From Vitreoscilla filiformis (GTDB lineage: Bacteria > Pseudomonadota > Gammaproteobacteria > Burkholderiales > Burkholderiaceae_C), in the NCBI RefSeq assembly GCF_002222655.1, contig NZ_CP022423.1, positions 2,852,001-2,916,000 on the forward strand: a DNA stretch of 64,000 nucleotides, in the 5' to 3' direction. The first letter of the stretch is position 1. Each line of letters starts with the position of its first letter. This document shows, piece after piece, positions 1 through 64,000 of the stretch. The notes below the pieces were generated by a model. It was not told the origin of the DNA. It did no database searches and saw nothing but the letters and a program-made list of their open reading frames with translations. Made by a program: the position numbers and the translations under genes.

Positions 1-153
1 GCGCACCAGCACGACGCGCACATCGGGCTGGTTCGTCGGCAGGATGAGTTTGCGGGTCTTTTCCGGGTCTTCCAGCACTTCGATGCCCGCCGCCGCCAGC
101 AGCGGCAGCGTCTCTTCAAAAATGCGGCCCTTGGAGAGCGCCAGGGTGATCAT
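1..153 (-). CDS. hisG: ATP phosphoribosyltransferase HisG, N-terminal part (cut by window edge)
   Basis: The first 51 codons are present. The product starts [19 protein letters not shown], the typical beginning of the short form of ATP phosphoribosyltransferase, which condenses ATP with PRPP in the first step of histidine synthesis. The short form lacks its own regulatory domain and works with HisZ, which is encoded at 14096-15259. The ATG overlaps the murA stop codon in an ATGA junction, so the two genes are very likely co-transcribed and translationally coupled. The remainder lies beyond the left edge. Confidence 0.9.
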
Positions 154-1439
154 TGCGAAATCCTCTCGATGTCGGCGCCAATGGCGCGCAGCTTGGCTTC
201 CATGCGGTCGTAGCCCCGGTCCAAGTGGTAAATGCGATCCACCTTGGTTTCGCCCTCGGCCACCAAACCAGCGATGACGAGGCTGGCCGATGCACGCAAA
301 TCCGTGGCCATCACCATCGCGCCCGACAGCCTCGGCACACCTTGCACCACGGCCATGTGGCCATCGGTTTCGATCTTGGCGCCCAGGCGCATCAGCTCGC
401 TGACGTGCATGAAACGGTTTTCAAAAATCGTTTCGCTGATCTTGGCCGTGCCCTCGGCGATGCAGTTCACCGCCATGAACTGGGCTTGCATGTCGGTCGG
501 GAAAGCCGGGTATTCGCTGGTGCGGAAGCTCACCGCCTTGGGGCGGCCAGCGGCTTGCACGCGGATCCAGCCGTCACCGCTTGTCACCGTGGCTCCGGCT
601 TCGTGCAGCTTGTCGATCACGGCATCGAGGTGGTCGGCGCGGGCGTTTTGCAGCACCACGTCCCCGCCCGTCGCGGCCACGGCACACAAGAAGGTGCCGG
701 CTTCGATGCGATCGGGAATGATGCAGTGCGGCACCTGGGGCGCATGCAGCGCCGGCACGCCCTGGATGCGGATGCGGTGCGTGCCGTGGCCTTCAATCTT
801 GGCGCCCATGCCGATGAGCATCTCGGCCAGATCGGGAATTTCCGGCTCTTGCGCGGCGTTTTCGAGGATGGTTTCGCCTTCAGCCAGGGCGGCGGCCATC
901 ATCAGATTTTCGGTGCCGGTGACCGTCACCATGTCGGTGGTGATGCGCGCCCCGCGCAGGCGGCGCTGGCCGGCAGCGTTCAAAGGCGCCAGGGCGTTGA
1001 TGAAGCCATGCTCGACGGAGATTTCCGCGCCCATGGCCTGCATGCCCTTGATGTGCTGATCCACGGGCCGCGAGCCAATCGCGCAGCCGCCCGGCAGGGA
1101 CACCCGCGCCGTGCCAAAACGCGCCAGCAGCGGCCCCAGCACGAGGATGGAAGCGCGCATGGTTTTGACCAGCTCGTAAGGCGCTTCGGTGCTGTTGATG
1201 CGGCTGGCATCGATGTGAACATCGCTGTCACGCTCGGGGCTGCGCTCGGCGCTGGCGCCCATGTGGCGCAGCACCTTCAGCGTGGTGGCCACGTCTTGCA
1301 GGCGCGGCACGTTGCGCAAGGTGAAGGGCTCGGGGCAGAGCAAAGCGGCGCACAGCTCGGGCAGCGCCGCATTTTTGGCGCCAGAGATGGTGACTTCGCC
1401 TTGCAAGGCGCGTCCGCCGCGAATCAAAAGTTTGTCCAT
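150..1439 (-). CDS. murA: UDP-N-acetylglucosamine 1-carboxyvinyltransferase MurA
   Basis: A 429-residue cytoplasmic enzyme that transfers enolpyruvate from PEP to UDP-GlcNAc, the first committed step of peptidoglycan synthesis. The start MDKLLIRGG was chosen because family homology begins there; the frame stays open upstream but that part is not conserved. The substrate-binding SGAKNAALP (Lys22-Asn23) is present. The PGGCAIG loop carries the catalytic Cys119, so this is a normal fosfomycin-type MurA. It lies downstream of the BolA-family gene and couples to hisG. Confidence 0.95.
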
Positions 1440-1567
1440 GGTGTCGGGAACGTCCGGGGGAGGCTGGGGGGCAACCCTGGGCGCCGACACGGTGGACACC
1501 GCCCGCACACCCCAAGGAGGCAGCGCGGCGGCTCAACCGCAGCACGCTCCGGGCTGCGGGAGGCGAA

Positions 1568-1852
1568 TCAATGGCGGTGTTCGGCCGGGGCGGCGTGGCG
1601 CGCCTCGGGGCCGGCGGCGGCCCACTCGGCCGGGGTGAGCGTTTTCATCGACAGGGCGTGGATTTCGGCGCGCATCCGGTCGCCCAAAGCGGCGTAAACG
1701 CGTTGGTGACGGCGCACACGCATCAGCCCTTCGAACTCAGCCGAGACGACGGTGGCGTAGAAATGCTGGCCGTCGCCTTCCACTTCCAGGTGCTCGCAGG
1801 ACAGACCTGCGCTGATGTAGGCGTGCAGTTGGGCGGGGGTGGGATGGGCCAT
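1568..1852 (-). CDS. ibaG: BolA-family protein (IbaG/YrbA type)
   Basis: A 94-residue BolA-like protein. BolA proteins have a small alpha/beta fold and pair with monothiol glutaredoxins in [2Fe-2S] handling. The core with GDGQHFYATVVS and the RVYAALGDRM stretch are typical, including the His that usually helps ligate the cluster. The C-terminal tail is Ala/His-rich. Position beside murA, downstream of an ABC exporter, matches the usual place of ibaG in proteobacteria. The exact physiological role cannot be read from the sequence. Confidence 0.85.
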   Translation of the reverse strand: MAHPTPAQLHAYISAGLSCEHLEVEGDGQHFYATVVSAEFEGLMRVRRHQRVYAALGDRMRAEIHALSMKTLTPAEWAAAGPEARHAAPAEHRH

Positions 1853-1867
1853 AGTGAGGAAATTATC

Positions 1868-2653
1868 TCATTGACGAAGTTTGTAGCCGCTGGCCAGCAG
1901 GCGCAGCGTCAGCGCGGACACCGCCAACGCTGCCACGCCCACCACGCCCAGGCTGATCCACGGCGACACGTCGCTCACGCCAAAGAAGCCGTGGCGGAAG
2001 CCGTCGATCATGTAGAAAAACGGGTTGAGGTGGCTGGCAGCTTGCCAAAACGGCGGCAAGGTATGCACCGAGTAGAACACCCCGGCCAGCATTGTCATGG
2101 GCATGACGAGGAAGTTTTGGAAAGCGGCCATCTGGTCGAACTTTTCTGCCCACAGGCCAGCGATCAGGCCGAGGGAACCCATCAGCCACGCGCCCATCAA
2201 GGCGAAAGTCAGCACCCACAGCGGTTGGGCCAAGCCGGGCGGCGCAAACCACACCGTCACCAGCAGCACGCCGGTGCCGACCACCAAACCGCGCACCACC
2301 GACGCCGCCACATACGCCACAAACCACGCCCAGGGCGACAGCGGCGTCACCAGCAAAAACACGATGTTGCCGGTGATCTTGCTCTGGATCAGGCTGGACG
2401 AGGTGTTGGCAAACGCGTTTTGCAGCACGCTCATCATCACCAAACCCGGGATGAGAAAAGCGCTGTAGCTGATGCGGTCATACACCTTGACGTGGTCTTC
2501 CAGCACATGGCCGAAGATCAGCAAGTACAGCACGGCGGTGAGCACAGGTGCGCCCACGGTTTGGAAACTCACCTTCCAAAAACGCAGCACTTCTTTGTAA
2601 AACAGCGTGCCCGCGCCAGCCAGCAGCGCGGGGGTGTGCGGTGCGGCGCTCAT
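1868..2653 (-). CDS. ABC-2 type transporter permease (YadH-like)
   Basis: A 261-residue inner-membrane protein of the ABC-2 permease family, with about six hydrophobic segments and the conserved GLVMMSVLQNAF and NPFFYMIDGFRHG regions. It pairs with the ATPase immediately upstream; the ATPase stop and this ATG overlap as ATGA (2650-2653). The family exports drugs, polysaccharide or lipid precursors. The substrate of the YadGH type is not established, so I leave it open. Confidence 0.88.
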   Translation of the reverse strand: MSAAPHTPALLAGAGTLFYKEVLRFWKVSFQTVGAPVLTAVLYLLIFGHVLEDHVKVYDRISYSAFLIPGLVMMSVLQNAFANTSSSLIQSKITGNIVFLLVTPLSPWAWFVAYVAASVVRGLVVGTGVLLVTVWFAPPGLAQPLWVLTFALMGAWLMGSLGLIAGLWAEKFDQMAAFQNFLVMPMTMLAGVFYSVHTLPPFWQAASHLNPFFYMIDGFRHGFFGVSDVSPWISLGVVGVAALAVSALTLRLLASGYKLRQ

Positions 2654-3585
2654 GCGGCCACCTCCTGCGCGGTGCCGGGGCCGGCTGCGCCTTGCATGAT
2701 CGAGAGAAACACGTCTTCCAAATCGGCGCGGCCGATCTCCAGGTCTTCGACGCGCACGCCCGCTTGGCGCAACTGGGCCAGCACGGTTTCCACGCCGGCG
2801 GCGTCTTTGGTGGGAATTTGCGCCATGCGGCCCGTCACCCGCGCCAGTGGGGCCAGGGTGGGCGGCAGCGCGTCATCGGTTTTGAAGCGCAACATCTGGC
2901 CTTGCGCTGCCGACAGCAGTTTGGCCGTGCGATCCAACGCCACCACTTTGCCCGCCTTGAGCATGGCGATGCGCCAGCACAGGGCCTCCGCTTCTTCCAA
3001 GTAGTGCGTCGTCAACAGCACGGCATGGCCTTGGCGGTTGAGCTGGGCGATGAAGTGCCACAGCGTTTGGCGCAACTCCACGTCCACGCCGGCGGTGGGT
3101 TCGTCCAGCACGATGACGGGCGGCTTATGCACCAACGCTTGCGCCACCAACACGCGGCGCTTCATGCCGCCGGACAGTTGGCGCATGTTGGCGTTGGCTT
3201 TGTCGGCCAAGCCCAGGCCGGCGAGCAGCTCGTCGATCCACGCGTCGTTGTGTTTCACGCCGAAGTAGCCGCTCTGGATGCGCAAACTTTCGCGCACCGA
3301 GAAAAACGGGTCAAACACCAGCTCCTGCGGCACGATGCCCAGGGCACGGCGGGCCGAGGTGTAGTCGGCGCGGACATCGTGGCCCATCACCGTCACCCGG
3401 CCTTCGGTGGCTTGCGCCAGCCCGGCCAAGATGCTGATGAGCGTGGTTTTGCCGGCCCCATTCGGGCCAAGCAAGCCGAAGAACTCACCTTCTTCGATGT
3501 CGAAACTCACGCCATCGAGGGCGCGCAGGGTGCCACGGGCACCACGGTAGGTCTTGGCGACCCCCTGGAAGGAAACAGCAGGCAT
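2650..3585 (-). CDS. ABC transporter ATP-binding protein (YadG-like)
   Basis: A 311-residue ABC ATPase. Walker A GPNGAGKTT, the signature LSGGMKRR, and Walker B VIVLDEPTAGVD are all intact, followed by the H-loop TTHYLEEAE. The start MPAVSFQGVAKTYRG was chosen from homology; the upstream open frame is Pro/Ala-rich and looks non-coding. It energises the YadH-like permease encoded just downstream. In many Burkholderiales this pair sits at the end of the mla phospholipid-transport cluster, but here a MarR gene is upstream instead. Confidence 0.9.
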   Translation of the reverse strand: MPAVSFQGVAKTYRGARGTLRALDGVSFDIEEGEFFGLLGPNGAGKTTLISILAGLAQATEGRVTVMGHDVRADYTSARRALGIVPQELVFDPFFSVRESLRIQSGYFGVKHNDAWIDELLAGLGLADKANANMRQLSGGMKRRVLVAQALVHKPPVIVLDEPTAGVDVELRQTLWHFIAQLNRQGHAVLLTTHYLEEAEALCWRIAMLKAGKVVALDRTAKLLSAAQGQMLRFKTDDALPPTLAPLARVTGRMAQIPTKDAAGVETVLAQLRQAGVRVEDLEIGRADLEDVFLSIMQGAAGPGTAQEVAA

Positions 3586-3620
3586 GGCGCGGATTGTAGG
3601 AAGGGGCCAATGTCCTTGCT

Positions 3621-4139
3621 TCAGCGCGTCCGGCGCCGGCTGCGGTTGGCTTTGCCCGGCACCCGCCCCTGTTGCATGAGCTGGCGCCCTTGGGTCTCCA
3701 GGCGATCGAGGCTGCGCCACAGGATGGCCAGCTCATCCGGTGCCAAGGCAGCGCCCAGCTCGACGTTGATTTGGGCCACTTGCGGGAAGATTTTGGCGTA
3801 CAGGGCTTGCCCGGATTCGGTCAGTGCGATCCACACTTTGCGGCCATCTTGCGCATCGCGCCGGGTTTGCACCAGCGCCTTGGCCAGCAGCCCCTGCAAC
3901 CCCCGCGAGGTGCGCACCCGATCCAACTGCAACCGATCGGCCAACGCCGACGAGGTCAGCGCCTCGCAGCCGTGCAGCGCTGCCAACAAAGCCCACTCGC
4001 GCCGGGTGATGCCATGTTCACCTTCGAGCAACCGCACCACCAAACAGCTCGTGGCCCGCATCACCCGGGACAAACGGTAGAGCAACAAATCGTCCAACAC
4101 CTGCGGCGCCAACGCAGACGAGGCACCAGAAGTCAACAT
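3621..4139 (-). CDS. MarR-family transcriptional regulator
   Basis: A 172-residue winged-helix regulator with the MarR layout: an N-terminal dimerisation helix, the motif GITRREWALLAALHG, a recognition helix around LTSSALADRLQLDRVRTSRGLQGL, and a wing containing the DGRKVWIALTESG stretch. The C-terminus is Arg/Lys-rich. It is divergent from two solute receptors and a sulfatase; a palindrome in the 115-bp intergenic region is a candidate operator. The effector is unknown; an aromatic or sulfonated compound taken up by the neighbours is a reasonable guess. Confidence 0.85.
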   Translation of the reverse strand: MLTSGASSALAPQVLDDLLLYRLSRVMRATSCLVVRLLEGEHGITRREWALLAALHGCEALTSSALADRLQLDRVRTSRGLQGLLAKALVQTRRDAQDGRKVWIALTESGQALYAKIFPQVAQINVELGAALAPDELAILWRSLDRLETQGRQLMQQGRVPGKANRSRRRTR

Positions 4140-4163
4140 GCCGGGTTCACCTACAGCCCAAAG

Positions 4164-4185
4164 TGATGGATTAGATCAATCATCA
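4164..4185. promoter_or_regulatory. Candidate MarR operator palindrome
   Basis: The outer halves TGATG and CATCA form a perfect 5+5 inverted repeat across 22 bp, with two more paired positions inside. It lies between the divergent MarR gene (start 4139) and the first solute-receptor gene (start 4255). Size and place are usual for a MarR dimer site. No binding evidence exists in the sequence itself. Confidence 0.5.
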
Positions 4186-4254
4186 CCTCGGCCCGTACAT
4201 TGCCTGCGGCTCCATCGCCACCCATTCCATTCATTGTCCTGTGGGGTTCTCCAA

Positions 4255-5262
4255 ATGTTGTTGACGCCGAACACCGTGCCCGCTTCCCTGACCCGCCGCC
4301 AAGTGTTGACCTGGGGGGCCACTGCCGCCACCGCCTTGAGCGGCTCGCTGGCCTGTGCTGCCGACCCCGCACCGGTGCAAGGCACGCTCACGTTGGTGGT
4401 GGGCTATGCCCCCGGCGGCGCCACCGACCGCGCCGCCCGTCTGATCGGTGAACACTTGCGCGCCCGCCATGGCTTGAACGTGATCGTGGACAACCGCACC
4501 GGCGCGGGCGGGCGCATCGCCGCGCAACAAGTCAAGCGGGCGGGTGCCGATCAAAACGTGCTGCTGCTGGCCAACCCGGCCACCATGGTCATCGCCCCCG
4601 TGGTGTTCAAAGACGCGGGCTACGACCCGGAAAAGGACTTCGTGCCGGTCAGCCAAGTCAGCGAATACCAGTTTGCCATCGCGGTGGGCGCCTCAATTCC
4701 GCTCAAGGAAGTGAACCACCTGTTCGCCTGGCTGCGCAGCAACCCGGATCGGGCCAACTTCGGTGTGCCAGCCACGGGCAGCTTGCCGCACTTTTTCAGC
4801 TTGATGCTGGCCGAGCAAGCCAAGGTGTCGCCGCAGATCATCGGCTACAAAGGGTCGGCCCCGCTGCAAACCGATTTGATCGGCGGCCAGGTGCCCGTGG
4901 CCATCGACACCCTGGACTCACTTTATGCCCTGCACCAAGCGGGCAAGCTGCGCATCTTGGCCAGCTCGGGCGAGCAACGCGCCAGCTTTGCGCGGGATAT
5001 CCCTACCTTCAGGGAGGCTGGCCTGAAACTGAGCGCCAACGGCTGGAATACCTTCTTTGCGCCCGTACAGATGCCCAGTGCGAAGGTACAGTGGCTCGCA
5101 ACCGCCATACGCGCCGCTATGCAAGAACCGTCGATCCGTCAAGCGTTCGACAAAGTGTTCATGACACCCGTCATCACAAATCAGGAGGAAACGCGGCGCG
5201 CCTTGGCCCAATTCCGTGCGCAGTGGCTGCCCATTGTGCAGCGCACGCACTTTGAGCCTTGA
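4255..5262 (+). CDS. Bug-family (TctC-like) periplasmic solute receptor, copy 1
   Basis: A 335-residue extracytoplasmic receptor of the Bug/TctC family, which in Burkholderiales binds small carboxylated compounds. The N-terminus carries a Tat-like signal (TRRQVLTWG, then a hydrophobic Ala-rich stretch ending ACAAD). The conserved family segment TLVVGYAPGGATDR and the central KGSAPLQTDLIGGQ are present. The start at 4255 places the signal peptide correctly; the frame stays open upstream. A paralogous receptor follows after 19 bp. No TctA/TctB membrane components are in the window, so it may share them or act as a sensor. Confidence 0.85.
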   Translation: MLLTPNTVPASLTRRQVLTWGATAATALSGSLACAADPAPVQGTLTLVVGYAPGGATDRAARLIGEHLRARHGLNVIVDNRTGAGGRIAAQQVKRAGADQNVLLLANPATMVIAPVVFKDAGYDPEKDFVPVSQVSEYQFAIAVGASIPLKEVNHLFAWLRSNPDRANFGVPATGSLPHFFSLMLAEQAKVSPQIIGYKGSAPLQTDLIGGQVPVAIDTLDSLYALHQAGKLRILASSGEQRASFARDIPTFREAGLKLSANGWNTFFAPVQMPSAKVQWLATAIRAAMQEPSIRQAFDKVFMTPVITNQEETRRALAQFRAQWLPIVQRTHFEP

Positions 5263-5281
5263 ACTTGTTCCTCCTGCTGCC

Positions 5282-6280
5282 ATGAATGACCGTCTGCTCT
5301 CGTCTCGTCCCCATCGGGTGACTCGGCCACTGGCCGCCTTGGCGCTGGGCTGTGCCAGCCTGCTGCTCCCCTGGTCAGTGGCCCATGCCGCCCCCGACGA
5401 CACCCTGACCTTGGTGGTGGGTTATCCCGCCGGGGGCACGACGGATCAGGTCGCACGCATCTTGGCACCCCATCTGAGTGCCCGCCTGCGCATGCCGGTC
5501 AAGGTGGAAAACCGGGTGGGCCACGGTGGCCATCAAGCCGCCCGTGACGTGGCCAAGGCCGATGCCTCGCAAAATGTGCTGCTGCTGAGCAACCCAGCGG
5601 TGATGGTGATTGCGCCCGTCACCCAAAACAACCTCGGCTACAGCCCCGACAAGGATTTCACCCCGGTCGCCCACGTCGTCGATTACGAACTGGCCTTGGC
5701 GATCAACAAGGATTTGCCCCCGAATCGGATGATGTTCTTGGTCAGTTGGCTGTGGTCGCACCCCGAAGACAGCCGCTTTGCCGTGCCTGCGCTGGCCAGT
5801 CTGCCCCACTTTTTTGGGCTGAAGTTGAGCGTGGCGGCCCGGGTCAAACCCACCATCGTGGATGGCAAAGGCTCGGCGGCTCTGGCCGCCAATTTGGCCA
5901 GTGGCCGGGAAAAAATCGCCATTGACACCCTGAGCGCCTTGTTGCCCCGTCACCAAAAAGGCGACGTGATCATTCTGGCGACTTCGGGCCGGCAACGCGC
6001 CAAACAACTGCCCGACGTGCCCACCTTCTACGAGAACGGCCTCAAGATCAGCGCCCTGGGTTGGAATGCGTTTTACGCGCCCAGCAGCATGCCAGCCGCC
6101 AAGGTGCAGATGCTGGGGGGGCACATCCGATCCGTCATGAGCGATCCGGCGGTGCGCAAGGCCATTTTGAACACAGGCATGGTGCCCGTGGCCGCCGGCC
6201 CCGACGAAACCGCGCAGATGTTGCGCCGCTTCCGCAGCGAATGGGAGCCATTGGTGCGCCACTACAGCTTTGCCCCCTGA
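5282..6280 (+). CDS. Bug-family (TctC-like) periplasmic solute receptor, copy 2
   Basis: A 332-residue paralogue of the preceding gene. It has a signal peptide (LAALALGCASLLLPWSVAHA), TLVVGYPAGGTTDQ, and the same central motif KGSAALAANL. The two receptors align along their length (for example LPHFF and AIDTL in both), indicating a tandem duplication followed by divergence. The short gap to the sulfatase gene (start 6293) points to one operon of two receptors and a hydrolase. Confidence 0.85.
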   Translation: MNDRLLSSRPHRVTRPLAALALGCASLLLPWSVAHAAPDDTLTLVVGYPAGGTTDQVARILAPHLSARLRMPVKVENRVGHGGHQAARDVAKADASQNVLLLSNPAVMVIAPVTQNNLGYSPDKDFTPVAHVVDYELALAINKDLPPNRMMFLVSWLWSHPEDSRFAVPALASLPHFFGLKLSVAARVKPTIVDGKGSAALAANLASGREKIAIDTLSALLPRHQKGDVIILATSGRQRAKQLPDVPTFYENGLKISALGWNAFYAPSSMPAAKVQMLGGHIRSVMSDPAVRKAILNTGMVPVAAGPDETAQMLRRFRSEWEPLVRHYSFAP

Positions 6281-6292
6281 TTTTTTTCTGTG

Positions 6293-7849
6293 ATGACCCG
6301 CAACGTCTTGTTCATCATGGCCGACCAGCTTCGCCGGGATCACCTGGCGTGCTACGGCCACCCCTACATACGCACCCCGCATCTGGACGCCCTGGCGCGG
6401 CGCGGTGTGCGCTTTGATCAAGCTTATGTGAACTCTGGCGTGTGTGGCCCGTCGCGCATGAGTTACTACACGGGGCGTTACCCCAGCAGCCACGGTGCCA
6501 CCTGGAACCGGGTGCCGTTGCCGATTGGCGAAGTGACGCTCGGGGAATACCTGCGCAGCGCGGGGCACCGCTTGGCGCTGGCAGGCAAAACCCACGTCAT
6601 GCCCGACCATGCCGGCTTGCAGCGCTTGGACATCGACGGCGGCTCCGCCCTGGGCGCGCTGCTGCGCCGAGGCGGTTTCGAGGAAATCGACCGCTACGAC
6701 GGCCACCATCGCCCCGGCGCCGAAAGCGGTTACCCGGCCTTCCTGCGCGCCATGGGCTATGACAGCGCCGATCCGTGGAGCGATTACGTCATTTCTGGCA
6801 TCGACGCCAGCGGCCAAGTGGTGAGCGGCTGGCACATGCGCAACGTCCACCTGCCGGCGCGTGTGGCCGAACCGCACTCGGAAACGGCCTACATGACGGA
6901 TCAGGCGATGGATTTCATGTCCCGCCAAGGGGATTCGCCTTGGGTGCTGCACCTCAGTTACGTCAAACCGCATTGGCCGTACATGGCGCCGGCGCCCTAC
7001 CACGCACGCTACAGCTTCGACCAGTGTTTGCCGGTGCAGCGCCATGCCGCTGAGTTGGAGGACGCGCATCCCGTCGTCGCGGCGTACCGCCAGAGCGAGG
7101 AAAGCCAAAGTTTCGCCATGGAGGACTGCGTGCGCACCGTGCGCCCGGTCTACCAGGGGTTGATCGAACAGCTCGATCACCACCTGGGCCGCCTGTTCGA
7201 ACACATGGATCGGCTCGGTGTGCTCCAAGACACGCTGATTCTCTTTTGCGCCGACCACGGTGAATTCCTCGGCGACCATTGGCTGGGCGAAAAAGAACTG
7301 TTTTACGACATGGTGCAGCGCGTGCCCTTCATCGTCGTCGATCCAAGCCCGGCGGCGGATGCCACGCGGGGGCAGGTCGAACAGCGCCTCGTTGAAAGCG
7401 TGGACGTGGTGCCCACGATTCTTTCGGCCTTGGGCCTGCCCTGCCCGTCTCACCGCTTGGAGGGCCGCAGCCTGCTGCCGCTGCTGCACGGCCACACCAC
7501 GGACTGGCGCGACGCGGCGTTTTCCGAGCTGGACTACAGCTTCAAGCTCGCCCGTCGCCGCCTGGGGCACACGCCGCAAAACGCCCGCGCCTATTCGGTG
7601 CGACAGGGCCGCTGGCGTTACGTCTACTGGCTCGAAGCGCCCGAACAGCTCTACGACCTGGAAGCCGATCCGCACGAAATGCACGACCTTGGCCGCGAGG
7701 CCAGCACCGCCAGCGTGCGCCAAGCCCTGCGCGACACGCTGTTGGACTGGCTGGCCCGCCGCAAACGCCGCACCACACTCACCGACGAGCAAGTCGAAAC
7801 CTCGACCCACGCGCACAAACAAGCCGGGGTGTATTTCGGGCAGTGGTGA
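6293..7849 (+). CDS. Sulfatase / phosphonate monoester hydrolase-like enzyme (Cys type)
   Basis: A 518-residue alkaline-phosphatase-superfamily hydrolase. The motif CGPSRMSYYTG at residues 51-61 matches the C-x-P-S-R-x4-T-G sulfatase signature, so Cys51 would be converted to formylglycine. Metal ligands are visible early (MADQLRRD) and late (FCADHGEFLGDH). Overall it resembles the phosphonate monoester hydrolase/arylsulfatase branch. No signal peptide is seen, so it should be cytoplasmic and act after uptake. A GTG lies directly before the chosen ATG. Whether the substrate is a sulfate, phosphonate or phosphodiester cannot be told. Confidence 0.85.
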   Translation: MTRNVLFIMADQLRRDHLACYGHPYIRTPHLDALARRGVRFDQAYVNSGVCGPSRMSYYTGRYPSSHGATWNRVPLPIGEVTLGEYLRSAGHRLALAGKTHVMPDHAGLQRLDIDGGSALGALLRRGGFEEIDRYDGHHRPGAESGYPAFLRAMGYDSADPWSDYVISGIDASGQVVSGWHMRNVHLPARVAEPHSETAYMTDQAMDFMSRQGDSPWVLHLSYVKPHWPYMAPAPYHARYSFDQCLPVQRHAAELEDAHPVVAAYRQSEESQSFAMEDCVRTVRPVYQGLIEQLDHHLGRLFEHMDRLGVLQDTLILFCADHGEFLGDHWLGEKELFYDMVQRVPFIVVDPSPAADATRGQVEQRLVESVDVVPTILSALGLPCPSHRLEGRSLLPLLHGHTTDWRDAAFSELDYSFKLARRRLGHTPQNARAYSVRQGRWRYVYWLEAPEQLYDLEADPHEMHDLGREASTASVRQALRDTLLDWLARRKRRTTLTDEQVETSTHAHKQAGVYFGQW

Positions 7850-7911
7850 GCGGCGCGGCTGTGCGATGCTTGCGCCGTTTTTGCTCTACTGCCTCACCCC
7901 CCTAATCTGTC

Positions 7912-8484
7912 ATGAAATACATCGCTTCTCTGGTTGTGCTGGCTTGGCTATCGGGCTGCGCCACCCAAGAAACCATCGACACCGACATTGAAACCGATGC
8001 CGTCACCGGTGCCAAAGTGCGGCGCGAGCGCATCAACCTGCCGCAAAACGTCGAATGCACGGACTTTGCCAAGCTCTCCAGCAGCGTCACCCCGCCGGAG
8101 CTGTACGGCGGTTTGGTGCGCTGCATTCAGGAAGATCGCTTGAACATCGCGGTGCGCTACTTCGCCTTGGCCGGCACCTACACGACTTACGACACCTACC
8201 GCGTCACGGAGGCCGAGCCCCGCAAACTGCACAACAAACTGCCGTTGCGCGTGCGTGAGTTGGTGGGAGAGAAAAAGTGGCGGGAATTTTGGGCCACCAC
8301 CACCACCACCTTGAGCACGCCGGACACGCTGGCCGAGGTGTGTCACGACGTGCGCAAAATGGCACCGCCCCAATACACCCCACGCTACATGAGCAAGACC
8401 AGCCCTGCCGCCAACGTCGAAGGCAACGCTGCCGCGTTCTACGGCAAGGCGCTGGAGAGCTATCTGCACTGCCCCAAGAGCTGA
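7912..8484 (+). CDS. Predicted lipoprotein of unknown function
   Basis: A 190-residue protein with a signal peptide ending in the lipobox LSGC (Cys16), so it should be lipidated. After the Cys comes a polar region with four further cysteines that could form disulfides in the periplasm. A short threonine run (TTTTT) lies near residues 130-135. I do not recognise the family. It follows the sulfatase after 62 bp and precedes the NTF2-like gene, but nothing ties it to their function. Confidence 0.7.
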   Translation: MKYIASLVVLAWLSGCATQETIDTDIETDAVTGAKVRRERINLPQNVECTDFAKLSSSVTPPELYGGLVRCIQEDRLNIAVRYFALAGTYTTYDTYRVTEAEPRKLHNKLPLRVRELVGEKKWREFWATTTTTLSTPDTLAEVCHDVRKMAPPQYTPRYMSKTSPAANVEGNAAAFYGKALESYLHCPKS

Positions 8485-8492
8485 GCCTTGTG

Positions 8493-8882
8493 ATGCCCCC
8501 TCGCCGCAGCCCCACCCCGCCGGAACTTCAGCCCGTGTTGGCCCTGTTGAGCACCCTGGAGCCGCTCATCTACGCGGCCAACGCTGGGGCTGACCGTGCG
8601 CACTTCGAAGCCTTGCTGGCTCCGGATTTTTGGGAGGTCGGCGGCTCCGGCCAGGTTTACGACCGGGCGTTCGTGCTGGATACCCTGGAGGAACGCCAGC
8701 GCCATCCCCGCGAAGAAGCGTGGCACACCTTCGACTGGCACCTGCGGCCCGTCGATGAGCGCCACGTTTTGCTGACCTATGCGTTGCAGCAACCGACCCG
8801 GCTGTCCCGCCGCGCCACCTTGTGGCGCCGTACCACCGACGGCTGGCAGATGGTGTACCACCAAGGGACGCCCGTGCTCTAA
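8493..8882 (+). CDS. NTF2-like protein (DUF4440 type)
   Basis: A 129-residue protein with the small cone-shaped alpha+beta fold of the NTF2-like superfamily: an N-terminal helix (LLSTLEPLIYAANAG), then LLAPDFWEVGGSG and a C-terminal strand WRRTTDGWQMVYHQGTP. Members include steroid isomerase-like enzymes and small-molecule binding proteins. No catalytic residue is diagnostic here. A GTG codon precedes the chosen ATG. It starts 9 bp after the lipoprotein stop, so the two are probably co-transcribed. Confidence 0.7.
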   Translation: MPPRRSPTPPELQPVLALLSTLEPLIYAANAGADRAHFEALLAPDFWEVGGSGQVYDRAFVLDTLEERQRHPREEAWHTFDWHLRPVDERHVLLTYALQQPTRLSRRATLWRRTTDGWQMVYHQGTPVL

Positions 8883-8883
8883 G

Positions 8884-9234
8884 CTATTTCCCGCAAGGGT
8901 TGATCTTTGACAGGGCCGATTGCAATGCAAAAATCAACGCACGAGCTTGGTCAAAATCAAGCTCTAACTCAGTATTCCCAATGACATCTGAGTCATTTAT
9001 TCTGGGATCAACAATGTCGGGTACGTCTTCCAGCCTCACATCTGGATTGATCATCCATGTCTCTACATTGATAAAACCCCGGTGTATGTTAGCTTGAACA
9101 TCGATAAAGCCTTGCCGATAAGCCACTCCAGCACAGCGTATTTTATTTTCAGCAGGCATGAGGTACCCTGAATCAACCGAGATATCAGGCCCGTCCTTTT
9201 CTAGTGCGGGCGCAGCACATATTCGTTGTACCAC
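8884..9234 (-). CDS. Hypothetical protein in an AT-richer patch
   Basis: A 116-residue product from a GTG start, or about 91 residues if the internal ATG at 9159 is used; no clear ribosome binding site decides between them. It contains no motif I recognise; its C-terminal half is acidic (VRLEDVPDIVDPRINDSD) followed by a helix DQARALIFALQSAL. It lies 17 bp behind the other small gene on the same strand and has visibly lower GC than its neighbours. Convergent with the NTF2-like gene, one base apart. Function unknown. Confidence 0.5.
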   Translation of the reverse strand: MVQRICAAPALEKDGPDISVDSGYLMPAENKIRCAGVAYRQGFIDVQANIHRGFINVETWMINPDVRLEDVPDIVDPRINDSDVIGNTELELDFDQARALIFALQSALSKINPCGK

Positions 9235-9251
9235 ACCCGCCCCGACCGTGA

Positions 9252-9536
9252 TCAGTCAGCGAGAGCAACCCATTGCTGGCACTTGCTTCGCTGACCAAAA
9301 ATATCGAAACTCTGATGATCCCTCCCGGTAAGCCCAAGACCTTCGCACACAACCTTGATTCGTCGCCCCAATGACGAATGCAATTGCTGAAACGGCGCAT
9401 CGGTACTCATCGAAGCCAATGCATCAATATAGCGCCGTTGATTTTTATGCGCCAGCTCTCGAATCACCAAATGTGAATCAAAAGGCACCTTCAGTGATTG
9501 AACCACTTCGGCGATTGCAGCATCCCAATCTTCCAT
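9252..9536 (-). CDS. Hypothetical protein, first gene of an AT-richer pair
   Basis: A 94-residue product. The start MEDWDAAI was chosen because GAGGAAAGG lies seven bases before it; an upstream in-frame ATG lies in front of that Shine-Dalgarno sequence. Conserved-looking segments are PFQQLHSSLGRR and FDIFGQRSKCQQW. I have seen this type of sequence only as uncharacterised. With the gene behind it, it forms a two-gene unit in a patch of lower GC between core genes, compatible with horizontal acquisition (immunity, antitoxin or phage origin are all possible). No function is assigned. Confidence 0.55.
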   Translation of the reverse strand: MEDWDAAIAEVVQSLKVPFDSHLVIRELAHKNQRRYIDALASMSTDAPFQQLHSSLGRRIKVVCEGLGLTGRDHQSFDIFGQRSKCQQWVALAD

Positions 9537-9609
9537 AAAAACACCTTTCCTCATGAGTTTCAGTGGTCTATTGCCATCATCTGGTCATGATGATGTGCGT
9601 GAAGGGTGA

Positions 9610-11895
9610 CTAACCCTTTTTCTTGCGCGAGGTGGCAGCCCGCCGAGCCACGTTCCCCCGCCCCGCCTGCGCAGCCCGGGCGCCCTGGATCGATTTGGCG
9701 GATTTGGCAGCGCGTTTGGCTTGTCGATCCGCTTGCTGCGTGGCTGCCAAAGTCTGCACCGCGCTTGCGCTCTCCGCCGAACGCCCCTTGGCCAGCAAAC
9801 GCTCGCCATCACCCTCGCGCACGATGCGGAAGTCAATGCGACGCCCGTCCAAGTCCACCCGGCTCACCTGCACCTTGACCTTGGTGCCGATGACATAACG
9901 CAAGCCCGTGCGCTCGCCGCGCAGTTCCTGGCGCACTTCGTCAAAGCGGAAATACTCGCCACCCAGCTCGGTGATGTGGATCAGCCCTTCGACATACAAC
10001 GCATCCAGCGTGACGAACACGCCAAAACTCGTCACCGCCGACACGGTGCCCATGAACTCCTCGCCCAAGCGCTCGCGCATGTAACGGCATTTGAGCCAAG
10101 CTTGCACATCGGATGATGCCTCGTCGGCGCGGCGCTCGTTGGCGCTGCAATGCAGGCCGATTTGCTCCCACAACGGCACTTCCGCCGCCCCGCTGCGCGT
10201 GGGCTTTTTAGCCCCCGGTTCGGGCGCTGGCGGCAGGCCCCGCCCGCCCAGGCGCATGGTTTGGCGCTCCACCCCAGCGCCGACGTTTTTCACCGCCAAC
10301 CGTTTGCCCGTCAGCAGGGCTTTGATGACGCGATGCACCATCAAATCCGGATAACGGCGAATCGGGCTGGTGAAGTGCGTATAACCCGAGTAAGCCAGAC
10401 CGAAATGGCCGCTGTTGTGCGGCGTGTAAATCGCTTGCTGCATCGAACGCAGCAACATGGTGTGAATTTGCTGTGCGTCTGGTCGGTCTTGTGTGGCTTT
10501 GGAGATGGCTTGCAACTCGGCTGGTTTCGGGTCGTCGCTCAGCGTAAAACCCAGCCCCAGCGCTTTGAGATAGTTTTGCAGGGCTTGACGTTTCTCGGGC
10601 GTCGGGCCTTCGTGGACACGGAACAGGCCAGGATGCTTTTTCTCCGCAATGAAATCTGCCGCGCAGACGTTGGCCGCCAGCATGGTTTCTTCGATGAGGC
10701 GGTGTGCATCGTTGCGCACACGCGGCACGATTTGCTGAATGCGCCCCAGCTCATCACAGACAATCTGGGTTTCGGTGGTTTCAAAGTCCACCGCCCCACG
10801 CCGGTTGCGCGCCTTGAGCAGCGCCCGGTACAGCTCATGTAGGTTCACCAGATGCGGCACCAGCTCGGCGCGCTTTTGCGCTTCCGGCCCGCGTGTGTTG
10901 GCCAGGGCGGCAGCCACCTCGGTATAAGTCAGGCGGGCGTGCGAGCGGATCACTGCCGGGTAAAACTGGTAAGCCTGAATCTCGCCTTCCTCGTCGATCA
11001 CCATGTCGCACACCATCGACAGGCGTTCGACCTCAGGATTCAGCGAACACAGCCCGTTCGAAAGTTTCTCCGGCAACATCGGAATCACCCGACGCGGAAA
11101 ATACACCGACGTAGCACGCTCGAACGCATCCTTGTCCAGCGCCTCGCCGGGTTTGACGTAATGGCTCACGTCGGCAATTGCCACCAGCAAGCGCCAGCCC
11201 TTCAGCGCCGACTTGCCCCGACCGCTGCTGTGCGGCTCGCAGTACACCGCATCGTCAAAATCCCGCGCATCTTCCCCGTCGATGGTGACGAGTGGCACAT
11301 CGCGCAGGTCGATGCGCTGTTTGTAATCGGCTGGGCGCAGTTTGTCCGGCAACGCGGCGGCTTGGGCCACGGTTTCCGGGCTGAAAATGTGCGGCACGCC
11401 GTATTTGCGCACCGCGATTTCGATTTCCATGCCAGGGTCGTCGATCTGCCCCAGCACTTCCACCACGCGCCCCACGGGCTGGGAGAACATGCTCGGTGGC
11501 TCGGTCAACTCCACCGACACCACCTGCCCCGCCTGCGCACTGGCCACGGCGTTTTTGGGGATGAGGATGTCTTGCCCGTAACGCTTGTCTTCCGGTGCGA
11601 CGATCCACGCCCCCTTCTCCAGCAGCAACCGGCCAATGATGGGGGTTTTGCGGCGCTCCAGAATGTCCACCACCCGTCCTTCGGGCCGGCCTTTGCGATC
11701 CAACCGCACCACGCGCACTTTGACGCGGTCTCGATGCAACACACCGCGCATTTCCTGCGGGCTGAGATAGATGCTGTCCCCCCCCGCATCCGGCTGGACG
11801 AAGCCGTGACCATCCCGGTGACCTTGCACCGTGCCCTCCAGCTCGGCCATTAATGTTGAGTTATTTTCTTGGTTATTTTTCAAAATTTTTGCCAC
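9610..11895 (-). CDS. rnr: Ribonuclease R
   Basis: A 761-residue 3'-to-5' exoribonuclease of the RNB family that degrades structured RNA in the cytoplasm. Visible are the N-terminal cold-shock-like part (GHRDGHGFVQPD), the RNB catalytic motif TIDGEDARDFDDAVY with its metal-binding aspartates, HFTSPIRRYPDLMVHR, a C-terminal S1 domain (EFMGTVSAVTSFGVFV) and a Lys/Arg-rich tail. The GTG at 11895 is preceded by AAGAAAGG seven bases away, so I prefer it to the internal ATG at 11850, which has no such site. Confidence 0.93.
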   Translation of the reverse strand: MAKILKNNQENNSTLMAELEGTVQGHRDGHGFVQPDAGGDSIYLSPQEMRGVLHRDRVKVRVVRLDRKGRPEGRVVDILERRKTPIIGRLLLEKGAWIVAPEDKRYGQDILIPKNAVASAQAGQVVSVELTEPPSMFSQPVGRVVEVLGQIDDPGMEIEIAVRKYGVPHIFSPETVAQAAALPDKLRPADYKQRIDLRDVPLVTIDGEDARDFDDAVYCEPHSSGRGKSALKGWRLLVAIADVSHYVKPGEALDKDAFERATSVYFPRRVIPMLPEKLSNGLCSLNPEVERLSMVCDMVIDEEGEIQAYQFYPAVIRSHARLTYTEVAAALANTRGPEAQKRAELVPHLVNLHELYRALLKARNRRGAVDFETTETQIVCDELGRIQQIVPRVRNDAHRLIEETMLAANVCAADFIAEKKHPGLFRVHEGPTPEKRQALQNYLKALGLGFTLSDDPKPAELQAISKATQDRPDAQQIHTMLLRSMQQAIYTPHNSGHFGLAYSGYTHFTSPIRRYPDLMVHRVIKALLTGKRLAVKNVGAGVERQTMRLGGRGLPPAPEPGAKKPTRSGAAEVPLWEQIGLHCSANERRADEASSDVQAWLKCRYMRERLGEEFMGTVSAVTSFGVFVTLDALYVEGLIHITELGGEYFRFDEVRQELRGERTGLRYVIGTKVKVQVSRVDLDGRRIDFRIVREGDGERLLAKGRSAESASAVQTLAATQQADRQAKRAAKSAKSIQGARAAQAGRGNVARRAATSRKKKG

Positions 11896-11969
11896 AAACG
11901 GCCTTTCTTAGACATAATTCAATTCTTCGCTGAACAGCGCAACGCAAAACGAAGCACAAACAGCGATAA

Positions 11970-12054
<85 letters not shown>

Positions 12055-12061
12055 AGATCGT

Positions 12062-12093
12062 AAAGGCCAGCAGCGAAAGTTGCTGGCCTTTTT
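12062..12093 (+). terminator. Intrinsic terminator of tRNA-Leu
   Basis: A GC-rich hairpin with arms AAGGCCAGCA and TGCTGGCCTT is followed by a run of T residues, nine bases after the tRNA end. This is a standard rho-independent terminator on the plus strand. Confidence 0.9.
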
Positions 12094-12159
12094 CGTTTTG
12101 TGCATCGCAAAGATGCCAAAAAAGGCGGCTTGCCTGCACAGCTCGCCGCCTCGTTCGCC

Positions 12160-12684
12160 TTAGATCGACAACTTGCGCGCCAGACCCGCTGGGCGCAATG
12201 TGTCGTACTCTTCGAAAGGCTGGTGAATCCACAGGCTCGTGGCCAGCATTTCGACGTAATAGTCCGGCGTGTAGCAGGACACCGCTTTCGTCCACAGCAC
12301 CGCCGAGCGCAGCTCGGCAATGGCCGGCATGCCGCGCAGGCGCTCGACCACCGCTTGCAGCGTCACCCCGGAATCGGCCAAATCGTCCACCAGCAGCACG
12401 CGGCCAGCCAGCTCGCCCTTGGGCATGGTGATGTACTTGGCCATGTCGAGGCGACCCTGAATGGTGCCGCCCTCAGCGCGGTAGCTGCTCGTGGCCATGA
12501 TGGCCAGCGGCTTGTCAAACACCCGCGAAAGCACATCCCCCGGGCGCAGGCCACCCCGGGCCAGGCACAGGATTTGGTCAAACTCCCAGCCCGAAGCGTG
12601 TACCTTGAGCGCCAGCTTCTCGATCAGCAGGTGGTACTCGTCCCAGGAGACGTAGAGGTGCTTGCCGTCATCGGTGAGCATCAT
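12160..12684 (-). CDS. Purine phosphoribosyltransferase (hypoxanthine/xanthine-guanine type)
   Basis: A 174-residue type I phosphoribosyltransferase. The PRPP-binding loop VLLVDDLADSGVTL is intact, preceded by the pyrophosphate-binding ARGG and the flexible-loop region with SSYRAEGG. It would salvage hypoxanthine, guanine or xanthine with PRPP. The ATG at 12684 was chosen because GAAAGGA lies five bases before it. It follows purA by 14 bp, so de novo AMP synthesis and purine salvage are in one transcription unit. Confidence 0.85.
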   Translation of the reverse strand: MMLTDDGKHLYVSWDEYHLLIEKLALKVHASGWEFDQILCLARGGLRPGDVLSRVFDKPLAIMATSSYRAEGGTIQGRLDMAKYITMPKGELAGRVLLVDDLADSGVTLQAVVERLRGMPAIAELRSAVLWTKAVSCYTPDYYVEMLATSLWIHQPFEEYDTLRPAGLARKLSI

Positions 12685-12698
12685 CGTGTCCTTTCTCA

Positions 12699-15259
<2,561 letters not shown>

Positions 15260-15332
15260 GGATTGCACCGGGTAAAAAGCGAGATTCTACAAGGCAGCAC
15301 ACGCGAAACTGCCGGCGCCAGTCACCTGCGCG

Positions 15333-15515
15333 TCACAGGCCCAGCACCAACAAAAACCCGGCGAGCAAGCTGCACAAGCCGAACAGACGGATCTGGCCAT
15401 CGCTCATTTGCACCGCTTGCAAAAATACCTGGCGCCACAACTGAGGGTTCAGAAAGGGCAGCAGCCCTTCAAACACCAGCATCAGCGCCAGCGAGCCGAG
15501 CAACAAATCGCTCAC
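15333..15515 (-). CDS. Small membrane protein, DUF2065 family (YjeT-like)
   Basis: A 60-residue protein with two hydrophobic helices, LLLGSLALMLVFEGLLPFL and IRLFGLCSLLAGFLLVLGL, joined by a short polar loop. It matches the DUF2065 pattern that accompanies hflC in many proteobacteria. The ATG overlaps the hflC stop in an ATGA arrangement. The role is not known; co-occurrence suggests a link to the HflKC membrane complex. Confidence 0.85.
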   Translation of the reverse strand: MSDLLLGSLALMLVFEGLLPFLNPQLWRQVFLQAVQMSDGQIRLFGLCSLLAGFLLVLGL

Positions 15516-16402
15516 CGACGCCCCGCCGGTGCCGCTGCCCCCGAGCCCCGCATGACACGGAAGAAGTCACTCGACGGATCGAGCACCATCACGTCAGACT
15601 TGCTGCGGAAGCTCGTCCGGTACGCTTCCAAGCTGCGGTAGAACTGGGCGAACTGCGGATCGCGGCCAAACGCACCGGCGTACAGCGCGGAGGCTTCGGC
15701 ATCGCCTTCGCCCTTGATTTTTTGCGCGTCGCGGTAAGCATTGGCCAAGATCACTTCGCGCTGCCGGTCGGCGTCGGCGCGGATTTTTTCGCCTTCGGCT
15801 TGGCCGGTAGAGCGCAACTCGTTGGCCACTTGCTTGCGCTCGGACTCCATGCGCCGATACACCGAATCGGTGATGTTGGCGACAAAATCGGCCCGTTTGA
15901 TGCGCACATCCACGATCTCAATGCCGAACGACTTGGCTTCATCGGCCAAGCGAGCTCGCACGTCGTTCATGACCTTCTCGCGCTCGGTGGCCAGCACCCC
16001 CCCGACATTGCGCTTGGTGATTTCCTCGTTGAACGCCGCTTGCACCACGGGGCTGAGGCGGTTTTCGAGGTTGCGAATGTCGGTGCCGTTGTTGCGAATG
16101 AACTGGCGCGGTTCGGTGATGCGCCACTTCACCAGCCAATCGATCACCAGGCTTTTCTTTTCGGCGGTGAAGATTGGACGGGTCTCGGGGCTGTCCAGGG
16201 TTTGGATGCGTTTGTCGAGAAACACCACGTTCTGGAACGGCGGCGGCAGTTTGAATTTCAGGCCGGGCTCGGTGATGACTTCCTTGATTTCACCCAAGGC
16301 GTAAATCACCGCCACTTGGCGCTGATCGACCACGAACAGGGTTGATGACGCCAGCATCAAGGCCAGCATCGCCCCACCCACCCACACGGAAATGCGATTC
16401 AT
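15512..16402 (-). CDS. hflC: HflC, SPFH/prohibitin-family regulator of FtsH
   Basis: A 296-residue protein with a single N-terminal membrane helix and a periplasmic SPFH domain (VDQRQVAVIYALGEI; EPGLKFKLPPPFQNV). It forms the HflKC complex that surrounds the FtsH protease. A long charged helical region (MESERKQVANELRSTGQAEG) follows. The ATG at 16402 has GGAG nine bases before it; a TTG two codons upstream is possible. Order hflX-hflK-hflC is conserved. Confidence 0.93.
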   Translation of the reverse strand: MNRISVWVGGAMLALMLASSTLFVVDQRQVAVIYALGEIKEVITEPGLKFKLPPPFQNVVFLDKRIQTLDSPETRPIFTAEKKSLVIDWLVKWRITEPRQFIRNNGTDIRNLENRLSPVVQAAFNEEITKRNVGGVLATEREKVMNDVRARLADEAKSFGIEIVDVRIKRADFVANITDSVYRRMESERKQVANELRSTGQAEGEKIRADADRQREVILANAYRDAQKIKGEGDAEASALYAGAFGRDPQFAQFYRSLEAYRTSFRSKSDVMVLDPSSDFFRVMRGSGAAAPAGRR

Positions 16403-16431
16403 CTTCAAAGTCTCCTGGCGGTGGTGTGAAC

Positions 16432-17730
16432 TCAGCGGCTTTCGCGCTCGCGGCCACGCGAACCATCACGCGAACGGACATCCGCCGACGCAGCGGCGTC
16501 CGCCCCGCCATTGGCTGCCGGAGCCGACGCCGGAGCCGCCGCCGGCGCCAAATTCGGGCCCGATTGCTGCACCAGTTTGTCCAGCGGCAGGTACAGCAGA
16601 TTGGAGCCACTGCGGCTGTCCACCATCACCTTGGTGACGTTGGAGAACACTTGCTGCATGGTGTCGATGTACAACCTGTCTCGGGTGACGGCGGGGGCTT
16701 TTTGGTACTCCGTCCACACCGAGGTGAAGCGCTGCGCGTCCCCCTCGGCTTGCGCCACCACGCGGGATTTGTAACCCTGCGCTTCTTCCATCAACCGCGC
16801 TGCCGTGCCTTGTGCCTTCGGGATGACCTCGCTGGCATAGGCTTGTCCTTCGTTTTTGAAGCGGTCGCGATCCGCACCGGCACGCACCGCATCATCGAAA
16901 GCGGCTTGCACTTGCTCGGGCACCTGCACGTTTTGCAGGTTGACGTTGGCCACCACCACGCCGGCGTTGAGGCGGTCGAGCTGGGCTTGGATCAGCTTGA
17001 CCAAGTCGGCGGCGATGCCATCGCGGCGCTCGTACAGCACCGAATCCACCTTGCTGCGCCCGACGATCTCCCGCACCGCCGATTCGCTGGCTTGCACCAC
17101 GGCTTCGTCCGGGTTGCGGTTTTCGTAGAGGAAGGCCCGTGCATCCTTCAGCCGATATTGCACGGTGAAGCGGATGTCCACGATGTTTTCGTCCTGCGTC
17201 AGCATGGACGACTCGCGCAGCCCCGTGGCCTGCACCACCGCCGTGCGGCCCACTTCGACGGAGCGCAGTTGCGTCACGGCCACCGTTTCGTGCTGCTGCA
17301 CCGGGTAAGGCAAACGCCATTGCAAGCCGGCGCCCACCGTGCTGGTGTACTTGCCGAACGTGGTGATCACCGCTTGCTGGCCTTCTTGGACGATGAACAC
17401 GCCGCTGCCGGCCCAAATCAGGGCCACCAAGCCGGCGATCATGCCGAGCCCGAAGCCGGCGCCCTTCATGTCGGGCGGCGGGCCCGGATCGGCTGGCGGC
17501 TCTTGGCCGGAGCCTGGGCCGTTGGCGCCGCCTTTGTTGTTGAACATGTCGCCCAACTTGCGGTTGAAGTCGCGCCACAGCTCGTCCAAGTCGGGCGGGC
17601 CGTCGTTGCGGCCATTCTGGTTGAGCACGAGCAGGCGGCGGCCAGAGCCAACCAGCAGCGCGTGGCTGGCCTGCGTCAGCGCGGACAGCCGGTGCCCGAA
17701 GCCGGGATGGGCGAAGGAGGTGTCAGGCAT
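16432..17730 (-). CDS. hflK: HflK, SPFH/prohibitin-family regulator of FtsH
   Basis: A 432-residue partner of HflC. It has the HflK-specific Gly/Pro-rich cytoplasmic N-terminus (residues 60-88), a membrane helix around residues 91-114, an SPFH domain (FIVQEGQQAVITTFGKY) and an Ala/Arg-rich C-terminal tail. The start at 17730 overlaps the end of hflX by 8 bp, implying translational coupling. The first 40 residues, with a RRLLVLNQNGRNDGPPDLDELW stretch split over two turns, are usual for the genus level and not a signal peptide. Confidence 0.93.
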   Translation of the reverse strand: MPDTSFAHPGFGHRLSALTQASHALLVGSGRRLLVLNQNGRNDGPPDLDELWRDFNRKLGDMFNNKGGANGPGSGQEPPADPGPPPDMKGAGFGLGMIAGLVALIWAGSGVFIVQEGQQAVITTFGKYTSTVGAGLQWRLPYPVQQHETVAVTQLRSVEVGRTAVVQATGLRESSMLTQDENIVDIRFTVQYRLKDARAFLYENRNPDEAVVQASESAVREIVGRSKVDSVLYERRDGIAADLVKLIQAQLDRLNAGVVVANVNLQNVQVPEQVQAAFDDAVRAGADRDRFKNEGQAYASEVIPKAQGTAARLMEEAQGYKSRVVAQAEGDAQRFTSVWTEYQKAPAVTRDRLYIDTMQQVFSNVTKVMVDSRSGSNLLYLPLDKLVQQSGPNLAPAAAPASAPAANGGADAAASADVRSRDGSRGRERESR

Positions 17731-18949
17731 GGTCGTGTGATGAATGAAGGGCGAGGTCTGGCACGGGTGTCCCATCGGGCAAAGTGGCGACGTTCGGCGC
17801 ATTTCGCAAGGCCTGGGCTTGAAGATGTTCCCCGATCACGGTACGCAACACATCCAAACCCTCACCGGTGAGGGCGCTGACGAACACCCGATCGACCCGG
17901 CCGCCGCCCGGCAGTTCCAACTGATCGCGTGCTTGGCGCGGTTGTTGGCTGGGTTCGAGCAAATCGCGCTTGTTGTAAACGAGGATCTGCGGCAAGTTGG
18001 CCGCGCCGATTTCCTCCAGCACGCGCTCGACTTCGATTTTTTGCTCGAACAACACCGGGCTGGCCGCGTCGATGACGTGCAGCAGCACATCGGCTTCGGC
18101 GGCCTCCTGCAACGTGGCTTGGAAGGCTTCGACCAGTTTGTGCGGCAAGTCGCGGATGAACCCCACCGTGTCCGACAGGGACACTGAGCGCCCCACCTCA
18201 CCGAGGTAGAGCGAGCGCGTGGTGGTGTCCAGCGTGGCAAAGAGCTGGTCGGCGGCGTAGGCACGGGCCTTGACCATGGCGTTGAACAGCGTGGACTTGC
18301 CGGCGTTGGTGTAACCCACCAGCGACACGCGAAACGTGCCGCTGCGCTCGCGTGACCGGCGCTGTGTGTTGCGCTGGCGCTTGACCTTCTCCAAACGCAC
18401 TTTGACGGACTTGATGCGCTCGTCAATCATGCGGCGATCGAGTTCGATCTGCGCTTCGCCGGGGCCACCGCGATGGCCGACGCCGCCACGCTGGCGCTCC
18501 AAGTGGCTCCAGCGCCGCACCAAACGAGACGCCAGGTATTGCAGTTGCGCCAGTTCGACTTGCAGCTTGCCTTCGTGGCTCTGGGCCCGAGCGGCAAAAA
18601 TTTCGAGGATCAGCGCCGTGCGATCCGCCACTGGCACGCCGAGGTGGCGCTCCAAGTTGCGCTGCTGGGCAGGCGACAGGGGCTGATCAAAGATGACGCC
18701 GTGGGCGTCGTGCAGCGTCACCAACTGCTTGATTTCATCGGCTTTGCCGACGCCCACAAACAGCGCCGGATCGGGCGCTTTGCGTTTGGCGATGACTTTG
18801 GCAACAACCTCATCGCCAGCCGATTCGGCCAGCAAGGCCAGCTCATCCAGCGTGGGATCAAACGAAGCGCCGGGGCCGAAATCGACCCCGACGAGAACGG
18901 CCCGCGCCGCAGCATCGGCCGGCGCGGTGGACGTGGTGGAAACGGTCAA
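17723..18949 (-). CDS. hflX: Ribosome-associated GTPase HflX
   Basis: A 408-residue GTPase that splits stalled or hibernating ribosomes. The N-terminal HflX domain contains the glycine-rich linker RQRGGVGHRGGPGEAQIELD; the G domain has G1 GYTNAGKST, G3 DTVGFIRDLP and G4 NKRD. The most upstream usable start is a TTG at 18949 without a clear ribosome binding site, so the exact start is uncertain by some codons. It lies 46 bp behind hfq. Confidence 0.92.
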   Translation of the reverse strand: MTVSTTSTAPADAAARAVLVGVDFGPGASFDPTLDELALLAESAGDEVVAKVIAKRKAPDPALFVGVGKADEIKQLVTLHDAHGVIFDQPLSPAQQRNLERHLGVPVADRTALILEIFAARAQSHEGKLQVELAQLQYLASRLVRRWSHLERQRGGVGHRGGPGEAQIELDRRMIDERIKSVKVRLEKVKRQRNTQRRSRERSGTFRVSLVGYTNAGKSTLFNAMVKARAYAADQLFATLDTTTRSLYLGEVGRSVSLSDTVGFIRDLPHKLVEAFQATLQEAAEADVLLHVIDAASPVLFEQKIEVERVLEEIGAANLPQILVYNKRDLLEPSQQPRQARDQLELPGGGRVDRVFVSALTGEGLDVLRTVIGEHLQAQALRNAPNVATLPDGTPVPDLALHSSHDHA

Positions 18950-18995
18950 GATGGTTTGATCGGTTCAGTGCAGCCGATCAGCCGGGCGACGGGGT

Positions 18996-19235
18996 TCAGT
19001 TGTCGCCGGCGTCGGCCGGGTGGAAGTTGACGGCGCGGCCAGGCACCACAGTGGAGATGGCGTGCTTGTAGACCATCTGGGTGACGGTGTTGCGCAGCAG
19101 CACGACGTACTGGTCGAACGACTCGATGTGGCCTTGCAGCTTGATGCCGTTGACCAGATAAATCGAGACCGGGACATGCTCCTTGCGCAGCAGGTTCAGG
19201 AAGGGGTCTTGCAGGAGTTGTCCTTTGTTGCTCAC
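18996..19235 (-). CDS. hfq: RNA chaperone Hfq
   Basis: A 79-residue Sm-like protein forming a hexameric ring that anneals small RNAs to mRNAs. Sm1 ([20 protein letters not shown]) and Sm2 ([10 protein letters not shown]) are intact. The normal start of this protein is M-S-N-K-G-Q, which here is encoded by a GTG at 19235 with GGAG eight bases upstream; an upstream ATG ten codons earlier is in frame but not conserved. The C-terminal extension is short, as usual in betaproteobacteria. Confidence 0.95.
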
Positions 19236-19358
19236 GATATGCTCCGTGTTGTGAGAGGGGTTCAACGGAAATGGCGAAGTGGCACGTTATCACAGCCACG
19301 CAAACCGTTTCGCAAGGGGGATTCCCTCCCTGGCACCAGGGGACTGGGTCGGATGCGG

Positions 19359-20693
19359 TCAGGGGCCCGACTCGGCAAACGGGTTGTGCGAGCTGCGGAA
19401 CTCCAGCTTCAGCGGTGTGCCCACCAGCTTGAAGTGCTCCCGGAACCGTCCTTCCAAATAGCGCCGGTACGCCCCATCGACGTGATCCAGCGAATTGCCG
19501 TGGATGACGATGATGGGCGGGTTCATGCCGCCTTGGTGGGCATAGCGCATTTTGGGTCGGAAGCTGCCGGCGCGCTTGGGCGCTTGGTGCTCCACCGCTT
19601 CATGCAGAAGCCGTGTCAGCACCGGGGTCGGCAGCTTGCGGGTGGCCGACGCGTGCGCGTTGGCAATCGCCTTCCACAGCGGCCCCAAACCCTGGCGCTT
19701 GATGGCCGACATGCGGACGATCTCCGCAAATTTCAAGAACGCCAACCGGGTTTCGATGGAACGTTCCAGTTGTTCGCGCTGGTAAGCGTCAATCGCGTCC
19801 CACTTGTTGATGGCGATGACCACGGCACGGCCTGCCTCCAAGATGTAGCCGGCGATGTGCGCGTCTTGCTCGCTCACACCCTGGGTGGCGTCCACCATCA
19901 GCACCGCGACGTTGGCGTCGGCCACGGCTTGCAGCGTCTTGACCACCGAGAATTTTTCGATGGCCTCAAACACCTTGCCTTTGCGGCGCAGGCCGGCAGT
20001 GTCGATCAGCTCGTAGCGTTGGCCATCGCGCTCCAGCGGGACACGGATGGCGTCCCGCGTGGTGCCGGGCATGTCGAAGGCGATCAGGCGATCTTCCCCC
20101 AGCCAGGCATTGATCAGCGTCGATTTGCCAACGTTGGGGCGGCCCGTCACCGTCAAGCGAATGGGGGCGGCTTCGGCGGGCTCGTCGTCGTCCTCGGTTT
20201 CGGGGAAATCGACCAGCGCTTCTTCAATCAAACTGCGGATGCCTTGGCCGTGCGCCGCCGAAATCGGCAGCGGCTCGCCCAGCCCCAGTTCGTGGAACTC
20301 GGCCAGATGGGGCGATTCGACCATGCCCTCGGCCTTGTTGACCGTGAGAATGACGCGCTTGTTGGCCTGGCGCAGGAAGCGGGCGATGTCCGCGTCTTGG
20401 GCCGACAGCCCCGTGCGCACATCGGTAACGAAGATGACCACATCGGCTTCGGCCACGGCCTGGCGCGTTTGTTTGGCCATTTCCTTGACGATGCCGGTGG
20501 ACGAATCCGGCTCGAAGCCGCCGGTGTCGATGACGATGAATTCGCGTTTGCCCAGGCGACCGTCGCCGTAGTGGCGGTCGCGTGTGAGGCCCGCGTAGTC
20601 GGCCACGATCGCGTCGCGGCTCTTGGTCATGCGGTTGAACAGGGTGGACTTGCCGACGTTGGGCCGTCCGACCAGAGCGATGACAGGTTTCAA
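19359..20693 (-). CDS. der: Ribosome assembly GTPase Der (EngA)
   Basis: A 444-residue protein with two consecutive GTPase domains and a C-terminal KH-like domain, needed for 50S assembly. Both G1 motifs (GRPNVGKST, twice) and the DTGGFEPDS and [10 protein letters not shown]3 regions are present. I chose the TTG at 20693 because the protein then starts at the conserved [13 protein letters not shown] and AAGG precedes it by six bases. The ATG at 20747 would run 32 bp into bamB. Confidence 0.93.
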
Positions 20694-20715
20694 GCGTTGC
20701 CTTGGAAAAACAAAA

Positions 20716-21852
20716 TCAGGAGGCGTTGACGCGGTAGGCGAAGACACCGCCCCGGCGCGTCACGGCCAGCAGGGTGTCGTTGGGGGCCACGCGCACGGCG
20801 ATGACCGGTGAGCCGTCGGTGTTGAGGCGCAGCAAGGTGCGGCCATCGTCGCGGGCCAAGACATGCAGGATGCCTTCGCCATCGCCCACCACCACAGCAT
20901 CCCGCCAGCGGGCCGGGGCGCTCAGCGTGCGGTACAGCAAGGCATCGATCGACCACGCCAAGGTACCGTTGCGGCGCCGGTGGGCGCTGAGTCGATCCAT
21001 GTCGTCGGTGCTGAACAGCAGCTCGGCATCGGCAGCGATGGGTTGGCCGCCGGTGCTGTTGGCCGTCCACTGCACGCGGGTGGTTTGGGCATCGACACAC
21101 CCGACGGTGTTTTGGAAGGAGCGCAGGCAGAACACGCTGCCATCGCGCACCGCTGGCCCGACCAGATCGGCCAGGCGTTCGACTTCGTTGGTGCCGCGTG
21201 GCGAGGCCATGGCCACATCCCAGCGAATCTTGCCGCTGAGCGGGTCGAGCCCCAGCAAGCGCGCACCTTGGCCGACCAGCAGGGTGTCCTGATAAGGCAC
21301 CAACACACCGGTTTGCAGCAGGGCCAACGGATCGCCCGGGCGCTTGAACGTCCACAACAATTGGCCAGCGGCGGCATCAAACGCCCGCACGGTGCGGTCG
21401 GTGCTGAGCACGAACACGCGCTCGCCAGCCAGCAGCGGTGGTGTCATGACGCGCCCGACCAAGGGGGAACGCCACAGCTCGCGGCCTTGCTGCACCACAA
21501 CGAGGTGGTTGGTGTCGCGGGTGACCACGGCCAAACGCTGGTCGCCACTGCCCACCGCCGCACTCAACGGCGACTTCAGATCCAGCGACCATTTGACCTC
21601 GCCCCGATCCAGCGACACCCCACGCACGATGCCACTGGACGCCGCGACGATGAGCTCATCCCCCTTGATCACGGGGATCAGCGGAAAACGAACCTCCTCG
21701 GTGCGCAGCGACCACACCTGGCGCGCCGCGAATGCGGGGGTGTAAGCCTTGAGCGGCGTCGGATCGGGCCGGGTGGATGAGCAGCCGGCCAGCAACGCCA
21801 GCGCCGTGAATGCGGCCCCCAGCGCCCGCGAACCCCAACGCCGGGAGGTCAT
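20716..21852 (-). CDS. bamB: Outer-membrane assembly lipoprotein BamB (YfgL)
   Basis: A 378-residue PQQ-like beta-propeller lipoprotein of the BAM complex that inserts beta-barrel proteins in the outer membrane. The signal peptide ends in the lipobox LLAGC. Repeated blade sequences such as [11 protein letters not shown] and [12 protein letters not shown] are visible. The ATG overlaps the yfgM stop (ATGA, 21849-21852). The genomic order yfgM-bamB-der is conserved across beta- and gammaproteobacteria. Confidence 0.93.
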
Positions 21853-22523
21853 GACGCCTCCTTCACGGTCACGCTGGCGGGCTGGGGCTCGGCGCCTTGG
21901 GCGGTCAGTTTGGCTTTGATCACGCGGCGGTATTCGAGCCGATCCGGCAAGGCCGTCCAGGCCGCCGTCCAGGCTTTGACGGCCTCGGCGGTTTTGCCTT
22001 GGGCTTGCAACACGTCGCCGCGCCGATCTTGCGCCAGGGCGGTGAAGTCGGGGGCCGTCACGGCGTCGAGGTGCTTGAGCGCGTCGTCGTAGGATTTTTG
22101 ATCCAGCAGCAGCCCGGCCAAGCGCAGATGCGCCACTTGGCGATGCCCCTCGTCGTGCGCGTTTTGGGCCACCCAATCGAGGGCGGCCCGTGCCGGATCG
22201 GCCTGACCGCCATCCACCAGCACCCGCGCTGCCAACAGACCGCCTTGGCCGGCCACCGCTGTGCCGCCGAAACGCTCTTTCAGATCACCGAACACCTTCT
22301 GCACTTTGGGCACGTCTTTGGCCTGCGCCGCTTGCTCCAGCTCGTCGAACATGGCCGTGGCCTTGGTGGCTTGCTCACGCTGCCACCAGTTCCAGCCATT
22401 CCACGCCGCGAAACCTGCCAGCACCAGCGTGATGACCCAGGTGATGAGGTTGCCGTACTGGTTCCAGAAGGCTTTCAGCTCGTCGAGCTGTTCCTGCTCT
22501 TGCAGGTCGAGATTGCTTGCCAT
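21849..22523 (-). CDS. yfgM: YfgM-like tetratricopeptide protein
   Basis: A 224-residue inner-membrane protein: a short cytoplasmic N-terminus rich in Glu/Gln (LQEQEQLDELKAFWNQYGN), one membrane helix (ITWVITLVLAGFAAWNGW), then a periplasmic TPR-like domain. In E. coli YfgM works with PpiD at the Sec translocon exit. Located between hisS and bamB as usual. Confidence 0.88.
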   Translation of the reverse strand: MASNLDLQEQEQLDELKAFWNQYGNLITWVITLVLAGFAAWNGWNWWQREQATKATAMFDELEQAAQAKDVPKVQKVFGDLKERFGGTAVAGQGGLLAARVLVDGGQADPARAALDWVAQNAHDEGHRQVAHLRLAGLLLDQKSYDDALKHLDAVTAPDFTALAQDRRGDVLQAQGKTAEAVKAWTAAWTALPDRLEYRRVIKAKLTAQGAEPQPASVTVKEAS

Positions 22524-22586
22524 GCGTGCTCAGTATGCAGAAAGCCCGACCAGTGGCCGGGCGAGAAAACGATTATCGAGCCGAAC

Positions 22587-23870
22587 TCAACCGCGCAGGC
22601 TGGCGGCCCAATCGGCGGCCTCGGCCAGCGGGCGCAGCGTCTGGGCGATGCTGGCGTCGCGCAGCGATTTCACCGTCACTTGGCCTTGCGCCAGCTCGTC
22701 GCCGCCAAACACCAAGGCGTAGCGCGCCCCACTGGCGTCGGCTTTCTTGAACTGCGATTTGAAACTGCCCTGCCCGCCCGGCCCCGCCGCGTGCATTTGC
22801 ACCGACACGCCCTGCGCCCGCAGCGCTTCCACCGTGGTGATCACCTGCGGCAACGCGCCGACGTCGGGCACGATGGCGTAGGCGTCCGGCACGGGCGTGG
22901 GCACCGCCACCCCGGCGCCTTCGAGCAGCGCCAGCACGCGCTCGATGCCCAAACCCCAACCCACCGCCGGCGCGGGTTTGCCGCCGATTTGTTCGATCAG
23001 CCCGTCGTACCGACCGCCGCCGCACACGGTGCCTTGCGCGCCCAGGCGATCCGTCACCCACTCGAACACGGTGAGGTTGTAGTAGTCCATGCCGCGCACC
23101 AGGCGCGGGTTGATGCGATACGGCTGCCCGACCGCCTCCAGCGCCGCCCGCACTGCATTGAAGTGCGCCAGCGAGGCTTCACCGAGGAAGTCCATCAGCT
23201 TGGGCGCCGCTTCCACCAGGGCTTGCATGGCCGGATTTTTGGTGTCGAGGATGCGCAGCGGGTTGCTGTAGAGGCGGCGTTGGGCTTCCTCGTCGAGCTG
23301 CTCGCGGTGCGCCTCAAAGTGGGCGATCAGCGCCGCACGGTGCGCCTTGCGCTCCTCGGGCTGGCCCAGGCTGTTCAACTCCAACCGCACATCGGTCAAG
23401 CCCAACTCACGCCACAGGGCACGCGCCATGAGGATGACTTCGGCGTCCACATCCGGCCCGGCGAAGCCCAGCGCTTCGACGCCCACTTGGTGAAACTGGC
23501 GATACCGCCCTTTTTGTGGCCGTTCGTGGCGAAACATCGGGCCGATGTAGAACAGGCGCTTCGGGCCGTCGTACAGCAGCGAATGCTCGGCCACGGCACG
23601 CACCACGCCGGCGGTGCCTTCGGGGCGCAACGTCAGCGGATCGCCGTTCAACCGGTCTTCAAAGGAGTACATCTCCTTTTCGACAATGTCCGTCACCTCA
23701 CCCAAGCCGCGCACAAACAACGGCGTCGGTTCCACGATGGGCGTGCGGATGTTCAGATAACCGTAACGGCGCATGACGCGGCGCACCGCGTCTTCGAGCC
23801 ATTCCCAGCGCGCCGAATCCGGCGGCAGGATGTCGTTCATGCCTTTGACGGCTTTGAGTTGTTCTGCCAT
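22587..23870 (-). CDS. hisS: Histidine--tRNA ligase
   Basis: A 427-residue class II aminoacyl-tRNA synthetase. Motif 2 ([31 protein letters not shown]) and the histidine-specific [15 protein letters not shown] plus GGGRYDGL are present, followed by the C-terminal anticodon-binding domain. Length is normal. It lies 15 bp behind ispG and carries the true catalytic function, as distinct from its paralogue hisZ. Confidence 0.95.
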
Positions 23871-23885
23871 GAAAAATCGTGATGC

Positions 23886-25157
23886 TTAACTCGACGCGCC
23901 AAACCGGCGCTCGATGTACTGTTCAACCAGGGTCTGGAACTCGCGGGCGATGCCGTCACCGCGCAGCGTGAGTGCTTTTTGGCCATCGATGAACACGGGG
24001 GCGGCTGGCGCTTCGCCGGTGCCGGGCAGGCTGATGCCGATGTCCGCGTGTTTGCTCTCACCGGGGCCGTTGACGATGCACCCCATCACCGCCACCTTGA
24101 GCTGCTCGACGCCGGGGTAGCGTGCGCGCCACACCGGCATCTGCGCACGCAAAAAGTCGTCGATTTGTTTGGCCAGCTCTTGGAACGTCGTGCTGGTGGT
24201 GCGGCCACAGCCGGGGCACGCGGTGACGCTCGGATTGAACGTGCGCAAACCCAGCGATTGCAGAATTTCCGAAGCCACCACCACTTCCTGGGTGCGCGAC
24301 TCGCCCGGCTGCGGCGTGAGCGACACGCGAATTGTGTCCCCAATGCCCTGTTGCAGCAGGATGGCCAGCGCTGCCGTCGAAGCCACCGTGCCTTTGGTGG
24401 CCATGCCGGCTTCGGTCAGGCCCAGGTGCAAGGCGTAGTCGCAACGCGCCGCCAAGCCTTGGTACACCGCGATCAAATCCTGCACGCCGCTGACTTTGCA
24501 ACTGATGAGAATTTGATTCGGATCGAGCCCCAATTCGACCGCCTGCGTCGCCGAACCGAGCGCCGACTGGATCAGCGCTTCGTACATCACCGATGCACCC
24601 GCCCACGGCTGTGTGCGCTGGGCGTTGGCGTCCATCATGCTGGCCAGCAATTCTTGGTCGAGGCTGCCCCAGTTCACGCCAATGCGCACCGGCTTGTTCC
24701 AGCGGCACGCCGCTTCGATCATTTGGGCAAACTGCTTGTCGCGCTTATCGCCCTTGCCGACGTTGCCAGGGTTGATGCGGTACTTGGACAGCGCCTCCGC
24801 ACAGGCCGGATGTTCGGTCAGCAAACGGTGGCCGTTGTAGTGGAAGTCCCCGACCAAGGGCACGTCGATGCCCATGCGGTCCAGTTGCTCGCGGATGTAA
24901 GGCACCGCCGCCGCCGCTTCGGGCGTGTTCACGGTGATGCGCACCATCTCCGAGCCTGCCTGCGCCAGCTCTTTCACCTGAATGGCGGTGGCGATGGCGT
25001 CCACGGTATCGGTGTTGGTCATGGACTGGACGCGCACCGGGGCCGTGCCCCCCACTGTCACCACACGGTCGCCCCACACCACCCGCGCTTGGCGGCTGCG
25101 ACGCGGCAAAGGCATGGCCGGGGCGATGGGCTGAGCGCCCCCGAGTTCGTCATTCAT
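23886..25157 (-). CDS. ispG: 4-hydroxy-3-methylbut-2-en-1-yl diphosphate synthase
   Basis: A 423-residue [4Fe-4S] enzyme of the MEP isoprenoid pathway, converting MEcPP to HMBPP. The TIM-barrel part ([11 protein letters not shown]) and the cluster ligands in ACPGCGRTT and [11 protein letters not shown] are visible. I chose the ATG at 25157 (MNDELGGAQ); further upstream the frame stays open but overlaps rodZ in another frame and is Arg-rich noise. rodZ ends 28 bp upstream. Confidence 0.94.
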
Positions 25158-25185
25158 GCACAACCTCTGAAAACAGAACGGGGTT

Positions 25186-26040
25186 TTACTGCGAGGCCGC
25201 AGGCGCGGGCGCAGGCGTTGGCACCGCAGGCTTCTCCGGCACAGCCGGCGTCTCAGTGCGCCTGACAGGTGCAGGCGCCGACGCAGCCGCCCGCGCCGAT
25301 CGACCAACCCACGCCCCCGACGCACTGCGGTACGCCGACGACGCACTGCGCGCCACCGACGCGGCTGGCACGGTCGACACCGCCCCCGGCAGCGCCGCTG
25401 GCGGTGCAAGCCCTGCCGCTGCTGGCCCGGACGCTGGCCAAGGTGACGCACCCGTGGCGGGCAGTCGATCACTGGCAATGGGCTCGGTCGAAGGTGCGGG
25501 CGCCAAAACGGGCTCTTCCACCACCGTCGTCGCGGCAGCGGGCTGACTGAAACGGGCACGCACCTGATCCACCCAGCCGCTGGGCAGGTTCCAAAGCACC
25601 ACCGCCCCCACCACGAACGCCAAGGTGATCAAGGTACCCGCCCGCTGCTCACGCAACATCCCGCCCCACAGGCGCCGGGAACCAAACTCCTGCAAGGGTC
25701 GGTTGAGGCCCATGGCCGCCGAGTCCAGCACCTCCATCTGGGTCTGCTGGGGTAACAGCGCCAGCACGGGCGCAGCTTCCGCACGCATCACCCGGCACGC
25801 CGACAGCGCCAGCGCACGCACAAACGTCATGCTTTGCAACTCGGCATACCGATCGGCTTCCAGCGCCTCCAGCTTGCGCTCGGGCACTTTGAGGATGCGC
25901 GCCAATTCGCTCAAGTCCATGCCGCACGCCAAGCGGGCTTCTCGCAGCAGCGTGCCAGCGGTCTTGCCGGCGGCGTCTGGCATGGACGCTGACGCGCTGT
26001 CCACGGCACTCCCGGACGGAGAAGAGGTGTTATCGGTCAT
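25186..26040 (-). CDS. rodZ: RodZ-like helix-turn-helix membrane protein, without C-terminal domain
   Basis: A 284-residue protein with an N-terminal HTH (about residues 27-90, [21 protein letters not shown]), a membrane helix (about 136-152) and a long Ala/Pro-rich periplasmic tail. RodZ links MreB filaments to the cell-wall elongation machinery. The beta-rich DUF4115 domain that normally ends RodZ is not visible here; the tail runs as low complexity to the stop. It lies between pilW and ispG and overlaps pilW by 11 bp. Confidence 0.82.
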
Positions 26041-26830
26041 CGAACTGGCCCTTTTCGTACAACTGGGCTTCCGGTGAAGTGGCAAACTGGGTCGCCAGCT
26101 TGCGGCCAAACTGACGCATTTGCGTGAACTGCTGGGCTCGGCGCTCGATCCGGATCGCCAACCACAGCGACTGAGCGTTGGTCGTCTCCTCGACGGCGTT
26201 GACCCTCCGCACATAAAACCGCGCACGATCGTAATCGCCACGGCGGTACAGCACTTCGGCCAAGTTCAGGTTGACGGACGGATTGCCAGGATCCATCTCG
26301 AACGCCTTGTGCAGCGTGCCCTCGGCCTCTAACAGCCGTCCGTCACGCGCCAAGCACACGCCCTGAGCCAAACGGGTGCGGGCCACGGTGCGGTAACTCG
26401 GCAACATGACCGCCTGCTCGAAACGGGCTTGGGCGTCACTGAACCGACCGCGCTGGCAGAGGTACCAGCCATAGTTGTGCAACACGTCGCCATTTTGGCC
26501 ACTGCTCATGCTGACTGCCCGCGCAAAACTTTCCTCGGCCAGGCCGTGTTCCTCCATGGCCGCGTAGATCAGCCCGCGCAAGTTCAGCGCAACCGCATCG
26601 TCAGGCCGCGCCACCAGCACCTGCTTGACTTCGTCCAGCGCCACCGTGTGCTGCCCACGCGAAAAATACGCCGTGGCCAACTCCAGCCGCACATTGGCCC
26701 GCCGATCCATCGACGTCTCATCCGAGGCCGTGCGCACGTCGCTGTTGGTGCTGGTGCAACCCACCACCGACATCACAACGGCCACCACGCCCCCCAACTG
26801 CCACAACCGATCCCAGGTGATGTCACGCAT
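26030..26830 (-). CDS. pilW: Type IV pilus biogenesis lipoprotein PilW/PilF
   Basis: A 266-residue TPR lipoprotein that assists assembly of the PilQ secretin in the outer membrane. A signal peptide with a Cys after VMSVVG marks lipidation. Several TPRs are recognisable ([55 protein letters not shown]). The ATG at 26830 overlaps the rlmN stop by 8 bp. The adjacent rlmN and rodZ genes are the usual neighbours. Confidence 0.88.
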
Positions 26831-27962
26831 GCCCCGTCTCCCGCAAAGCCATGATGCGCAAGGGCGCCCGCTGACTGAACCGCTCGACCACCCGGGTGCG
26901 ATCTTGCACCTCACCGGCCAACTGGCCGCAGGCCGCATCAATGTCGTCCCCACGCGTTTTGCGGATGGTGGTGACCACACCCGCGTCCTGCAACACCTTG
27001 GCAAAAGCGGTGACACGCTCACGCGGCGAACGCTTCAGGCCCGATTGTGGGAACGGGTTAAATGGAATCAGGTTGAACTTGCATGGCACACGCGGCGCTC
27101 CAGCACGGCCTTGCACCAGCGCCAGCAGGGCTTGGGCGTGCGCGTCGGTGTCGTTGACGCCGTCCAGCATGCAATATTCGAAGGTGATGAAATCGCGTGG
27201 CGCCGCGTGCAGGTAACTTTGACAGGCGGCCATCAGCTCGGCGATGGGGTACTTGCGATTGATGGGCACCAGATCGTCGCGCAGCGCATCCACGGGCGCG
27301 TGCAGCGACACGGCCAGGGCCACCGGGCAATCTTCGCGCAGCCGCTCGATCATCGGCACCACGCCCGAAGTGGACACCGTCACCCGGCGGCGCGACAGGC
27401 CGTAGCCGTGATCGTCCAGCATCACCTTGAGCGCCGGAATCAACGCGCTGTAGTTTTGCAGCGGCTCACCCATGCCCATCATCACCACGTTGGTGATGAC
27501 ACGCTCGCTGCCCGTGCCCAAACGCTGGCGCAGGCTGTGCTCGGCGTGCCACAACTGGGCCAGAATTTCACCGGTGCTGAGGTTGCGGCTGAAGCCTTGG
27601 TGCCCGGTCGAACAGAACCGACATCCCACTGCGCACCCCGCTTGCGAGGACACGCACAGCGTGCCCCGGTCGTCTTCGGGGATGAAGACGCTCTCGACGG
27701 CGTTGCCGCCGCCCACATCGAACAGCCACTTGACCGTGCCGTCCGCCGAGACATGCTCGGACAGCACGGGCAAATCGCGGATCTCGGCCTTGCCCGCCAG
27801 CTTCTCGCGCAGCGACTTGGCCAAATCGGTCATGGCCGCAAAATCGGCCGCGCCTTTTTGATGGATCCAGCGGAACAACTGGGTGGCGCGGAAGCGCTTT
27901 TCACCCAGGGTTTCGCAGTAAGCGGCCAGGCCGGGCAAGTCGAAGTCAAGCAGATTGATCAT
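26823..27962 (-). CDS. rlmN: Dual-specificity 23S rRNA/tRNA methyltransferase RlmN
   Basis: A 379-residue radical-SAM enzyme that methylates C2 of A2503 in 23S rRNA and A37 in some tRNAs. The radical SAM motif is CAVGCRFC, with the following [11 protein letters not shown] segment. The two catalytic cysteines are expected near [10 protein letters not shown] and the C-terminal [11 protein letters not shown]. The ATG at 27962 has AGGAG upstream. Confidence 0.95.
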
Positions 27963-28036
27963 GGAGGCAGCTCCTGCAACGCTGTGTTTCACTTTGACCC
28001 GGTCTGGCGCGCATCACGTCGGCGTGGGGCCGGCGA

Positions 28037-28462
28037 TCAGCGCGAGTAGACGTTCATGCCCGGGAAGAAGAACGCCACTTCCACAGCGGCGGTTTCCGGA
28101 GCGTCCGAGCCGTGAACGGCGTTGGCGTCGATCGACTCAGCGAAGTCAGCGCGGATGGTGCCCGGCTCGGCCTTCTTCGGGTCGGTGGCGCCCATCAGTT
28201 CGCGGTTCTTCAGGATGGCGTTTTCGCCTTCCAGGCACTGGATCATCACCGGGCCGGAGATCATGAAGTCCACCAGATCCTTGAAGAACGGGCGGGCCTT
28301 GTGAACGGCGTAGAACTGCTCGGCTTCGCCGCGCGACAGGTGCACCAGCTTGGCGGCAGCGATCTTCAGGCCAGCGCCTTCGAAACGGGCGTAGATTTGG
28401 CCGATGACGTTCTTGGCAACGGCGTCGGGCTTGATGATCGAGAGGGTGCGTTCGATGGCCAT
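28037..28462 (-). CDS. ndk: Nucleoside diphosphate kinase
   Basis: A 141-residue enzyme that equalises NTP and dNTP pools by phosphate transfer through a histidine intermediate. The start [18 protein letters not shown] and the segment [12 protein letters not shown] carrying the active-site His are diagnostic. Length matches the family exactly. First gene of the long minus-strand housekeeping string. Confidence 0.96.
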
Positions 28463-28570
28463 GGTCAGGCTTCCTTGTGGTTCAAAACGGGCGCGCATCG
28501 GTGGCGCGCCTGGGACAAAACTGCGAATTCTAGCGGGCGGTGGTTGTTAACCCGGTGTCAACAGGGGCGA

Positions 28571-30436
28571 TCAGCGCCCACCGCGCCGGCCACCGCCACC
28601 GCCGTTGCGGCCCTGGAGCTTGCGCACGAAGGCATCCCCGCCAAGGTAACCGACCGAGGTTTGCATCGGGTCGGGTTGGCGCGCCCCCCCCTTGTTGCCG
28701 CCCCGGCTGCCCTTACCACCCAGCAAGCCCTTGTTGCCTTGCACAAAACGCTTGTCGTAGGTTTGTTCCAGCGGGTTGGGGATGGGGCCGTTCTCCAAAT
28801 CGTCTTCGTTGCGGCGCGGGCGACGCTCTTGCACGGCACGCCGGTCGAACGTTTGTTGCAGCGGGTTGGGAATGCGCGACGGATCGCCGTGCTCACGCGG
28901 GGCGTTGTCGTTGCGCTCGCGGCGCACGGGTTTGTCCTTGCGGGCGGGCTTGTGGCCGTCGGCACGGTCGGCACGTTCAGCGCGGTCGGGGCGCACGTTG
29001 CCTTCGGCCAGACGCTCCGAACGCTCCGCCCGTTCCGGGCGCTCGGCCCGTTCGGTACGCGGTGGGCGAGCGTCGTCGCGACGCGACCCCCGGTTGTTGC
29101 GCGCACCGCCACGGCCTTCGTCACGCTCGGCACGTTCCGGGCGCTCTTGGCCGGTGAGCAGGCGCAGGGCCTTGGTGTCGTCCTCACCCAAATCGACCCA
29201 CGCACCGCGCTTCAAACCACGCGGCAACACCACGCAGCCGTAGCGGATGCGGATCAGGCGGCTCACCGTCAACCCCACCGTGTCAAACAGCTTGCGCACT
29301 TCGCGGTTGCGACCTTCGGTGATGACGACGCGATACCAGCGGTTCACGCCTTCGCCGCCGCCGTCTTCAATGGACTTGAACGCCGCCGCTTGACCCTCGA
29401 TCTCCACCCCTTGCAGCAAACGCTCACGCGCTTCCTTCTCCAAACTGCCCAGCACGCGCACGGCGTACTCGCGTTCCACACCGAAACGCGGGTGCATCAG
29501 TTTGTTGGCCAGATCGCCCGACGTGGTGAACAGCAACAGGCCTTCGGTGTTCATGTCCAGACGGCCCACCGATTGCCACTTGCCTTGCATCAGGCGCGGC
29601 AGCTTGCGGAACACCGTCGGGCGCTGCTGCGGGTCGTCCAGCGTCACCACCTCGCCGACCGGCTTGTGGTACGCAATGACCCGAGGCGGCGGCGGGGCGA
29701 TGCGAATGCGCACCGGCTTGCCATCCAGCGCCACCCGATCGCCAAACGAAACGCGCATCCCCGTGTGGGCCTTTTCCCCGTTGACCGTCACCCGCCCTTC
29801 TTCGATGGCCTGCTCCATGTCCCGACGCGAGCCAATGCCGGACTGAGCGAGGACTTTGTGCAGCTTGGGCGCGTCCACATCGGGCAGCAACACCCGCTTG
29901 TCGGCCACGGCGGCTTCGACCGGATGGTCATCGCCAGCGCCGTCTTCGGCACCATCGAATTCACCGGCCAACACGCTGGCGAACACATCCTGCACGCCCA
30001 CGGGCACCGAGGCCGGCGCTTCAGCAACAGAAGGAGCAACCTCCGCCGCCACCGTTTCATTCACCGCCGCAGGCGTTTCCTGTGGCGCAACGGTGTCCGG
30101 CACGACCTCAGCAAGCACCTCCACGGAAACCGGCTGGGGCGTGACCTCGACCACGGCCACCGGGGCGGCATCAGCGGCCCGGGCACGCGGCTTGCGCGGC
30201 GCACGGGGGCGCTTGGGGGCCGGAGCGGTTTCTTCCGCTGCCGGGGTGCTCACGTCGGGCGCGGCGGCGGGGGCCACGGCATCGGCCACGGGGGCATCCG
30301 CTTCAGCGGCCACCGGGGTCACAGCGGTTTTGCGCACACGCGGGGCACGCTTGCGGGCCACCGGGGCCTCGGCAGCCGCAGTGGAGGAAGGGGCCGCGTC
30401 GGGGGCGGCAGAGGTGTCGGGGGTGTCCGGGTTCAT
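28571..30436 (-). CDS. rluB: 23S rRNA pseudouridine synthase RluB with long low-complexity ends
   Basis: A 621-residue protein. The enzyme core contains an S4 RNA-binding domain (about residues 188-245, [16 protein letters not shown]) and an RsuA-family catalytic domain with Asp294 in [13 protein letters not shown]. The first ~185 residues are Ala/Pro/Lys-rich. The last ~190 are Arg/Glu-rich with heptad-like runs ([14 protein letters not shown]) and two copies of IPNPLxQTxDxR. RluB enzymes are usually about 300 residues, so both tails are extensions, common in Burkholderiales but of unknown use. The stop lies downstream of scpB with an ATGA overlap. Confidence 0.9.
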
Positions 30437-31020
30437 GGCGTAGGCTCGCTGGGGACAGGAATCAGGGGAATCTGAGCAAGGGGGGCTGGCGCGGGTGACT
30501 CGGCACCTTCGGCGGCCAGCAGTTCGGGCAGTTGATCCAGACTGCGCAGCCCCAGGTCGTCGAGAAACTGGCGCGTCGTGGCGTACAGCGCCGGACGGCC
30601 AGGGCCGTCCCGGTGGCCGATCACCTCGATCCACTGCCGATCTTCCAACTGCTTGATGATCGGCGTGGCGACAGTGACGCCGCGAATTTCTTCGATGTCA
30701 CCACGCGTCACGGGTTGGCGGTAGGCAATGATGGCCAAGGTCTCCAACACGGCGCGTGAGTAACGCGGGGGCTTGTCTGGGTTCAGACGCTCCAGGTAGC
30801 GGTGCATCTCCGGCCGGCTCTGGAAGCGCCAACCCGACGCGACCGACACCAATTCGACCCCACGGCCCGCCCAGTCCCGCGCCAGCTCGTCGAGCAAGCT
30901 GCGCAGGGTGTCGGCATTGAGCGCATCGTCAAACAGGGCCCGCAGGCGCCGCACCGGTAAAGGCTCGGGCGCACAGATCAGGGCAGTTTCCAGAATGCGC
31001 TTGGCTTCCTGAGTGTTCAT
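30433..31020 (-). CDS. scpB: Segregation and condensation protein ScpB
   Basis: A 195-residue winged-helix protein that joins SMC and ScpA for chromosome condensation. Family hallmarks are GWRFQSRPE, the [18 protein letters not shown] helix and [11 protein letters not shown]. The ATG at 31020 begins MNTQEAKRI. scpA is not adjacent in this window. The overlap with rluB indicates co-transcription. Confidence 0.93.
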
Positions 31021-31297
31021 CGAATCGGTATCGGCTGCACCATGCAGCAGGGGCCGACGGGCCCGCACTCGGGCGAGCTGACGGCCAGCAAGAGCCCGCA
31101 GGCTCAGGGAAAAGTGGGTGCCACACGGGGTGGCGAAGGAAAATCGCGCGTTGGGTCAGGGCAGCGAAGCGATGGGGCGAAAGTGCCCAGGTGGCGCGCG
31201 GTGCTCCGTGACGCGCTGGTCGGGGACTTTGCAACCACCCCGCAGGCCAGCGCCGTGACGTGGCGTCGATTGTAGTACGCCCCACCCCATCGCGGGC

Positions 31298-32278
31298 TCA
31301 CACGGGTGGGATCTCCCCCGCAACGTGTTGCCAAGCGGCGAGAAAGTCCGCCGGCGGTGTGGCGTGGAAGGACAGCGGCGCCCGCGTCACCGGATGCGCC
31401 AACCCCAACTCCACCGCGTGCAAAGCCTGGCGCTGCATGCCCAGCAGCGGTTTGCCGCCGTACACCGCATCGGCCACCAATGGATGGCCATGGTGGGACA
31501 AATGCACCCGAATCTGGTGGGTGCGCCCGGTGTGCAGCGCACAGCGCACCGCACTCACCCCCGCCTGCACCGCCACGCGGGTGACATCGGTGCGCGCCGG
31601 TTTGCCGCTGGGGTGAACCGCCATGCGCACTCGGGTGTCCGGATCGCGGCCGATGGGCTCGTCGAACGTGGCGGTCGGTGAGGCGAATTCGCCATGCACC
31701 AGGGCCAAATAGCGACGGCGGATGGTGCGCTCGGCCATGTCCCTCACCAGCGACGTCACCGCCGCCAGGGTGCGGCCCACCACCATCAGGCCGGAGGTGT
31801 CCTTGTCCAACCGGTGGATGATGCCGGCACGCGGCAACTGCGCCGCAGCCGGGTCACGCGCCAGCAAGCCATTGAGCAAAGTGCCGCGCCAGTTGCCAGC
31901 CGCCGGATGCACCACCAACCCAGCGGGCTTGTGGATCACCAGCACATGCGCGTCCTCGAACACCACATCCAGTGCCATGGGTTCGGGTTGAAACGCCAGT
32001 TGCTCGGGTGGGGGCACCAGATGAACGCGCAGTGTCTGCCCGGCTTTGAGTTTGCGGGACGACGCCACGGCTTGGCCATCCAGCAGCACATGCCCAGCCT
32101 CCACCAAGCCTTGCAGGTGCGAGCGCGAATACTGCGGCACGCACTGGGCCAGCCACTTGTCCAGCCGCTGGGCGTGGGCCTGCGAGGGAACGGTGAAGGT
32201 GTGGACGTCGGCTTGAACCTCGGCGTCCAGATCGGCGTCGGTCGGGGGCGAAACCCGACCCATATAATCGTTTGACAT
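31298..32278 (-). CDS. rluD: 23S rRNA pseudouridine synthase RluD
   Basis: A 326-residue RluA-family enzyme: N-terminal S4 domain (QRLDKWLAQCVPQYSRSHLQ), then the catalytic IHRLDKDTSGLMVVG with its Asp, and RTHQIRVHLSHHGHPLVAD. It modifies U1911/1915/1917 of 23S rRNA in E. coli. It is divergent from bamD with a short shared promoter region (55 bp). The start may be this ATG (MSNDYMG) or the one five codons in. Confidence 0.9.
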   Translation of the reverse strand: MSNDYMGRVSPPTDADLDAEVQADVHTFTVPSQAHAQRLDKWLAQCVPQYSRSHLQGLVEAGHVLLDGQAVASSRKLKAGQTLRVHLVPPPEQLAFQPEPMALDVVFEDAHVLVIHKPAGLVVHPAAGNWRGTLLNGLLARDPAAAQLPRAGIIHRLDKDTSGLMVVGRTLAAVTSLVRDMAERTIRRRYLALVHGEFASPTATFDEPIGRDPDTRVRMAVHPSGKPARTDVTRVAVQAGVSAVRCALHTGRTHQIRVHLSHHGHPLVADAVYGGKPLLGMQRQALHAVELGLAHPVTRAPLSFHATPPADFLAAWQHVAGEIPPV

Positions 32279-33102
32279 TCTTTTTTGCGGCCCTGGGGCC
32301 CGTCTGCCGGTTCGACGAGGCCGGCTCGTCCACATGATCGAACCGATGCTCTCTGGCGCCGTGCGGCGCACCCTGGCTGTCTGTCTGCTGGCGCTGTTGA
32401 GCGCTTGCGGTTCTTTGCCCGACGATGATCTCAAGGGCACAGCCGAAGAATTGTATGCAGATGCCAAAGAACAAATGGCGTCTGGTAACTGGGCAGCGGC
32501 CATTCGGCCACTGGAACGCATAGAAAGCCGCGCCGGCGGCAGCCTGCTGGCCCAGCAGGCGCAACTGGACATGGCTTATGCCCAGTGGAAAAACGGAGAA
32601 AAAGCCCGTGCGCTGACCATCCTGGATCGCTTCGTGAAGTTCCACCCGTCCAGCGTGGGCTTGGATTACGCGCTGTACCTGCGCGGGGTGATCAACTTCA
32701 ACGATGACACGGGTTTGTTCAGCAAACTGTCCGGCCAGACCATGGCGGAGCGGGATCAGCAAGCCTCGCGTGAGGCTTACCAGTCCTTCAAGCAGTTGGT
32801 GGATCAGTTCCCCGAATCGAAGTACGCCCCAGATGCGCGCCTGCGCATGGACTACATCGTCAACATGCTGGCGGACTACGAGGTCAACGTCGCCCGTTAC
32901 TACCTGCGGCGCGGCGCACACCAAGCGGCGATCAACCGCGCCACCGAGTGCCTCACGATCTACCCTCAGACCCCTGCCAACGAGGAAGCGCTGTTCATCA
33001 TGGTGCAAGCCTACGACGAACTCGGCATGGTCGCACTGCGCGACGACACGCAGCGCATCCTGCGCCAAAACTTCCCCGACAGCGAGCACCTGAAAACCGG
33101 CG

Positions 33103-35124
<2,022 letters not shown>

Positions 35125-35210
35125 CCGCCACCCATTCATCAAACAAGGGATTGCCGACTTGACGGGGAACTTGTAAGGCCGTTGAGGCCGCAGAGTTTAT
35201 ATTGCAACAC

Positions 35211-35983
35211 ATGAGCAACACTTCTTACGCCTTCCGCCTTTCCGCTTCAACAGGTCTGCACAAGGGCGACCGGGACTACCAACAAGATCAGGTGGCGATT
35301 CTGGCCCACCCGCGTGTGGTCGGCTGCGTGCTGGGCATCGTGGCGGATGGGATGGGGGGTAAGAGTGGGGGACGCACGGCCTCCAACCAGGTGATGCTGA
35401 CGGCGCAGCAGACGTTCGAGCGCTTCAGTCCGACGGGAGAGAACCCGGAGGCGATGTTGCGGCGGCTGGTGCTGGAAGCACACTTGATGATCAAGCTGAC
35501 GGCGATTGCGTCCGAGGAGGAGCCGCACAGCACGATTGCGGCGTATTTGATTTTGCCCAACCGCACAGTGCGTACACGGTGCATGCGGGGGATTCGCGGG
35601 TGTATGCGTTCCGGGGAGCGGAGGTGTTGCACCGCACGAAGGATCATTCGTATGTGCAGCATTTGGTGGATCAGGGCAAGATCACCGAGGCGCAGGCGAA
35701 TGACCATCCGCAATCGAATTTATTGCTGGGATGTTTGGGGACGGCGGATGAGCCCCCAGTGGAGATTCACCACATCGAGAGTTTGGAGGTGGGGGATTCT
35801 CTGGTGTGCTGTTCGGATGGGTTGTGGCACTACCTGAGCAACAAGGAAATGGGCACGATCATCAACGCGCTGCCGCCGCGTGAGGCGTGTGAGATGTTGG
35901 TGAACAAGGCACGCCAGCGGGCGCAGGGTGGGGGGGATAACCTGTCGCTGGCGTTGGTGAGGGTGGAGGCGTTGAAGCAGTAA
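35211..35983 (+). pseudogene. PP2C-type protein phosphatase with a -1 frameshift
   Basis: Two frames together give one PP2C-family serine/threonine phosphatase of about 257 residues. The first frame carries DGMGGKSGGRTAS and runs to ILPNRTVR. The second carries AGDSRVYAFRG, the DHSYVQHLVDQGKI segment and the final GGDNLSLALV. The two join at about 35573; one missing base there (GTGCGTACACGG would need an additional T) restores RTVRYTVHAGDSR in a single frame. Either the gene is recently broken or the assembly has a one-base error. The rest of the frame is intact, with no other stops. Confidence 0.75.
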
Positions 35984-36001
35984 TTTCAGGCATGCAACAC
36001 T

Positions 36002-36031
36002 GGTGCGCGCCGTCAAATGAAACGGCGCACC
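36002..36031. terminator. Hairpin between convergent PP2C and zapE genes
   Basis: GTGCGCGCCGT and ACGGCGCAC form a hairpin with one bulge between the two 3' ends. There is no T-run on either side, so it may be a rho-assisted or RNA-stabilising stem rather than a full intrinsic terminator. Confidence 0.35.
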
Positions 36032-36036
36032 CGGCC

Positions 36037-37134
36037 TCAGGTCAGCGAAGTGTCCACCTCACGGTGCTCCAACGCCAAAAACTCCTCCGACTGCATCTCG
36101 TTCAAGCGCGACACCGTGCGCGGGAACTCGTGTGCCATCGGCCCTTCGGTGTAAAGCTGCTCGGGCGGCACTGCCGCCGAGATGATGAGTTTGACGCGCC
36201 GGTCATACAGCACATCCACCAGCCAGGTGAAGCGCCGTGCCTCCGACGCCAAACGAATCGGCATCTCCGGCACACCCGACAGGATCAGCGTGTGGAAGCT
36301 GGACGCAATCTCCAAATAATCGTTCTGTGAACGCGGCCCGCCGCACAGCGCCCAGAAATCGAACCACACCACACCACCCGCCCGGCGCACGGCTTTGATT
36401 TCGCGGTGCTCGATGTGCAAGATGGGCGATTCTTCCTTGGCCTCGGCCAGCTCCTTGAAGGCGTGTTCCAGCGCCGCATCCGCCTTCGGGCCCAGCGGCG
36501 TGTGGTACAGCTCGACGTGCATCAGCGCCCGGCGGCGGTAATCGTTGCCGGCGTCCACGTTCAGCACCTGCATCTTGTCTTTCAGCAACTCGATGGCCGG
36601 CAAGATGCGATCCCGGTGCAAGCCGTTCGGGTACAGCCCATCCGGATGAAAGTTGGACGTGGTGACGATGGACACCCGGTGCGCAAACAGCGATTCGAGC
36701 AGCCGGTGCAAGATCATCGCGTCCGTCACATCGGCGACGTGGAACTCATCGAAGCAGATCAGCCGATAGCGCCGCGCAATGCGTTTGCCCAACTCGTGCA
36801 GCGGGTTTTGCAGCCCTTTGAGCTCCTGCAACTGGCGATGCACCTCGCGCATGAACTCGTGGAAATGCAGGCGCGTTTTGCGCTTCAAGGGCACGGACTG
36901 GAAAAAACAGTCCATCAAAAAACTCTTGCCCCGCCCCACCCCGCCGAACATGTAGACGCCGCGAGGAATGGGCGGCTTCACCAGCATTTTGGTGAGGGCG
37001 TTGGAACGCTTGGCCAAGTAGGCCGTCCATTCGTTTTCGCAGCGCTCCAGCGCGTCAATGGCGCGCAGTTGCGCCTCGTCGGCCTTGTAGCCGCGCTCGA
37101 TCAGGGTGGCTTCGTAGAGCTGGCGAACCGTCAT
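36037..37134 (-). CDS. zapE: Cell division ATPase ZapE (AFG1-like)
   Basis: A 365-residue AFG1-family P-loop ATPase. The Walker A is GGVGRGKS (residues 64-71), with LICFDEFHVADVTDAM as Walker B and VTTSNFHPDGLYPNGLHRDRILPAI typical of the family. In E. coli ZapE associates with the division ring. The start MTVRQLYE was taken by homology; the frame stays open upstream. lpd follows upstream by 118 bp on the same strand. Confidence 0.9.
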   Translation of the reverse strand: MTVRQLYEATLIERGYKADEAQLRAIDALERCENEWTAYLAKRSNALTKMLVKPPIPRGVYMFGGVGRGKSFLMDCFFQSVPLKRKTRLHFHEFMREVHRQLQELKGLQNPLHELGKRIARRYRLICFDEFHVADVTDAMILHRLLESLFAHRVSIVTTSNFHPDGLYPNGLHRDRILPAIELLKDKMQVLNVDAGNDYRRRALMHVELYHTPLGPKADAALEHAFKELAEAKEESPILHIEHREIKAVRRAGGVVWFDFWALCGGPRSQNDYLEIASSFHTLILSGVPEMPIRLASEARRFTWLVDVLYDRRVKLIISAAVPPEQLYTEGPMAHEFPRTVSRLNEMQSEEFLALEHREVDTSLT

Positions 37135-37252
37135 GGTGGGAATCACAAGTGAAACAGCCCGCCGGTTCTGCACACACAAGGCACAGAAACACGCGGGCTG
37201 GCAAAACACACAAGCGGGCGCGGCCCGAAGGCAGCGCGCCCGACGCCGCTCA

Positions 37253-38680
37253 TCAGAAGTTGAGCGTGCGCTTGTCCACCGCCAGAGCGGCTTCCTTGGT
37301 GGCTTCAGACAGCGACGGGTGCGCGTGGCACACGCGGGCGATGTCTTCGGCCGAGGCCTTGAACTCCATGGCCAGCACGGCTTCGGCGATCAGCTCCGAG
37401 GCGAACGGGCCAACGATGTGGACACCCAGGATTTCATCGGTCTTGGCGCAGGCCAGGAACTTGACGAAACCCGTGGTGTCGCCCAGCGCACGGGCGCGAC
37501 CATTGGCCATGAACGGGAACTGGCCAGCCTTGTAGGCCACGCCTTCGGCCTTGAGCTGCTGCTCGGTGCGACCCACCCAAGCGATTTCCGGCGAGGTGTA
37601 AATCACCCACGGAATGGTGGCGAAGTTGACGTGGCCATGTTGGCCGGCGATGCGCTCGGCCACCGCCACGCCTTCCTCTTCCGCCTTGTGCGCCAGCATC
37701 GGGCCACGCACCACGTCGCCCACGGCCCAGACGCCCGGCAGGTTGGTTTTGCACTCGTCGTCCACGACGATGGCGCCGCGCTCGTCCAGCTTCAGGCCGA
37801 CGGCTTCGGGGTTCAGGCCGATGGTGTTGGGCACGCGACCGATCGAGACGATCAGCTTGTCCACCGCCAGCGTCACTTCTTCGCCCTTGGCGTTGGTGTA
37901 GGCGATGGCCACGCCGTCGCCGGCAGCGTCCACGCTGGCGATCTTCACGCCGAATTCGAACTTCAAGCCTTGCTTGGTGAAGGCCTTCAGGGCTTCCTTG
38001 GCGACACCTTCGTCAGCGGCGGCCAAGAAGCCGGGCATGGCTTCGAGGATGGTGACTTCCGAACCCAGGCGACGCCACACCGAGCCCATTTCCAGGCCGA
38101 TCACGCCCGAACCGATCACGCCCAGCTTGGCGGGCACGGCACCGATGCGCAGGGCACCATCGTTCGAGAGGATTTTTTCTTCGTCGAACGGCGCACCCGG
38201 CAGGGCGCGAGCATTCGAGCCCGTGGCGAGGATGACTTGCTTGGCAACGAGGGTGTCAGCCGCCGCACCCGCGACGTTGATTTCGTAGCCGCCTTCCACC
38301 GCCTTGGCGAAGCTGCCACGGCCATGGAAGAACGTCACCTTGTTCTTCTTGAACAGGTACAGGATGCCGTCGTTGTTTTGCTTCACGACGGTGTTCTTGC
38401 GACCGACCATCTTGGCCACGTCGATTTGCAGGTTGTCGAGGCTGATGCCGTGATCACCGAAGTGGTGGGCAGCTTGCTCGAAGTGCTCGGACGATTGCAG
38501 CAGCGCCTTCGAAGGGATGCAGCCAACGTTGGTGCAGGTGCCGCCGGGTGCGGGGCCGCCCTTGTCGTTCTTCCACTCGTCGATGCAGGCGACCTTGAAA
38601 CCCAGTTGCGCGGCACGGATGGCGGCGATGTAACCACCGGGGCCGCCGCCGATCACGACGACATCAAATTGCTTGGACAT
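37253..38680 (-). CDS. lpd: Dihydrolipoamide dehydrogenase (E3 of the 2-oxoglutarate complex)
   Basis: A 475-residue FAD flavoprotein that reoxidises lipoyl groups with NAD+. The FAD-binding [11 protein letters not shown], the redox-active disulfide [15 protein letters not shown], the NAD motif [12 protein letters not shown] and the C-terminal HAHPSLSEA with the catalytic His are all present. It lies downstream of sucA-sucB and is separated from sucB by a hairpin. Confidence 0.95.
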
Positions 38681-38710
38681 GTGAATTCCTGAAATCTTGC
38701 AAAACGTGGC

Positions 38711-38734
38711 AAAACGCCCCCGAAGGGGCGTTTT
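38711..38734. terminator. Hairpin between sucB and lpd
   Basis: AAAACGCCCC and GGGGCGTTTT are perfect inverted arms around CGAA. On the minus strand the stem ends in TTTT, giving an intrinsic-terminator-like structure inside the sucAB-lpd unit. It may attenuate lpd relative to sucAB or stabilise the upstream mRNA. Confidence 0.7.
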
Positions 38735-38759
38735 ATCAACTCATCTCAGCGCGAAAGGC

Positions 38760-39995
38760 TCAGATGTTGAACAGCAGGCGGGCCGGATCTTCCAGCGCTT
38801 CCTTCATGGCCACCAGACCCAGCACGGCTTCGCGGCCATCGATGATGCGGTGGTCATAGGACATGGCCAGGTAGTTGATCGGGCGCACGACGACTTGGCC
38901 GTTTTCCACCACAGCGCGATCCTTGGTGGCGTGAACACCCAGGATGGCCGATTGCGGCGGGTTGATGATCGGGGTCGAGAGCATCGAGCCGAAGGTGCCG
39001 CCGTTGGAGATGGAGAAGGTGCCGCCGGTCATTTCTTCGATGCCCAGCTTGCCGTCACGGGCCTTGGCGCCGAATTCAGCGATCTTCTTCTCGATGTCGG
39101 CGAAGCTCATCTGATCCGCATTGCGCAGGATGGGCACCACCAGGCCACGGGGCGAACCCACGGCGATCCCGATGTCGAAGTAGCCGTGGTAAACGATGTC
39201 GTTGCCATCGACCGAGGCGTTCAGGATCGGGAACTTCTTCAGGGCATGCACGGCCGCCTTGACGAAGAAGCTCATGAAGCCCAGCTTGCAGCCGTGTTCC
39301 TTCTCGAAGGACTCTTGGAACTTCTTGCGCATGGCCATCACCGGGGCCATGTTCACTTCGTTGAACGTGGTCAGGATGGCGTTTTGCGATTGCGATTGCA
39401 GCAGGCGCTCGGCGATGCGGGCGCGCAGGCGGCTCATCGGCACGCGCTGTTCGGTGCGGTCACCCAGGGCGACCGGAGCCGGTGCAGCCACCGGGGCCAG
39501 CGGCTTGGCAGCCGGAGCCGGAGCGGCCACGGGCTTGGTGCCAGCGGCCACGGCGGCCAGCACGTCACCCTTGGTCACGCGGCCATCTTTGCCGGAGCCC
39601 GCCACGTCGGCGGTGGCCAGACCGTTGTCAGCCAGCAACTTGGCAGCGGCGGGCATGGCCACATCGGCCTTGGAAGCAGCCGGAGCGGCAGCCACCGGGG
39701 CAGCGGCAGCCGGTGCCGGGGCAGCAGCCGCCGGAGCGGCGGCGCCAGCGGTGGCTTCGGTGTCGATCTTGGCGATGAGCTGGTCGCTCACCACGGTGCC
39801 GCCGTCGCCGACGACGAGTTCAGCCAGCACGCCAGAGGCCGGGGCCGGCACTTCCAGCACGACCTTGTCGGTCTCGATTTCGATCAGGATTTCGTCGGCC
39901 GTGACGGCTTCGCCGGCCTTCTTCTTCCATTGCAGCATGGTGGCCTCGGCCACGGATTCGGAGAGCTGCGGAACCTTGACTTCTACGATTGCCAT
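38760..39995 (-). CDS. sucB: Dihydrolipoyl succinyltransferase, E2 of the 2-oxoglutarate complex
   Basis: A 411-residue E2 enzyme. The N-terminal lipoyl domain has the lipoylation Lys in EIETDKVVLEV, followed by an Ala/Pro-rich linker, a peripheral subunit-binding domain (AAKLLADNGLATADVAGSGKDGRVTK region) and the catalytic core ending in SYDHRIIDGREAV with the catalytic His-Asp. It transfers succinyl groups to CoA. Lies 30 bp behind sucA. Confidence 0.95.
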   Translation of the reverse strand: MAIVEVKVPQLSESVAEATMLQWKKKAGEAVTADEILIEIETDKVVLEVPAPASGVLAELVVGDGGTVVSDQLIAKIDTEATAGAAAPAAAAPAPAAAAPVAAAPAASKADVAMPAAAKLLADNGLATADVAGSGKDGRVTKGDVLAAVAAGTKPVAAPAPAAKPLAPVAAPAPVALGDRTEQRVPMSRLRARIAERLLQSQSQNAILTTFNEVNMAPVMAMRKKFQESFEKEHGCKLGFMSFFVKAAVHALKKFPILNASVDGNDIVYHGYFDIGIAVGSPRGLVVPILRNADQMSFADIEKKIAEFGAKARDGKLGIEEMTGGTFSISNGGTFGSMLSTPIINPPQSAILGVHATKDRAVVENGQVVVRPINYLAMSYDHRIIDGREAVLGLVAMKEALEDPARLLFNI

Positions 39996-40025
39996 GATGT
40001 GCTTGTACGGGTGAGGGGTTGTCGA

Positions 40026-42878
40026 TTACTTGGTGAGCACAGAGCCCTTGAGCTTGGCGAACGCTTGATCCAACAGCGACTTTTGTTGCTCTTGGTGCAA
40101 GTGTGCGTAACCCACGGCTGGCGAAGCCGAAGCCGGACGACCGGCGTAACCCAGCTTCTGGCCTTCGAGCATGTTCTCGCGGATGTAGTGCTGAACGAAG
40201 AACCACGAACCTTGGTTCTGCGGCTCGTCTTGGCACCACACGATGTCGGTCGCGTTCGGGTACTTCTTCAGCTCGTGGGCAAAAGCCTTGTGCGGGAAGG
40301 GATAGAGCTGTTCAACGCGCAGGATGGCCACGTCGTTGGACTTCTTCTCTTCGCGCTTCTTCACCAGGTCGTAGTACACCTTGCCCGAGCAAGCGATCAC
40401 GCGCTTGACCTTGGCAGCGTCCAGTTCGGCCTTCTGCTCGGGGATCACGGTGCGGAATTCACCCTTGGTGAACTCGATCAGCGGCGAGGTGGCGTCCTTG
40501 TTGCGCAGCAGCGACTTGGGCGTGAAGATCACCAGCGGCTTGCGGAACTGGCGCACCATTTGGCGACGCAGCACGTGGAAGATCTGGCTGGCCGTGGTCG
40601 GCTGCACGATCTGCATGTTGGTGTCAGCGGCCAACTGCATGAAGCGCTCCAGGCGGGCCGAGCTGTGCTCTGGGCCTTGGCCTTCGTAGCCGTGCGGCAG
40701 CATCAGGGTCAAACCGTTGGCGCGGCCCCACTTCACTTCACCCGAAGCGATGAACTGGTCGATCACGACTTGGGCGCCGTTGGCGAAGTCACCGAACTGA
40801 GCTTCCCAGATGGTCAGCGTGTTCGGTTCGGCAGCAGCGTAGCCGTACTCGAAGCCCAACACGGCTTCTTCCGACAGGATCGAGTCGATCACCACGAACG
40901 GCGCTTGGTTGTCAGCGACGTGTTGCAGCGGGATGTAGGTGCCTTCGTCCCACTTTTCGCGCTTTTGATCGTGGATCACGGCGTGACGGTGGGTGAAGGT
41001 GCCGCGACCGCAGTCTTCACCGGACAGGCGCACCGGGTAGCCCGCTGCCACCAGCGAGGCAAAGGCCATGTGTTCGCCCATGCCCCAATCGACGTTGATG
41101 TCGCCCCGGCCCATGGCGGCGCGATCTTCGTACACCTTCTTCACCAACTGGTGAGGATTGACGCTGGCAGGGATGGTCGTCAGGCGCTCGGCGATGCGCT
41201 TCCACTCGGTCAGCGGGATGGCGGTGTCGGCAGCGTCCGTCCACTTCTTGCCCAGGAAGGGCGCCCAATCCACCGCATACTTGTGCTTGAAGTTCGACAG
41301 CACCGGATCCACGGTGTGGCGGCCTTCGTTCATGGCGGCGCGATAGGCCTTGACCATGTCGTCGCCCAACGTGGCACCCAAGCCCTGCGCGGCCAGCTTG
41401 TCAGCGTACAGCTTGCGCGTGCCGGGGTGAGCGGCGATCTTCTTGTACATCAGCGGCTGGGTCAGCGCCGGGGTGTCTTGCTCGTTGTGGCCCAGCTTGC
41501 GGAAGCAGATGATGTCCACCACCACGTCCTTGCGGAACGTCAGGCGGAATTCCAGCGCCAAGCGGGTGGCCAGCACCACGGCTTCCGGATCGTCGCCATT
41601 GACGTGCAGCACGGGCGACTCGACCATCTTGACGATGTCGGTGCAGTACAGCGTGGAACGCAGGTCACGCGGGTCGGAGGTCGTGAAACCGATCTGGTTG
41701 TTGATGATCAGGTGAACCGTGCCGCCCGTGGAGTAACCCCGGGTTTCCGACAGCATCAGGGTTTCTTGGTTCACGCCTTGGCCGCCGAAGGCCGAATCAC
41801 CGTGAACCAGCACCGGCAGCACTTGGGCGCCGAGCTTGTCACCGCGACGATCCATCCGTGCGCGCACCGAACCTTCCACCACCGGGTTGACGATTTCCAA
41901 GTGCGAGGGGTTGAAGGCCAGCGACAGGTGAACCGGGCCGCCCGGGGTGGCCACGTCAGAGCTGAAACCTTGGTGGTACTTCACGTCACCGGCGGGCAGG
42001 TCTTCCGGGGCGGTGTGATCGAACTCAGCGAACAAGTCCTTGGGCATCTTGCCCAGGGTGTTCACCAGCACGTTCAGGCGGCCACGGTGGGCCATGCCGA
42101 TCACGATTTCTTGCACGCCCTTTTCGCCGGCGCTGCGCACCAGCTCGTCCATGGCGGCGATGAAGCTCTCACCACCTTCCAACGAGAAGCGCTTTTGGCC
42201 CACGTACTTGGTGTGCAGGAAGCGCTCCAGACCTTCAGCAGCGGTCAGGCGATCCAGCACATGCTTTTTCTGCTCGGCGTTCAGGCTCGGCTTGGAACGG
42301 ATGGTTTCCAGCTTCTCTTGCCACCAGCGCTTTTGCGTCTGGTCGGTGATGTGCATGAACTCGGCGCCGATCGTGCTGCAATACGTCTCGCGCAGTGCTT
42401 GCAGGATCTGGCGCAGCGACATGTCCGCCTTGCCGAAATAGGTGTTCGAGGCGCTGAAGGTGATGTCCATGTCGGACTCCTTCAGGCCATAGAAGCTGGG
42501 CTCCAGCTCAGGAATCTTGGCGCGTTCTTGGCGCTTGAGCGGATCCAGATCGGCCCAACGGGCGCCCACATTGCGGTAAGCCGCGATCAGGGACTGGACA
42601 TGCACTTGCTTGCGAGCCACTTCCAAATCAGCCGAGCTGGCACGCGAGGCCAGGGCATTGGATTTGGCACGTTCCGCAAAGGACTCGATCACCGGGGCGT
42701 GGGCCACATCGCGGTTGTCGGTACCGTCAACGGCGGGGACATTCTGGAGCGCGTCGAAGTAAGCGCGCCAGTTCTCAGGCACAGAGGCGGGGTTGTCGAG
42801 GTAGGCCTCGTACATCTCTTCGACATACGGGGCATTGCCGCCGAACAAATAAGAGTTCGACGTGTACTGCTGCATCAT
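40026..42878 (-). CDS. sucA: 2-oxoglutarate dehydrogenase E1
   Basis: A 950-residue thiamine-diphosphate enzyme that decarboxylates 2-oxoglutarate in the TCA cycle. Diagnostic are the N-terminal NSYLFGGNAPYVEEMYEAY and the central GMAHRGRLNVLVN, VHGDSAFGGQG and GFTTSDPRD segments. Length matches proteobacterial SucA. It opens the operon sucA-sucB-(hairpin)-lpd. Confidence 0.97.
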   Translation of the reverse strand: MMQQYTSNSYLFGGNAPYVEEMYEAYLDNPASVPENWRAYFDALQNVPAVDGTDNRDVAHAPVIESFAERAKSNALASRASSADLEVARKQVHVQSLIAAYRNVGARWADLDPLKRQERAKIPELEPSFYGLKESDMDITFSASNTYFGKADMSLRQILQALRETYCSTIGAEFMHITDQTQKRWWQEKLETIRSKPSLNAEQKKHVLDRLTAAEGLERFLHTKYVGQKRFSLEGGESFIAAMDELVRSAGEKGVQEIVIGMAHRGRLNVLVNTLGKMPKDLFAEFDHTAPEDLPAGDVKYHQGFSSDVATPGGPVHLSLAFNPSHLEIVNPVVEGSVRARMDRRGDKLGAQVLPVLVHGDSAFGGQGVNQETLMLSETRGYSTGGTVHLIINNQIGFTTSDPRDLRSTLYCTDIVKMVESPVLHVNGDDPEAVVLATRLALEFRLTFRKDVVVDIICFRKLGHNEQDTPALTQPLMYKKIAAHPGTRKLYADKLAAQGLGATLGDDMVKAYRAAMNEGRHTVDPVLSNFKHKYAVDWAPFLGKKWTDAADTAIPLTEWKRIAERLTTIPASVNPHQLVKKVYEDRAAMGRGDINVDWGMGEHMAFASLVAAGYPVRLSGEDCGRGTFTHRHAVIHDQKREKWDEGTYIPLQHVADNQAPFVVIDSILSEEAVLGFEYGYAAAEPNTLTIWEAQFGDFANGAQVVIDQFIASGEVKWGRANGLTLMLPHGYEGQGPEHSSARLERFMQLAADTNMQIVQPTTASQIFHVLRRQMVRQFRKPLVIFTPKSLLRNKDATSPLIEFTKGEFRTVIPEQKAELDAAKVKRVIACSGKVYYDLVKKREEKKSNDVAILRVEQLYPFPHKAFAHELKKYPNATDIVWCQDEPQNQGSWFFVQHYIRENMLEGQKLGYAGRPASASPAVGYAHLHQEQQKSLLDQAFAKLKGSVLTK

Positions 42879-43163
42879 CTTTCGCTCACCTTTTGCTTCG
42901 GTTTCCGAAGCTCCGATGGGTTAAGTAACCTTCCGCGGCCCGGCTCGACCGGTTGGCGGATTGCGCGATCCGCCTTGCTGCTTTTGTCTCACAACCAGCA
43001 AGGGGACACAGAAGGGGCTCAATCGTCACGAGCGGCGACTGTAACACCGCTGTGACTTGGTTGTTGTAATTCAGTATTACGCACCCCGTCACTGTTCAGT
43101 TTCCTGACAAATCAGCATTGACGCAGGGCTTTGGGGAAATCGCCACATCGGGATGATCCCCAA
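42879..43163. promoter_or_regulatory. Leader/promoter region upstream of sucA
   Basis: About 285 non-coding bases separate the sucA ATG from the terminator of the amino-acid receptor gene. On the minus strand TTGTCA and TAATAC boxes occur but at 25-bp spacing, so I cannot name a sigma-70 promoter. No riboswitch structure or reading frame is recognised. It must hold the sucA promoter. Confidence 0.4.
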
Positions 43164-43165
43164 AT

Positions 43166-43199
43166 GAAAACGGCCCTGCTTTGAGGCAGGGCCGTTGAT
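43166..43199 (-). terminator. Intrinsic terminator of the branched-chain amino-acid receptor gene
   Basis: Arms ACGGCCCTGC and GCAGGGCCGT (43170-43195) flank a six-base loop. Read on the minus strand, the stem is followed by TTTTC, 16 bases or so after the stop codon at 43215. Confidence 0.85.
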
Positions 43200-43214
43200 C
43201 AAGTGATCAACCGA

Positions 43215-44357
43215 TCAGCGCACCACGGCGATTTGCTCGCGGTTGCCACCCTTGTAGGTGTAGAGGGTCAGGGCGCCGTTCTTGATGTCACCCTTCTCGT
43301 CGAAGGTGATGGTGCCGGTCACGCCTTGGTAGCCGGTGGTCTTGGCCAGCACGGGCAGGTACTTGGCCGGATCGGCCGAACCGGCCTTGACCATCGCAGC
43401 GGCCAGCACGTTCACAGCGTCATAGACGTACGGGGCGTAGATTTGCACTTCCACGTTGAACTTCTTCTTGAAGTCGGCCTTGAATTTCTCCATGCCTTCC
43501 TTCTGCTTGCCTTCGACGCCACCGGCCTCAGCGCAGACGACTTGGCTGTCTTCCATGGCGCCACCGGCCAGCTTGGGCAGCTCACCCGTGCAGATGCCAT
43601 CGCCGCCCATGAACTTGGCCTTGATGCCCAGTTGCTTGGCTTGGCGGATCAGCGGGCCCGCCACGGCGTCCATGCCGCCGTAGAAGATCACGTCCGGCTT
43701 GGCGCCCTTGATGGAGGTCAGGATGGCGGTGAAGTCCGTGGCCTTGTCGTTGGTGAATTCGCGCTTGACGATTTTGCCGCCCAAGCCCTTCACGCCTTTT
43801 TCGAACTCGTCGGCCACGCCTTGGCCGTAGGCGGTGCGGTCATCGATCACCGCGATCGTTTTGCCCTTCAGGGTGCCCACAGCGTACTTGCCCAGGGTGC
43901 CGCCCAGGTGGACGTCATCGGCGACGACGCGGAAGGTGGTCTTCAGGCCCTGGCGGGTGAACATCGGGTTGGTGGCCGAGGGCGAAACTTGCGGAATGCC
44001 GGCGCTGGCGTAGATCTTCGAAGCCGGGATCGAGGTGCCCGAGTTCAGATGGCCCACCACGCCGTTGACCTTCGAGTCCACCAGCTTTTGTGCAGCGGCG
44101 GTGCCTTGCTTCGGATCGGCCCCATCGTCTTCGGCCAGCAGCTCGAACTTGACGGCCTTGCCACCGATCTTCACGCCCTTCGCGTTGAGTTCATCGACGG
44201 CCATGCGAGCGCCGAACTCGTTGTCCTTGCCCAGGTGGGCGATGCCACCGCTGGTCGGTGCCACGTGACCGATCTTGACCACCATCTCTTGGGCGTGCAG
44301 AGAGCCCGCTAGCAGAGCGGCGGTGGCGGCGACGATCACATTGAATTTGACTTGCAT
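43215..44357 (-). CDS. Branched-chain amino-acid ABC transporter substrate-binding protein (LivJ/LivK type)
   Basis: A 380-residue periplasmic binding protein with a signal peptide (VIVAATAALLAGSLHAQ) and a type I periplasmic fold: VKIGHVAPTSGG, LAEDDGADPKQGTAAAQKLV and a GVVGHLNSGTSIPAS ligand region. No permease or ATPase genes are adjacent, and a strong terminator follows, so it is monocistronic and the LivHMGF parts lie elsewhere. GGAGG precedes the ATG at 44357. Confidence 0.9.
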   Translation of the reverse strand: MQVKFNVIVAATAALLAGSLHAQEMVVKIGHVAPTSGGIAHLGKDNEFGARMAVDELNAKGVKIGGKAVKFELLAEDDGADPKQGTAAAQKLVDSKVNGVVGHLNSGTSIPASKIYASAGIPQVSPSATNPMFTRQGLKTTFRVVADDVHLGGTLGKYAVGTLKGKTIAVIDDRTAYGQGVADEFEKGVKGLGGKIVKREFTNDKATDFTAILTSIKGAKPDVIFYGGMDAVAGPLIRQAKQLGIKAKFMGGDGICTGELPKLAGGAMEDSQVVCAEAGGVEGKQKEGMEKFKADFKKKFNVEVQIYAPYVYDAVNVLAAAMVKAGSADPAKYLPVLAKTTGYQGVTGTITFDEKGDIKNGALTLYTYKGGNREQIAVVR

Positions 44358-44518
44358 AGGTTCGAACCTCCAGTGTGGGAGTTGAGCAAACACGGCAGCC
44401 GACGGCACCACCCCACCCGATCGGGGTGAGCGCCGCCGGCCGCGCCCAACGGGGGCTGACGATACTCCAAAAAGCCCATGCACCGCATCAGCAGGAACCG
44501 TACCTGCCCGCCTTCGCC

Positions 44519-44953
44519 CTAGGCGTTTTGGGGCAAATGTTGCAGCGTGCAGCCCTGTGCTTCGTAGGCGCGCCAGCGCTGCCGACCCGCTCGGCGCTCC
44601 TCGTCCCCCAAACCAATGACCTCGGCCAGCCGGGTGTGGCCCAGCAAGGCGGGCACATCGTCCCAGCCCAGGTTAACGGCGGTGTCACAGCCCAGCTCGG
44701 GGCGGGGTTGGTCGAGCAACCAAATCGGGGTGTGCTCGCACAACCATGGTGCAGGCGCCGTGGTTTCGCGCACCCTGATATGGGGCAGAAACTCCAACGG
44801 ATCCGCCGTCCACAACTGGTTATCCAAGCGCGACAGCACAGCCGCCGGGCCATAGACCGCCACGCGGGCGCCTTCACGGTACTTTTTGCGCAGCAGTCGC
44901 TGCACAAAACCCAACCGATCCACCACCCCGGTGAAGAACACAACCTGGGTCAT
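44519..44953 (-). CDS. holC: DNA polymerase III chi subunit
   Basis: A 144-residue protein that bridges the clamp loader to single-stranded DNA binding protein. The start MTQVVFFTGVVDRLGFVQRLLRKKY is typical, as is the NLGWDDVPALLG region. The ATG overlaps the pepA stop (ATGA, 44950-44953), the conserved pepA-holC pair. Confidence 0.9.
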   Translation of the reverse strand: MTQVVFFTGVVDRLGFVQRLLRKKYREGARVAVYGPAAVLSRLDNQLWTADPLEFLPHIRVRETTAPAPWLCEHTPIWLLDQPRPELGCDTAVNLGWDDVPALLGHTRLAEVIGLGDEERRAGRQRWRAYEAQGCTLQHLPQNA

Positions 44954-46419
44954 GCCCCAGCACGAGCCAGCACAAAGTGCGTCAGCAAGGCCACCGGGCG
45001 GCCTGTGGCCCCCTTGTTCGCCCCACCCCGATGGCCAACGCCTGCGATGTCCAGATGCGCCCACGGATACGCCGCCGTGAACCGTTGCAGGAACTTGGCC
45101 GCCGTGATCGCCCCACCGGCACGGGCGCCGACGTTGGCCATGTCCGCAAAATTGCTCTTGAGCGCGTCGTCGTATTCTTCGTCCAGCGGCAGGCGCCAGC
45201 ATGGGTCTTGCGCGGTGCGCGAGGCCGCCAGCAGTTGTTCGGCCAGCGCATCGTCCGAAGCGAACAGGCCAGACTGGTGATGCCCCAGCGCGATGATGCA
45301 CGCGCCGGTGAGCGTGGCCACATCCACCACGGCAGCGGGCTTGAAGCGCTCGGCGTAGGTCAGGGCATCACACAGGATCAGGCGGCCTTCGGCATCGGTG
45401 TTGAGGATCTCGATGGTTTTGCCGGACAGGCTGGTCACCACATCCCCCGGGCGCGTGGCGCGACCGCTGGGCATGTTCTCGCAGGTCGGGATCAGGGCGA
45501 TGACGTTGAGTTTGGGCTTGATCTCGGCCACGGCGCGCATCGTGCCCAGCACGCTGGCGGCGCCGCACATGTCGAACTTCATTTCGTCCATCTCGGCAGC
45601 CGGCTTGAGCGAGATGCCGCCGGTGTCGAACGTGATGCCCTTACCCACCAACACCACAGGCGCGTCCTTCTTACCAGCCCCCTGGTATTTGATGACGATG
45701 AAACGCGGTGGCTCCTCCGCCCCCTGGGCCACGGCCAAGAAAGCCCCCATGCCGAGTTTTTCGATGGCCTTGCGCTCCAGCACCTCGACTTCGAGCCCGT
45801 GGGTTTCACCCAACTGTGCGGCTTGCTGGCCCAGGTAGGTCGGCGTGCAAACGTTGGCCGGCAAGTTGGCACACGCCCGTGCCAAACCGATGCCCGCTGC
45901 GATGGCTTGTGCCTGCGCCAGCGCCGCTTTGGCCCCAGCCAGTTCAGCCTTGGCGCACAGCAAGCTGACTTTGGCCGGCACCGCCCCCGCATCCGCGCTG
46001 GGTTTGGTGGCGGTGTAGGTGTAGCAGGCGGCATCGGCTGCCAAGACCAGCGATTCGGCCAGCGCCGCATCCGCACCGGCCCCCACCACGAACGCTGCCA
46101 CATGGCGCGGCAAACGCCCCTTGAGCGCCCCGAACGCCGCGTTCAGCGCCGCTCGCACGGCCTTGGGTGACGCATCACGCGCAGCGGCCAGCACCACACG
46201 CGGGGCCTTCACGTCCGGCAAGCGGTGCAGGTAGAGCGTGCGCCCGGCTTTGAGCGCAAAGTCGCCTTGCTCCAGCGCATCGGTCAGGGCCGCATCCAGG
46301 GTGGGTTCGCCGATGCTGGCCGGCGCGTCGCCCGTCGGTGCTGGCACGATCACCAGCAATGCATCGGCCGATACCTTGGCCAGACCCTCAGCCGTGGTCG
46401 CCAGAGCTTGAAAGTTCAT
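44950..46419 (-). CDS. pepA: Leucyl aminopeptidase PepA
   Basis: A 489-residue M17 di-zinc aminopeptidase. The zinc-binding signature NTDAEGRL, the FDTGGISLKPAAEMDEMKFDMCGA metal-binding segment and the C-terminal GGAITAAKFL are present. In E. coli PepA also acts in site-specific recombination and transcription control. Divergent from lptF with only 30 bp between the two start codons. Confidence 0.95.
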   Translation of the reverse strand: MNFQALATTAEGLAKVSADALLVIVPAPTGDAPASIGEPTLDAALTDALEQGDFALKAGRTLYLHRLPDVKAPRVVLAAARDASPKAVRAALNAAFGALKGRLPRHVAAFVVGAGADAALAESLVLAADAACYTYTATKPSADAGAVPAKVSLLCAKAELAGAKAALAQAQAIAAGIGLARACANLPANVCTPTYLGQQAAQLGETHGLEVEVLERKAIEKLGMGAFLAVAQGAEEPPRFIVIKYQGAGKKDAPVVLVGKGITFDTGGISLKPAAEMDEMKFDMCGAASVLGTMRAVAEIKPKLNVIALIPTCENMPSGRATRPGDVVTSLSGKTIEILNTDAEGRLILCDALTYAERFKPAAVVDVATLTGACIIALGHHQSGLFASDDALAEQLLAASRTAQDPCWRLPLDEEYDDALKSNFADMANVGARAGGAITAAKFLQRFTAAYPWAHLDIAGVGHRGGANKGATGRPVALLTHFVLARAGA

Positions 46420-46449
46420 AATCCCGCCTCGCTAAAAGAGAAGCGTTTG

Positions 46450-47574
46450 ATGTTATTCGATACCTCTGTGCGCAAGGAGCTGGCCCGCACCTTCGGTGCC
46501 ACGCTGGTGGTGCTGCTGACCATCGTGCTGACGATGATGCTGATTCGCACCCTGGGCTTGGCGGCCAAGGGCGGCGTGGCAGCGCAAGATGTGGTGCTGG
46601 TGCTGGTGTACACCTCGCTGGGTTATTTGCCGACGCTGTTGGCGTTGTCGCTGTTCGTGGCCATCGTCATCAGCCTGGGGCGGATGTACCGGGACAGCGA
46701 AATGGCCATCTGGTTCAGCAGCGGCATCGGCTTGATGCGTTTTGTGCAGCCCATTTTGCGCATGAGTGCGCCCGTGCTGGTGTTGGTCGGACTCATGAGC
46801 CTGACGGTGTGGCCGTGGGTGAACGAGCAGATCAACGACCTGCGCCAGCGCTACGCCCAGCGCTCTAATTTGGCGCGTGTCAGCCCGGGCAGTTTTCAAT
46901 CGTCGGAGGACGGCACACGCGTGTTCTTTATTGAGCGGGCGGGCGATCTGGCCGAAGGCAGCCGCAACGTCTTTTTGCTCATGCGGGATGCACGCAGCGA
47001 ATCCGTGACCACCGCCAGTGCCGGGCGCGTGGTGGAGGAAGACGGCCAACGCCTGCTCAAACTGGACACCGGCCAGCGCAACGAAGTCAACCAACGCAAC
47101 GGTGAACACACTCGCCTGAAGTTTGAACACCTGAGTGTGATGGTCACGCCCGCGCAGGCCCGGGCCGAACGCGAACGCCCACCCAAAGCCACGCCCACCT
47201 TGGAACTGCTAGAACGCACCGACACACGCAGCCAAGGGGAGCTGGTGTGGCGTGTAGGCACCGCGCTGTCCGCACTCAACATGGTGTTGCTGGGCATCGG
47301 CACCGCCGCCAGCCATCCGCGCCGTGCCAGCAATTGGAGTTTGCTGTTTGCGCTGCTGGGTTTTGTGATTTACCTGAACTTGCTTAATTTGAGCCAGGCG
47401 TGGGTGGCCTCGGGTCGATTGGGTGCGGCGCCTGCACTGCTGGGTCTGCACGGCGGGGTGTTTCTGCTGGCTTGGGCGCTGATCCACTGGCGCGGCCAGA
47501 CGGGCGGCGCCGGCGGGCCGGGTGCGTGGTTGCGCCGCTGGCGCACCGCCTTGACTGGGAGGGCCACTGCATGA
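46450..47574 (+). CDS. lptF: LPS export permease LptF
   Basis: A 374-residue inner-membrane protein with six membrane helices and a periplasmic beta-jellyroll, part of the LptB2FG ATPase that extracts LPS for transport to the outer membrane. The start MLFDTSVRKELARTFGATL is typical for LptF in Burkholderiales. The gene ends in an ATGA overlap with lptG. Confidence 0.92.
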   Translation: MLFDTSVRKELARTFGATLVVLLTIVLTMMLIRTLGLAAKGGVAAQDVVLVLVYTSLGYLPTLLALSLFVAIVISLGRMYRDSEMAIWFSSGIGLMRFVQPILRMSAPVLVLVGLMSLTVWPWVNEQINDLRQRYAQRSNLARVSPGSFQSSEDGTRVFFIERAGDLAEGSRNVFLLMRDARSESVTTASAGRVVEEDGQRLLKLDTGQRNEVNQRNGEHTRLKFEHLSVMVTPAQARAERERPPKATPTLELLERTDTRSQGELVWRVGTALSALNMVLLGIGTAASHPRRASNWSLLFALLGFVIYLNLLNLSQAWVASGRLGAAPALLGLHGGVFLLAWALIHWRGQTGGAGGPGAWLRRWRTALTGRATA

Positions 47575-48707
47575 AAACCGTGCGTCGTTTGCTGTACCGC
47601 GACGTGGTGTGGTCGGTGGTTTTTGTGGCCCTGGCGTTCTTGTCGCTGTTCTTTTTCATCGATTTTTTGGATGCGCTGGAAAAGGTGGGGCGGCGTGGCC
47701 AGTCCGTCTGGCTGGCGGCGCTGTACACCTTGCTGGAAGTGCCCGGTCGGCTGTACGAGCTGATGCCGATTGCCGTGCTCATCGGCACCATTTACGCCAT
47801 GGCGCGGCTGGCGCAGTCGTCCGAGTTCACCATTTTGCGGACGGGGGGATTAGGGCCGGGGCGCGCTTTGTCACTGCTGCTGAACTTGGGCTTGGTGATG
47901 AGTGCCTTCACGTTCGTCACGGGTGAATACGTCACCCCTTGGGCGGAACAATCGGCCAACAGCCTGCGCACGCGGCTGGAAGGCGGCAGCGATCTGGGCC
48001 AAATCGGCGCCTGGCTGCGGGAGCATCGCCAAACCCCGCAAGGTGTGCGCGTGTTCACCCTGAACGTGCGCGGCGTGCAGGCCGATGGCAAGCTGCAAGA
48101 CATCCACATCTTCGAACACGACGCCCAAGGCTTGCTGCACAGCCGCCTCGAAGCGGCTTCGGGGCGGCTCGTGCCCACGCCGGGCGAGGCGGCGGATCAC
48201 GCCCACACCTGGCAATTGCGCGACGTGCGCGTCACCCGTTGGCCCTTGGGTGCCGCCACCGGGGAGGCTCCCTTGCGCAACGAGCACCACGCCGAGCTGG
48301 CTTGGCCCACCACCTTGTCGGCCAACGTGGTGGAGGCGGCGGTGTCGTCGATTGACAGCATGTCCACGCTGGACTTGTGGCGCTACAGCCGCCACTTGAA
48401 CCGCCAAGAGCAAACCGCCCAGCGTTACGAATTGCAGTTTTGGCGCCGGGTGCTCTACCCCTTCGCTTGCATCGTGATGATGGCGCTGGCGCTGCCTTTT
48501 GCGTACTTGCACGCCCGCGCAGGGGGCGTCAGCCTGAAGGTGTTCGGCGGCATCATGCTGGGCATCAGTTTTGTGCTGCTGAACAACGTGGCCGGCCACC
48601 TCGGGCTGCTCAACAACTGGACGCCCTGGCTCGCAGCCAGTGCGCCCAGCGCGCTTTATCTGGGGCTGTCGCTGGCGGCGTTTGGTTGGTTGGTGCGTTA
48701 CCGCTGA
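47571..48707 (+). CDS. lptG: LPS export permease LptG
   Basis: A 378-residue partner of LptF with the same fold: an N-terminal helix KTVRRLLYRDVVWSVVFVAL, the SSEFTILRTGGL coupling segment that contacts LptB, and C-terminal helices ending near GLSLAAFGWLVRYR. Translationally coupled to lptF. Confidence 0.92.
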   Translation: MKTVRRLLYRDVVWSVVFVALAFLSLFFFIDFLDALEKVGRRGQSVWLAALYTLLEVPGRLYELMPIAVLIGTIYAMARLAQSSEFTILRTGGLGPGRALSLLLNLGLVMSAFTFVTGEYVTPWAEQSANSLRTRLEGGSDLGQIGAWLREHRQTPQGVRVFTLNVRGVQADGKLQDIHIFEHDAQGLLHSRLEAASGRLVPTPGEAADHAHTWQLRDVRVTRWPLGAATGEAPLRNEHHAELAWPTTLSANVVEAAVSSIDSMSTLDLWRYSRHLNRQEQTAQRYELQFWRRVLYPFACIVMMALALPFAYLHARAGGVSLKVFGGIMLGISFVLLNNVAGHLGLLNNWTPWLAASAPSALYLGLSLAAFGWLVRYR

Positions 48708-48748
48708 CGCGGGGGGTGGGTTGTGTTGATTTTTTCCACGGGTTTTGC

Positions 48749-49147
48749 ATGCAAGGTCTGATTTTGTTTGCCCATGGCGCCCGCGATGCGCGCTGGGCCC
48801 AGCCGTTCGAGCGTGCTGCCGCCCGCTTGCGCACCTTGGCCGCCGACACCCACGCCCCCGCCCCGCGTGTGGCGCTGGCCTACTTGGAGTTTCTCGCACC
48901 CGATCTGGCCGGCTGTGCAGCGGAGTTGATCGCTCAAGGCTGCACCCGCATTGAGGTGCTGCCGGTGTTTCTCGGCGCCGGGGGCCATGTGCGCAAAGAC
49001 CTGCCGGCTCAACTGGAGGCTTTGCGCGCCGCCCATCCGCACGTGGGCTTCACGCTGCATCGGGCGGCTGGGGAGTCGCCTTGGCTTGAAGACGCCATCG
49101 CCCGCTGGGCCTTGGAAGCGGTGAATTTCGAAGGCCCGGCGGCATGA
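48749..49147 (+). CDS. CbiX/SirB-like sirohydrochlorin chelatase
   Basis: A 132-residue small class II chelatase. The His in LILFAHGARDARW and the C-terminal chelatase segment with VLPVFLGAGGHVRKDLP, including the second metal-binding His, are present. Such small proteins insert cobalt, nickel or iron into sirohydrochlorin for cobamide, F430 or siroheme synthesis. It is immediately followed by a CysB-like regulator (4-bp overlap), so siroheme for sulfite reductase is the likeliest product. Confidence 0.8.
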   Translation: MQGLILFAHGARDARWAQPFERAAARLRTLAADTHAPAPRVALAYLEFLAPDLAGCAAELIAQGCTRIEVLPVFLGAGGHVRKDLPAQLEALRAAHPHVGFTLHRAAGESPWLEDAIARWALEAVNFEGPAA

Positions 49148-50088
49148 ACCTGCACCAGTTTCGCTTTGTGCAAGAGGCCGTGCGCCGCAACCTCAACCTG
49201 ACGGACACCGCCAAAGCGCTCTACACCTCGCAGCCTGGCATCTCGAAAGCCATTTTGGAATTGGAGGAAGAGCTGGGCGTGGACATCTTTGTGCGCCACG
49301 GCAAGCGCCTCAAGCGCATCACCGATCCGGGGCAGCAGGTGCTCAAATCCGTGGAGGTGATCTTGCGGGAGGTGGCCAACCTCAAGCGCATCGGCGAGGA
49401 GTATTCCAAGCAGGATGCGGGGCGCCTGTCCATCGCCGCCACGCACACCCAGGCGCGTTATGTGTTGCCCGAACCCATCGCGCAACTGCGCAAGCGGTTC
49501 CCCAAGGTGACGGTGAGTTTGCACCAGGGCACGCCCGCGCAAGTCGCCGCCATGCTGATGGACGACAGCGCGGACATCGGCCTGGCCACCGAGTCCCTGG
49601 CTGAGTTTGACGAGCTGGTGACGCTGCCCTGTTATGAATGGCAGCACATGGCGGTGTTGCGCCATGACCATGCTTTGGCCGGGGTCGAGCGGCTGAGTTT
49701 GGAGCAATTGGCCGCCGAGCCGCTGATTTCTTATCACCCCTCGTTCACGGGGCGGCGGCGCATCGACCGGGCGTTTGAGCAGCGCGAACTCACCCCCACC
49801 ATCGCCCTGGAAGCGATCGATTCGGACGTGATCAAAACCTATGTGCGCACGGGTTTGGGCGTCGGGTTGGTGGCCGAAATGGCCGCCAAAGACGAACCAC
49901 CGGGCAGCGAGCTGGTGTTCAAACCGGTGTCGCACCTGTTCGGGCACAACACCACGCGGGTGGCGTTTCGCAAGGGCGCTTACCTGCGCGGTTATGTGCT
50001 GACGTTTGCCGAGCTGCTGTCCGACCGGCTCAGCCGCCATTTGATCGAACGCGCCATGGCCGGCGCTGGGGATTCGTATGAGCTTTGA
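49144..50088 (+). CDS. cysB: LysR-family regulator of the CysB/Cbl type
   Basis: A 314-residue LysR regulator. The winged HTH (NLNLTDTAKALYTSQPGISKAI) is the CysB version. The ligand-binding half has ATHTQARYVLPEPI and the sulfate-site region typical for CysB. It controls cysteine biosynthesis and sulfur-source genes in response to acetylserine and sulfate. The start codon overlaps the chelatase gene, supporting a sulfur-metabolism link. Confidence 0.88.
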   Translation: MNLHQFRFVQEAVRRNLNLTDTAKALYTSQPGISKAILELEEELGVDIFVRHGKRLKRITDPGQQVLKSVEVILREVANLKRIGEEYSKQDAGRLSIAATHTQARYVLPEPIAQLRKRFPKVTVSLHQGTPAQVAAMLMDDSADIGLATESLAEFDELVTLPCYEWQHMAVLRHDHALAGVERLSLEQLAAEPLISYHPSFTGRRRIDRAFEQRELTPTIALEAIDSDVIKTYVRTGLGVGLVAEMAAKDEPPGSELVFKPVSHLFGHNTTRVAFRKGAYLRGYVLTFAELLSDRLSRHLIERAMAGAGDSYEL

Positions 50089-51235
50089 CCCACCCACCCT
50101 CACCAGCCGCCTGCCGAACGTGGGCACGACCATCTTCACCGTGATGTCCGCGCTGGCCACGCAGCACCAGGCGGTGAACTTGGGCCAAGGTTTCCCGGAT
50201 TTTGATTGCGACCCGAGTTTGGTGAACGCCGTCACCGCCGCGATGCGCGACGGCCTGAACCAATATCCGCCCATGACCGGCGTACCGCTGCTGCGCCAAC
50301 GGGTGGCCGAGAAAATCGCCGCTCTGCACGCGCACCGCTACGACCCCGAGCGAGAAATCACCATCACCGCCGGGGCGACGCAGGCCATCCTGACAGCGGT
50401 GCTGGCCTTCGTGCATCCGGGCGATGACGTGATCGTGCTCGACCCGTGTTATGACTCGTATGTGCCGGCGATCGAATTGGCGGGCGCACGGGCGGTGCGG
50501 GTGCCCTTGCATCCGCTGACGCTGCGCCCGGACATGGCGGCCATCGCCGCTGCGCTGACGCCGCGCACGCGGGCGCTGCTCATCAACACGCCGCACAACC
50601 CGAGCGGCACGGTTTGGACGATGGCCGAGCGCCAAGCCCTGGCCGACTTGCTGCGCCCCACCGATGTGCTGCTGATTTCGGACGAGGTTTACGAACACAT
50701 GGTGTTCGATGGCCAACCGCACGTCAGCGCCAGCGGCCATGCCGAGCTGGCGGCGCGCAGTTTGGTGATTTCCAGCTTCGGCAAGACGTTCCACGTCACT
50801 GGCTGGAAAGTCGGCTACGTGGCAGCGCCAGCGGCGTTGATGGCGGAATTCCGCAAGGTGCATCAGTTCAACGTTTTCACGGTGAACACGCCGATGCAGC
50901 AGGGTTTGGCGCGGTTTTTGGCCGAACCGGCGCATTACCTGGGGTTGGCGGACTTCTACCAAGCCAAGCGCGATGCGTTCCGCGCCGGGCTGGCCGCGAC
51001 ACGGTTTGAGTTGTTGCCGTGTGAGGGCACCTATTTCCAGTGCGTCGGCTACGACGCCATCAGCGATCTGCCCGACGATGCGTTTTGCCGCTGGCTCACC
51101 ACCGAGGTGGGTGTGGCGGCGATTCCGTTGTCGGCGTTTTACGCGCAGCGACCGCAGCGGCGCATCGTGCGGTTTTGTTTTGCCAAGCAGGATGCGACGC
51201 TGAACCGCGCACTGGAACGGCTCGCCCAACTCTGA
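50078..51235 (+). CDS. PLP-dependent methionine aminotransferase (YbdL type)
   Basis: A 385-residue class I aminotransferase. The PLP lysine is in SSFGKTFHVTGWKVGY, with NTPHNPSGTVW, ISDEVYEHMVF and the C-terminal RIVRFCFAKQ arginine. It resembles YbdL, which prefers methionine as amino donor in transamination. It overlaps the cysB-like gene by 11 bp, consistent with a shared sulfur amino-acid theme. Confidence 0.88.
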   Translation: MSFDPPTLTSRLPNVGTTIFTVMSALATQHQAVNLGQGFPDFDCDPSLVNAVTAAMRDGLNQYPPMTGVPLLRQRVAEKIAALHAHRYDPEREITITAGATQAILTAVLAFVHPGDDVIVLDPCYDSYVPAIELAGARAVRVPLHPLTLRPDMAAIAAALTPRTRALLINTPHNPSGTVWTMAERQALADLLRPTDVLLISDEVYEHMVFDGQPHVSASGHAELAARSLVISSFGKTFHVTGWKVGYVAAPAALMAEFRKVHQFNVFTVNTPMQQGLARFLAEPAHYLGLADFYQAKRDAFRAGLAATRFELLPCEGTYFQCVGYDAISDLPDDAFCRWLTTEVGVAAIPLSAFYAQRPQRRIVRFCFAKQDATLNRALERLAQL

Positions 51236-51282
51236 CGCGACGAGCTTGGCTAGAATCTCAATTCTTTGGCGCACGCCGCTGA

Positions 51283-51359
51283 CTGCCCGTAGCTCAACTG
51301 GATAGAGCAGCTGCCTTCTAAGCAGCAGGTCGGGGGTTCGAGTCCCTCCGGGCAGGCCA
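51283..51359 (+). tRNA. tRNA-Arg (anticodon TCT)
   Basis: A 77-nt tRNA with acceptor arms CTGCCCG and CGGGCAG, anticodon stem GCTGC/GCAGC around CTTCTAA giving anticodon TCT, a T-arm GGGTTCGAGTCCC and an encoded CCA. The molybdenum/nif block starts directly downstream. Confidence 0.96.
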
Positions 51360-51391
51360 AATTGGCTGACCACAATGCTTCGCAACAGATC

Positions 51392-51428
51392 AAGCCCCTA
51401 GGCAAATCAAGCGCCTAGGGGCTTTTTT
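51392..51428 (+). terminator. Intrinsic terminator of tRNA-Arg
   Basis: Perfect arms AAGCCCCTAGG and CCTAGGGGCTT followed by TTTT. It lies 33 bases after the tRNA end on the same strand. Confidence 0.9.
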
Positions 51429-51557
51429 GTTGTCACGGCAATACCCCGTGTACCCCCGCTGGCTGAGCGAAGCCGAAGCCAGCCCCCTGCCCCTAATCGA
51501 CCCGTTTTTCCGGCCCCGCAAGCCGTTGGACGCTGCGGTGTCCAGCCGTCATTGCCA

Positions 51558-51573
51558 TGGCACACGGTATGCT
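51558..51573 (+). promoter_or_regulatory. Candidate sigma-54 promoter of the globin-like gene
   Basis: TGGCAC-ACGGT-ATGCT matches the -24/-12 consensus TGGCAC-N5-TTGCW at ten of eleven defined positions, with exactly ten bases between GG and GC. The predicted start lies around 51584, within the ModE box. No TGT-N10-ACA NifA site is found upstream in the remaining 130 bases, so the activator is not shown. Confidence 0.6.
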
Positions 51574-51578
51574 TCAAT

Positions 51579-51604
51579 TCGCTATATTGTTTCATATATA
51601 ACGA
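51579..51604. promoter_or_regulatory. ModE operator upstream of the globin-like gene
   Basis: TCGCTATAT and ATATAACGA form a near-perfect inverted repeat over 26 bases that fits the ModE consensus (TCGnTATATA-N6-TATATAnCGA) with one mismatch per half. It covers the predicted sigma-54 start site and lies 13 bases before the globin-like start codon. modE itself is encoded tail-to-tail next to that gene. Mo-loaded ModE bound here should block transcription. Confidence 0.85.
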
Positions 51605-51617
51605 AAGGAGCCTGTCC

Positions 51618-52208
51618 ATGGTCAATCCTGCAACGCCCACTCACCTACCCAGCGCTTGCGCCCGCGCATGTGTAGCCACCCTGCGCTGGCCGGTGCGCCA
51701 AATCGAACACACCGAGCGCTCCCCGTCACCGCCGATGGTGGCGATGCCAGCCGTCCCTGCCCCACCGCACCGCCTGCTGGCTCTGTGTGGGGAGGTGGGC
51801 CTGCGCCGCCTGGTGCATCGTCACATGACGCGCCTGCGCCTCACCCCGCTGTTGGCCTCGCACGATGGCCCCGAGTGCTTCGCCTGCGTCACCGAGCGGG
51901 TGGGCGATTTCGTCATCGAATCCTGCGGCGGGCCGCTGTACTGGAGCCAACATCACAGCCCTCATCGAGGGGTGAGCGCCGGAGCCGGCTGGCCGGTGTT
52001 GCTGGACGAGATTGGCCGGGAAATCTGGCTGGTGCAGCTCTGGCACAGCTTGGACGACGTGGGTTTGCCCGATGCGCTGCGCGCCGATGTGTGGCGCTGG
52101 GCCGAGCCGCTGTCGCTGCATTTGTTGGTGCCGCGCGCACGCCAAACCGGCGTGCGCCGCTACCCATTCGAGCGGGTGCGCAGTTGGTTCACCACCCCCA
52201 GCGCGTGA
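51618..52208 (+). CDS. Degenerate truncated-globin-like protein, ModE-controlled
   Basis: A 196-residue product with a strong GAAAGGAG site seven bases before the ATG. Residues ~51-172 resemble group II/III truncated haemoglobins: LRRLVHRHM (helix B), CGGPLYWSQHH (E region, residues 103-113), WPVLLDEIGREIWLVQL (G helix). However, the expected proximal His two residues before that Pro is Gly124, and the helix-B Phe-Tyr is His69-Met70, so usual haem ligation is doubtful. Six cysteines occur, including C14-x3-C18 and C87-x2-C90. The N-terminus is Pro/Ala-rich. It sits behind a ModE box and a sigma-54-type promoter, next to modE. The fold assignment is from remembered motifs, not a search. Confidence 0.6.
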   Translation: MVNPATPTHLPSACARACVATLRWPVRQIEHTERSPSPPMVAMPAVPAPPHRLLALCGEVGLRRLVHRHMTRLRLTPLLASHDGPECFACVTERVGDFVIESCGGPLYWSQHHSPHRGVSAGAGWPVLLDEIGREIWLVQLWHSLDDVGLPDALRADVWRWAEPLSLHLLVPRARQTGVRRYPFERVRSWFTTPSA

Positions 52209-52214
52209 AGCCCT

Positions 52215-53069
52215 TCACCCCACCACCGCAAACACCACACTCGACGCCTTGAAAAACGCCGTTGCCCGTTGGCCCAAGTGCAGCCCCAGGCGCTGCACGC
52301 TGTCATCGGTGATGGCGGCAACGATCTGACGGTGCCCGCCGCCGTCCAGTTGCAGCACCACCTCGGCGCCCACCGGCCCGCGCAGCAGACGCACCACCGT
52401 GCCCGGCAAACGGTTGCGCGCCGACAGCCGCGCCGCATCGTCCAGCGTCAGCATCACGCTGGAGGATTTCACCCACACCTGCACTTCGGCTTCCGGCTGC
52501 AAACGCAGGCGCTGCACCGACTCCTGGGTCAACACCCCCACCACGTCCACCCCGGGGGCGATTTCCACCTGCACCTGGGCTTCCACCCCGCTGGCGCGCA
52601 CCTCGCGCACCCGACCGGCAAATTGGTTGCGTGCGCTGGACTGCATGCTCCACCTCCTCAACAAGCGCTGAAACGCCGCCACATCCTGCGGCTCCGCTGA
52701 GTCGCTGCCGGGGCTGGCGCTCAGCCAGGGCTGCACGCGCGCCAGGGCGGCTTGGTGTTCCGCCTCCAACGCCCGGTAAAACGCAATGAGCCGCCGCGCG
52801 TAAGGCGTCAACGTGGTGCCACCGCCGCGCGCGCCGCCGCTGCTGCGCACCACCAGCGGCTGGGCGGCCAGGTTGTTCATGTCATCCACCGCTTCCCAGG
52901 CGGCCTTGTAGCCCCAGGCCACCGCCTTGGCGGCGCGGGCAATCGAGCCGTGGCGTTCGATGGCTTCCAGCAACGCCACACGCGGTGCGCCCATGAAGGC
53001 CCCCAGCGGCGTGTCCAACTGCACATGGGCGTGCCAAGCCCCCAAAGGAGGCGCGTCATGGCCGTTCAT
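52215..53069 (-). CDS. modE: Molybdate-responsive regulator ModE
   Basis: A 284-residue regulator with an N-terminal winged HTH (about residues 30-105; GSIARAAKAV, GYKAAWEAVDDMNN) and two C-terminal Mop domains, each beginning with an SARN-x2-x-G-x-V motif (NQFAGRV; NRLPGTV) that binds molybdate. Mo-ModE represses uptake genes and modulates Mo-enzyme genes. The ATG at 53069 begins MNGHDAPPL; longer frames start within mosB or without homology. Tail-to-tail with the globin-like gene, divergent from mosB with 70 bp between. Confidence 0.92.
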   Translation of the reverse strand: MNGHDAPPLGAWHAHVQLDTPLGAFMGAPRVALLEAIERHGSIARAAKAVAWGYKAAWEAVDDMNNLAAQPLVVRSSGGARGGGTTLTPYARRLIAFYRALEAEHQAALARVQPWLSASPGSDSAEPQDVAAFQRLLRRWSMQSSARNQFAGRVREVRASGVEAQVQVEIAPGVDVVGVLTQESVQRLRLQPEAEVQVWVKSSSVMLTLDDAARLSARNRLPGTVVRLLRGPVGAEVVLQLDGGGHRQIVAAITDDSVQRLGLHLGQRATAFFKASSVVFAVVG

Positions 53070-53139
53070 GCCGAGCGTTGGGCTGGATTTGGAAAGACGC
53101 TTGGCGCCACGATGCCCCCCATCTTTTGAAAGGACACCC

Positions 53140-53952
53140 ATGGCCTCGACTTCTTCGGCGTTGGAAACGCTCCTCATGCAACGGTCGCTGACCGATGCGC
53201 AATTGCTGGCGGCGGCTGAAACCGCTGCCGACTTCCGCATCCTGCCCCAGGCCACGGTGATCAAGATCGGCGGGCAAAGTGTCATCGACCGAGGCCGCGC
53301 GGCGGTGTTCCCGCTGGTCGATGAAATCGTGGCGGCACGCCAGCAGCACAAGCTGTTGATCGGCACCGGCGCGGGCACCCGAGCGCGGCACCTCTATTCC
53401 ATCGCGGCGGGGCTGAATCTGCCGGCCGGTGTGCTGGCCCAGCTCGGCGCGTCGGTGGCGGATCAAAACGCCGCCATGCTCGGCCAGTTGTTGGCGCAGC
53501 ACGGCATTTCTTCGGTGGAAGGGGCGGCGCTGTCGGCGGTGCCGCTGTTCTTGGAACAGGTCAACGCCGTGGTGTTCAGCGGCATGCCACCCTACAAACT
53601 GTGGATGCGCCCCTCGGCCGACAGCGTGATCCCGCCCTACCGCACCGACGCGGGCTGTTTCCTCATGGCCGAACAGTTCGGCTGCAAAGCCATGCTGTAC
53701 GTGAAGGACGAAAACGGCCTTTACACCGGCAACCCCAAAACCGACCCACACGCCACTTTCATCCCGAAAATTTCTGTGGACGAGATGAAAGCCCAGGGCC
53801 TGCAAGACTCGATCTTGGAATTCCCGGTGCTGGACTTGCTGCAATCCGCCCGCCATGTGCGCGAGGTGCAAGTCATCAACGGCTTGGTGCCCGGCAACCT
53901 GACCCGCGCACTCGCTGGCGAACACGTCGGCACGATCATCACCGCCGCTTGA
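53140..53952 (+). CDS. mosB: Molybdenum storage protein, beta subunit
   Basis: A 270-residue amino-acid-kinase-fold protein, the length of the Azotobacter vinelandii beta subunit. Recognised segments are LMQRSLTD, KIGGQSVIDRG, the ATP-loop GTGAGTRARHLYS, GMPPYKLWMRP and the C-terminal NGLVPGNLTRALAGEHVGT. With MosA it forms an (alpha-beta)3 cage that packs up to about a hundred Mo atoms as polyoxomolybdate using ATP. GAAAGGA precedes the ATG. Only 70 bp separate it from the divergent modE. Confidence 0.93.
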   Translation: MASTSSALETLLMQRSLTDAQLLAAAETAADFRILPQATVIKIGGQSVIDRGRAAVFPLVDEIVAARQQHKLLIGTGAGTRARHLYSIAAGLNLPAGVLAQLGASVADQNAAMLGQLLAQHGISSVEGAALSAVPLFLEQVNAVVFSGMPPYKLWMRPSADSVIPPYRTDAGCFLMAEQFGCKAMLYVKDENGLYTGNPKTDPHATFIPKISVDEMKAQGLQDSILEFPVLDLLQSARHVREVQVINGLVPGNLTRALAGEHVGTIITAA

Positions 53953-53964
53953 GAGGACGACCCC

Positions 53965-54786
53965 ATGAGCGCTACCCACACCATCAAACACGTCGCCTCC
54001 GCCCTGGCCCGCCAAACCCTGCAAGACAGTCGCCTCACCCACCCGGTGGCGGCGGTGCGCCCGATTCGCCTGCTGCCGTGGCTGCATGTGGTCAAGGTTG
54101 GCGGCCGCTTCATGGATCGCGGGGCGGAAGCCATCCTGCCGCTGGTCGATGAAATCCGCCGCATCCTGCCGGAGCACCGTTTGCTCATCCTCACCGGCGC
54201 GGGCATTCGCGCGCGCCACCTGTACAGCGTGGGGTTGGATTTGGGCTTGCCGGTCGGGTCGCTGGCGCCGCTGGCGGCCAGCGAGGCCGGGCAAAACGGC
54301 CACATCTTGGCGGCGCTGCTGGCGCCTGAAGGCGTGTCCTACATCGAGCATCCGACGATTGCCAATCAGCTCGCCCTGCACCTGAGCGCCACGCGCGCCG
54401 TGGTCGGCAGCGCTTTCCCGCCGTACCACCACCACGAGTTTCCCGGCTCGCGCCTGCCGCACCACCGCGCCGACACGGGCGCCTTCCTCGTCGCCGACGC
54501 CTTGGGCGCCGCCAGCCTGACCATCGTCGAAGACGTGGATGGCGTCTACACCGCCGACCCACAGGCGAACGACGCGGCGCAGCTTCTGCCGCAAATCAGC
54601 GCCGCCGAGCTGCTGGCCCAAGACGGCCCGCTGCCGGTGGATCGCGCCATGCTGGAGGTGATGGCCCATGCGCGCCACCTGCAACAGGTGCAAGTGGTGA
54701 ACGGCCTGGTGCCGGGGCGCCTGACCGCAGCGCTGCGCGGCGAGCACGTCGGCACGCGGATTGGCACGGGCGCCACGCCGCGTTGA
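53965..54786 (+). CDS. mosA: Molybdenum storage protein, alpha subunit
   Basis: A 273-residue paralogue of mosB. Diagnostic segments are [49 protein letters not shown] (split here: [13 protein letters not shown] and [20 protein letters not shown]), and [18 protein letters not shown] with its His cluster that contacts the molybdate clusters. GAGAGGA lies in the 12-bp spacer after mosB, so the genes are one operon. Convergent with modD, 10 bp apart. Confidence 0.93.
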
Positions 54787-54796
54787 GCTTCGCCGC

Positions 54797-55642
54797 TCAG
54801 GCATGGATGCGCACCTGCACATCCGCCGGCGGAGCGAAATACGGGGCGGAACTCACCAAAAAATCCGCCCCGGCGCGGGCGTAGGCCACGGCGTTGGCCA
54901 GCGTCACGCCGCCGGCGGGGGCCAAACGCACATCGCTCAGGCCAGCGGTTTGAAGCTGGGCGTTCAAGGCTGCCAACGCGGCGGGGCTGAAGCGTTCCAG
55001 TTGCAGCACGTCCACCACGCCGGCGTGAGCCAGGGCGAGGGCCTCGTCGGCGCTGCCCACTTCGGCCACCAAGCGCTTTTCGGGTTGCGCGGCGCGCAGG
55101 GCGGCCAAGCGCGCCAGCCGCTCGCCTTCGGGCAACAAAGCGCGGTGCTCGGGGAACACCAACAGGCTTTCTGACAAACCCAGCCGGTGCATCACCCCAC
55201 CGCCGGCCACCACGGCGTGCGCCGTCCAGCGCCGGGTGCCGGGGAAGTTTTTGCGTGTACACGCCAGCGGGGTGTGGAACCCCTCGGCCCGCAAGGCCTG
55301 CACGATGGCCGCTGTGGCCGTGGCGATGCCCGAACAGGCTTCGGTGAGGGTTTGCGCGGTTTTCCAGGCCAGCAGCACCCCGGCGGCGGGGCCGTGGCCG
55401 CGCAGCAGCAGCGCCCCAGACTCCACAGGCTGGCCGCTGCGGTGCTGGAACGTCACCGTTGCGCCGCACAGCGTGAACAGGCGCGCGGCGGCTTCTAAGC
55501 CTGCGGGCACCATCGCAGCCCGGGCGTGGAAGGTGACGTGCGCGGGCGTGTCGTGCAGGCCCAGGCCGGCGGTGGTGAGGTCACCGTGCGGGGCGTCTTC
55601 GCGCAGCAAGGCGAGCAGGTCGGTGTCGTCGGTGGCGTGCAT
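54797..55642 (-). CDS. modD: ModD, quinolinate-phosphoribosyltransferase-like molybdenum-locus protein
   Basis: A 281-residue NadC-family protein. CTRKNFPGTR with substrate-binding Arg/Lys, AVVAGGGVMHRLGLSE and VEVGSADEALALAHAGVVDVLQL-type barrel motifs (here AEVGSADEALALAH) are present. ModD genes recur at the end of mod operons in phototrophs and diazotrophs; the reaction is not established. It follows modC by 9 bp. Confidence 0.85.
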   Translation of the reverse strand: MHATDDTDLLALLREDAPHGDLTTAGLGLHDTPAHVTFHARAAMVPAGLEAAARLFTLCGATVTFQHRSGQPVESGALLLRGHGPAAGVLLAWKTAQTLTEACSGIATATAAIVQALRAEGFHTPLACTRKNFPGTRRWTAHAVVAGGGVMHRLGLSESLLVFPEHRALLPEGERLARLAALRAAQPEKRLVAEVGSADEALALAHAGVVDVLQLERFSPAALAALNAQLQTAGLSDVRLAPAGGVTLANAVAYARAGADFLVSSAPYFAPPADVQVRIHA

Positions 55643-55651
55643 GACGGGGTT

Positions 55652-56446
55652 TCAAGCGGTGGGCGCGGGCACGCCCAGCAAGGCGCGCAGCGCTTGGCTG
55701 CGCGGGGAAGCGTCCGGCGGCGGCACCTGCGGGCAGAGCTGTTGCCAGACATGGTCGCGGTGCGTGCCGCTGCGCAAATCCACCTCGCGTTGCACCTGGC
55801 CCTGGTCGATCACGGCGACATGGTCGGCCAGCGCCAGCACGTCTTCGATGTCGTGCGTGATCATCAGCATGGGGATGTTCCAGCGTTCGCGCACCGCCTT
55901 CAGCTCTTGGCGCAGGCTGTGGCGCAACAGCGGGTTGAGTGCGGCAAACGGCTCGTCCAGCAGCAACACCGCCGGTTCACACGCCAGCGCCCGCGCCAAG
56001 GCCACACGCTGGCGTTGCCCGCCCGAGAGCGCCGACGGTTTGGCCTCGGCCAAGGCGTCCAGCCCGAAGCTGGCCAGCAGCGTGTGTACGCGCTGGGCGT
56101 CGGCGGGTTTCAGGCGCGGCTGGCGCCAGCTCGTCAACCCAAACCCGACGTTTTGGCGCACGCTCAGGTGCGGGAACAGCGCGTAGTCCTGAAACAAATA
56201 ACCCACGCCGCGCTGCTGTGCTGGCAGATGCACACCCAGCGCCGCGTCAAACAAGGTGCGCCCGGCGATGCGAATGTGCCCGGCCTGCGGGCGCAACAAC
56301 CCCGCCACCGCTTGCAGCGTCAGCGATTTGCCCGCCCCAGACGGGCCATACAGCGCCACCACCGGCGCCTCACTGCGCACGCGCACCGCCAGATCGAAAC
56401 GCCGCGAAGCGTCGCGCACACTCAGCCGCACATCCAGATCGAACAT
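55652..56446 (-). CDS. modC: Molybdate ABC transporter ATP-binding protein, short form
   Basis: A 264-residue ABC ATPase with Walker A GPSGAGKS, signature LSGGQRQR, Walker B VLLLDEPFAAL and the Q-loop FQDYALFPHL. E. coli ModC is about 350 residues because of a C-terminal Mop domain; here the protein ends soon after the ATPase core (RSQALRALLGVPAP), so that molybdate-sensing extension is missing. Start MFDLDVRLSV chosen over an upstream ATG for homology. Overlaps nothing; modA stops 22 bp upstream. Confidence 0.92.
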   Translation of the reverse strand: MFDLDVRLSVRDASRRFDLAVRVRSEAPVVALYGPSGAGKSLTLQAVAGLLRPQAGHIRIAGRTLFDAALGVHLPAQQRGVGYLFQDYALFPHLSVRQNVGFGLTSWRQPRLKPADAQRVHTLLASFGLDALAEAKPSALSGGQRQRVALARALACEPAVLLLDEPFAALNPLLRHSLRQELKAVRERWNIPMLMITHDIEDVLALADHVAVIDQGQVQREVDLRSGTHRDHVWQQLCPQVPPPDASPRSQALRALLGVPAPTA

Positions 56447-56468
56447 GGGAGCCCTTTCGTGGCAGGGT

Positions 56469-57257
56469 TCAGGGTTGGCCAAAGCCGGCTTTGCTGAGCG
56501 CGTCTTGGGCTGGGGCGCTGAGGAGGTAAGCGAGGAAATCCACCGCTGCGGCTTTTTGTTTGCTGTCGGCAGTGACGGCAGCCGGGTAGCGCACCGGGTC
56601 GTGGCCGTCCACGCGCTGGATCACTTTGACTTTGTCGGCCATCACGGCGGCGTCGGTGGCGTAGACGAAACCGGCTTCCACCTCGCCACGCGCCACGTAG
56701 TCCAGTACCTGGCGCACGCTGTCGGCGTAAACGAACTTCGGCTCCAGCGCGCCCCAAAGTTTGGCGGCGTTGAGCGCCTGTTGGGTGTAGCGCCCCACCG
56801 GCACCGTGGCCAGCTTGCCGATGGCGATGCGCTTGACGGCCTCCACCTTCAACCCCGTGAGCCCTGCGACGGGCACCGCCCCGCTGCTGGGCACGATCAA
56901 CACCACTTGGTTGCTGGCAATGTCGCGCCGCGTGGTGGCGTCCAACAGTTTTTGGCCGATGCCGCGTGCCATGGTTTCTTCGTCGGCGCTGATGAACACA
57001 TCCACCGGCGCACCTTGGGCGATTTGCTGGATGAGCACGCCCGAGGCGGCGAAGTTGTATTGCAGCTTCACGCCGGGGTGGCGGGCTTCGTACTGCGCGC
57101 CCAGCGTCTTCAGCACGTTGGTGAGGCTGGCGGCAGCGGAGACGGTGAGCGTCTGGGCCGGGGTTTGCGCCCAAGCTGGGGCAGCGGCCAGCGCCAGGGC
57201 GGCGAACACGCCCAGGCTGGCGCGACGGGTGGCACGGGTGAAAACAGCCAAAGTCAT
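56469..57257 (-). CDS. modA: Molybdate ABC transporter periplasmic binding protein
   Basis: A 262-residue binding protein with a signal peptide ending APAWAQ, then LTVSAAASLTNVLKTLG, where the Ser residues bind the oxyanion, GAPVDVFISADEETM and AKTGF-like YVARGEVEAGFVYATDA. It captures molybdate (and possibly tungstate) in the periplasm. Start MTLAVFTRA gives a standard signal peptide. Confidence 0.93.
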   Translation of the reverse strand: MTLAVFTRATRRASLGVFAALALAAAPAWAQTPAQTLTVSAAASLTNVLKTLGAQYEARHPGVKLQYNFAASGVLIQQIAQGAPVDVFISADEETMARGIGQKLLDATTRRDIASNQVVLIVPSSGAVPVAGLTGLKVEAVKRIAIGKLATVPVGRYTQQALNAAKLWGALEPKFVYADSVRQVLDYVARGEVEAGFVYATDAAVMADKVKVIQRVDGHDPVRYPAAVTADSKQKAAAVDFLAYLLSAPAQDALSKAGFGQP

Positions 57258-57296
57258 TTCAGTTTCTCCCAACAACAGATCACAAAAGAAGCGCGT

Positions 57297-57986
57297 TCAG
57301 GCCGGGCGCGGGTTGAACCAGCGGTTCGACACCAGCAACACCGACACCGACAACACCGAAGTCACCAGCACCAGCAGCATTGCCACGTCGTCCTCACCGG
57401 CTTGCACGGCGTCGTAAATCGCCATCGACAAGGTCTGGGTCTTGCCGGGGATGGAGCCGGCCACCATGAGCGAGGCGCCGAATTCACCCATCGCCCGCGC
57501 AAAGGCCAGCAGCGTGCCGGCGACGATGCCGGGCGCGGCCAGCGGCAACGTCACCCGCACGAACACCGACCAGGGCGACTGGCGCAGCGTGCGCGCCGCC
57601 GCTTCCAGCGAGCGATCCACATTCGCAAACGCCGCGCTGGCGGACTTGAGCACCAGCGGCAGCGCCACCACCGTGGAGGCCACCACGGCGCCGTGCCAGG
57701 AAAAGACGATGCTGTAGTCGAAGTGCTCGCGCAGCCAAGCGCCCAGCGGGCTGCGCCGCCCGGCGGCCAGCAAGATGCCGTAACCGATGACGGTGGGCGG
57801 CAGCACCAGCGGCAACATGCAGACCGCCTCCAGCACGCTGCGCCCCGGCAAGCGGGTGCGCGCCACCACCCAGCCCAGCGCTACGCCAAACAGCCAAGCC
57901 AGCGCCGTGGCCACCCCGGCGACTTTGAGTGAGAGCCACAGCGGGGCCCAGTCCGTGGCGTTCAAGGTGTGCAGCAGGTCAGACAT
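57297..57986 (-). CDS. modB: Molybdate ABC transporter permease
   Basis: A 229-residue permease with about five to six membrane helices and the coupling motif EAARTLRQSPWSVFVRVTLPLAAPG that docks on ModC, plus ALPLVLKSASAAF. The order modB-modA-modC-modD differs from the usual modABC. A ModE box ends one base before this ATG, so no Shine-Dalgarno sequence fits; the mRNA may be leaderless or read through from nifQ. Confidence 0.92.
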   Translation of the reverse strand: MSDLLHTLNATDWAPLWLSLKVAGVATALAWLFGVALGWVVARTRLPGRSVLEAVCMLPLVLPPTVIGYGILLAAGRRSPLGAWLREHFDYSIVFSWHGAVVASTVVALPLVLKSASAAFANVDRSLEAAARTLRQSPWSVFVRVTLPLAAPGIVAGTLLAFARAMGEFGASLMVAGSIPGKTQTLSMAIYDAVQAGEDDVAMLLVLVTSVLSVSVLLVSNRWFNPRPA

Positions 57987-57987
57987 A

Positions 57988-58013
57988 ACGCTGTATTTTT
58001 ATCTATATAGCGA
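57988..58013. promoter_or_regulatory. ModE operator abutting the modB start codon
   Basis: On the minus strand TCGCTATATA (perfect half) and AATACAGCGT (7 of 9 defined positions) are separated by GATAAA, fitting the ModE consensus. The box ends one base before the modB ATG. Mo-loaded ModE should repress modBACD here, as in other bacteria. Confidence 0.8.
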
Positions 58014-58077
58014 AACACCAAGCAAACCCCAGGCCAACACCGCACGCGCCAAGAGGGTGCGCGGGTTGGGGCTGGGG

Positions 58078-58548
58078 TCAGTTCATGGGGCGTTGGGGGG
58101 CGGGATGCACAGTGCTGGGCAGCGGCGTCAACCACGCCACAGCCGGGGTGGGGCGTGCGGGCTCGGGGGTTTCAAAACACTGCACGTAGTCCGTACACAC
58201 CTCGCAACTGGGGGACTTGCAAATCAACACCTCCGCCGCTTCGCACAACTGGCGGTAGAAGAACTTCTTCCACTTCATGTCGCCAGTGTTCTTGGCCACG
58301 AGGCTGGGGAACCAGTGGCGCAGCAGGGCGTTCAACTGCTGGCGGTTTTCGAACAGCAGGTCTTGCCAGAGGTGGTTGTCGCCCAGGCAGGCCACGGCCA
58401 CGGTGTGGGCCACGGCGCGCGCGGCCTCGGGGCTGCCGGCGCTGGGCTCGAAGTGGTGCATGAGCAGGGCGCTCACGTCCTCCACTTCGTCGCCGCGCGC
58501 GGCCTGGTGCTGGGTGAGCAAGTCGGTGCGCAGCGGCGGCGGGTGCAT
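58078..58548 (-). CDS. nifQ: Nitrogen fixation protein NifQ
   Basis: A 156-residue protein with the diagnostic cysteine motif C110-x4-C115-x2-C118-x5-C124 near the C-terminus, which binds a Mo-Fe-S cluster. NifQ donates molybdenum to NifH/NifEN during FeMo-cofactor synthesis, linking Mo uptake to nitrogenase. The Pro-rich tail after the motif is an extension. Last nif gene of the nifN string, followed after 91 bp by modB. Confidence 0.92.
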   Translation of the reverse strand: MHPPPLRTDLLTQHQAARGDEVEDVSALLMHHFEPSAGSPEAARAVAHTVAVACLGDNHLWQDLLFENRQQLNALLRHWFPSLVAKNTGDMKWKKFFYRQLCEAAEVLICKSPSCEVCTDYVQCFETPEPARPTPAVAWLTPLPSTVHPAPQRPMN

Positions 58549-58561
58549 GGTGCGGCCCCGG

Positions 58562-58867
58562 TCAGACTTCCGCTGCCCCGTGCGTGTAGCACTTCTTCGG
58601 GCAAATTTTGGAGCAGGCGGTGCAGCCGATGCACAGCTCGCCGTGGGCGATTTTCATCACCTTCTTTTCGTATTCCTCGTCGTCGTCGCCGTCTTCATCG
58701 ACGTGGACGTATTCGCCTTCGTCGTTCAAGCCGACGAGTTCCAGCACGCCACGCGGGCAAACTTTGAAGCAACGACCACAGCCGATGCACTTGTCTTCGT
58801 CAAGGGCTTGAACAAACTGCGGCGTCCAAGCCGCGCCGCTGGGCAGGGTGACACTGAAGGTGCTCAT
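58562..58867 (-). CDS. fdxB: nif-associated ferredoxin III (2[4Fe-4S])
   Basis: A 101-residue ferredoxin with two clusters: C27-x2-C30-x2-C33-x3-C37 and C79-x2-C82-x2-C85-x3-C89. An acidic linker ([10 protein letters not shown]) joins the halves. This type occurs in nif operons near nifX/DUF269 and nifQ and supplies electrons for cofactor assembly or nitrogenase reductase. It lies 13 bp before nifQ. Confidence 0.9.
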
Positions 58868-58893
58868 GGCGGTTCTTTCGGGTTTTGGGTTTT

Positions 58894-58933
58894 CTCCCTC
58901 TCCCCTTGTGGGAGAGGGCTGGGGAGAGGGGGA
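58894..58933. repeat. Extragenic palindrome-like repeat inside the nif operon
   Basis: CCCTCTCCCC (58896-58905) can pair with GGGAGAGGG (58910-58918) or with GGGGAGAGGG (58921-58930). This type of C/T- and G/A-rich hairpin is dispersed in many Burkholderiales and Xanthomonadales genomes. It fills most of the 73-bp gap between the CCE_0567 and ferredoxin genes and could stabilise or attenuate the mRNA. Confidence 0.7.
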
Positions 58934-58940
58934 AGGCGCG

Positions 58941-59144
58941 TCAAGCCGCCGCCTGCGCCTCAGCCAACGCCTTGCGCGCCGCCATCAGCTTGGCGTGGGC
59001 GTCGTGAGCGGTTTGGGCCACGTCGAGGATCTTTTCCCAGTTGGTGGGCAGCTCCTCGGACAGATCGTGCAGATCCATCTTGGCTTGGGTGGCCTTGGCG
59101 TTGAGTTTTTTCACGTCGGCCTTGAGGGTGTCGAGGTCAGCCAT
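58941..59144 (-). CDS. CCE_0567-family small nif-associated protein
   Basis: A 67-residue helical protein ([22 protein letters not shown]) of the family found beside nifX/DUF269 genes; a member from Cyanothece forms a four-helix dimer. Function is unknown. AAGGAAG is eight bases before the ATG, and the gene overlaps the DUF269 gene by 8 bp, so they are coupled. Confidence 0.85.
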
Positions 59145-59625
59145 AGGTCGCAACTTCCTTGTAGGTTTCGATCATCTTGATGCCCTCGGCCACCAGCTTG
59201 CCGCCGGTTTCGGCGAGCTTTTTCAGGCTGGGGTAGCCGAAGCGATGCACGTCGCGCAGGTAGCGGTTCACCACGATGAGGCGCCCGGTGGTGAGCACCG
59301 TGCGACCGAAGCCTTCGTGGCTCATCTTGGTCATCGGGCTGACCATGCAACCGGTGGCGCGTTCGATGCACAGGCCGATGGCGTTGTGGAACAAGTCCAA
59401 GCGCCACAGGGTTTCCGGATCCGGGTCGCCCATCAGCGGCAGCGCCTTGCGCTGCTCGGCGGTGAGGATGTAGGGCTCCAACAGCTTGATGTCGGCTTTG
59501 CCTTCCCAGGTGCCGTGGGTGTCCTGGGCGCGCAATTGCTTGATCAGCTCGCGGATGAAGGGGTCTTGCAGCAGCTCGGCCTCGGTCGGCTCGGCGGGGG
59601 CTTCGGTGGTGACAGCGTCGGTCAT
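59137..59625 (-). CDS. NifX-associated nitrogen fixation protein (DUF269)
   Basis: A 162-residue protein of DUF269, the standard companion of nifX. Segments [37 protein letters not shown] and [12 protein letters not shown] are characteristic. Probably involved in FeMo-cofactor metabolism; the exact role is not known. GAGGAG precedes the ATG at 59625 and lies 16 bp downstream of nifX. Confidence 0.92.
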
Positions 59626-59641
59626 GTGGAACTCCTCGGGT

Positions 59642-60037
59642 TCATTCCTCAAAATCGTGGGAAACGGCCTGGCCCTTGGTCAGCGCCTTGCGCAGCCACG
59701 GCGGCGGGGTGCCCTTGAGCACCTCTTGCAGCTTTTCCAGGATGTCCAAAATCGGTTCGGGCGCCGGCACCTTGATGGGGTGGATCTTCACGGCCACCAC
59801 CCGCGCCGCCGCGCTGCCACCGATGGCGGCGACGTACAAAATCGCGCAGTCCTGAATCGCTTCGAGCTTGGGCGCGAGCTTGTCCTCGTTGCCGTCTTCG
59901 GCCAAGTCTTCGCCGAAGTGGAAGGTGTCAACGAAGCTGTAGCCGGTGGGCGTCACGTCATACACGGCGATGTGCTTGGCCCAGCCGAAGTGCGCATCGA
60001 CGCGCTGCTTGTCCTGGGTGGCGAAGGCGACTTTCAT
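59642..60037 (-). CDS. nifX: NifX, FeMo-cofactor precursor carrier
   Basis: A 131-residue protein of the NifX/NafY family ([18 protein letters not shown] start, then [20 protein letters not shown]). It binds NifB-co and VK-cluster and shuttles precursors between NifB and NifEN. The chosen ATG has GAGGAG upstream and lies just after the nifN stop at 60063. Length is normal. Confidence 0.93.
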
Positions 60038-60062
60038 CGGGCACTCCTCAGCAGTTTGAAAA

Positions 60063-61514
60063 TCAGGCACTGGCCTCGGCCAGCGGGTGCGGGTCGGCAG
60101 GTTTGGCGCGTGGGATGTGGGCCGGCAGATGCGCCACGGCGGGCAGCTTTTCCATCACCTGGCCTTGCGCAGCGGCCAGCGAGAGCGCCGGCAGCGGCCA
60201 ATCGTTCGGGCCGTGGTGCGGCAGGTGTTCCATGAACACATTGCCGACTTCGTAGACAAAATTGCGCGTGCCCCGGTAGCCAACGTAGCAACGGTGCGAG
60301 TTGCCGATGCGGTCAAAAATCGGCAGCCCGATCCGAAACAGCGGCTTGCCCAGGCGCTCGGCGGCTTGGCGACCGTGGGCGTGGGTCATCAGCAAATCGC
60401 AATCGGCGGCCTTGGCGGCTTGCTCAAAATCCTCCAAATCGCCGATCACCACTTCGTTGGCGGGCATCTGGGCCAGCAGCGGGCTTTGGGTGGTGGTGAT
60501 GCACACCGCCAGCTCGGCGCCCATCTCCACCAGCACGTTGCCGGCTGACCAGAGCAAATCCGGCTCGGCGCCCAACGCCACGCGTTTGTTGCCGAAGTAA
60601 AAATGGCCGTCCAGCATCGCGTCCACCAACTGGCTGCGCTGGCGGCGCCACTTGGGTGGCACCGGGCGGCCACTCAGGGCGGCCAGGCGCATGATGAAAG
60701 CGTCCGTGGCTTTGAGGCCGCTCAGGCGGTCGAACAGCTCGAAGGGCACGCCACAGCGGGTGCGCAGCGCTTGGGCGGCGGGGCGCATTTGCTCGCCGAT
60801 GGCCACGCACAATTCCGCCGAACCGAGCTGCTTGAGCACCGCCAACGACGTGCCGCCCAGGGTGGTGCCGAGCCAGTCGTCGGGAATGTGGCCATCGAGC
60901 GAGCCGGACACATCCGGCGCAATCCAGCATTCCAGCCCGAAGGATTCGACGATCTCGCGCACTTCCTCCAAATCACCCGGCGTCAGGTGCCAGCCCGGCA
61001 GCACGGCCACGCGGCCTTTCACGGTTGGCTGGCCCGGCTCCGGCAGGGTGTTCATCAGCGCGGTGACGGCGGTGGCCCAGCCATCTTGGAACGCGCCGAC
61101 GTAATCGGGCGTCGAGGCGTAGACGATGGCGGTGTCGGCCAGCTCGGGGTGTTTTTTGCGCGCCAGGGTGAGGTAGGCGTCCACATCGTCGCCCTTGGTT
61201 TCCGTCAGGCCGGTGGAACAAATGGCGATGACCTGCGGCTTGGCGCGCTGGCGAATGTTGAGCAGGGCTTTTTCGAGGTTGTCGTAGCCACCAAGGATGG
61301 TGGTGACCTCGTTCATCGCCGTGGTTTGCAGCGGAATGGCTTCCTTGAAGTGCCGCACCAGCAGCACCAACCCGAAGGAAGTGCAGCCTTGCGAGCCGTG
61401 CATCACCGGCATGCAGCTCTGCAACCCCATGAAGGCATACGACGCGCCCAACGGGCTGCTCATCTTCAGCGGGTTGACGGCGCAGGCTTTTCGGCTTTCG
61501 CTAACGTGGGCCAT
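60063..61514 (-). CDS. nifN: NifN, subunit of the FeMo-cofactor scaffold
   Basis: A 483-residue NifN, beta-like partner of NifE in the scaffold on which FeMo-cofactor is built. The N-terminal cysteines (C11, C34, C44 in KACAVNPLKMSSPLGA, LQSCMPVMHGSQGCTSFG) hold the interfacial cluster, and TGLTETKGDD, GWHLTPGD and VMTHAHGR-type LLMTHAHGRQAAERLGKP are typical. nifE, normally just upstream, is absent from the window. GGAG precedes the ATG, and a sigma-54-type promoter sits 33 bases upstream. Confidence 0.94.
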   Translation of the reverse strand: MAHVSESRKACAVNPLKMSSPLGASYAFMGLQSCMPVMHGSQGCTSFGLVLLVRHFKEAIPLQTTAMNEVTTILGGYDNLEKALLNIRQRAKPQVIAICSTGLTETKGDDVDAYLTLARKKHPELADTAIVYASTPDYVGAFQDGWATAVTALMNTLPEPGQPTVKGRVAVLPGWHLTPGDLEEVREIVESFGLECWIAPDVSGSLDGHIPDDWLGTTLGGTSLAVLKQLGSAELCVAIGEQMRPAAQALRTRCGVPFELFDRLSGLKATDAFIMRLAALSGRPVPPKWRRQRSQLVDAMLDGHFYFGNKRVALGAEPDLLWSAGNVLVEMGAELAVCITTTQSPLLAQMPANEVVIGDLEDFEQAAKAADCDLLMTHAHGRQAAERLGKPLFRIGLPIFDRIGNSHRCYVGYRGTRNFVYEVGNVFMEHLPHHGPNDWPLPALSLAAAQGQVMEKLPAVAHLPAHIPRAKPADPHPLAEASA

Positions 61515-61546
61515 GGCAGGACTCCGGGTGGGGTTGCCGAAGTCAA

Positions 61547-61562
61547 TGCACAAACAATGCCA
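61547..61562 (-). promoter_or_regulatory. Candidate sigma-54 promoter of the nifN operon
   Basis: On the minus strand TGGCAT-TGTTT-GTGCA fits TGGCAC-N5-TTGCW at nine of eleven positions with the invariant GG and GC ten bases apart. It lies 33 bases before the nifN ATG, the usual distance. It would make the nifN-nifX-nifQ string independent of an upstream nifE or nifHDK promoter. Confidence 0.7.
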
Positions 61563-61578
61563 GAAAAATCTTCTTTTA

Positions 61579-61591
61579 AATCAATGATTTA
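61579..61591. promoter_or_regulatory. Candidate IHF site
   Basis: AATCAA-TGAT-TTA is a perfect match to WATCAANNNNTTR, 17 bases upstream of the -24 box. IHF normally bends DNA between a NifA site and a sigma-54 promoter. No TGT-N10-ACA NifA site was found in the following 300 bases. Confidence 0.6.
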
Positions 61592-61708
61592 CAACAAACC
61601 ACCCCATACACCCCTCTCGATCCCGCAAGAATTGAAGGGTTTGAGACAAATCAACCGCCCCAGCCCGGCACCGCCCGCCCGGGTGGCTGCACGCCGCCGA
61701 ACTTGGAT

Positions 61709-62479
61709 TCAACCTTTGGTGTGCGCTTTCTTGGGCAAGTGCTGCTGGTGCGTCACTTGCGTTGCAAAATCGGCATGGCTGGGGACTCTGCCCACGAACC
61801 ACTGCTTGGAAAAAAATGAAAACCGATCAAACTTCCTCGATCGAAATATCCACCGATTGCGTCTCACTTCAGAATACCGGTCGCCCACAAATTTCTGATT
61901 CACTTCGGTAAACGGTAGGATTTTTTCAGCCAACCGCCCCTCAAACGCGCCCGATAAAAATTCGGTGCGCAAACCGTCGAATCTTTCGAACTGATCGGCA
62001 CACACCACTTGAATGGCTGTTTCTGGCATTTTGTATTTTTCCGTCCACAGCACCAGCCACCCGGATTCAAATTCGCACAAATACTGAAACAGTGCATCGG
62101 ACAAAATCACTGCGTCCGATTCCAAGTGAATCATCTTCTGCACACCCCAGGAGCGGGCCATCTTTTCGGAATGCAAAAAACTGCGCCACCATCCAGGGTA
62201 AGACAGCGTGGCCGACCGACCCAGTCTGTTTGCAAACGTGACCAACAGCGGCTTCCCCGGCACGCCCAGCATGTTTTCCTCTAACTCGTGCGGGCTCTTG
62301 ATCACCGTCACTTCTTCTGGCACGTAGGGTGATGCATCGTCAATCAACACAAAAATAGGGGAAAGCCCATATCGATGCCATTCCAGTTGGGTGACATGGG
62401 CCACCCATTTTTGATACCTTAAATCCCACGCGCTTTTATCTTTTATAAAACTGGTGCAAAATACGATGATCTTTTCCAT
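61709..62479 (-). CDS. Unrecognised, glycosyltransferase-like protein (low GC)
   Basis: A 256-residue protein starting MEKIIVFCTSFIKDK. Segments such as HLESDAVILSDALFQYL and WDLRYQKWVAHV suggest a nucleotide-sugar-transferase-type fold with an acidic metal site, but I do not recognise the family. Codon use and base composition are clearly AT-richer than the flanking genes, suggesting recent acquisition. No membrane segment or signal is seen. It sits upstream of nifN, on the same strand, but the nifN promoter separates them. Confidence 0.55.
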   Translation of the reverse strand: MEKIIVFCTSFIKDKSAWDLRYQKWVAHVTQLEWHRYGLSPIFVLIDDASPYVPEEVTVIKSPHELEENMLGVPGKPLLVTFANRLGRSATLSYPGWWRSFLHSEKMARSWGVQKMIHLESDAVILSDALFQYLCEFESGWLVLWTEKYKMPETAIQVVCADQFERFDGLRTEFLSGAFEGRLAEKILPFTEVNQKFVGDRYSEVRRNRWIFRSRKFDRFSFFSKQWFVGRVPSHADFATQVTHQQHLPKKAHTKG

Positions 62480-62638
62480 GGCGTCTCTTAACCGGTGATT
62501 TTGATATTTACAGGGCACCGATTGTAACTTGGTGCAACAGGCCGCCATCACCGCTGTATCCCTGATTGGACACGTCCCTGCCCAACTGACGATACTCACG
62601 CCGCACCACTCCACGCGACCTTAACTTTCCCCCCCACC

Positions 62639-63940
62639 GTGCCCGCATCCCCTGCCCCGCTTCTTTCCCCCCTTCCCAATGGCCTGCGCTTGGTCGGCAT
62701 CGCCATGCCGCACCGCCACACCTTGGCCCTGAGCGTCTTCATTCGCACCGGCAGCCTGCATGAGTCGCGGCGCGACAACGGCATCAGCCACGTCGTCGAA
62801 CACATGGCGTTCAAGGGCACGCCTACGCGCAACTGTCAACAAATCAACCTGGCGGCCGAACAGCTCGGCGCCGATCTGAACGCCTACACCGACCGCGATC
62901 ACACCGCCTACCAAATCGAAGGCTTGGCGGACGATCTGCCCACCTTCGTCGAGTTGTTGGCCGACATCGTGTTGAACGGCACCTTCCCCGAAGAGGAGTT
63001 GGCGCGTGAACGCCAAGTCATCCTGCACGAGCTGACCGAGGTGCAGGAAGACCCGGCAGCCATGGCGTTTCAAGCGTTTGACCGGGCCGCTTATGGTGCC
63101 TCGCATCCGGCAGGGCGGCCCATCATCGGCCAGCGCGCCAACATCGAGCGCTTCAGCCGTGATGAGCTGTGTACCTATGTGCGGCGCCAATACACCGCCT
63201 GCAACACCGTGGTGGCTGTGGCTGGGCCGCTCACGGCCACGCGGTGGCGGGCGCTGGAACGGCAAGTCGCCGCGTGTTTCGGGGCCATGCCGACGGGGCA
63301 ACCGAACACGGTGGCGCCGGCCCTTTGGGCGGGTGGCGTGCGCCAGCATCGCTTGGCGGGCAGTTCACAAACCCAGGTGGTGATCGGGTTTTCCGCACCG
63401 ACGCTGGCCGACGAAACCCGAGGCGGCAGCGTGGCCGCCGATGTGCTGGCAGCCACGCTGCTGGGCGAGGGCATGAGTTCCCCGCTGTTGGACGACATCC
63501 GCGAGCGGCGCGGCCTGGCTTATTACGTCGCGTGCTCGGCGGACGTGCAACCGCTCACCGGCCAATTCGTCATCGAAGCGGCCACGGGGGCGAAGGAGGC
63601 CAGCGAGTACCTCGGCGCCGTGGCCCAGCTCCTGACCCGGTTGGCGCAAGACGGCCCCCAGGACGTGGATTGGGCCCGCGCCCGCAAACAACTGGCGGTG
63701 CGTGCGCTGCGGCACCTGGAGCAACCGGGGCGGCGGCTGGAAACCGCCGCGCAAGATTTGTTCACTTTTGGGCGCTTGCGCGATCCTCACGAGGTGCTGG
63801 CGCGGCTCCAAGCGGTCAGCCCAGCGGAGGTGCAGGCGGTGTTTCAGCGCTTGGTGGCCAGCCCCGCCGCCGTGGCCCTGGCGGGGCATGTGCCGACGCG
63901 CTTGCGTGAACAAGCCCACACGCTGTGGGCCACCGCATGA
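62639..63940 (+). CDS. M16-family zinc metallopeptidase
   Basis: A 433-residue insulinase/pitrilysin-like peptidase. The inverted zinc motif H-V-V-E-H (ISHVVEHMAFKGT) and the following distal Glu in ELTEVQEDP form the metal site; RRGLAYYVACSADVQP is the conserved C-terminal half. No signal peptide. Starts with GTG and no ribosome binding site is visible. Processing protease for a peptide cofactor or small-molecule maturation is possible, but the substrate is unknown. ATGA overlap with the next gene. Confidence 0.85.
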   Translation: MPASPAPLLSPLPNGLRLVGIAMPHRHTLALSVFIRTGSLHESRRDNGISHVVEHMAFKGTPTRNCQQINLAAEQLGADLNAYTDRDHTAYQIEGLADDLPTFVELLADIVLNGTFPEEELARERQVILHELTEVQEDPAAMAFQAFDRAAYGASHPAGRPIIGQRANIERFSRDELCTYVRRQYTACNTVVAVAGPLTATRWRALERQVAACFGAMPTGQPNTVAPALWAGGVRQHRLAGSSQTQVVIGFSAPTLADETRGGSVAADVLAATLLGEGMSSPLLDDIRERRGLAYYVACSADVQPLTGQFVIEAATGAKEASEYLGAVAQLLTRLAQDGPQDVDWARARKQLAVRALRHLEQPGRRLETAAQDLFTFGRLRDPHEVLARLQAVSPAEVQAVFQRLVASPAAVALAGHVPTRLREQAHTLWATA

Positions 63941-64000
63941 CGGCGCTCTCGCCGCCCGAGCGCTTGCGGTTGATGCTGCGCTTCGACCCTGGCAGCGGCG
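63937..64000 (+). CDS. Partial unrecognised gene at the window edge
   Basis: Only 21 codons are present, starting MTALSPPERLRLMLRFDPG. The ATG overlaps the peptidase stop codon, so the two are translationally coupled. Not enough sequence to name a family. Confidence 0.5.
   Translation, partial: MTALSPPERLRLMLRFDPGSG

Follow-up and report, generated by a model that had tools for sequence, protein, structure and literature searches.

A globin-fold protein without the canonical proximal histidine, encoded among molybdenum and nitrogen fixation genes in Vitreoscilla filiformis and its relatives

The stretch of Vitreoscilla filiformis DNA analysed here (the window, 64 kb) carries a gene, here called GLB, downstream of a tRNA-Arg gene and next to genes for molybdenum regulation, storage and uptake (Table 1). 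The initial annotation had placed a globin-like gene beside modE and molybdenum storage genes, and this arrangement was confirmed: modE is the adjacent, convergent gene, and the storage genes, in the order beta then alpha, match the MoSto subunits in the PDB. Its span of 51558..52208 does contain the gene, but only 51618-52208 is coding, 51558 being the start of the promoter; the strong ribosome binding site that it described ahead of the ATG is present. On the minus strand beyond the fdxB-type gene lie a NifX-associated gene, nifX and nifN. The nif genes of this genome are scattered, with nifD (G000:C1:629519), a nifE-like match (G000:C1:3025604) and nifN (window 60063-61553) in three distant regions.

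Table 1. Features of the GLB region, in window coordinates
Feature	Position	Strand	Remarks
tRNA-Arg	51283-51359		upstream of GLB
sigma-54-type -24/-12 promoter TGGCACACGGTATGCT	51558-51573	+	10/11 consensus letters
ModE-type box CGCTATAT-N8-ATATAACG	51580-51603		24-bp near-palindrome over the expected transcription start
GLB ribosome binding site AAAGGAG	51604-51610	+	read from the sequence
GLB	51618..52208	+	196-aa globin-fold protein; Gly124 at the position of the canonical proximal His; six conserved Cys; B9-B10 pair His69-Met70
modE	52215..53063	-	HTH_1 and TOBE domains; adjacent to and convergent with GLB
molybdenum storage protein, beta type	53140..53952	+	2ogx_B, E 3.3e-147
molybdenum storage protein, alpha type	53965..54786	+	2ogx_A, E 3.5e-138
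modD	54797..55642	-	TIGR01334 over cut-off
modC	55652..56482	-	TIGR02142 best, below its cut-off
modA	56469..57275	-	TIGR01256 over cut-off
modB	57297..57986	-	first gene of the transporter operon; TIGR02141 over cut-off
second-best ModE-type box of the genome	57989..58012		before modB; sigma-54-like stretch upstream (by eye)
nifQ	58078..58548	-	PF04891
nif-specific ferredoxin III (fdxB type)	58562..58867	-	TIGR02936

GLB has a globin (2-on-2) fold, and the solved structure closest to it, both by sequence and by fold, is Hell's gate globin IV (HGbIV; PDB 4nk1/4nk2) of Methylacidiphilum infernorum. An identification of 4nk1 as Aquifex thermoglobin was dropped after the sequence and fold comparison pointed to HGbIV. 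The extra C-terminal helix of the predicted model (184-191) falls inside the VIA alignment of residues 31-193 on 30-193 of 4nk2. An N-terminal extension is also present; residues 1-30 are unaligned to 4nk2, and residues 1-11 and 22-32 have pLDDT <50. Confidence is low again at 116-123, just ahead of the former haem-ligand position. The globin-like nature of the protein was thus borne out by structure comparison, whereas searches with Pfam and NCBIfam profiles assigned GLB itself to no family and gave no match to the truncated globin family PF01152 at its Pfam cut-off. PF01152 was matched at E 1 or better by 22 of 30 aligned rows, the His-bearing ones included.

Globins are generally taken to be haem proteins. 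Aligned with 4nk1 and with four further relatives that keep the His, GLB has Gly124 at the proximal (F8) His position, as the initial annotation had proposed, and across the GLB clade (29 rows, joined with support of only 84/83 and long branches) this column holds Gly in 27 rows and Lys in 2. The B9-B10 pair is His-Met in 26 of these rows, His-Leu in 1 and Gln-Leu in 2. GLB therefore has His69-Met70 in place of the His-His of HGbIV-like proteins; the helix-B substitution had been seen correctly but was set against the wrong reference, Phe-Tyr, which is a trait of ordinary truncated globins, the nearest relatives having His-His. Likewise, the description of GLB as lacking haem ligands holds for the canonical proximal ligand only, as the B9 His is kept (27/29), as are Trp137 (29/29) and His143 (27/29). 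None of the columns that are invariant across the 30-row alignment is a His. All six cysteines (Cys14, 18, 57, 87, 90 and 103), including the Cys14-x3-Cys18 and Cys87-x2-Cys90 pairs already pointed out, were read in the protein and are nearly always retained in relatives, with Cys87 missing in 3/29 rows. An intermediate row, from genome G598, is without residues of the E-F stretch and sits on a very long branch, and was excluded from both residue groups. From these residue changes we infer that GLB may be haem-free; haem-less globins are, to our knowledge, rare, and we know of none tied to molybdenum.

The family was gathered by tblastn-type searches. A plasmid tblastn returned two Paraburkholderia records with GLB, and a scan of genome contigs with two peptide patterns taken from GLB rows, which is biased to close relatives and is not a random sample of diazotrophs, returned 27 loci; the duplicates L014, L015 and L016 were removed before counting. 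The 27 loci come from Paraburkholderia, Burkholderia, Cupriavidus, Ideonella, Ramlibacter, Herbaspirillum, Curvibacter, Variovorax and Pseudacidovorax, and from two MAGs. The nifD model was matched in all 27 genomes, over its cut-off in 26. An open-access literature search in one library found no description of the gene.

Neighbours were counted, with identity thresholds, in stretches of up to 9 kb on each side of the 27 loci. The recurrent partners of GLB are nifQ (23/27), the mod genes modE (19/27), modB (17/27), modA (15/27) and modC (15/27), and a luciferase-like (LLM) oxidoreductase (21/27, truncated in L048 and L049); fdxB was present in 23/27 and modD in 3/27. The fullest gene order was nifE-nifN-nifX-..-fdxB-nifQ-GLB-(DUF2325)-LLM-modBAC-modE-like. 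The presence of homologues near mod or nif loci had been set beforehand as a test of the first interpretation, and it was borne out by any mod gene at 23/27 loci and by nifQ at as many; L027, L048, L049 and L052 had no mod gene in the stretch examined. A search for the same gene beside modE and mosAB in other diazotrophs had been suggested; modE recurs, as counted above, and mos was found at 0/27 loci within the same distance, the storage genes being neighbours of GLB in the V. filiformis genome only. In six of the 27 loci, for example at L002:9330-9896, and in G598, the gene after GLB encodes a DUF2325-like protein that scores below the Pfam cut-off.

Among 299 genomes of the window's taxonomic family, five had strong matches (E <1e-20): G000, G420, G566, G582 and the intermediate G598. 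All five were among the 22 genomes with nifD over cut-off (p 1.4e-6; 1.9e-5 with the V. filiformis genome left out). Because only 5 of these 22 nifD-positive genomes have a strong match, GLB is no general nitrogenase factor. Strong matches in 399 genomes of the order were limited to G000 and G196, both with nifD. Matches with E >1e-20 were not counted as family (9 places in the order survey, 8 in the family survey and 4 in a further search); at E 1e-3 or better, the family survey had 12 genomes, four of them without nifD.

A sigma-54-type promoter directly ahead of GLB had been proposed, and TGGCACACGGTATGCT was found there and recurs in relatives. No other stretch of the window matches TGGCAC-N5-WTGCW without mismatch; with one mismatch allowed, there were 6 matches versus 8.0 expected. 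In the window, pattern counts by themselves lack significance, and the feature that recurs across the sequences is position relative to the ModE-type box. A -24/-12 element with GG and GC and at least 8/11 letters lies 3-21 nt before the box at 24 of 30 loci (the window, 26 genome-contig loci without L052, two plasmid loci and L057), and exactly 13 nt before it at 16 of those 24, scores of 8-9/11 at the other loci being inside the range of single-locus shuffles. The six remaining loci are L029 (no GC), two from Herbaspirillum (box present, sigma-54 score just 6/11 at the usual distance), L049 and L003 (7/11), and L057, where TGGCATGTGAATTGCA, recognised by eye, ends 2 nt ahead of the box. NifA control of GLB is unsupported by an enhancer because no TGT-N10-ACA occurs in the 400 nt upstream of the ATG; the only nearby match is within the GLB gene. 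Matches at other loci fall across the ModE-type box or on its 3' side; the exception, in both Herbaspirillum loci, is one at -217. The sigma-54-type promoter and the nif-linked occurrence make nitrogen control of GLB probable.

The ModE-type box reported over the GLB start was recovered as the top site of the window. A first matrix, built without the window from the boxes at 23 other loci with 20 distinct sites, placed the GLB box first and the modB box (57989) next. This matrix included three misregistered training sites, which were excluded from a symmetrised second matrix (15 distinct sites); the latter scored the GLB box at 23.0, the modB box at 21.0 and the third-best site of the window at 14.1. 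In the 3.79-Mb genome, CGNTATRT-N8-AYATANCG had one exact match (GLB), one match with one mismatch (modB) and four other places with two mismatches, versus three matches per strand at up to two mismatches for the reversed pattern. Loci outside the second matrix had promoter-site scores of 15.4-20.3 (L026, L033, L042, L040, L041, L043, L050, L048, L049 and L003) and 30.7 (L057, in G598). A first, simpler scan with arms CGTTATAT compared each upstream region with 40 mononucleotide shuffles of it: the region beat all of them in 16 of 29 loci, tied with the best in 6 and fell below it in 7 (L026, L033, L040, L041, L042, L043 and L050), at which the matrix later located a box elsewhere or in a different register. 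In the three Ideonella loci (L026, L033 and L042) the box precedes small reading frames that are themselves upstream of GLB, as at L026:8319-8907, where they lie between the sigma-54/ModE-type promoter and GLB; a second, higher-scoring box lies roughly at the modB start. The box makes GLB a candidate for control by ModE and molybdenum.

Relatives that keep the proximal His adjoin Mo-uptake-type or nif genes in all three loci read. In G196 (L056), which has nifD, the globin lies between a binding protein and its permease; the binding protein is most similar to 4pag (E 5.7e-67) and is also related to HI_1472 (3psa, E 3.6e-20), which we take to be MolA. The locus also has modE (41%) and what we read as TonB-type receptors. 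In a Zoogloeaceae MAG (L052) the globin lies between frames that, by our own reading, are NifM-like and NifV-like, with NifZ-, NifU- and NifS-like frames near. In G857 (L067) a tandem pair of globins is accompanied by binding proteins and TonB-type receptors with relatives in G196, by an LLM relative (40%), by modD and by a ModE-like protein's TOBE half; no nifD was found in this genome. Since His-bearing relatives stand in a genome without nifD, the older role of these globins would not be nitrogenase-specific, and because they adjoin Mo-uptake-type or nif genes, the association with Mo uptake seems to predate the loss of the haem ligand. The matrix found no box at the Zoogloeaceae MAG (best 9.4) or G857 (best 8.3), and a weak one at the G196 promoter (9.2), where inspection by eye shows a sigma-54-like site and, after it, a palindrome. 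G598 (L057), with a His in the proximal column, has the order GLB-DUF2325-modABC-modE on a nif-bearing contig and ModE-type boxes ahead of three genes, GLB, modA and one for a TonB-type receptor. The receptor box is at L057:19426-19449, and related receptors lie near the globin in G196 and G857; receptors of this group are possible receptors for Mo complexes. The HGbIV host, M. infernorum, has nif clusters in its genome (PMC2474590, in part).

GLB is mostly under purifying selection, with dN/dS (Nei-Gojobori) of 0.06-0.30 in 14 of 17 chosen pairs. The other pairs gave 0.35 (L003/L049) and 0.46 (L034/L038), both at dS <0.02, and 0.97 (L048/L049, dS 0.045). L003 and L049 have altered Gly124, Cys87, B9 His and GGP, and L048 is without Cys87 and part of GGP. 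In these three related Paraburkholderia (L003:11953-12585, L048 and L049) the GLB-LLM pair is eroding, with LLM truncated and no modABC seen nearby. L003 comes from a root-nodule isolate whose GLB locus has nod genes next to it. Judging by these three related strains, which are few, it is as if the module mattered for free-living Mo acquisition.

The initial observation was therefore confirmed, and its interpretation, a Mo-sensitive and probably nitrogen-controlled globin-like protein, was partly supported and is extended here. The route by which Mo reaches the cluster of NifQ is given as an open question in excerpts of PMC11605450. We tentatively propose, as a possibility short of a probability, that GLB is a haem-less, cysteine-rich, HGbIV-like globin that binds Mo or molybdate at Mo scarcity and passes Mo towards NifQ. 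Its promoter and box suggest that GLB would be made during nitrogen fixation when Mo is scarce. In this branch, which has lost the proximal ligand and gained conserved cysteines, the vacated pocket with its B9 His and cysteines could bind molybdate or a reduced or thio-form of Mo in the cytosol. GLB might then take Mo from ModABC (here perhaps from the storage protein too) and give it to NifQ for cofactor assembly, and the thiols of the nif branch would suit Mo(VI) reduction or thio-ligation en route to the [Mo-Fe3-S4] group of NifQ. Molybdate or a Mo complex is suggested as the ligand because a globin family with an oxyanion-friendly pocket stands beside molybdate uptake genes. However, of the two His that make up the phosphate motif of HGbIV, the one at B10 is replaced by Met or Leu in the GLB clade; G598, one of the five strong-match genomes, has a His in the proximal column; and the V. 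filiformis nifQ lies 6 kb from GLB on the opposite strand. Co-location is no proof of direct contact between GLB and NifQ, and GLB is best called a candidate Mo donor to NifQ in the lineages that bear it. A bolder version, which we consider improbable, is that the family is the missing Mo donor to NifQ in one branch of diazotrophs, its haem pocket having become a Mo/oxyanion site, a change that would have begun in the haem globins of Mo-uptake operons and continued, haem-free, in nif operons.

Other roles would fit parts of the same evidence. The conserved Cys14/Cys18 and Cys87/Cys90 pairs and the frequent linkage to modE could belong to a haem-less adaptor or thiol switch through which ModE, NifQ or the LLM oxidoreductase would sense Mo or redox state, and for which RsbR, haem-free with His(F8) replaced by Ala, is a precedent (PMC4476040, in part); this seems doubtful, as GLB has no fused output domain, its partner is only putative, and a relative of the LLM oxidoreductase is absent from the V. 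filiformis genome at E 1e-10. Haem might still be held through a non-canonical ligand (B9 His69, Met70, a Cys or His143), making GLB an O2-, NO- or redox-responsive protein that guards or times Mo delivery to nitrogenase. The retention of the B9 His, Trp137 and His143 agrees with this, as does the Lys-His coordination of HGbRL (PMC4476040, in part), but the Gly at the proximal position, the lack of an invariant His column and the low confidence of the model ahead of the former ligand make it rather unlikely, and this genome already has three PF01152 globins. One of these (G000:C1:632532-632873; L054/L059), a truncated globin with a normal proximal His, is divergent from a gene that we take to be nifH; weak globin matches occur at like places near nifD in G420, G559 and G683.

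The six cysteines, and the position of GLB after fdxB-nifQ in many loci, would also suit an Fe-S cluster or Zn, with GLB delivering Fe-S or electrons to NifQ or to the assembly of nitrogenase. We regard this as unlikely, because GLB belongs to no Pfam or NCBIfam family, Cys87 is lost in some rows, and the cysteine spacing fits no motif that we know of. That GLB is a decaying globin gene kept by hitch-hiking in an operon would explain the altered residues of L003, L048 and L049 and the high dN/dS of L048/L049 beside a truncated LLM gene. Outside these three loci decay is disfavoured, and for the family it is very improbable, given the low dN/dS of most pairs and the retention of GLB outside the usual operon, under the same type of promoter, both here and in Ideonella. 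GLB ties a globin without its canonical haem ligand to molybdenum, and a small protein with a retained pocket His, conserved cysteines, a putatively Mo-gated and probably nitrogen-gated promoter and, in many diazotrophs, a place near nifQ and mod genes makes the Mo-supply step of NifQ testable.

Among known systems, HGbIV resembles GLB in fold, length (193 aa), B9 His, Cys103 and Trp137, but it is a haem protein with a proximal His and His-His at B9-B10, and it is without Cys57, Cys87 and Cys90. Its distal site is large and polar, with His70(B9)-His71(B10) positioned to bind a phosphate ion, and another Methylacidiphilum globin, HGbRL, has an unusual Lys-His haem coordination (PMC4476040, in part). 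Group II truncated haemoglobins (PF01152) differ from GLB, which lacks their proximal His, has His-Met for Phe-Tyr and has no Pfam match. The N-terminal globin of Bacillus subtilis RsbR shares with GLB a globin fold minus the F8 His, but there it is fused to a STAS domain as part of the stressosome, and no Mo link appears in the excerpts of PMC4476040. ModE regulons and modABC operons share with GLB a ModE-type box over the start, and in the V. filiformis genome modB is preceded by a similar one, whereas the gene putatively controlled here encodes a globin-fold protein and not a transporter.
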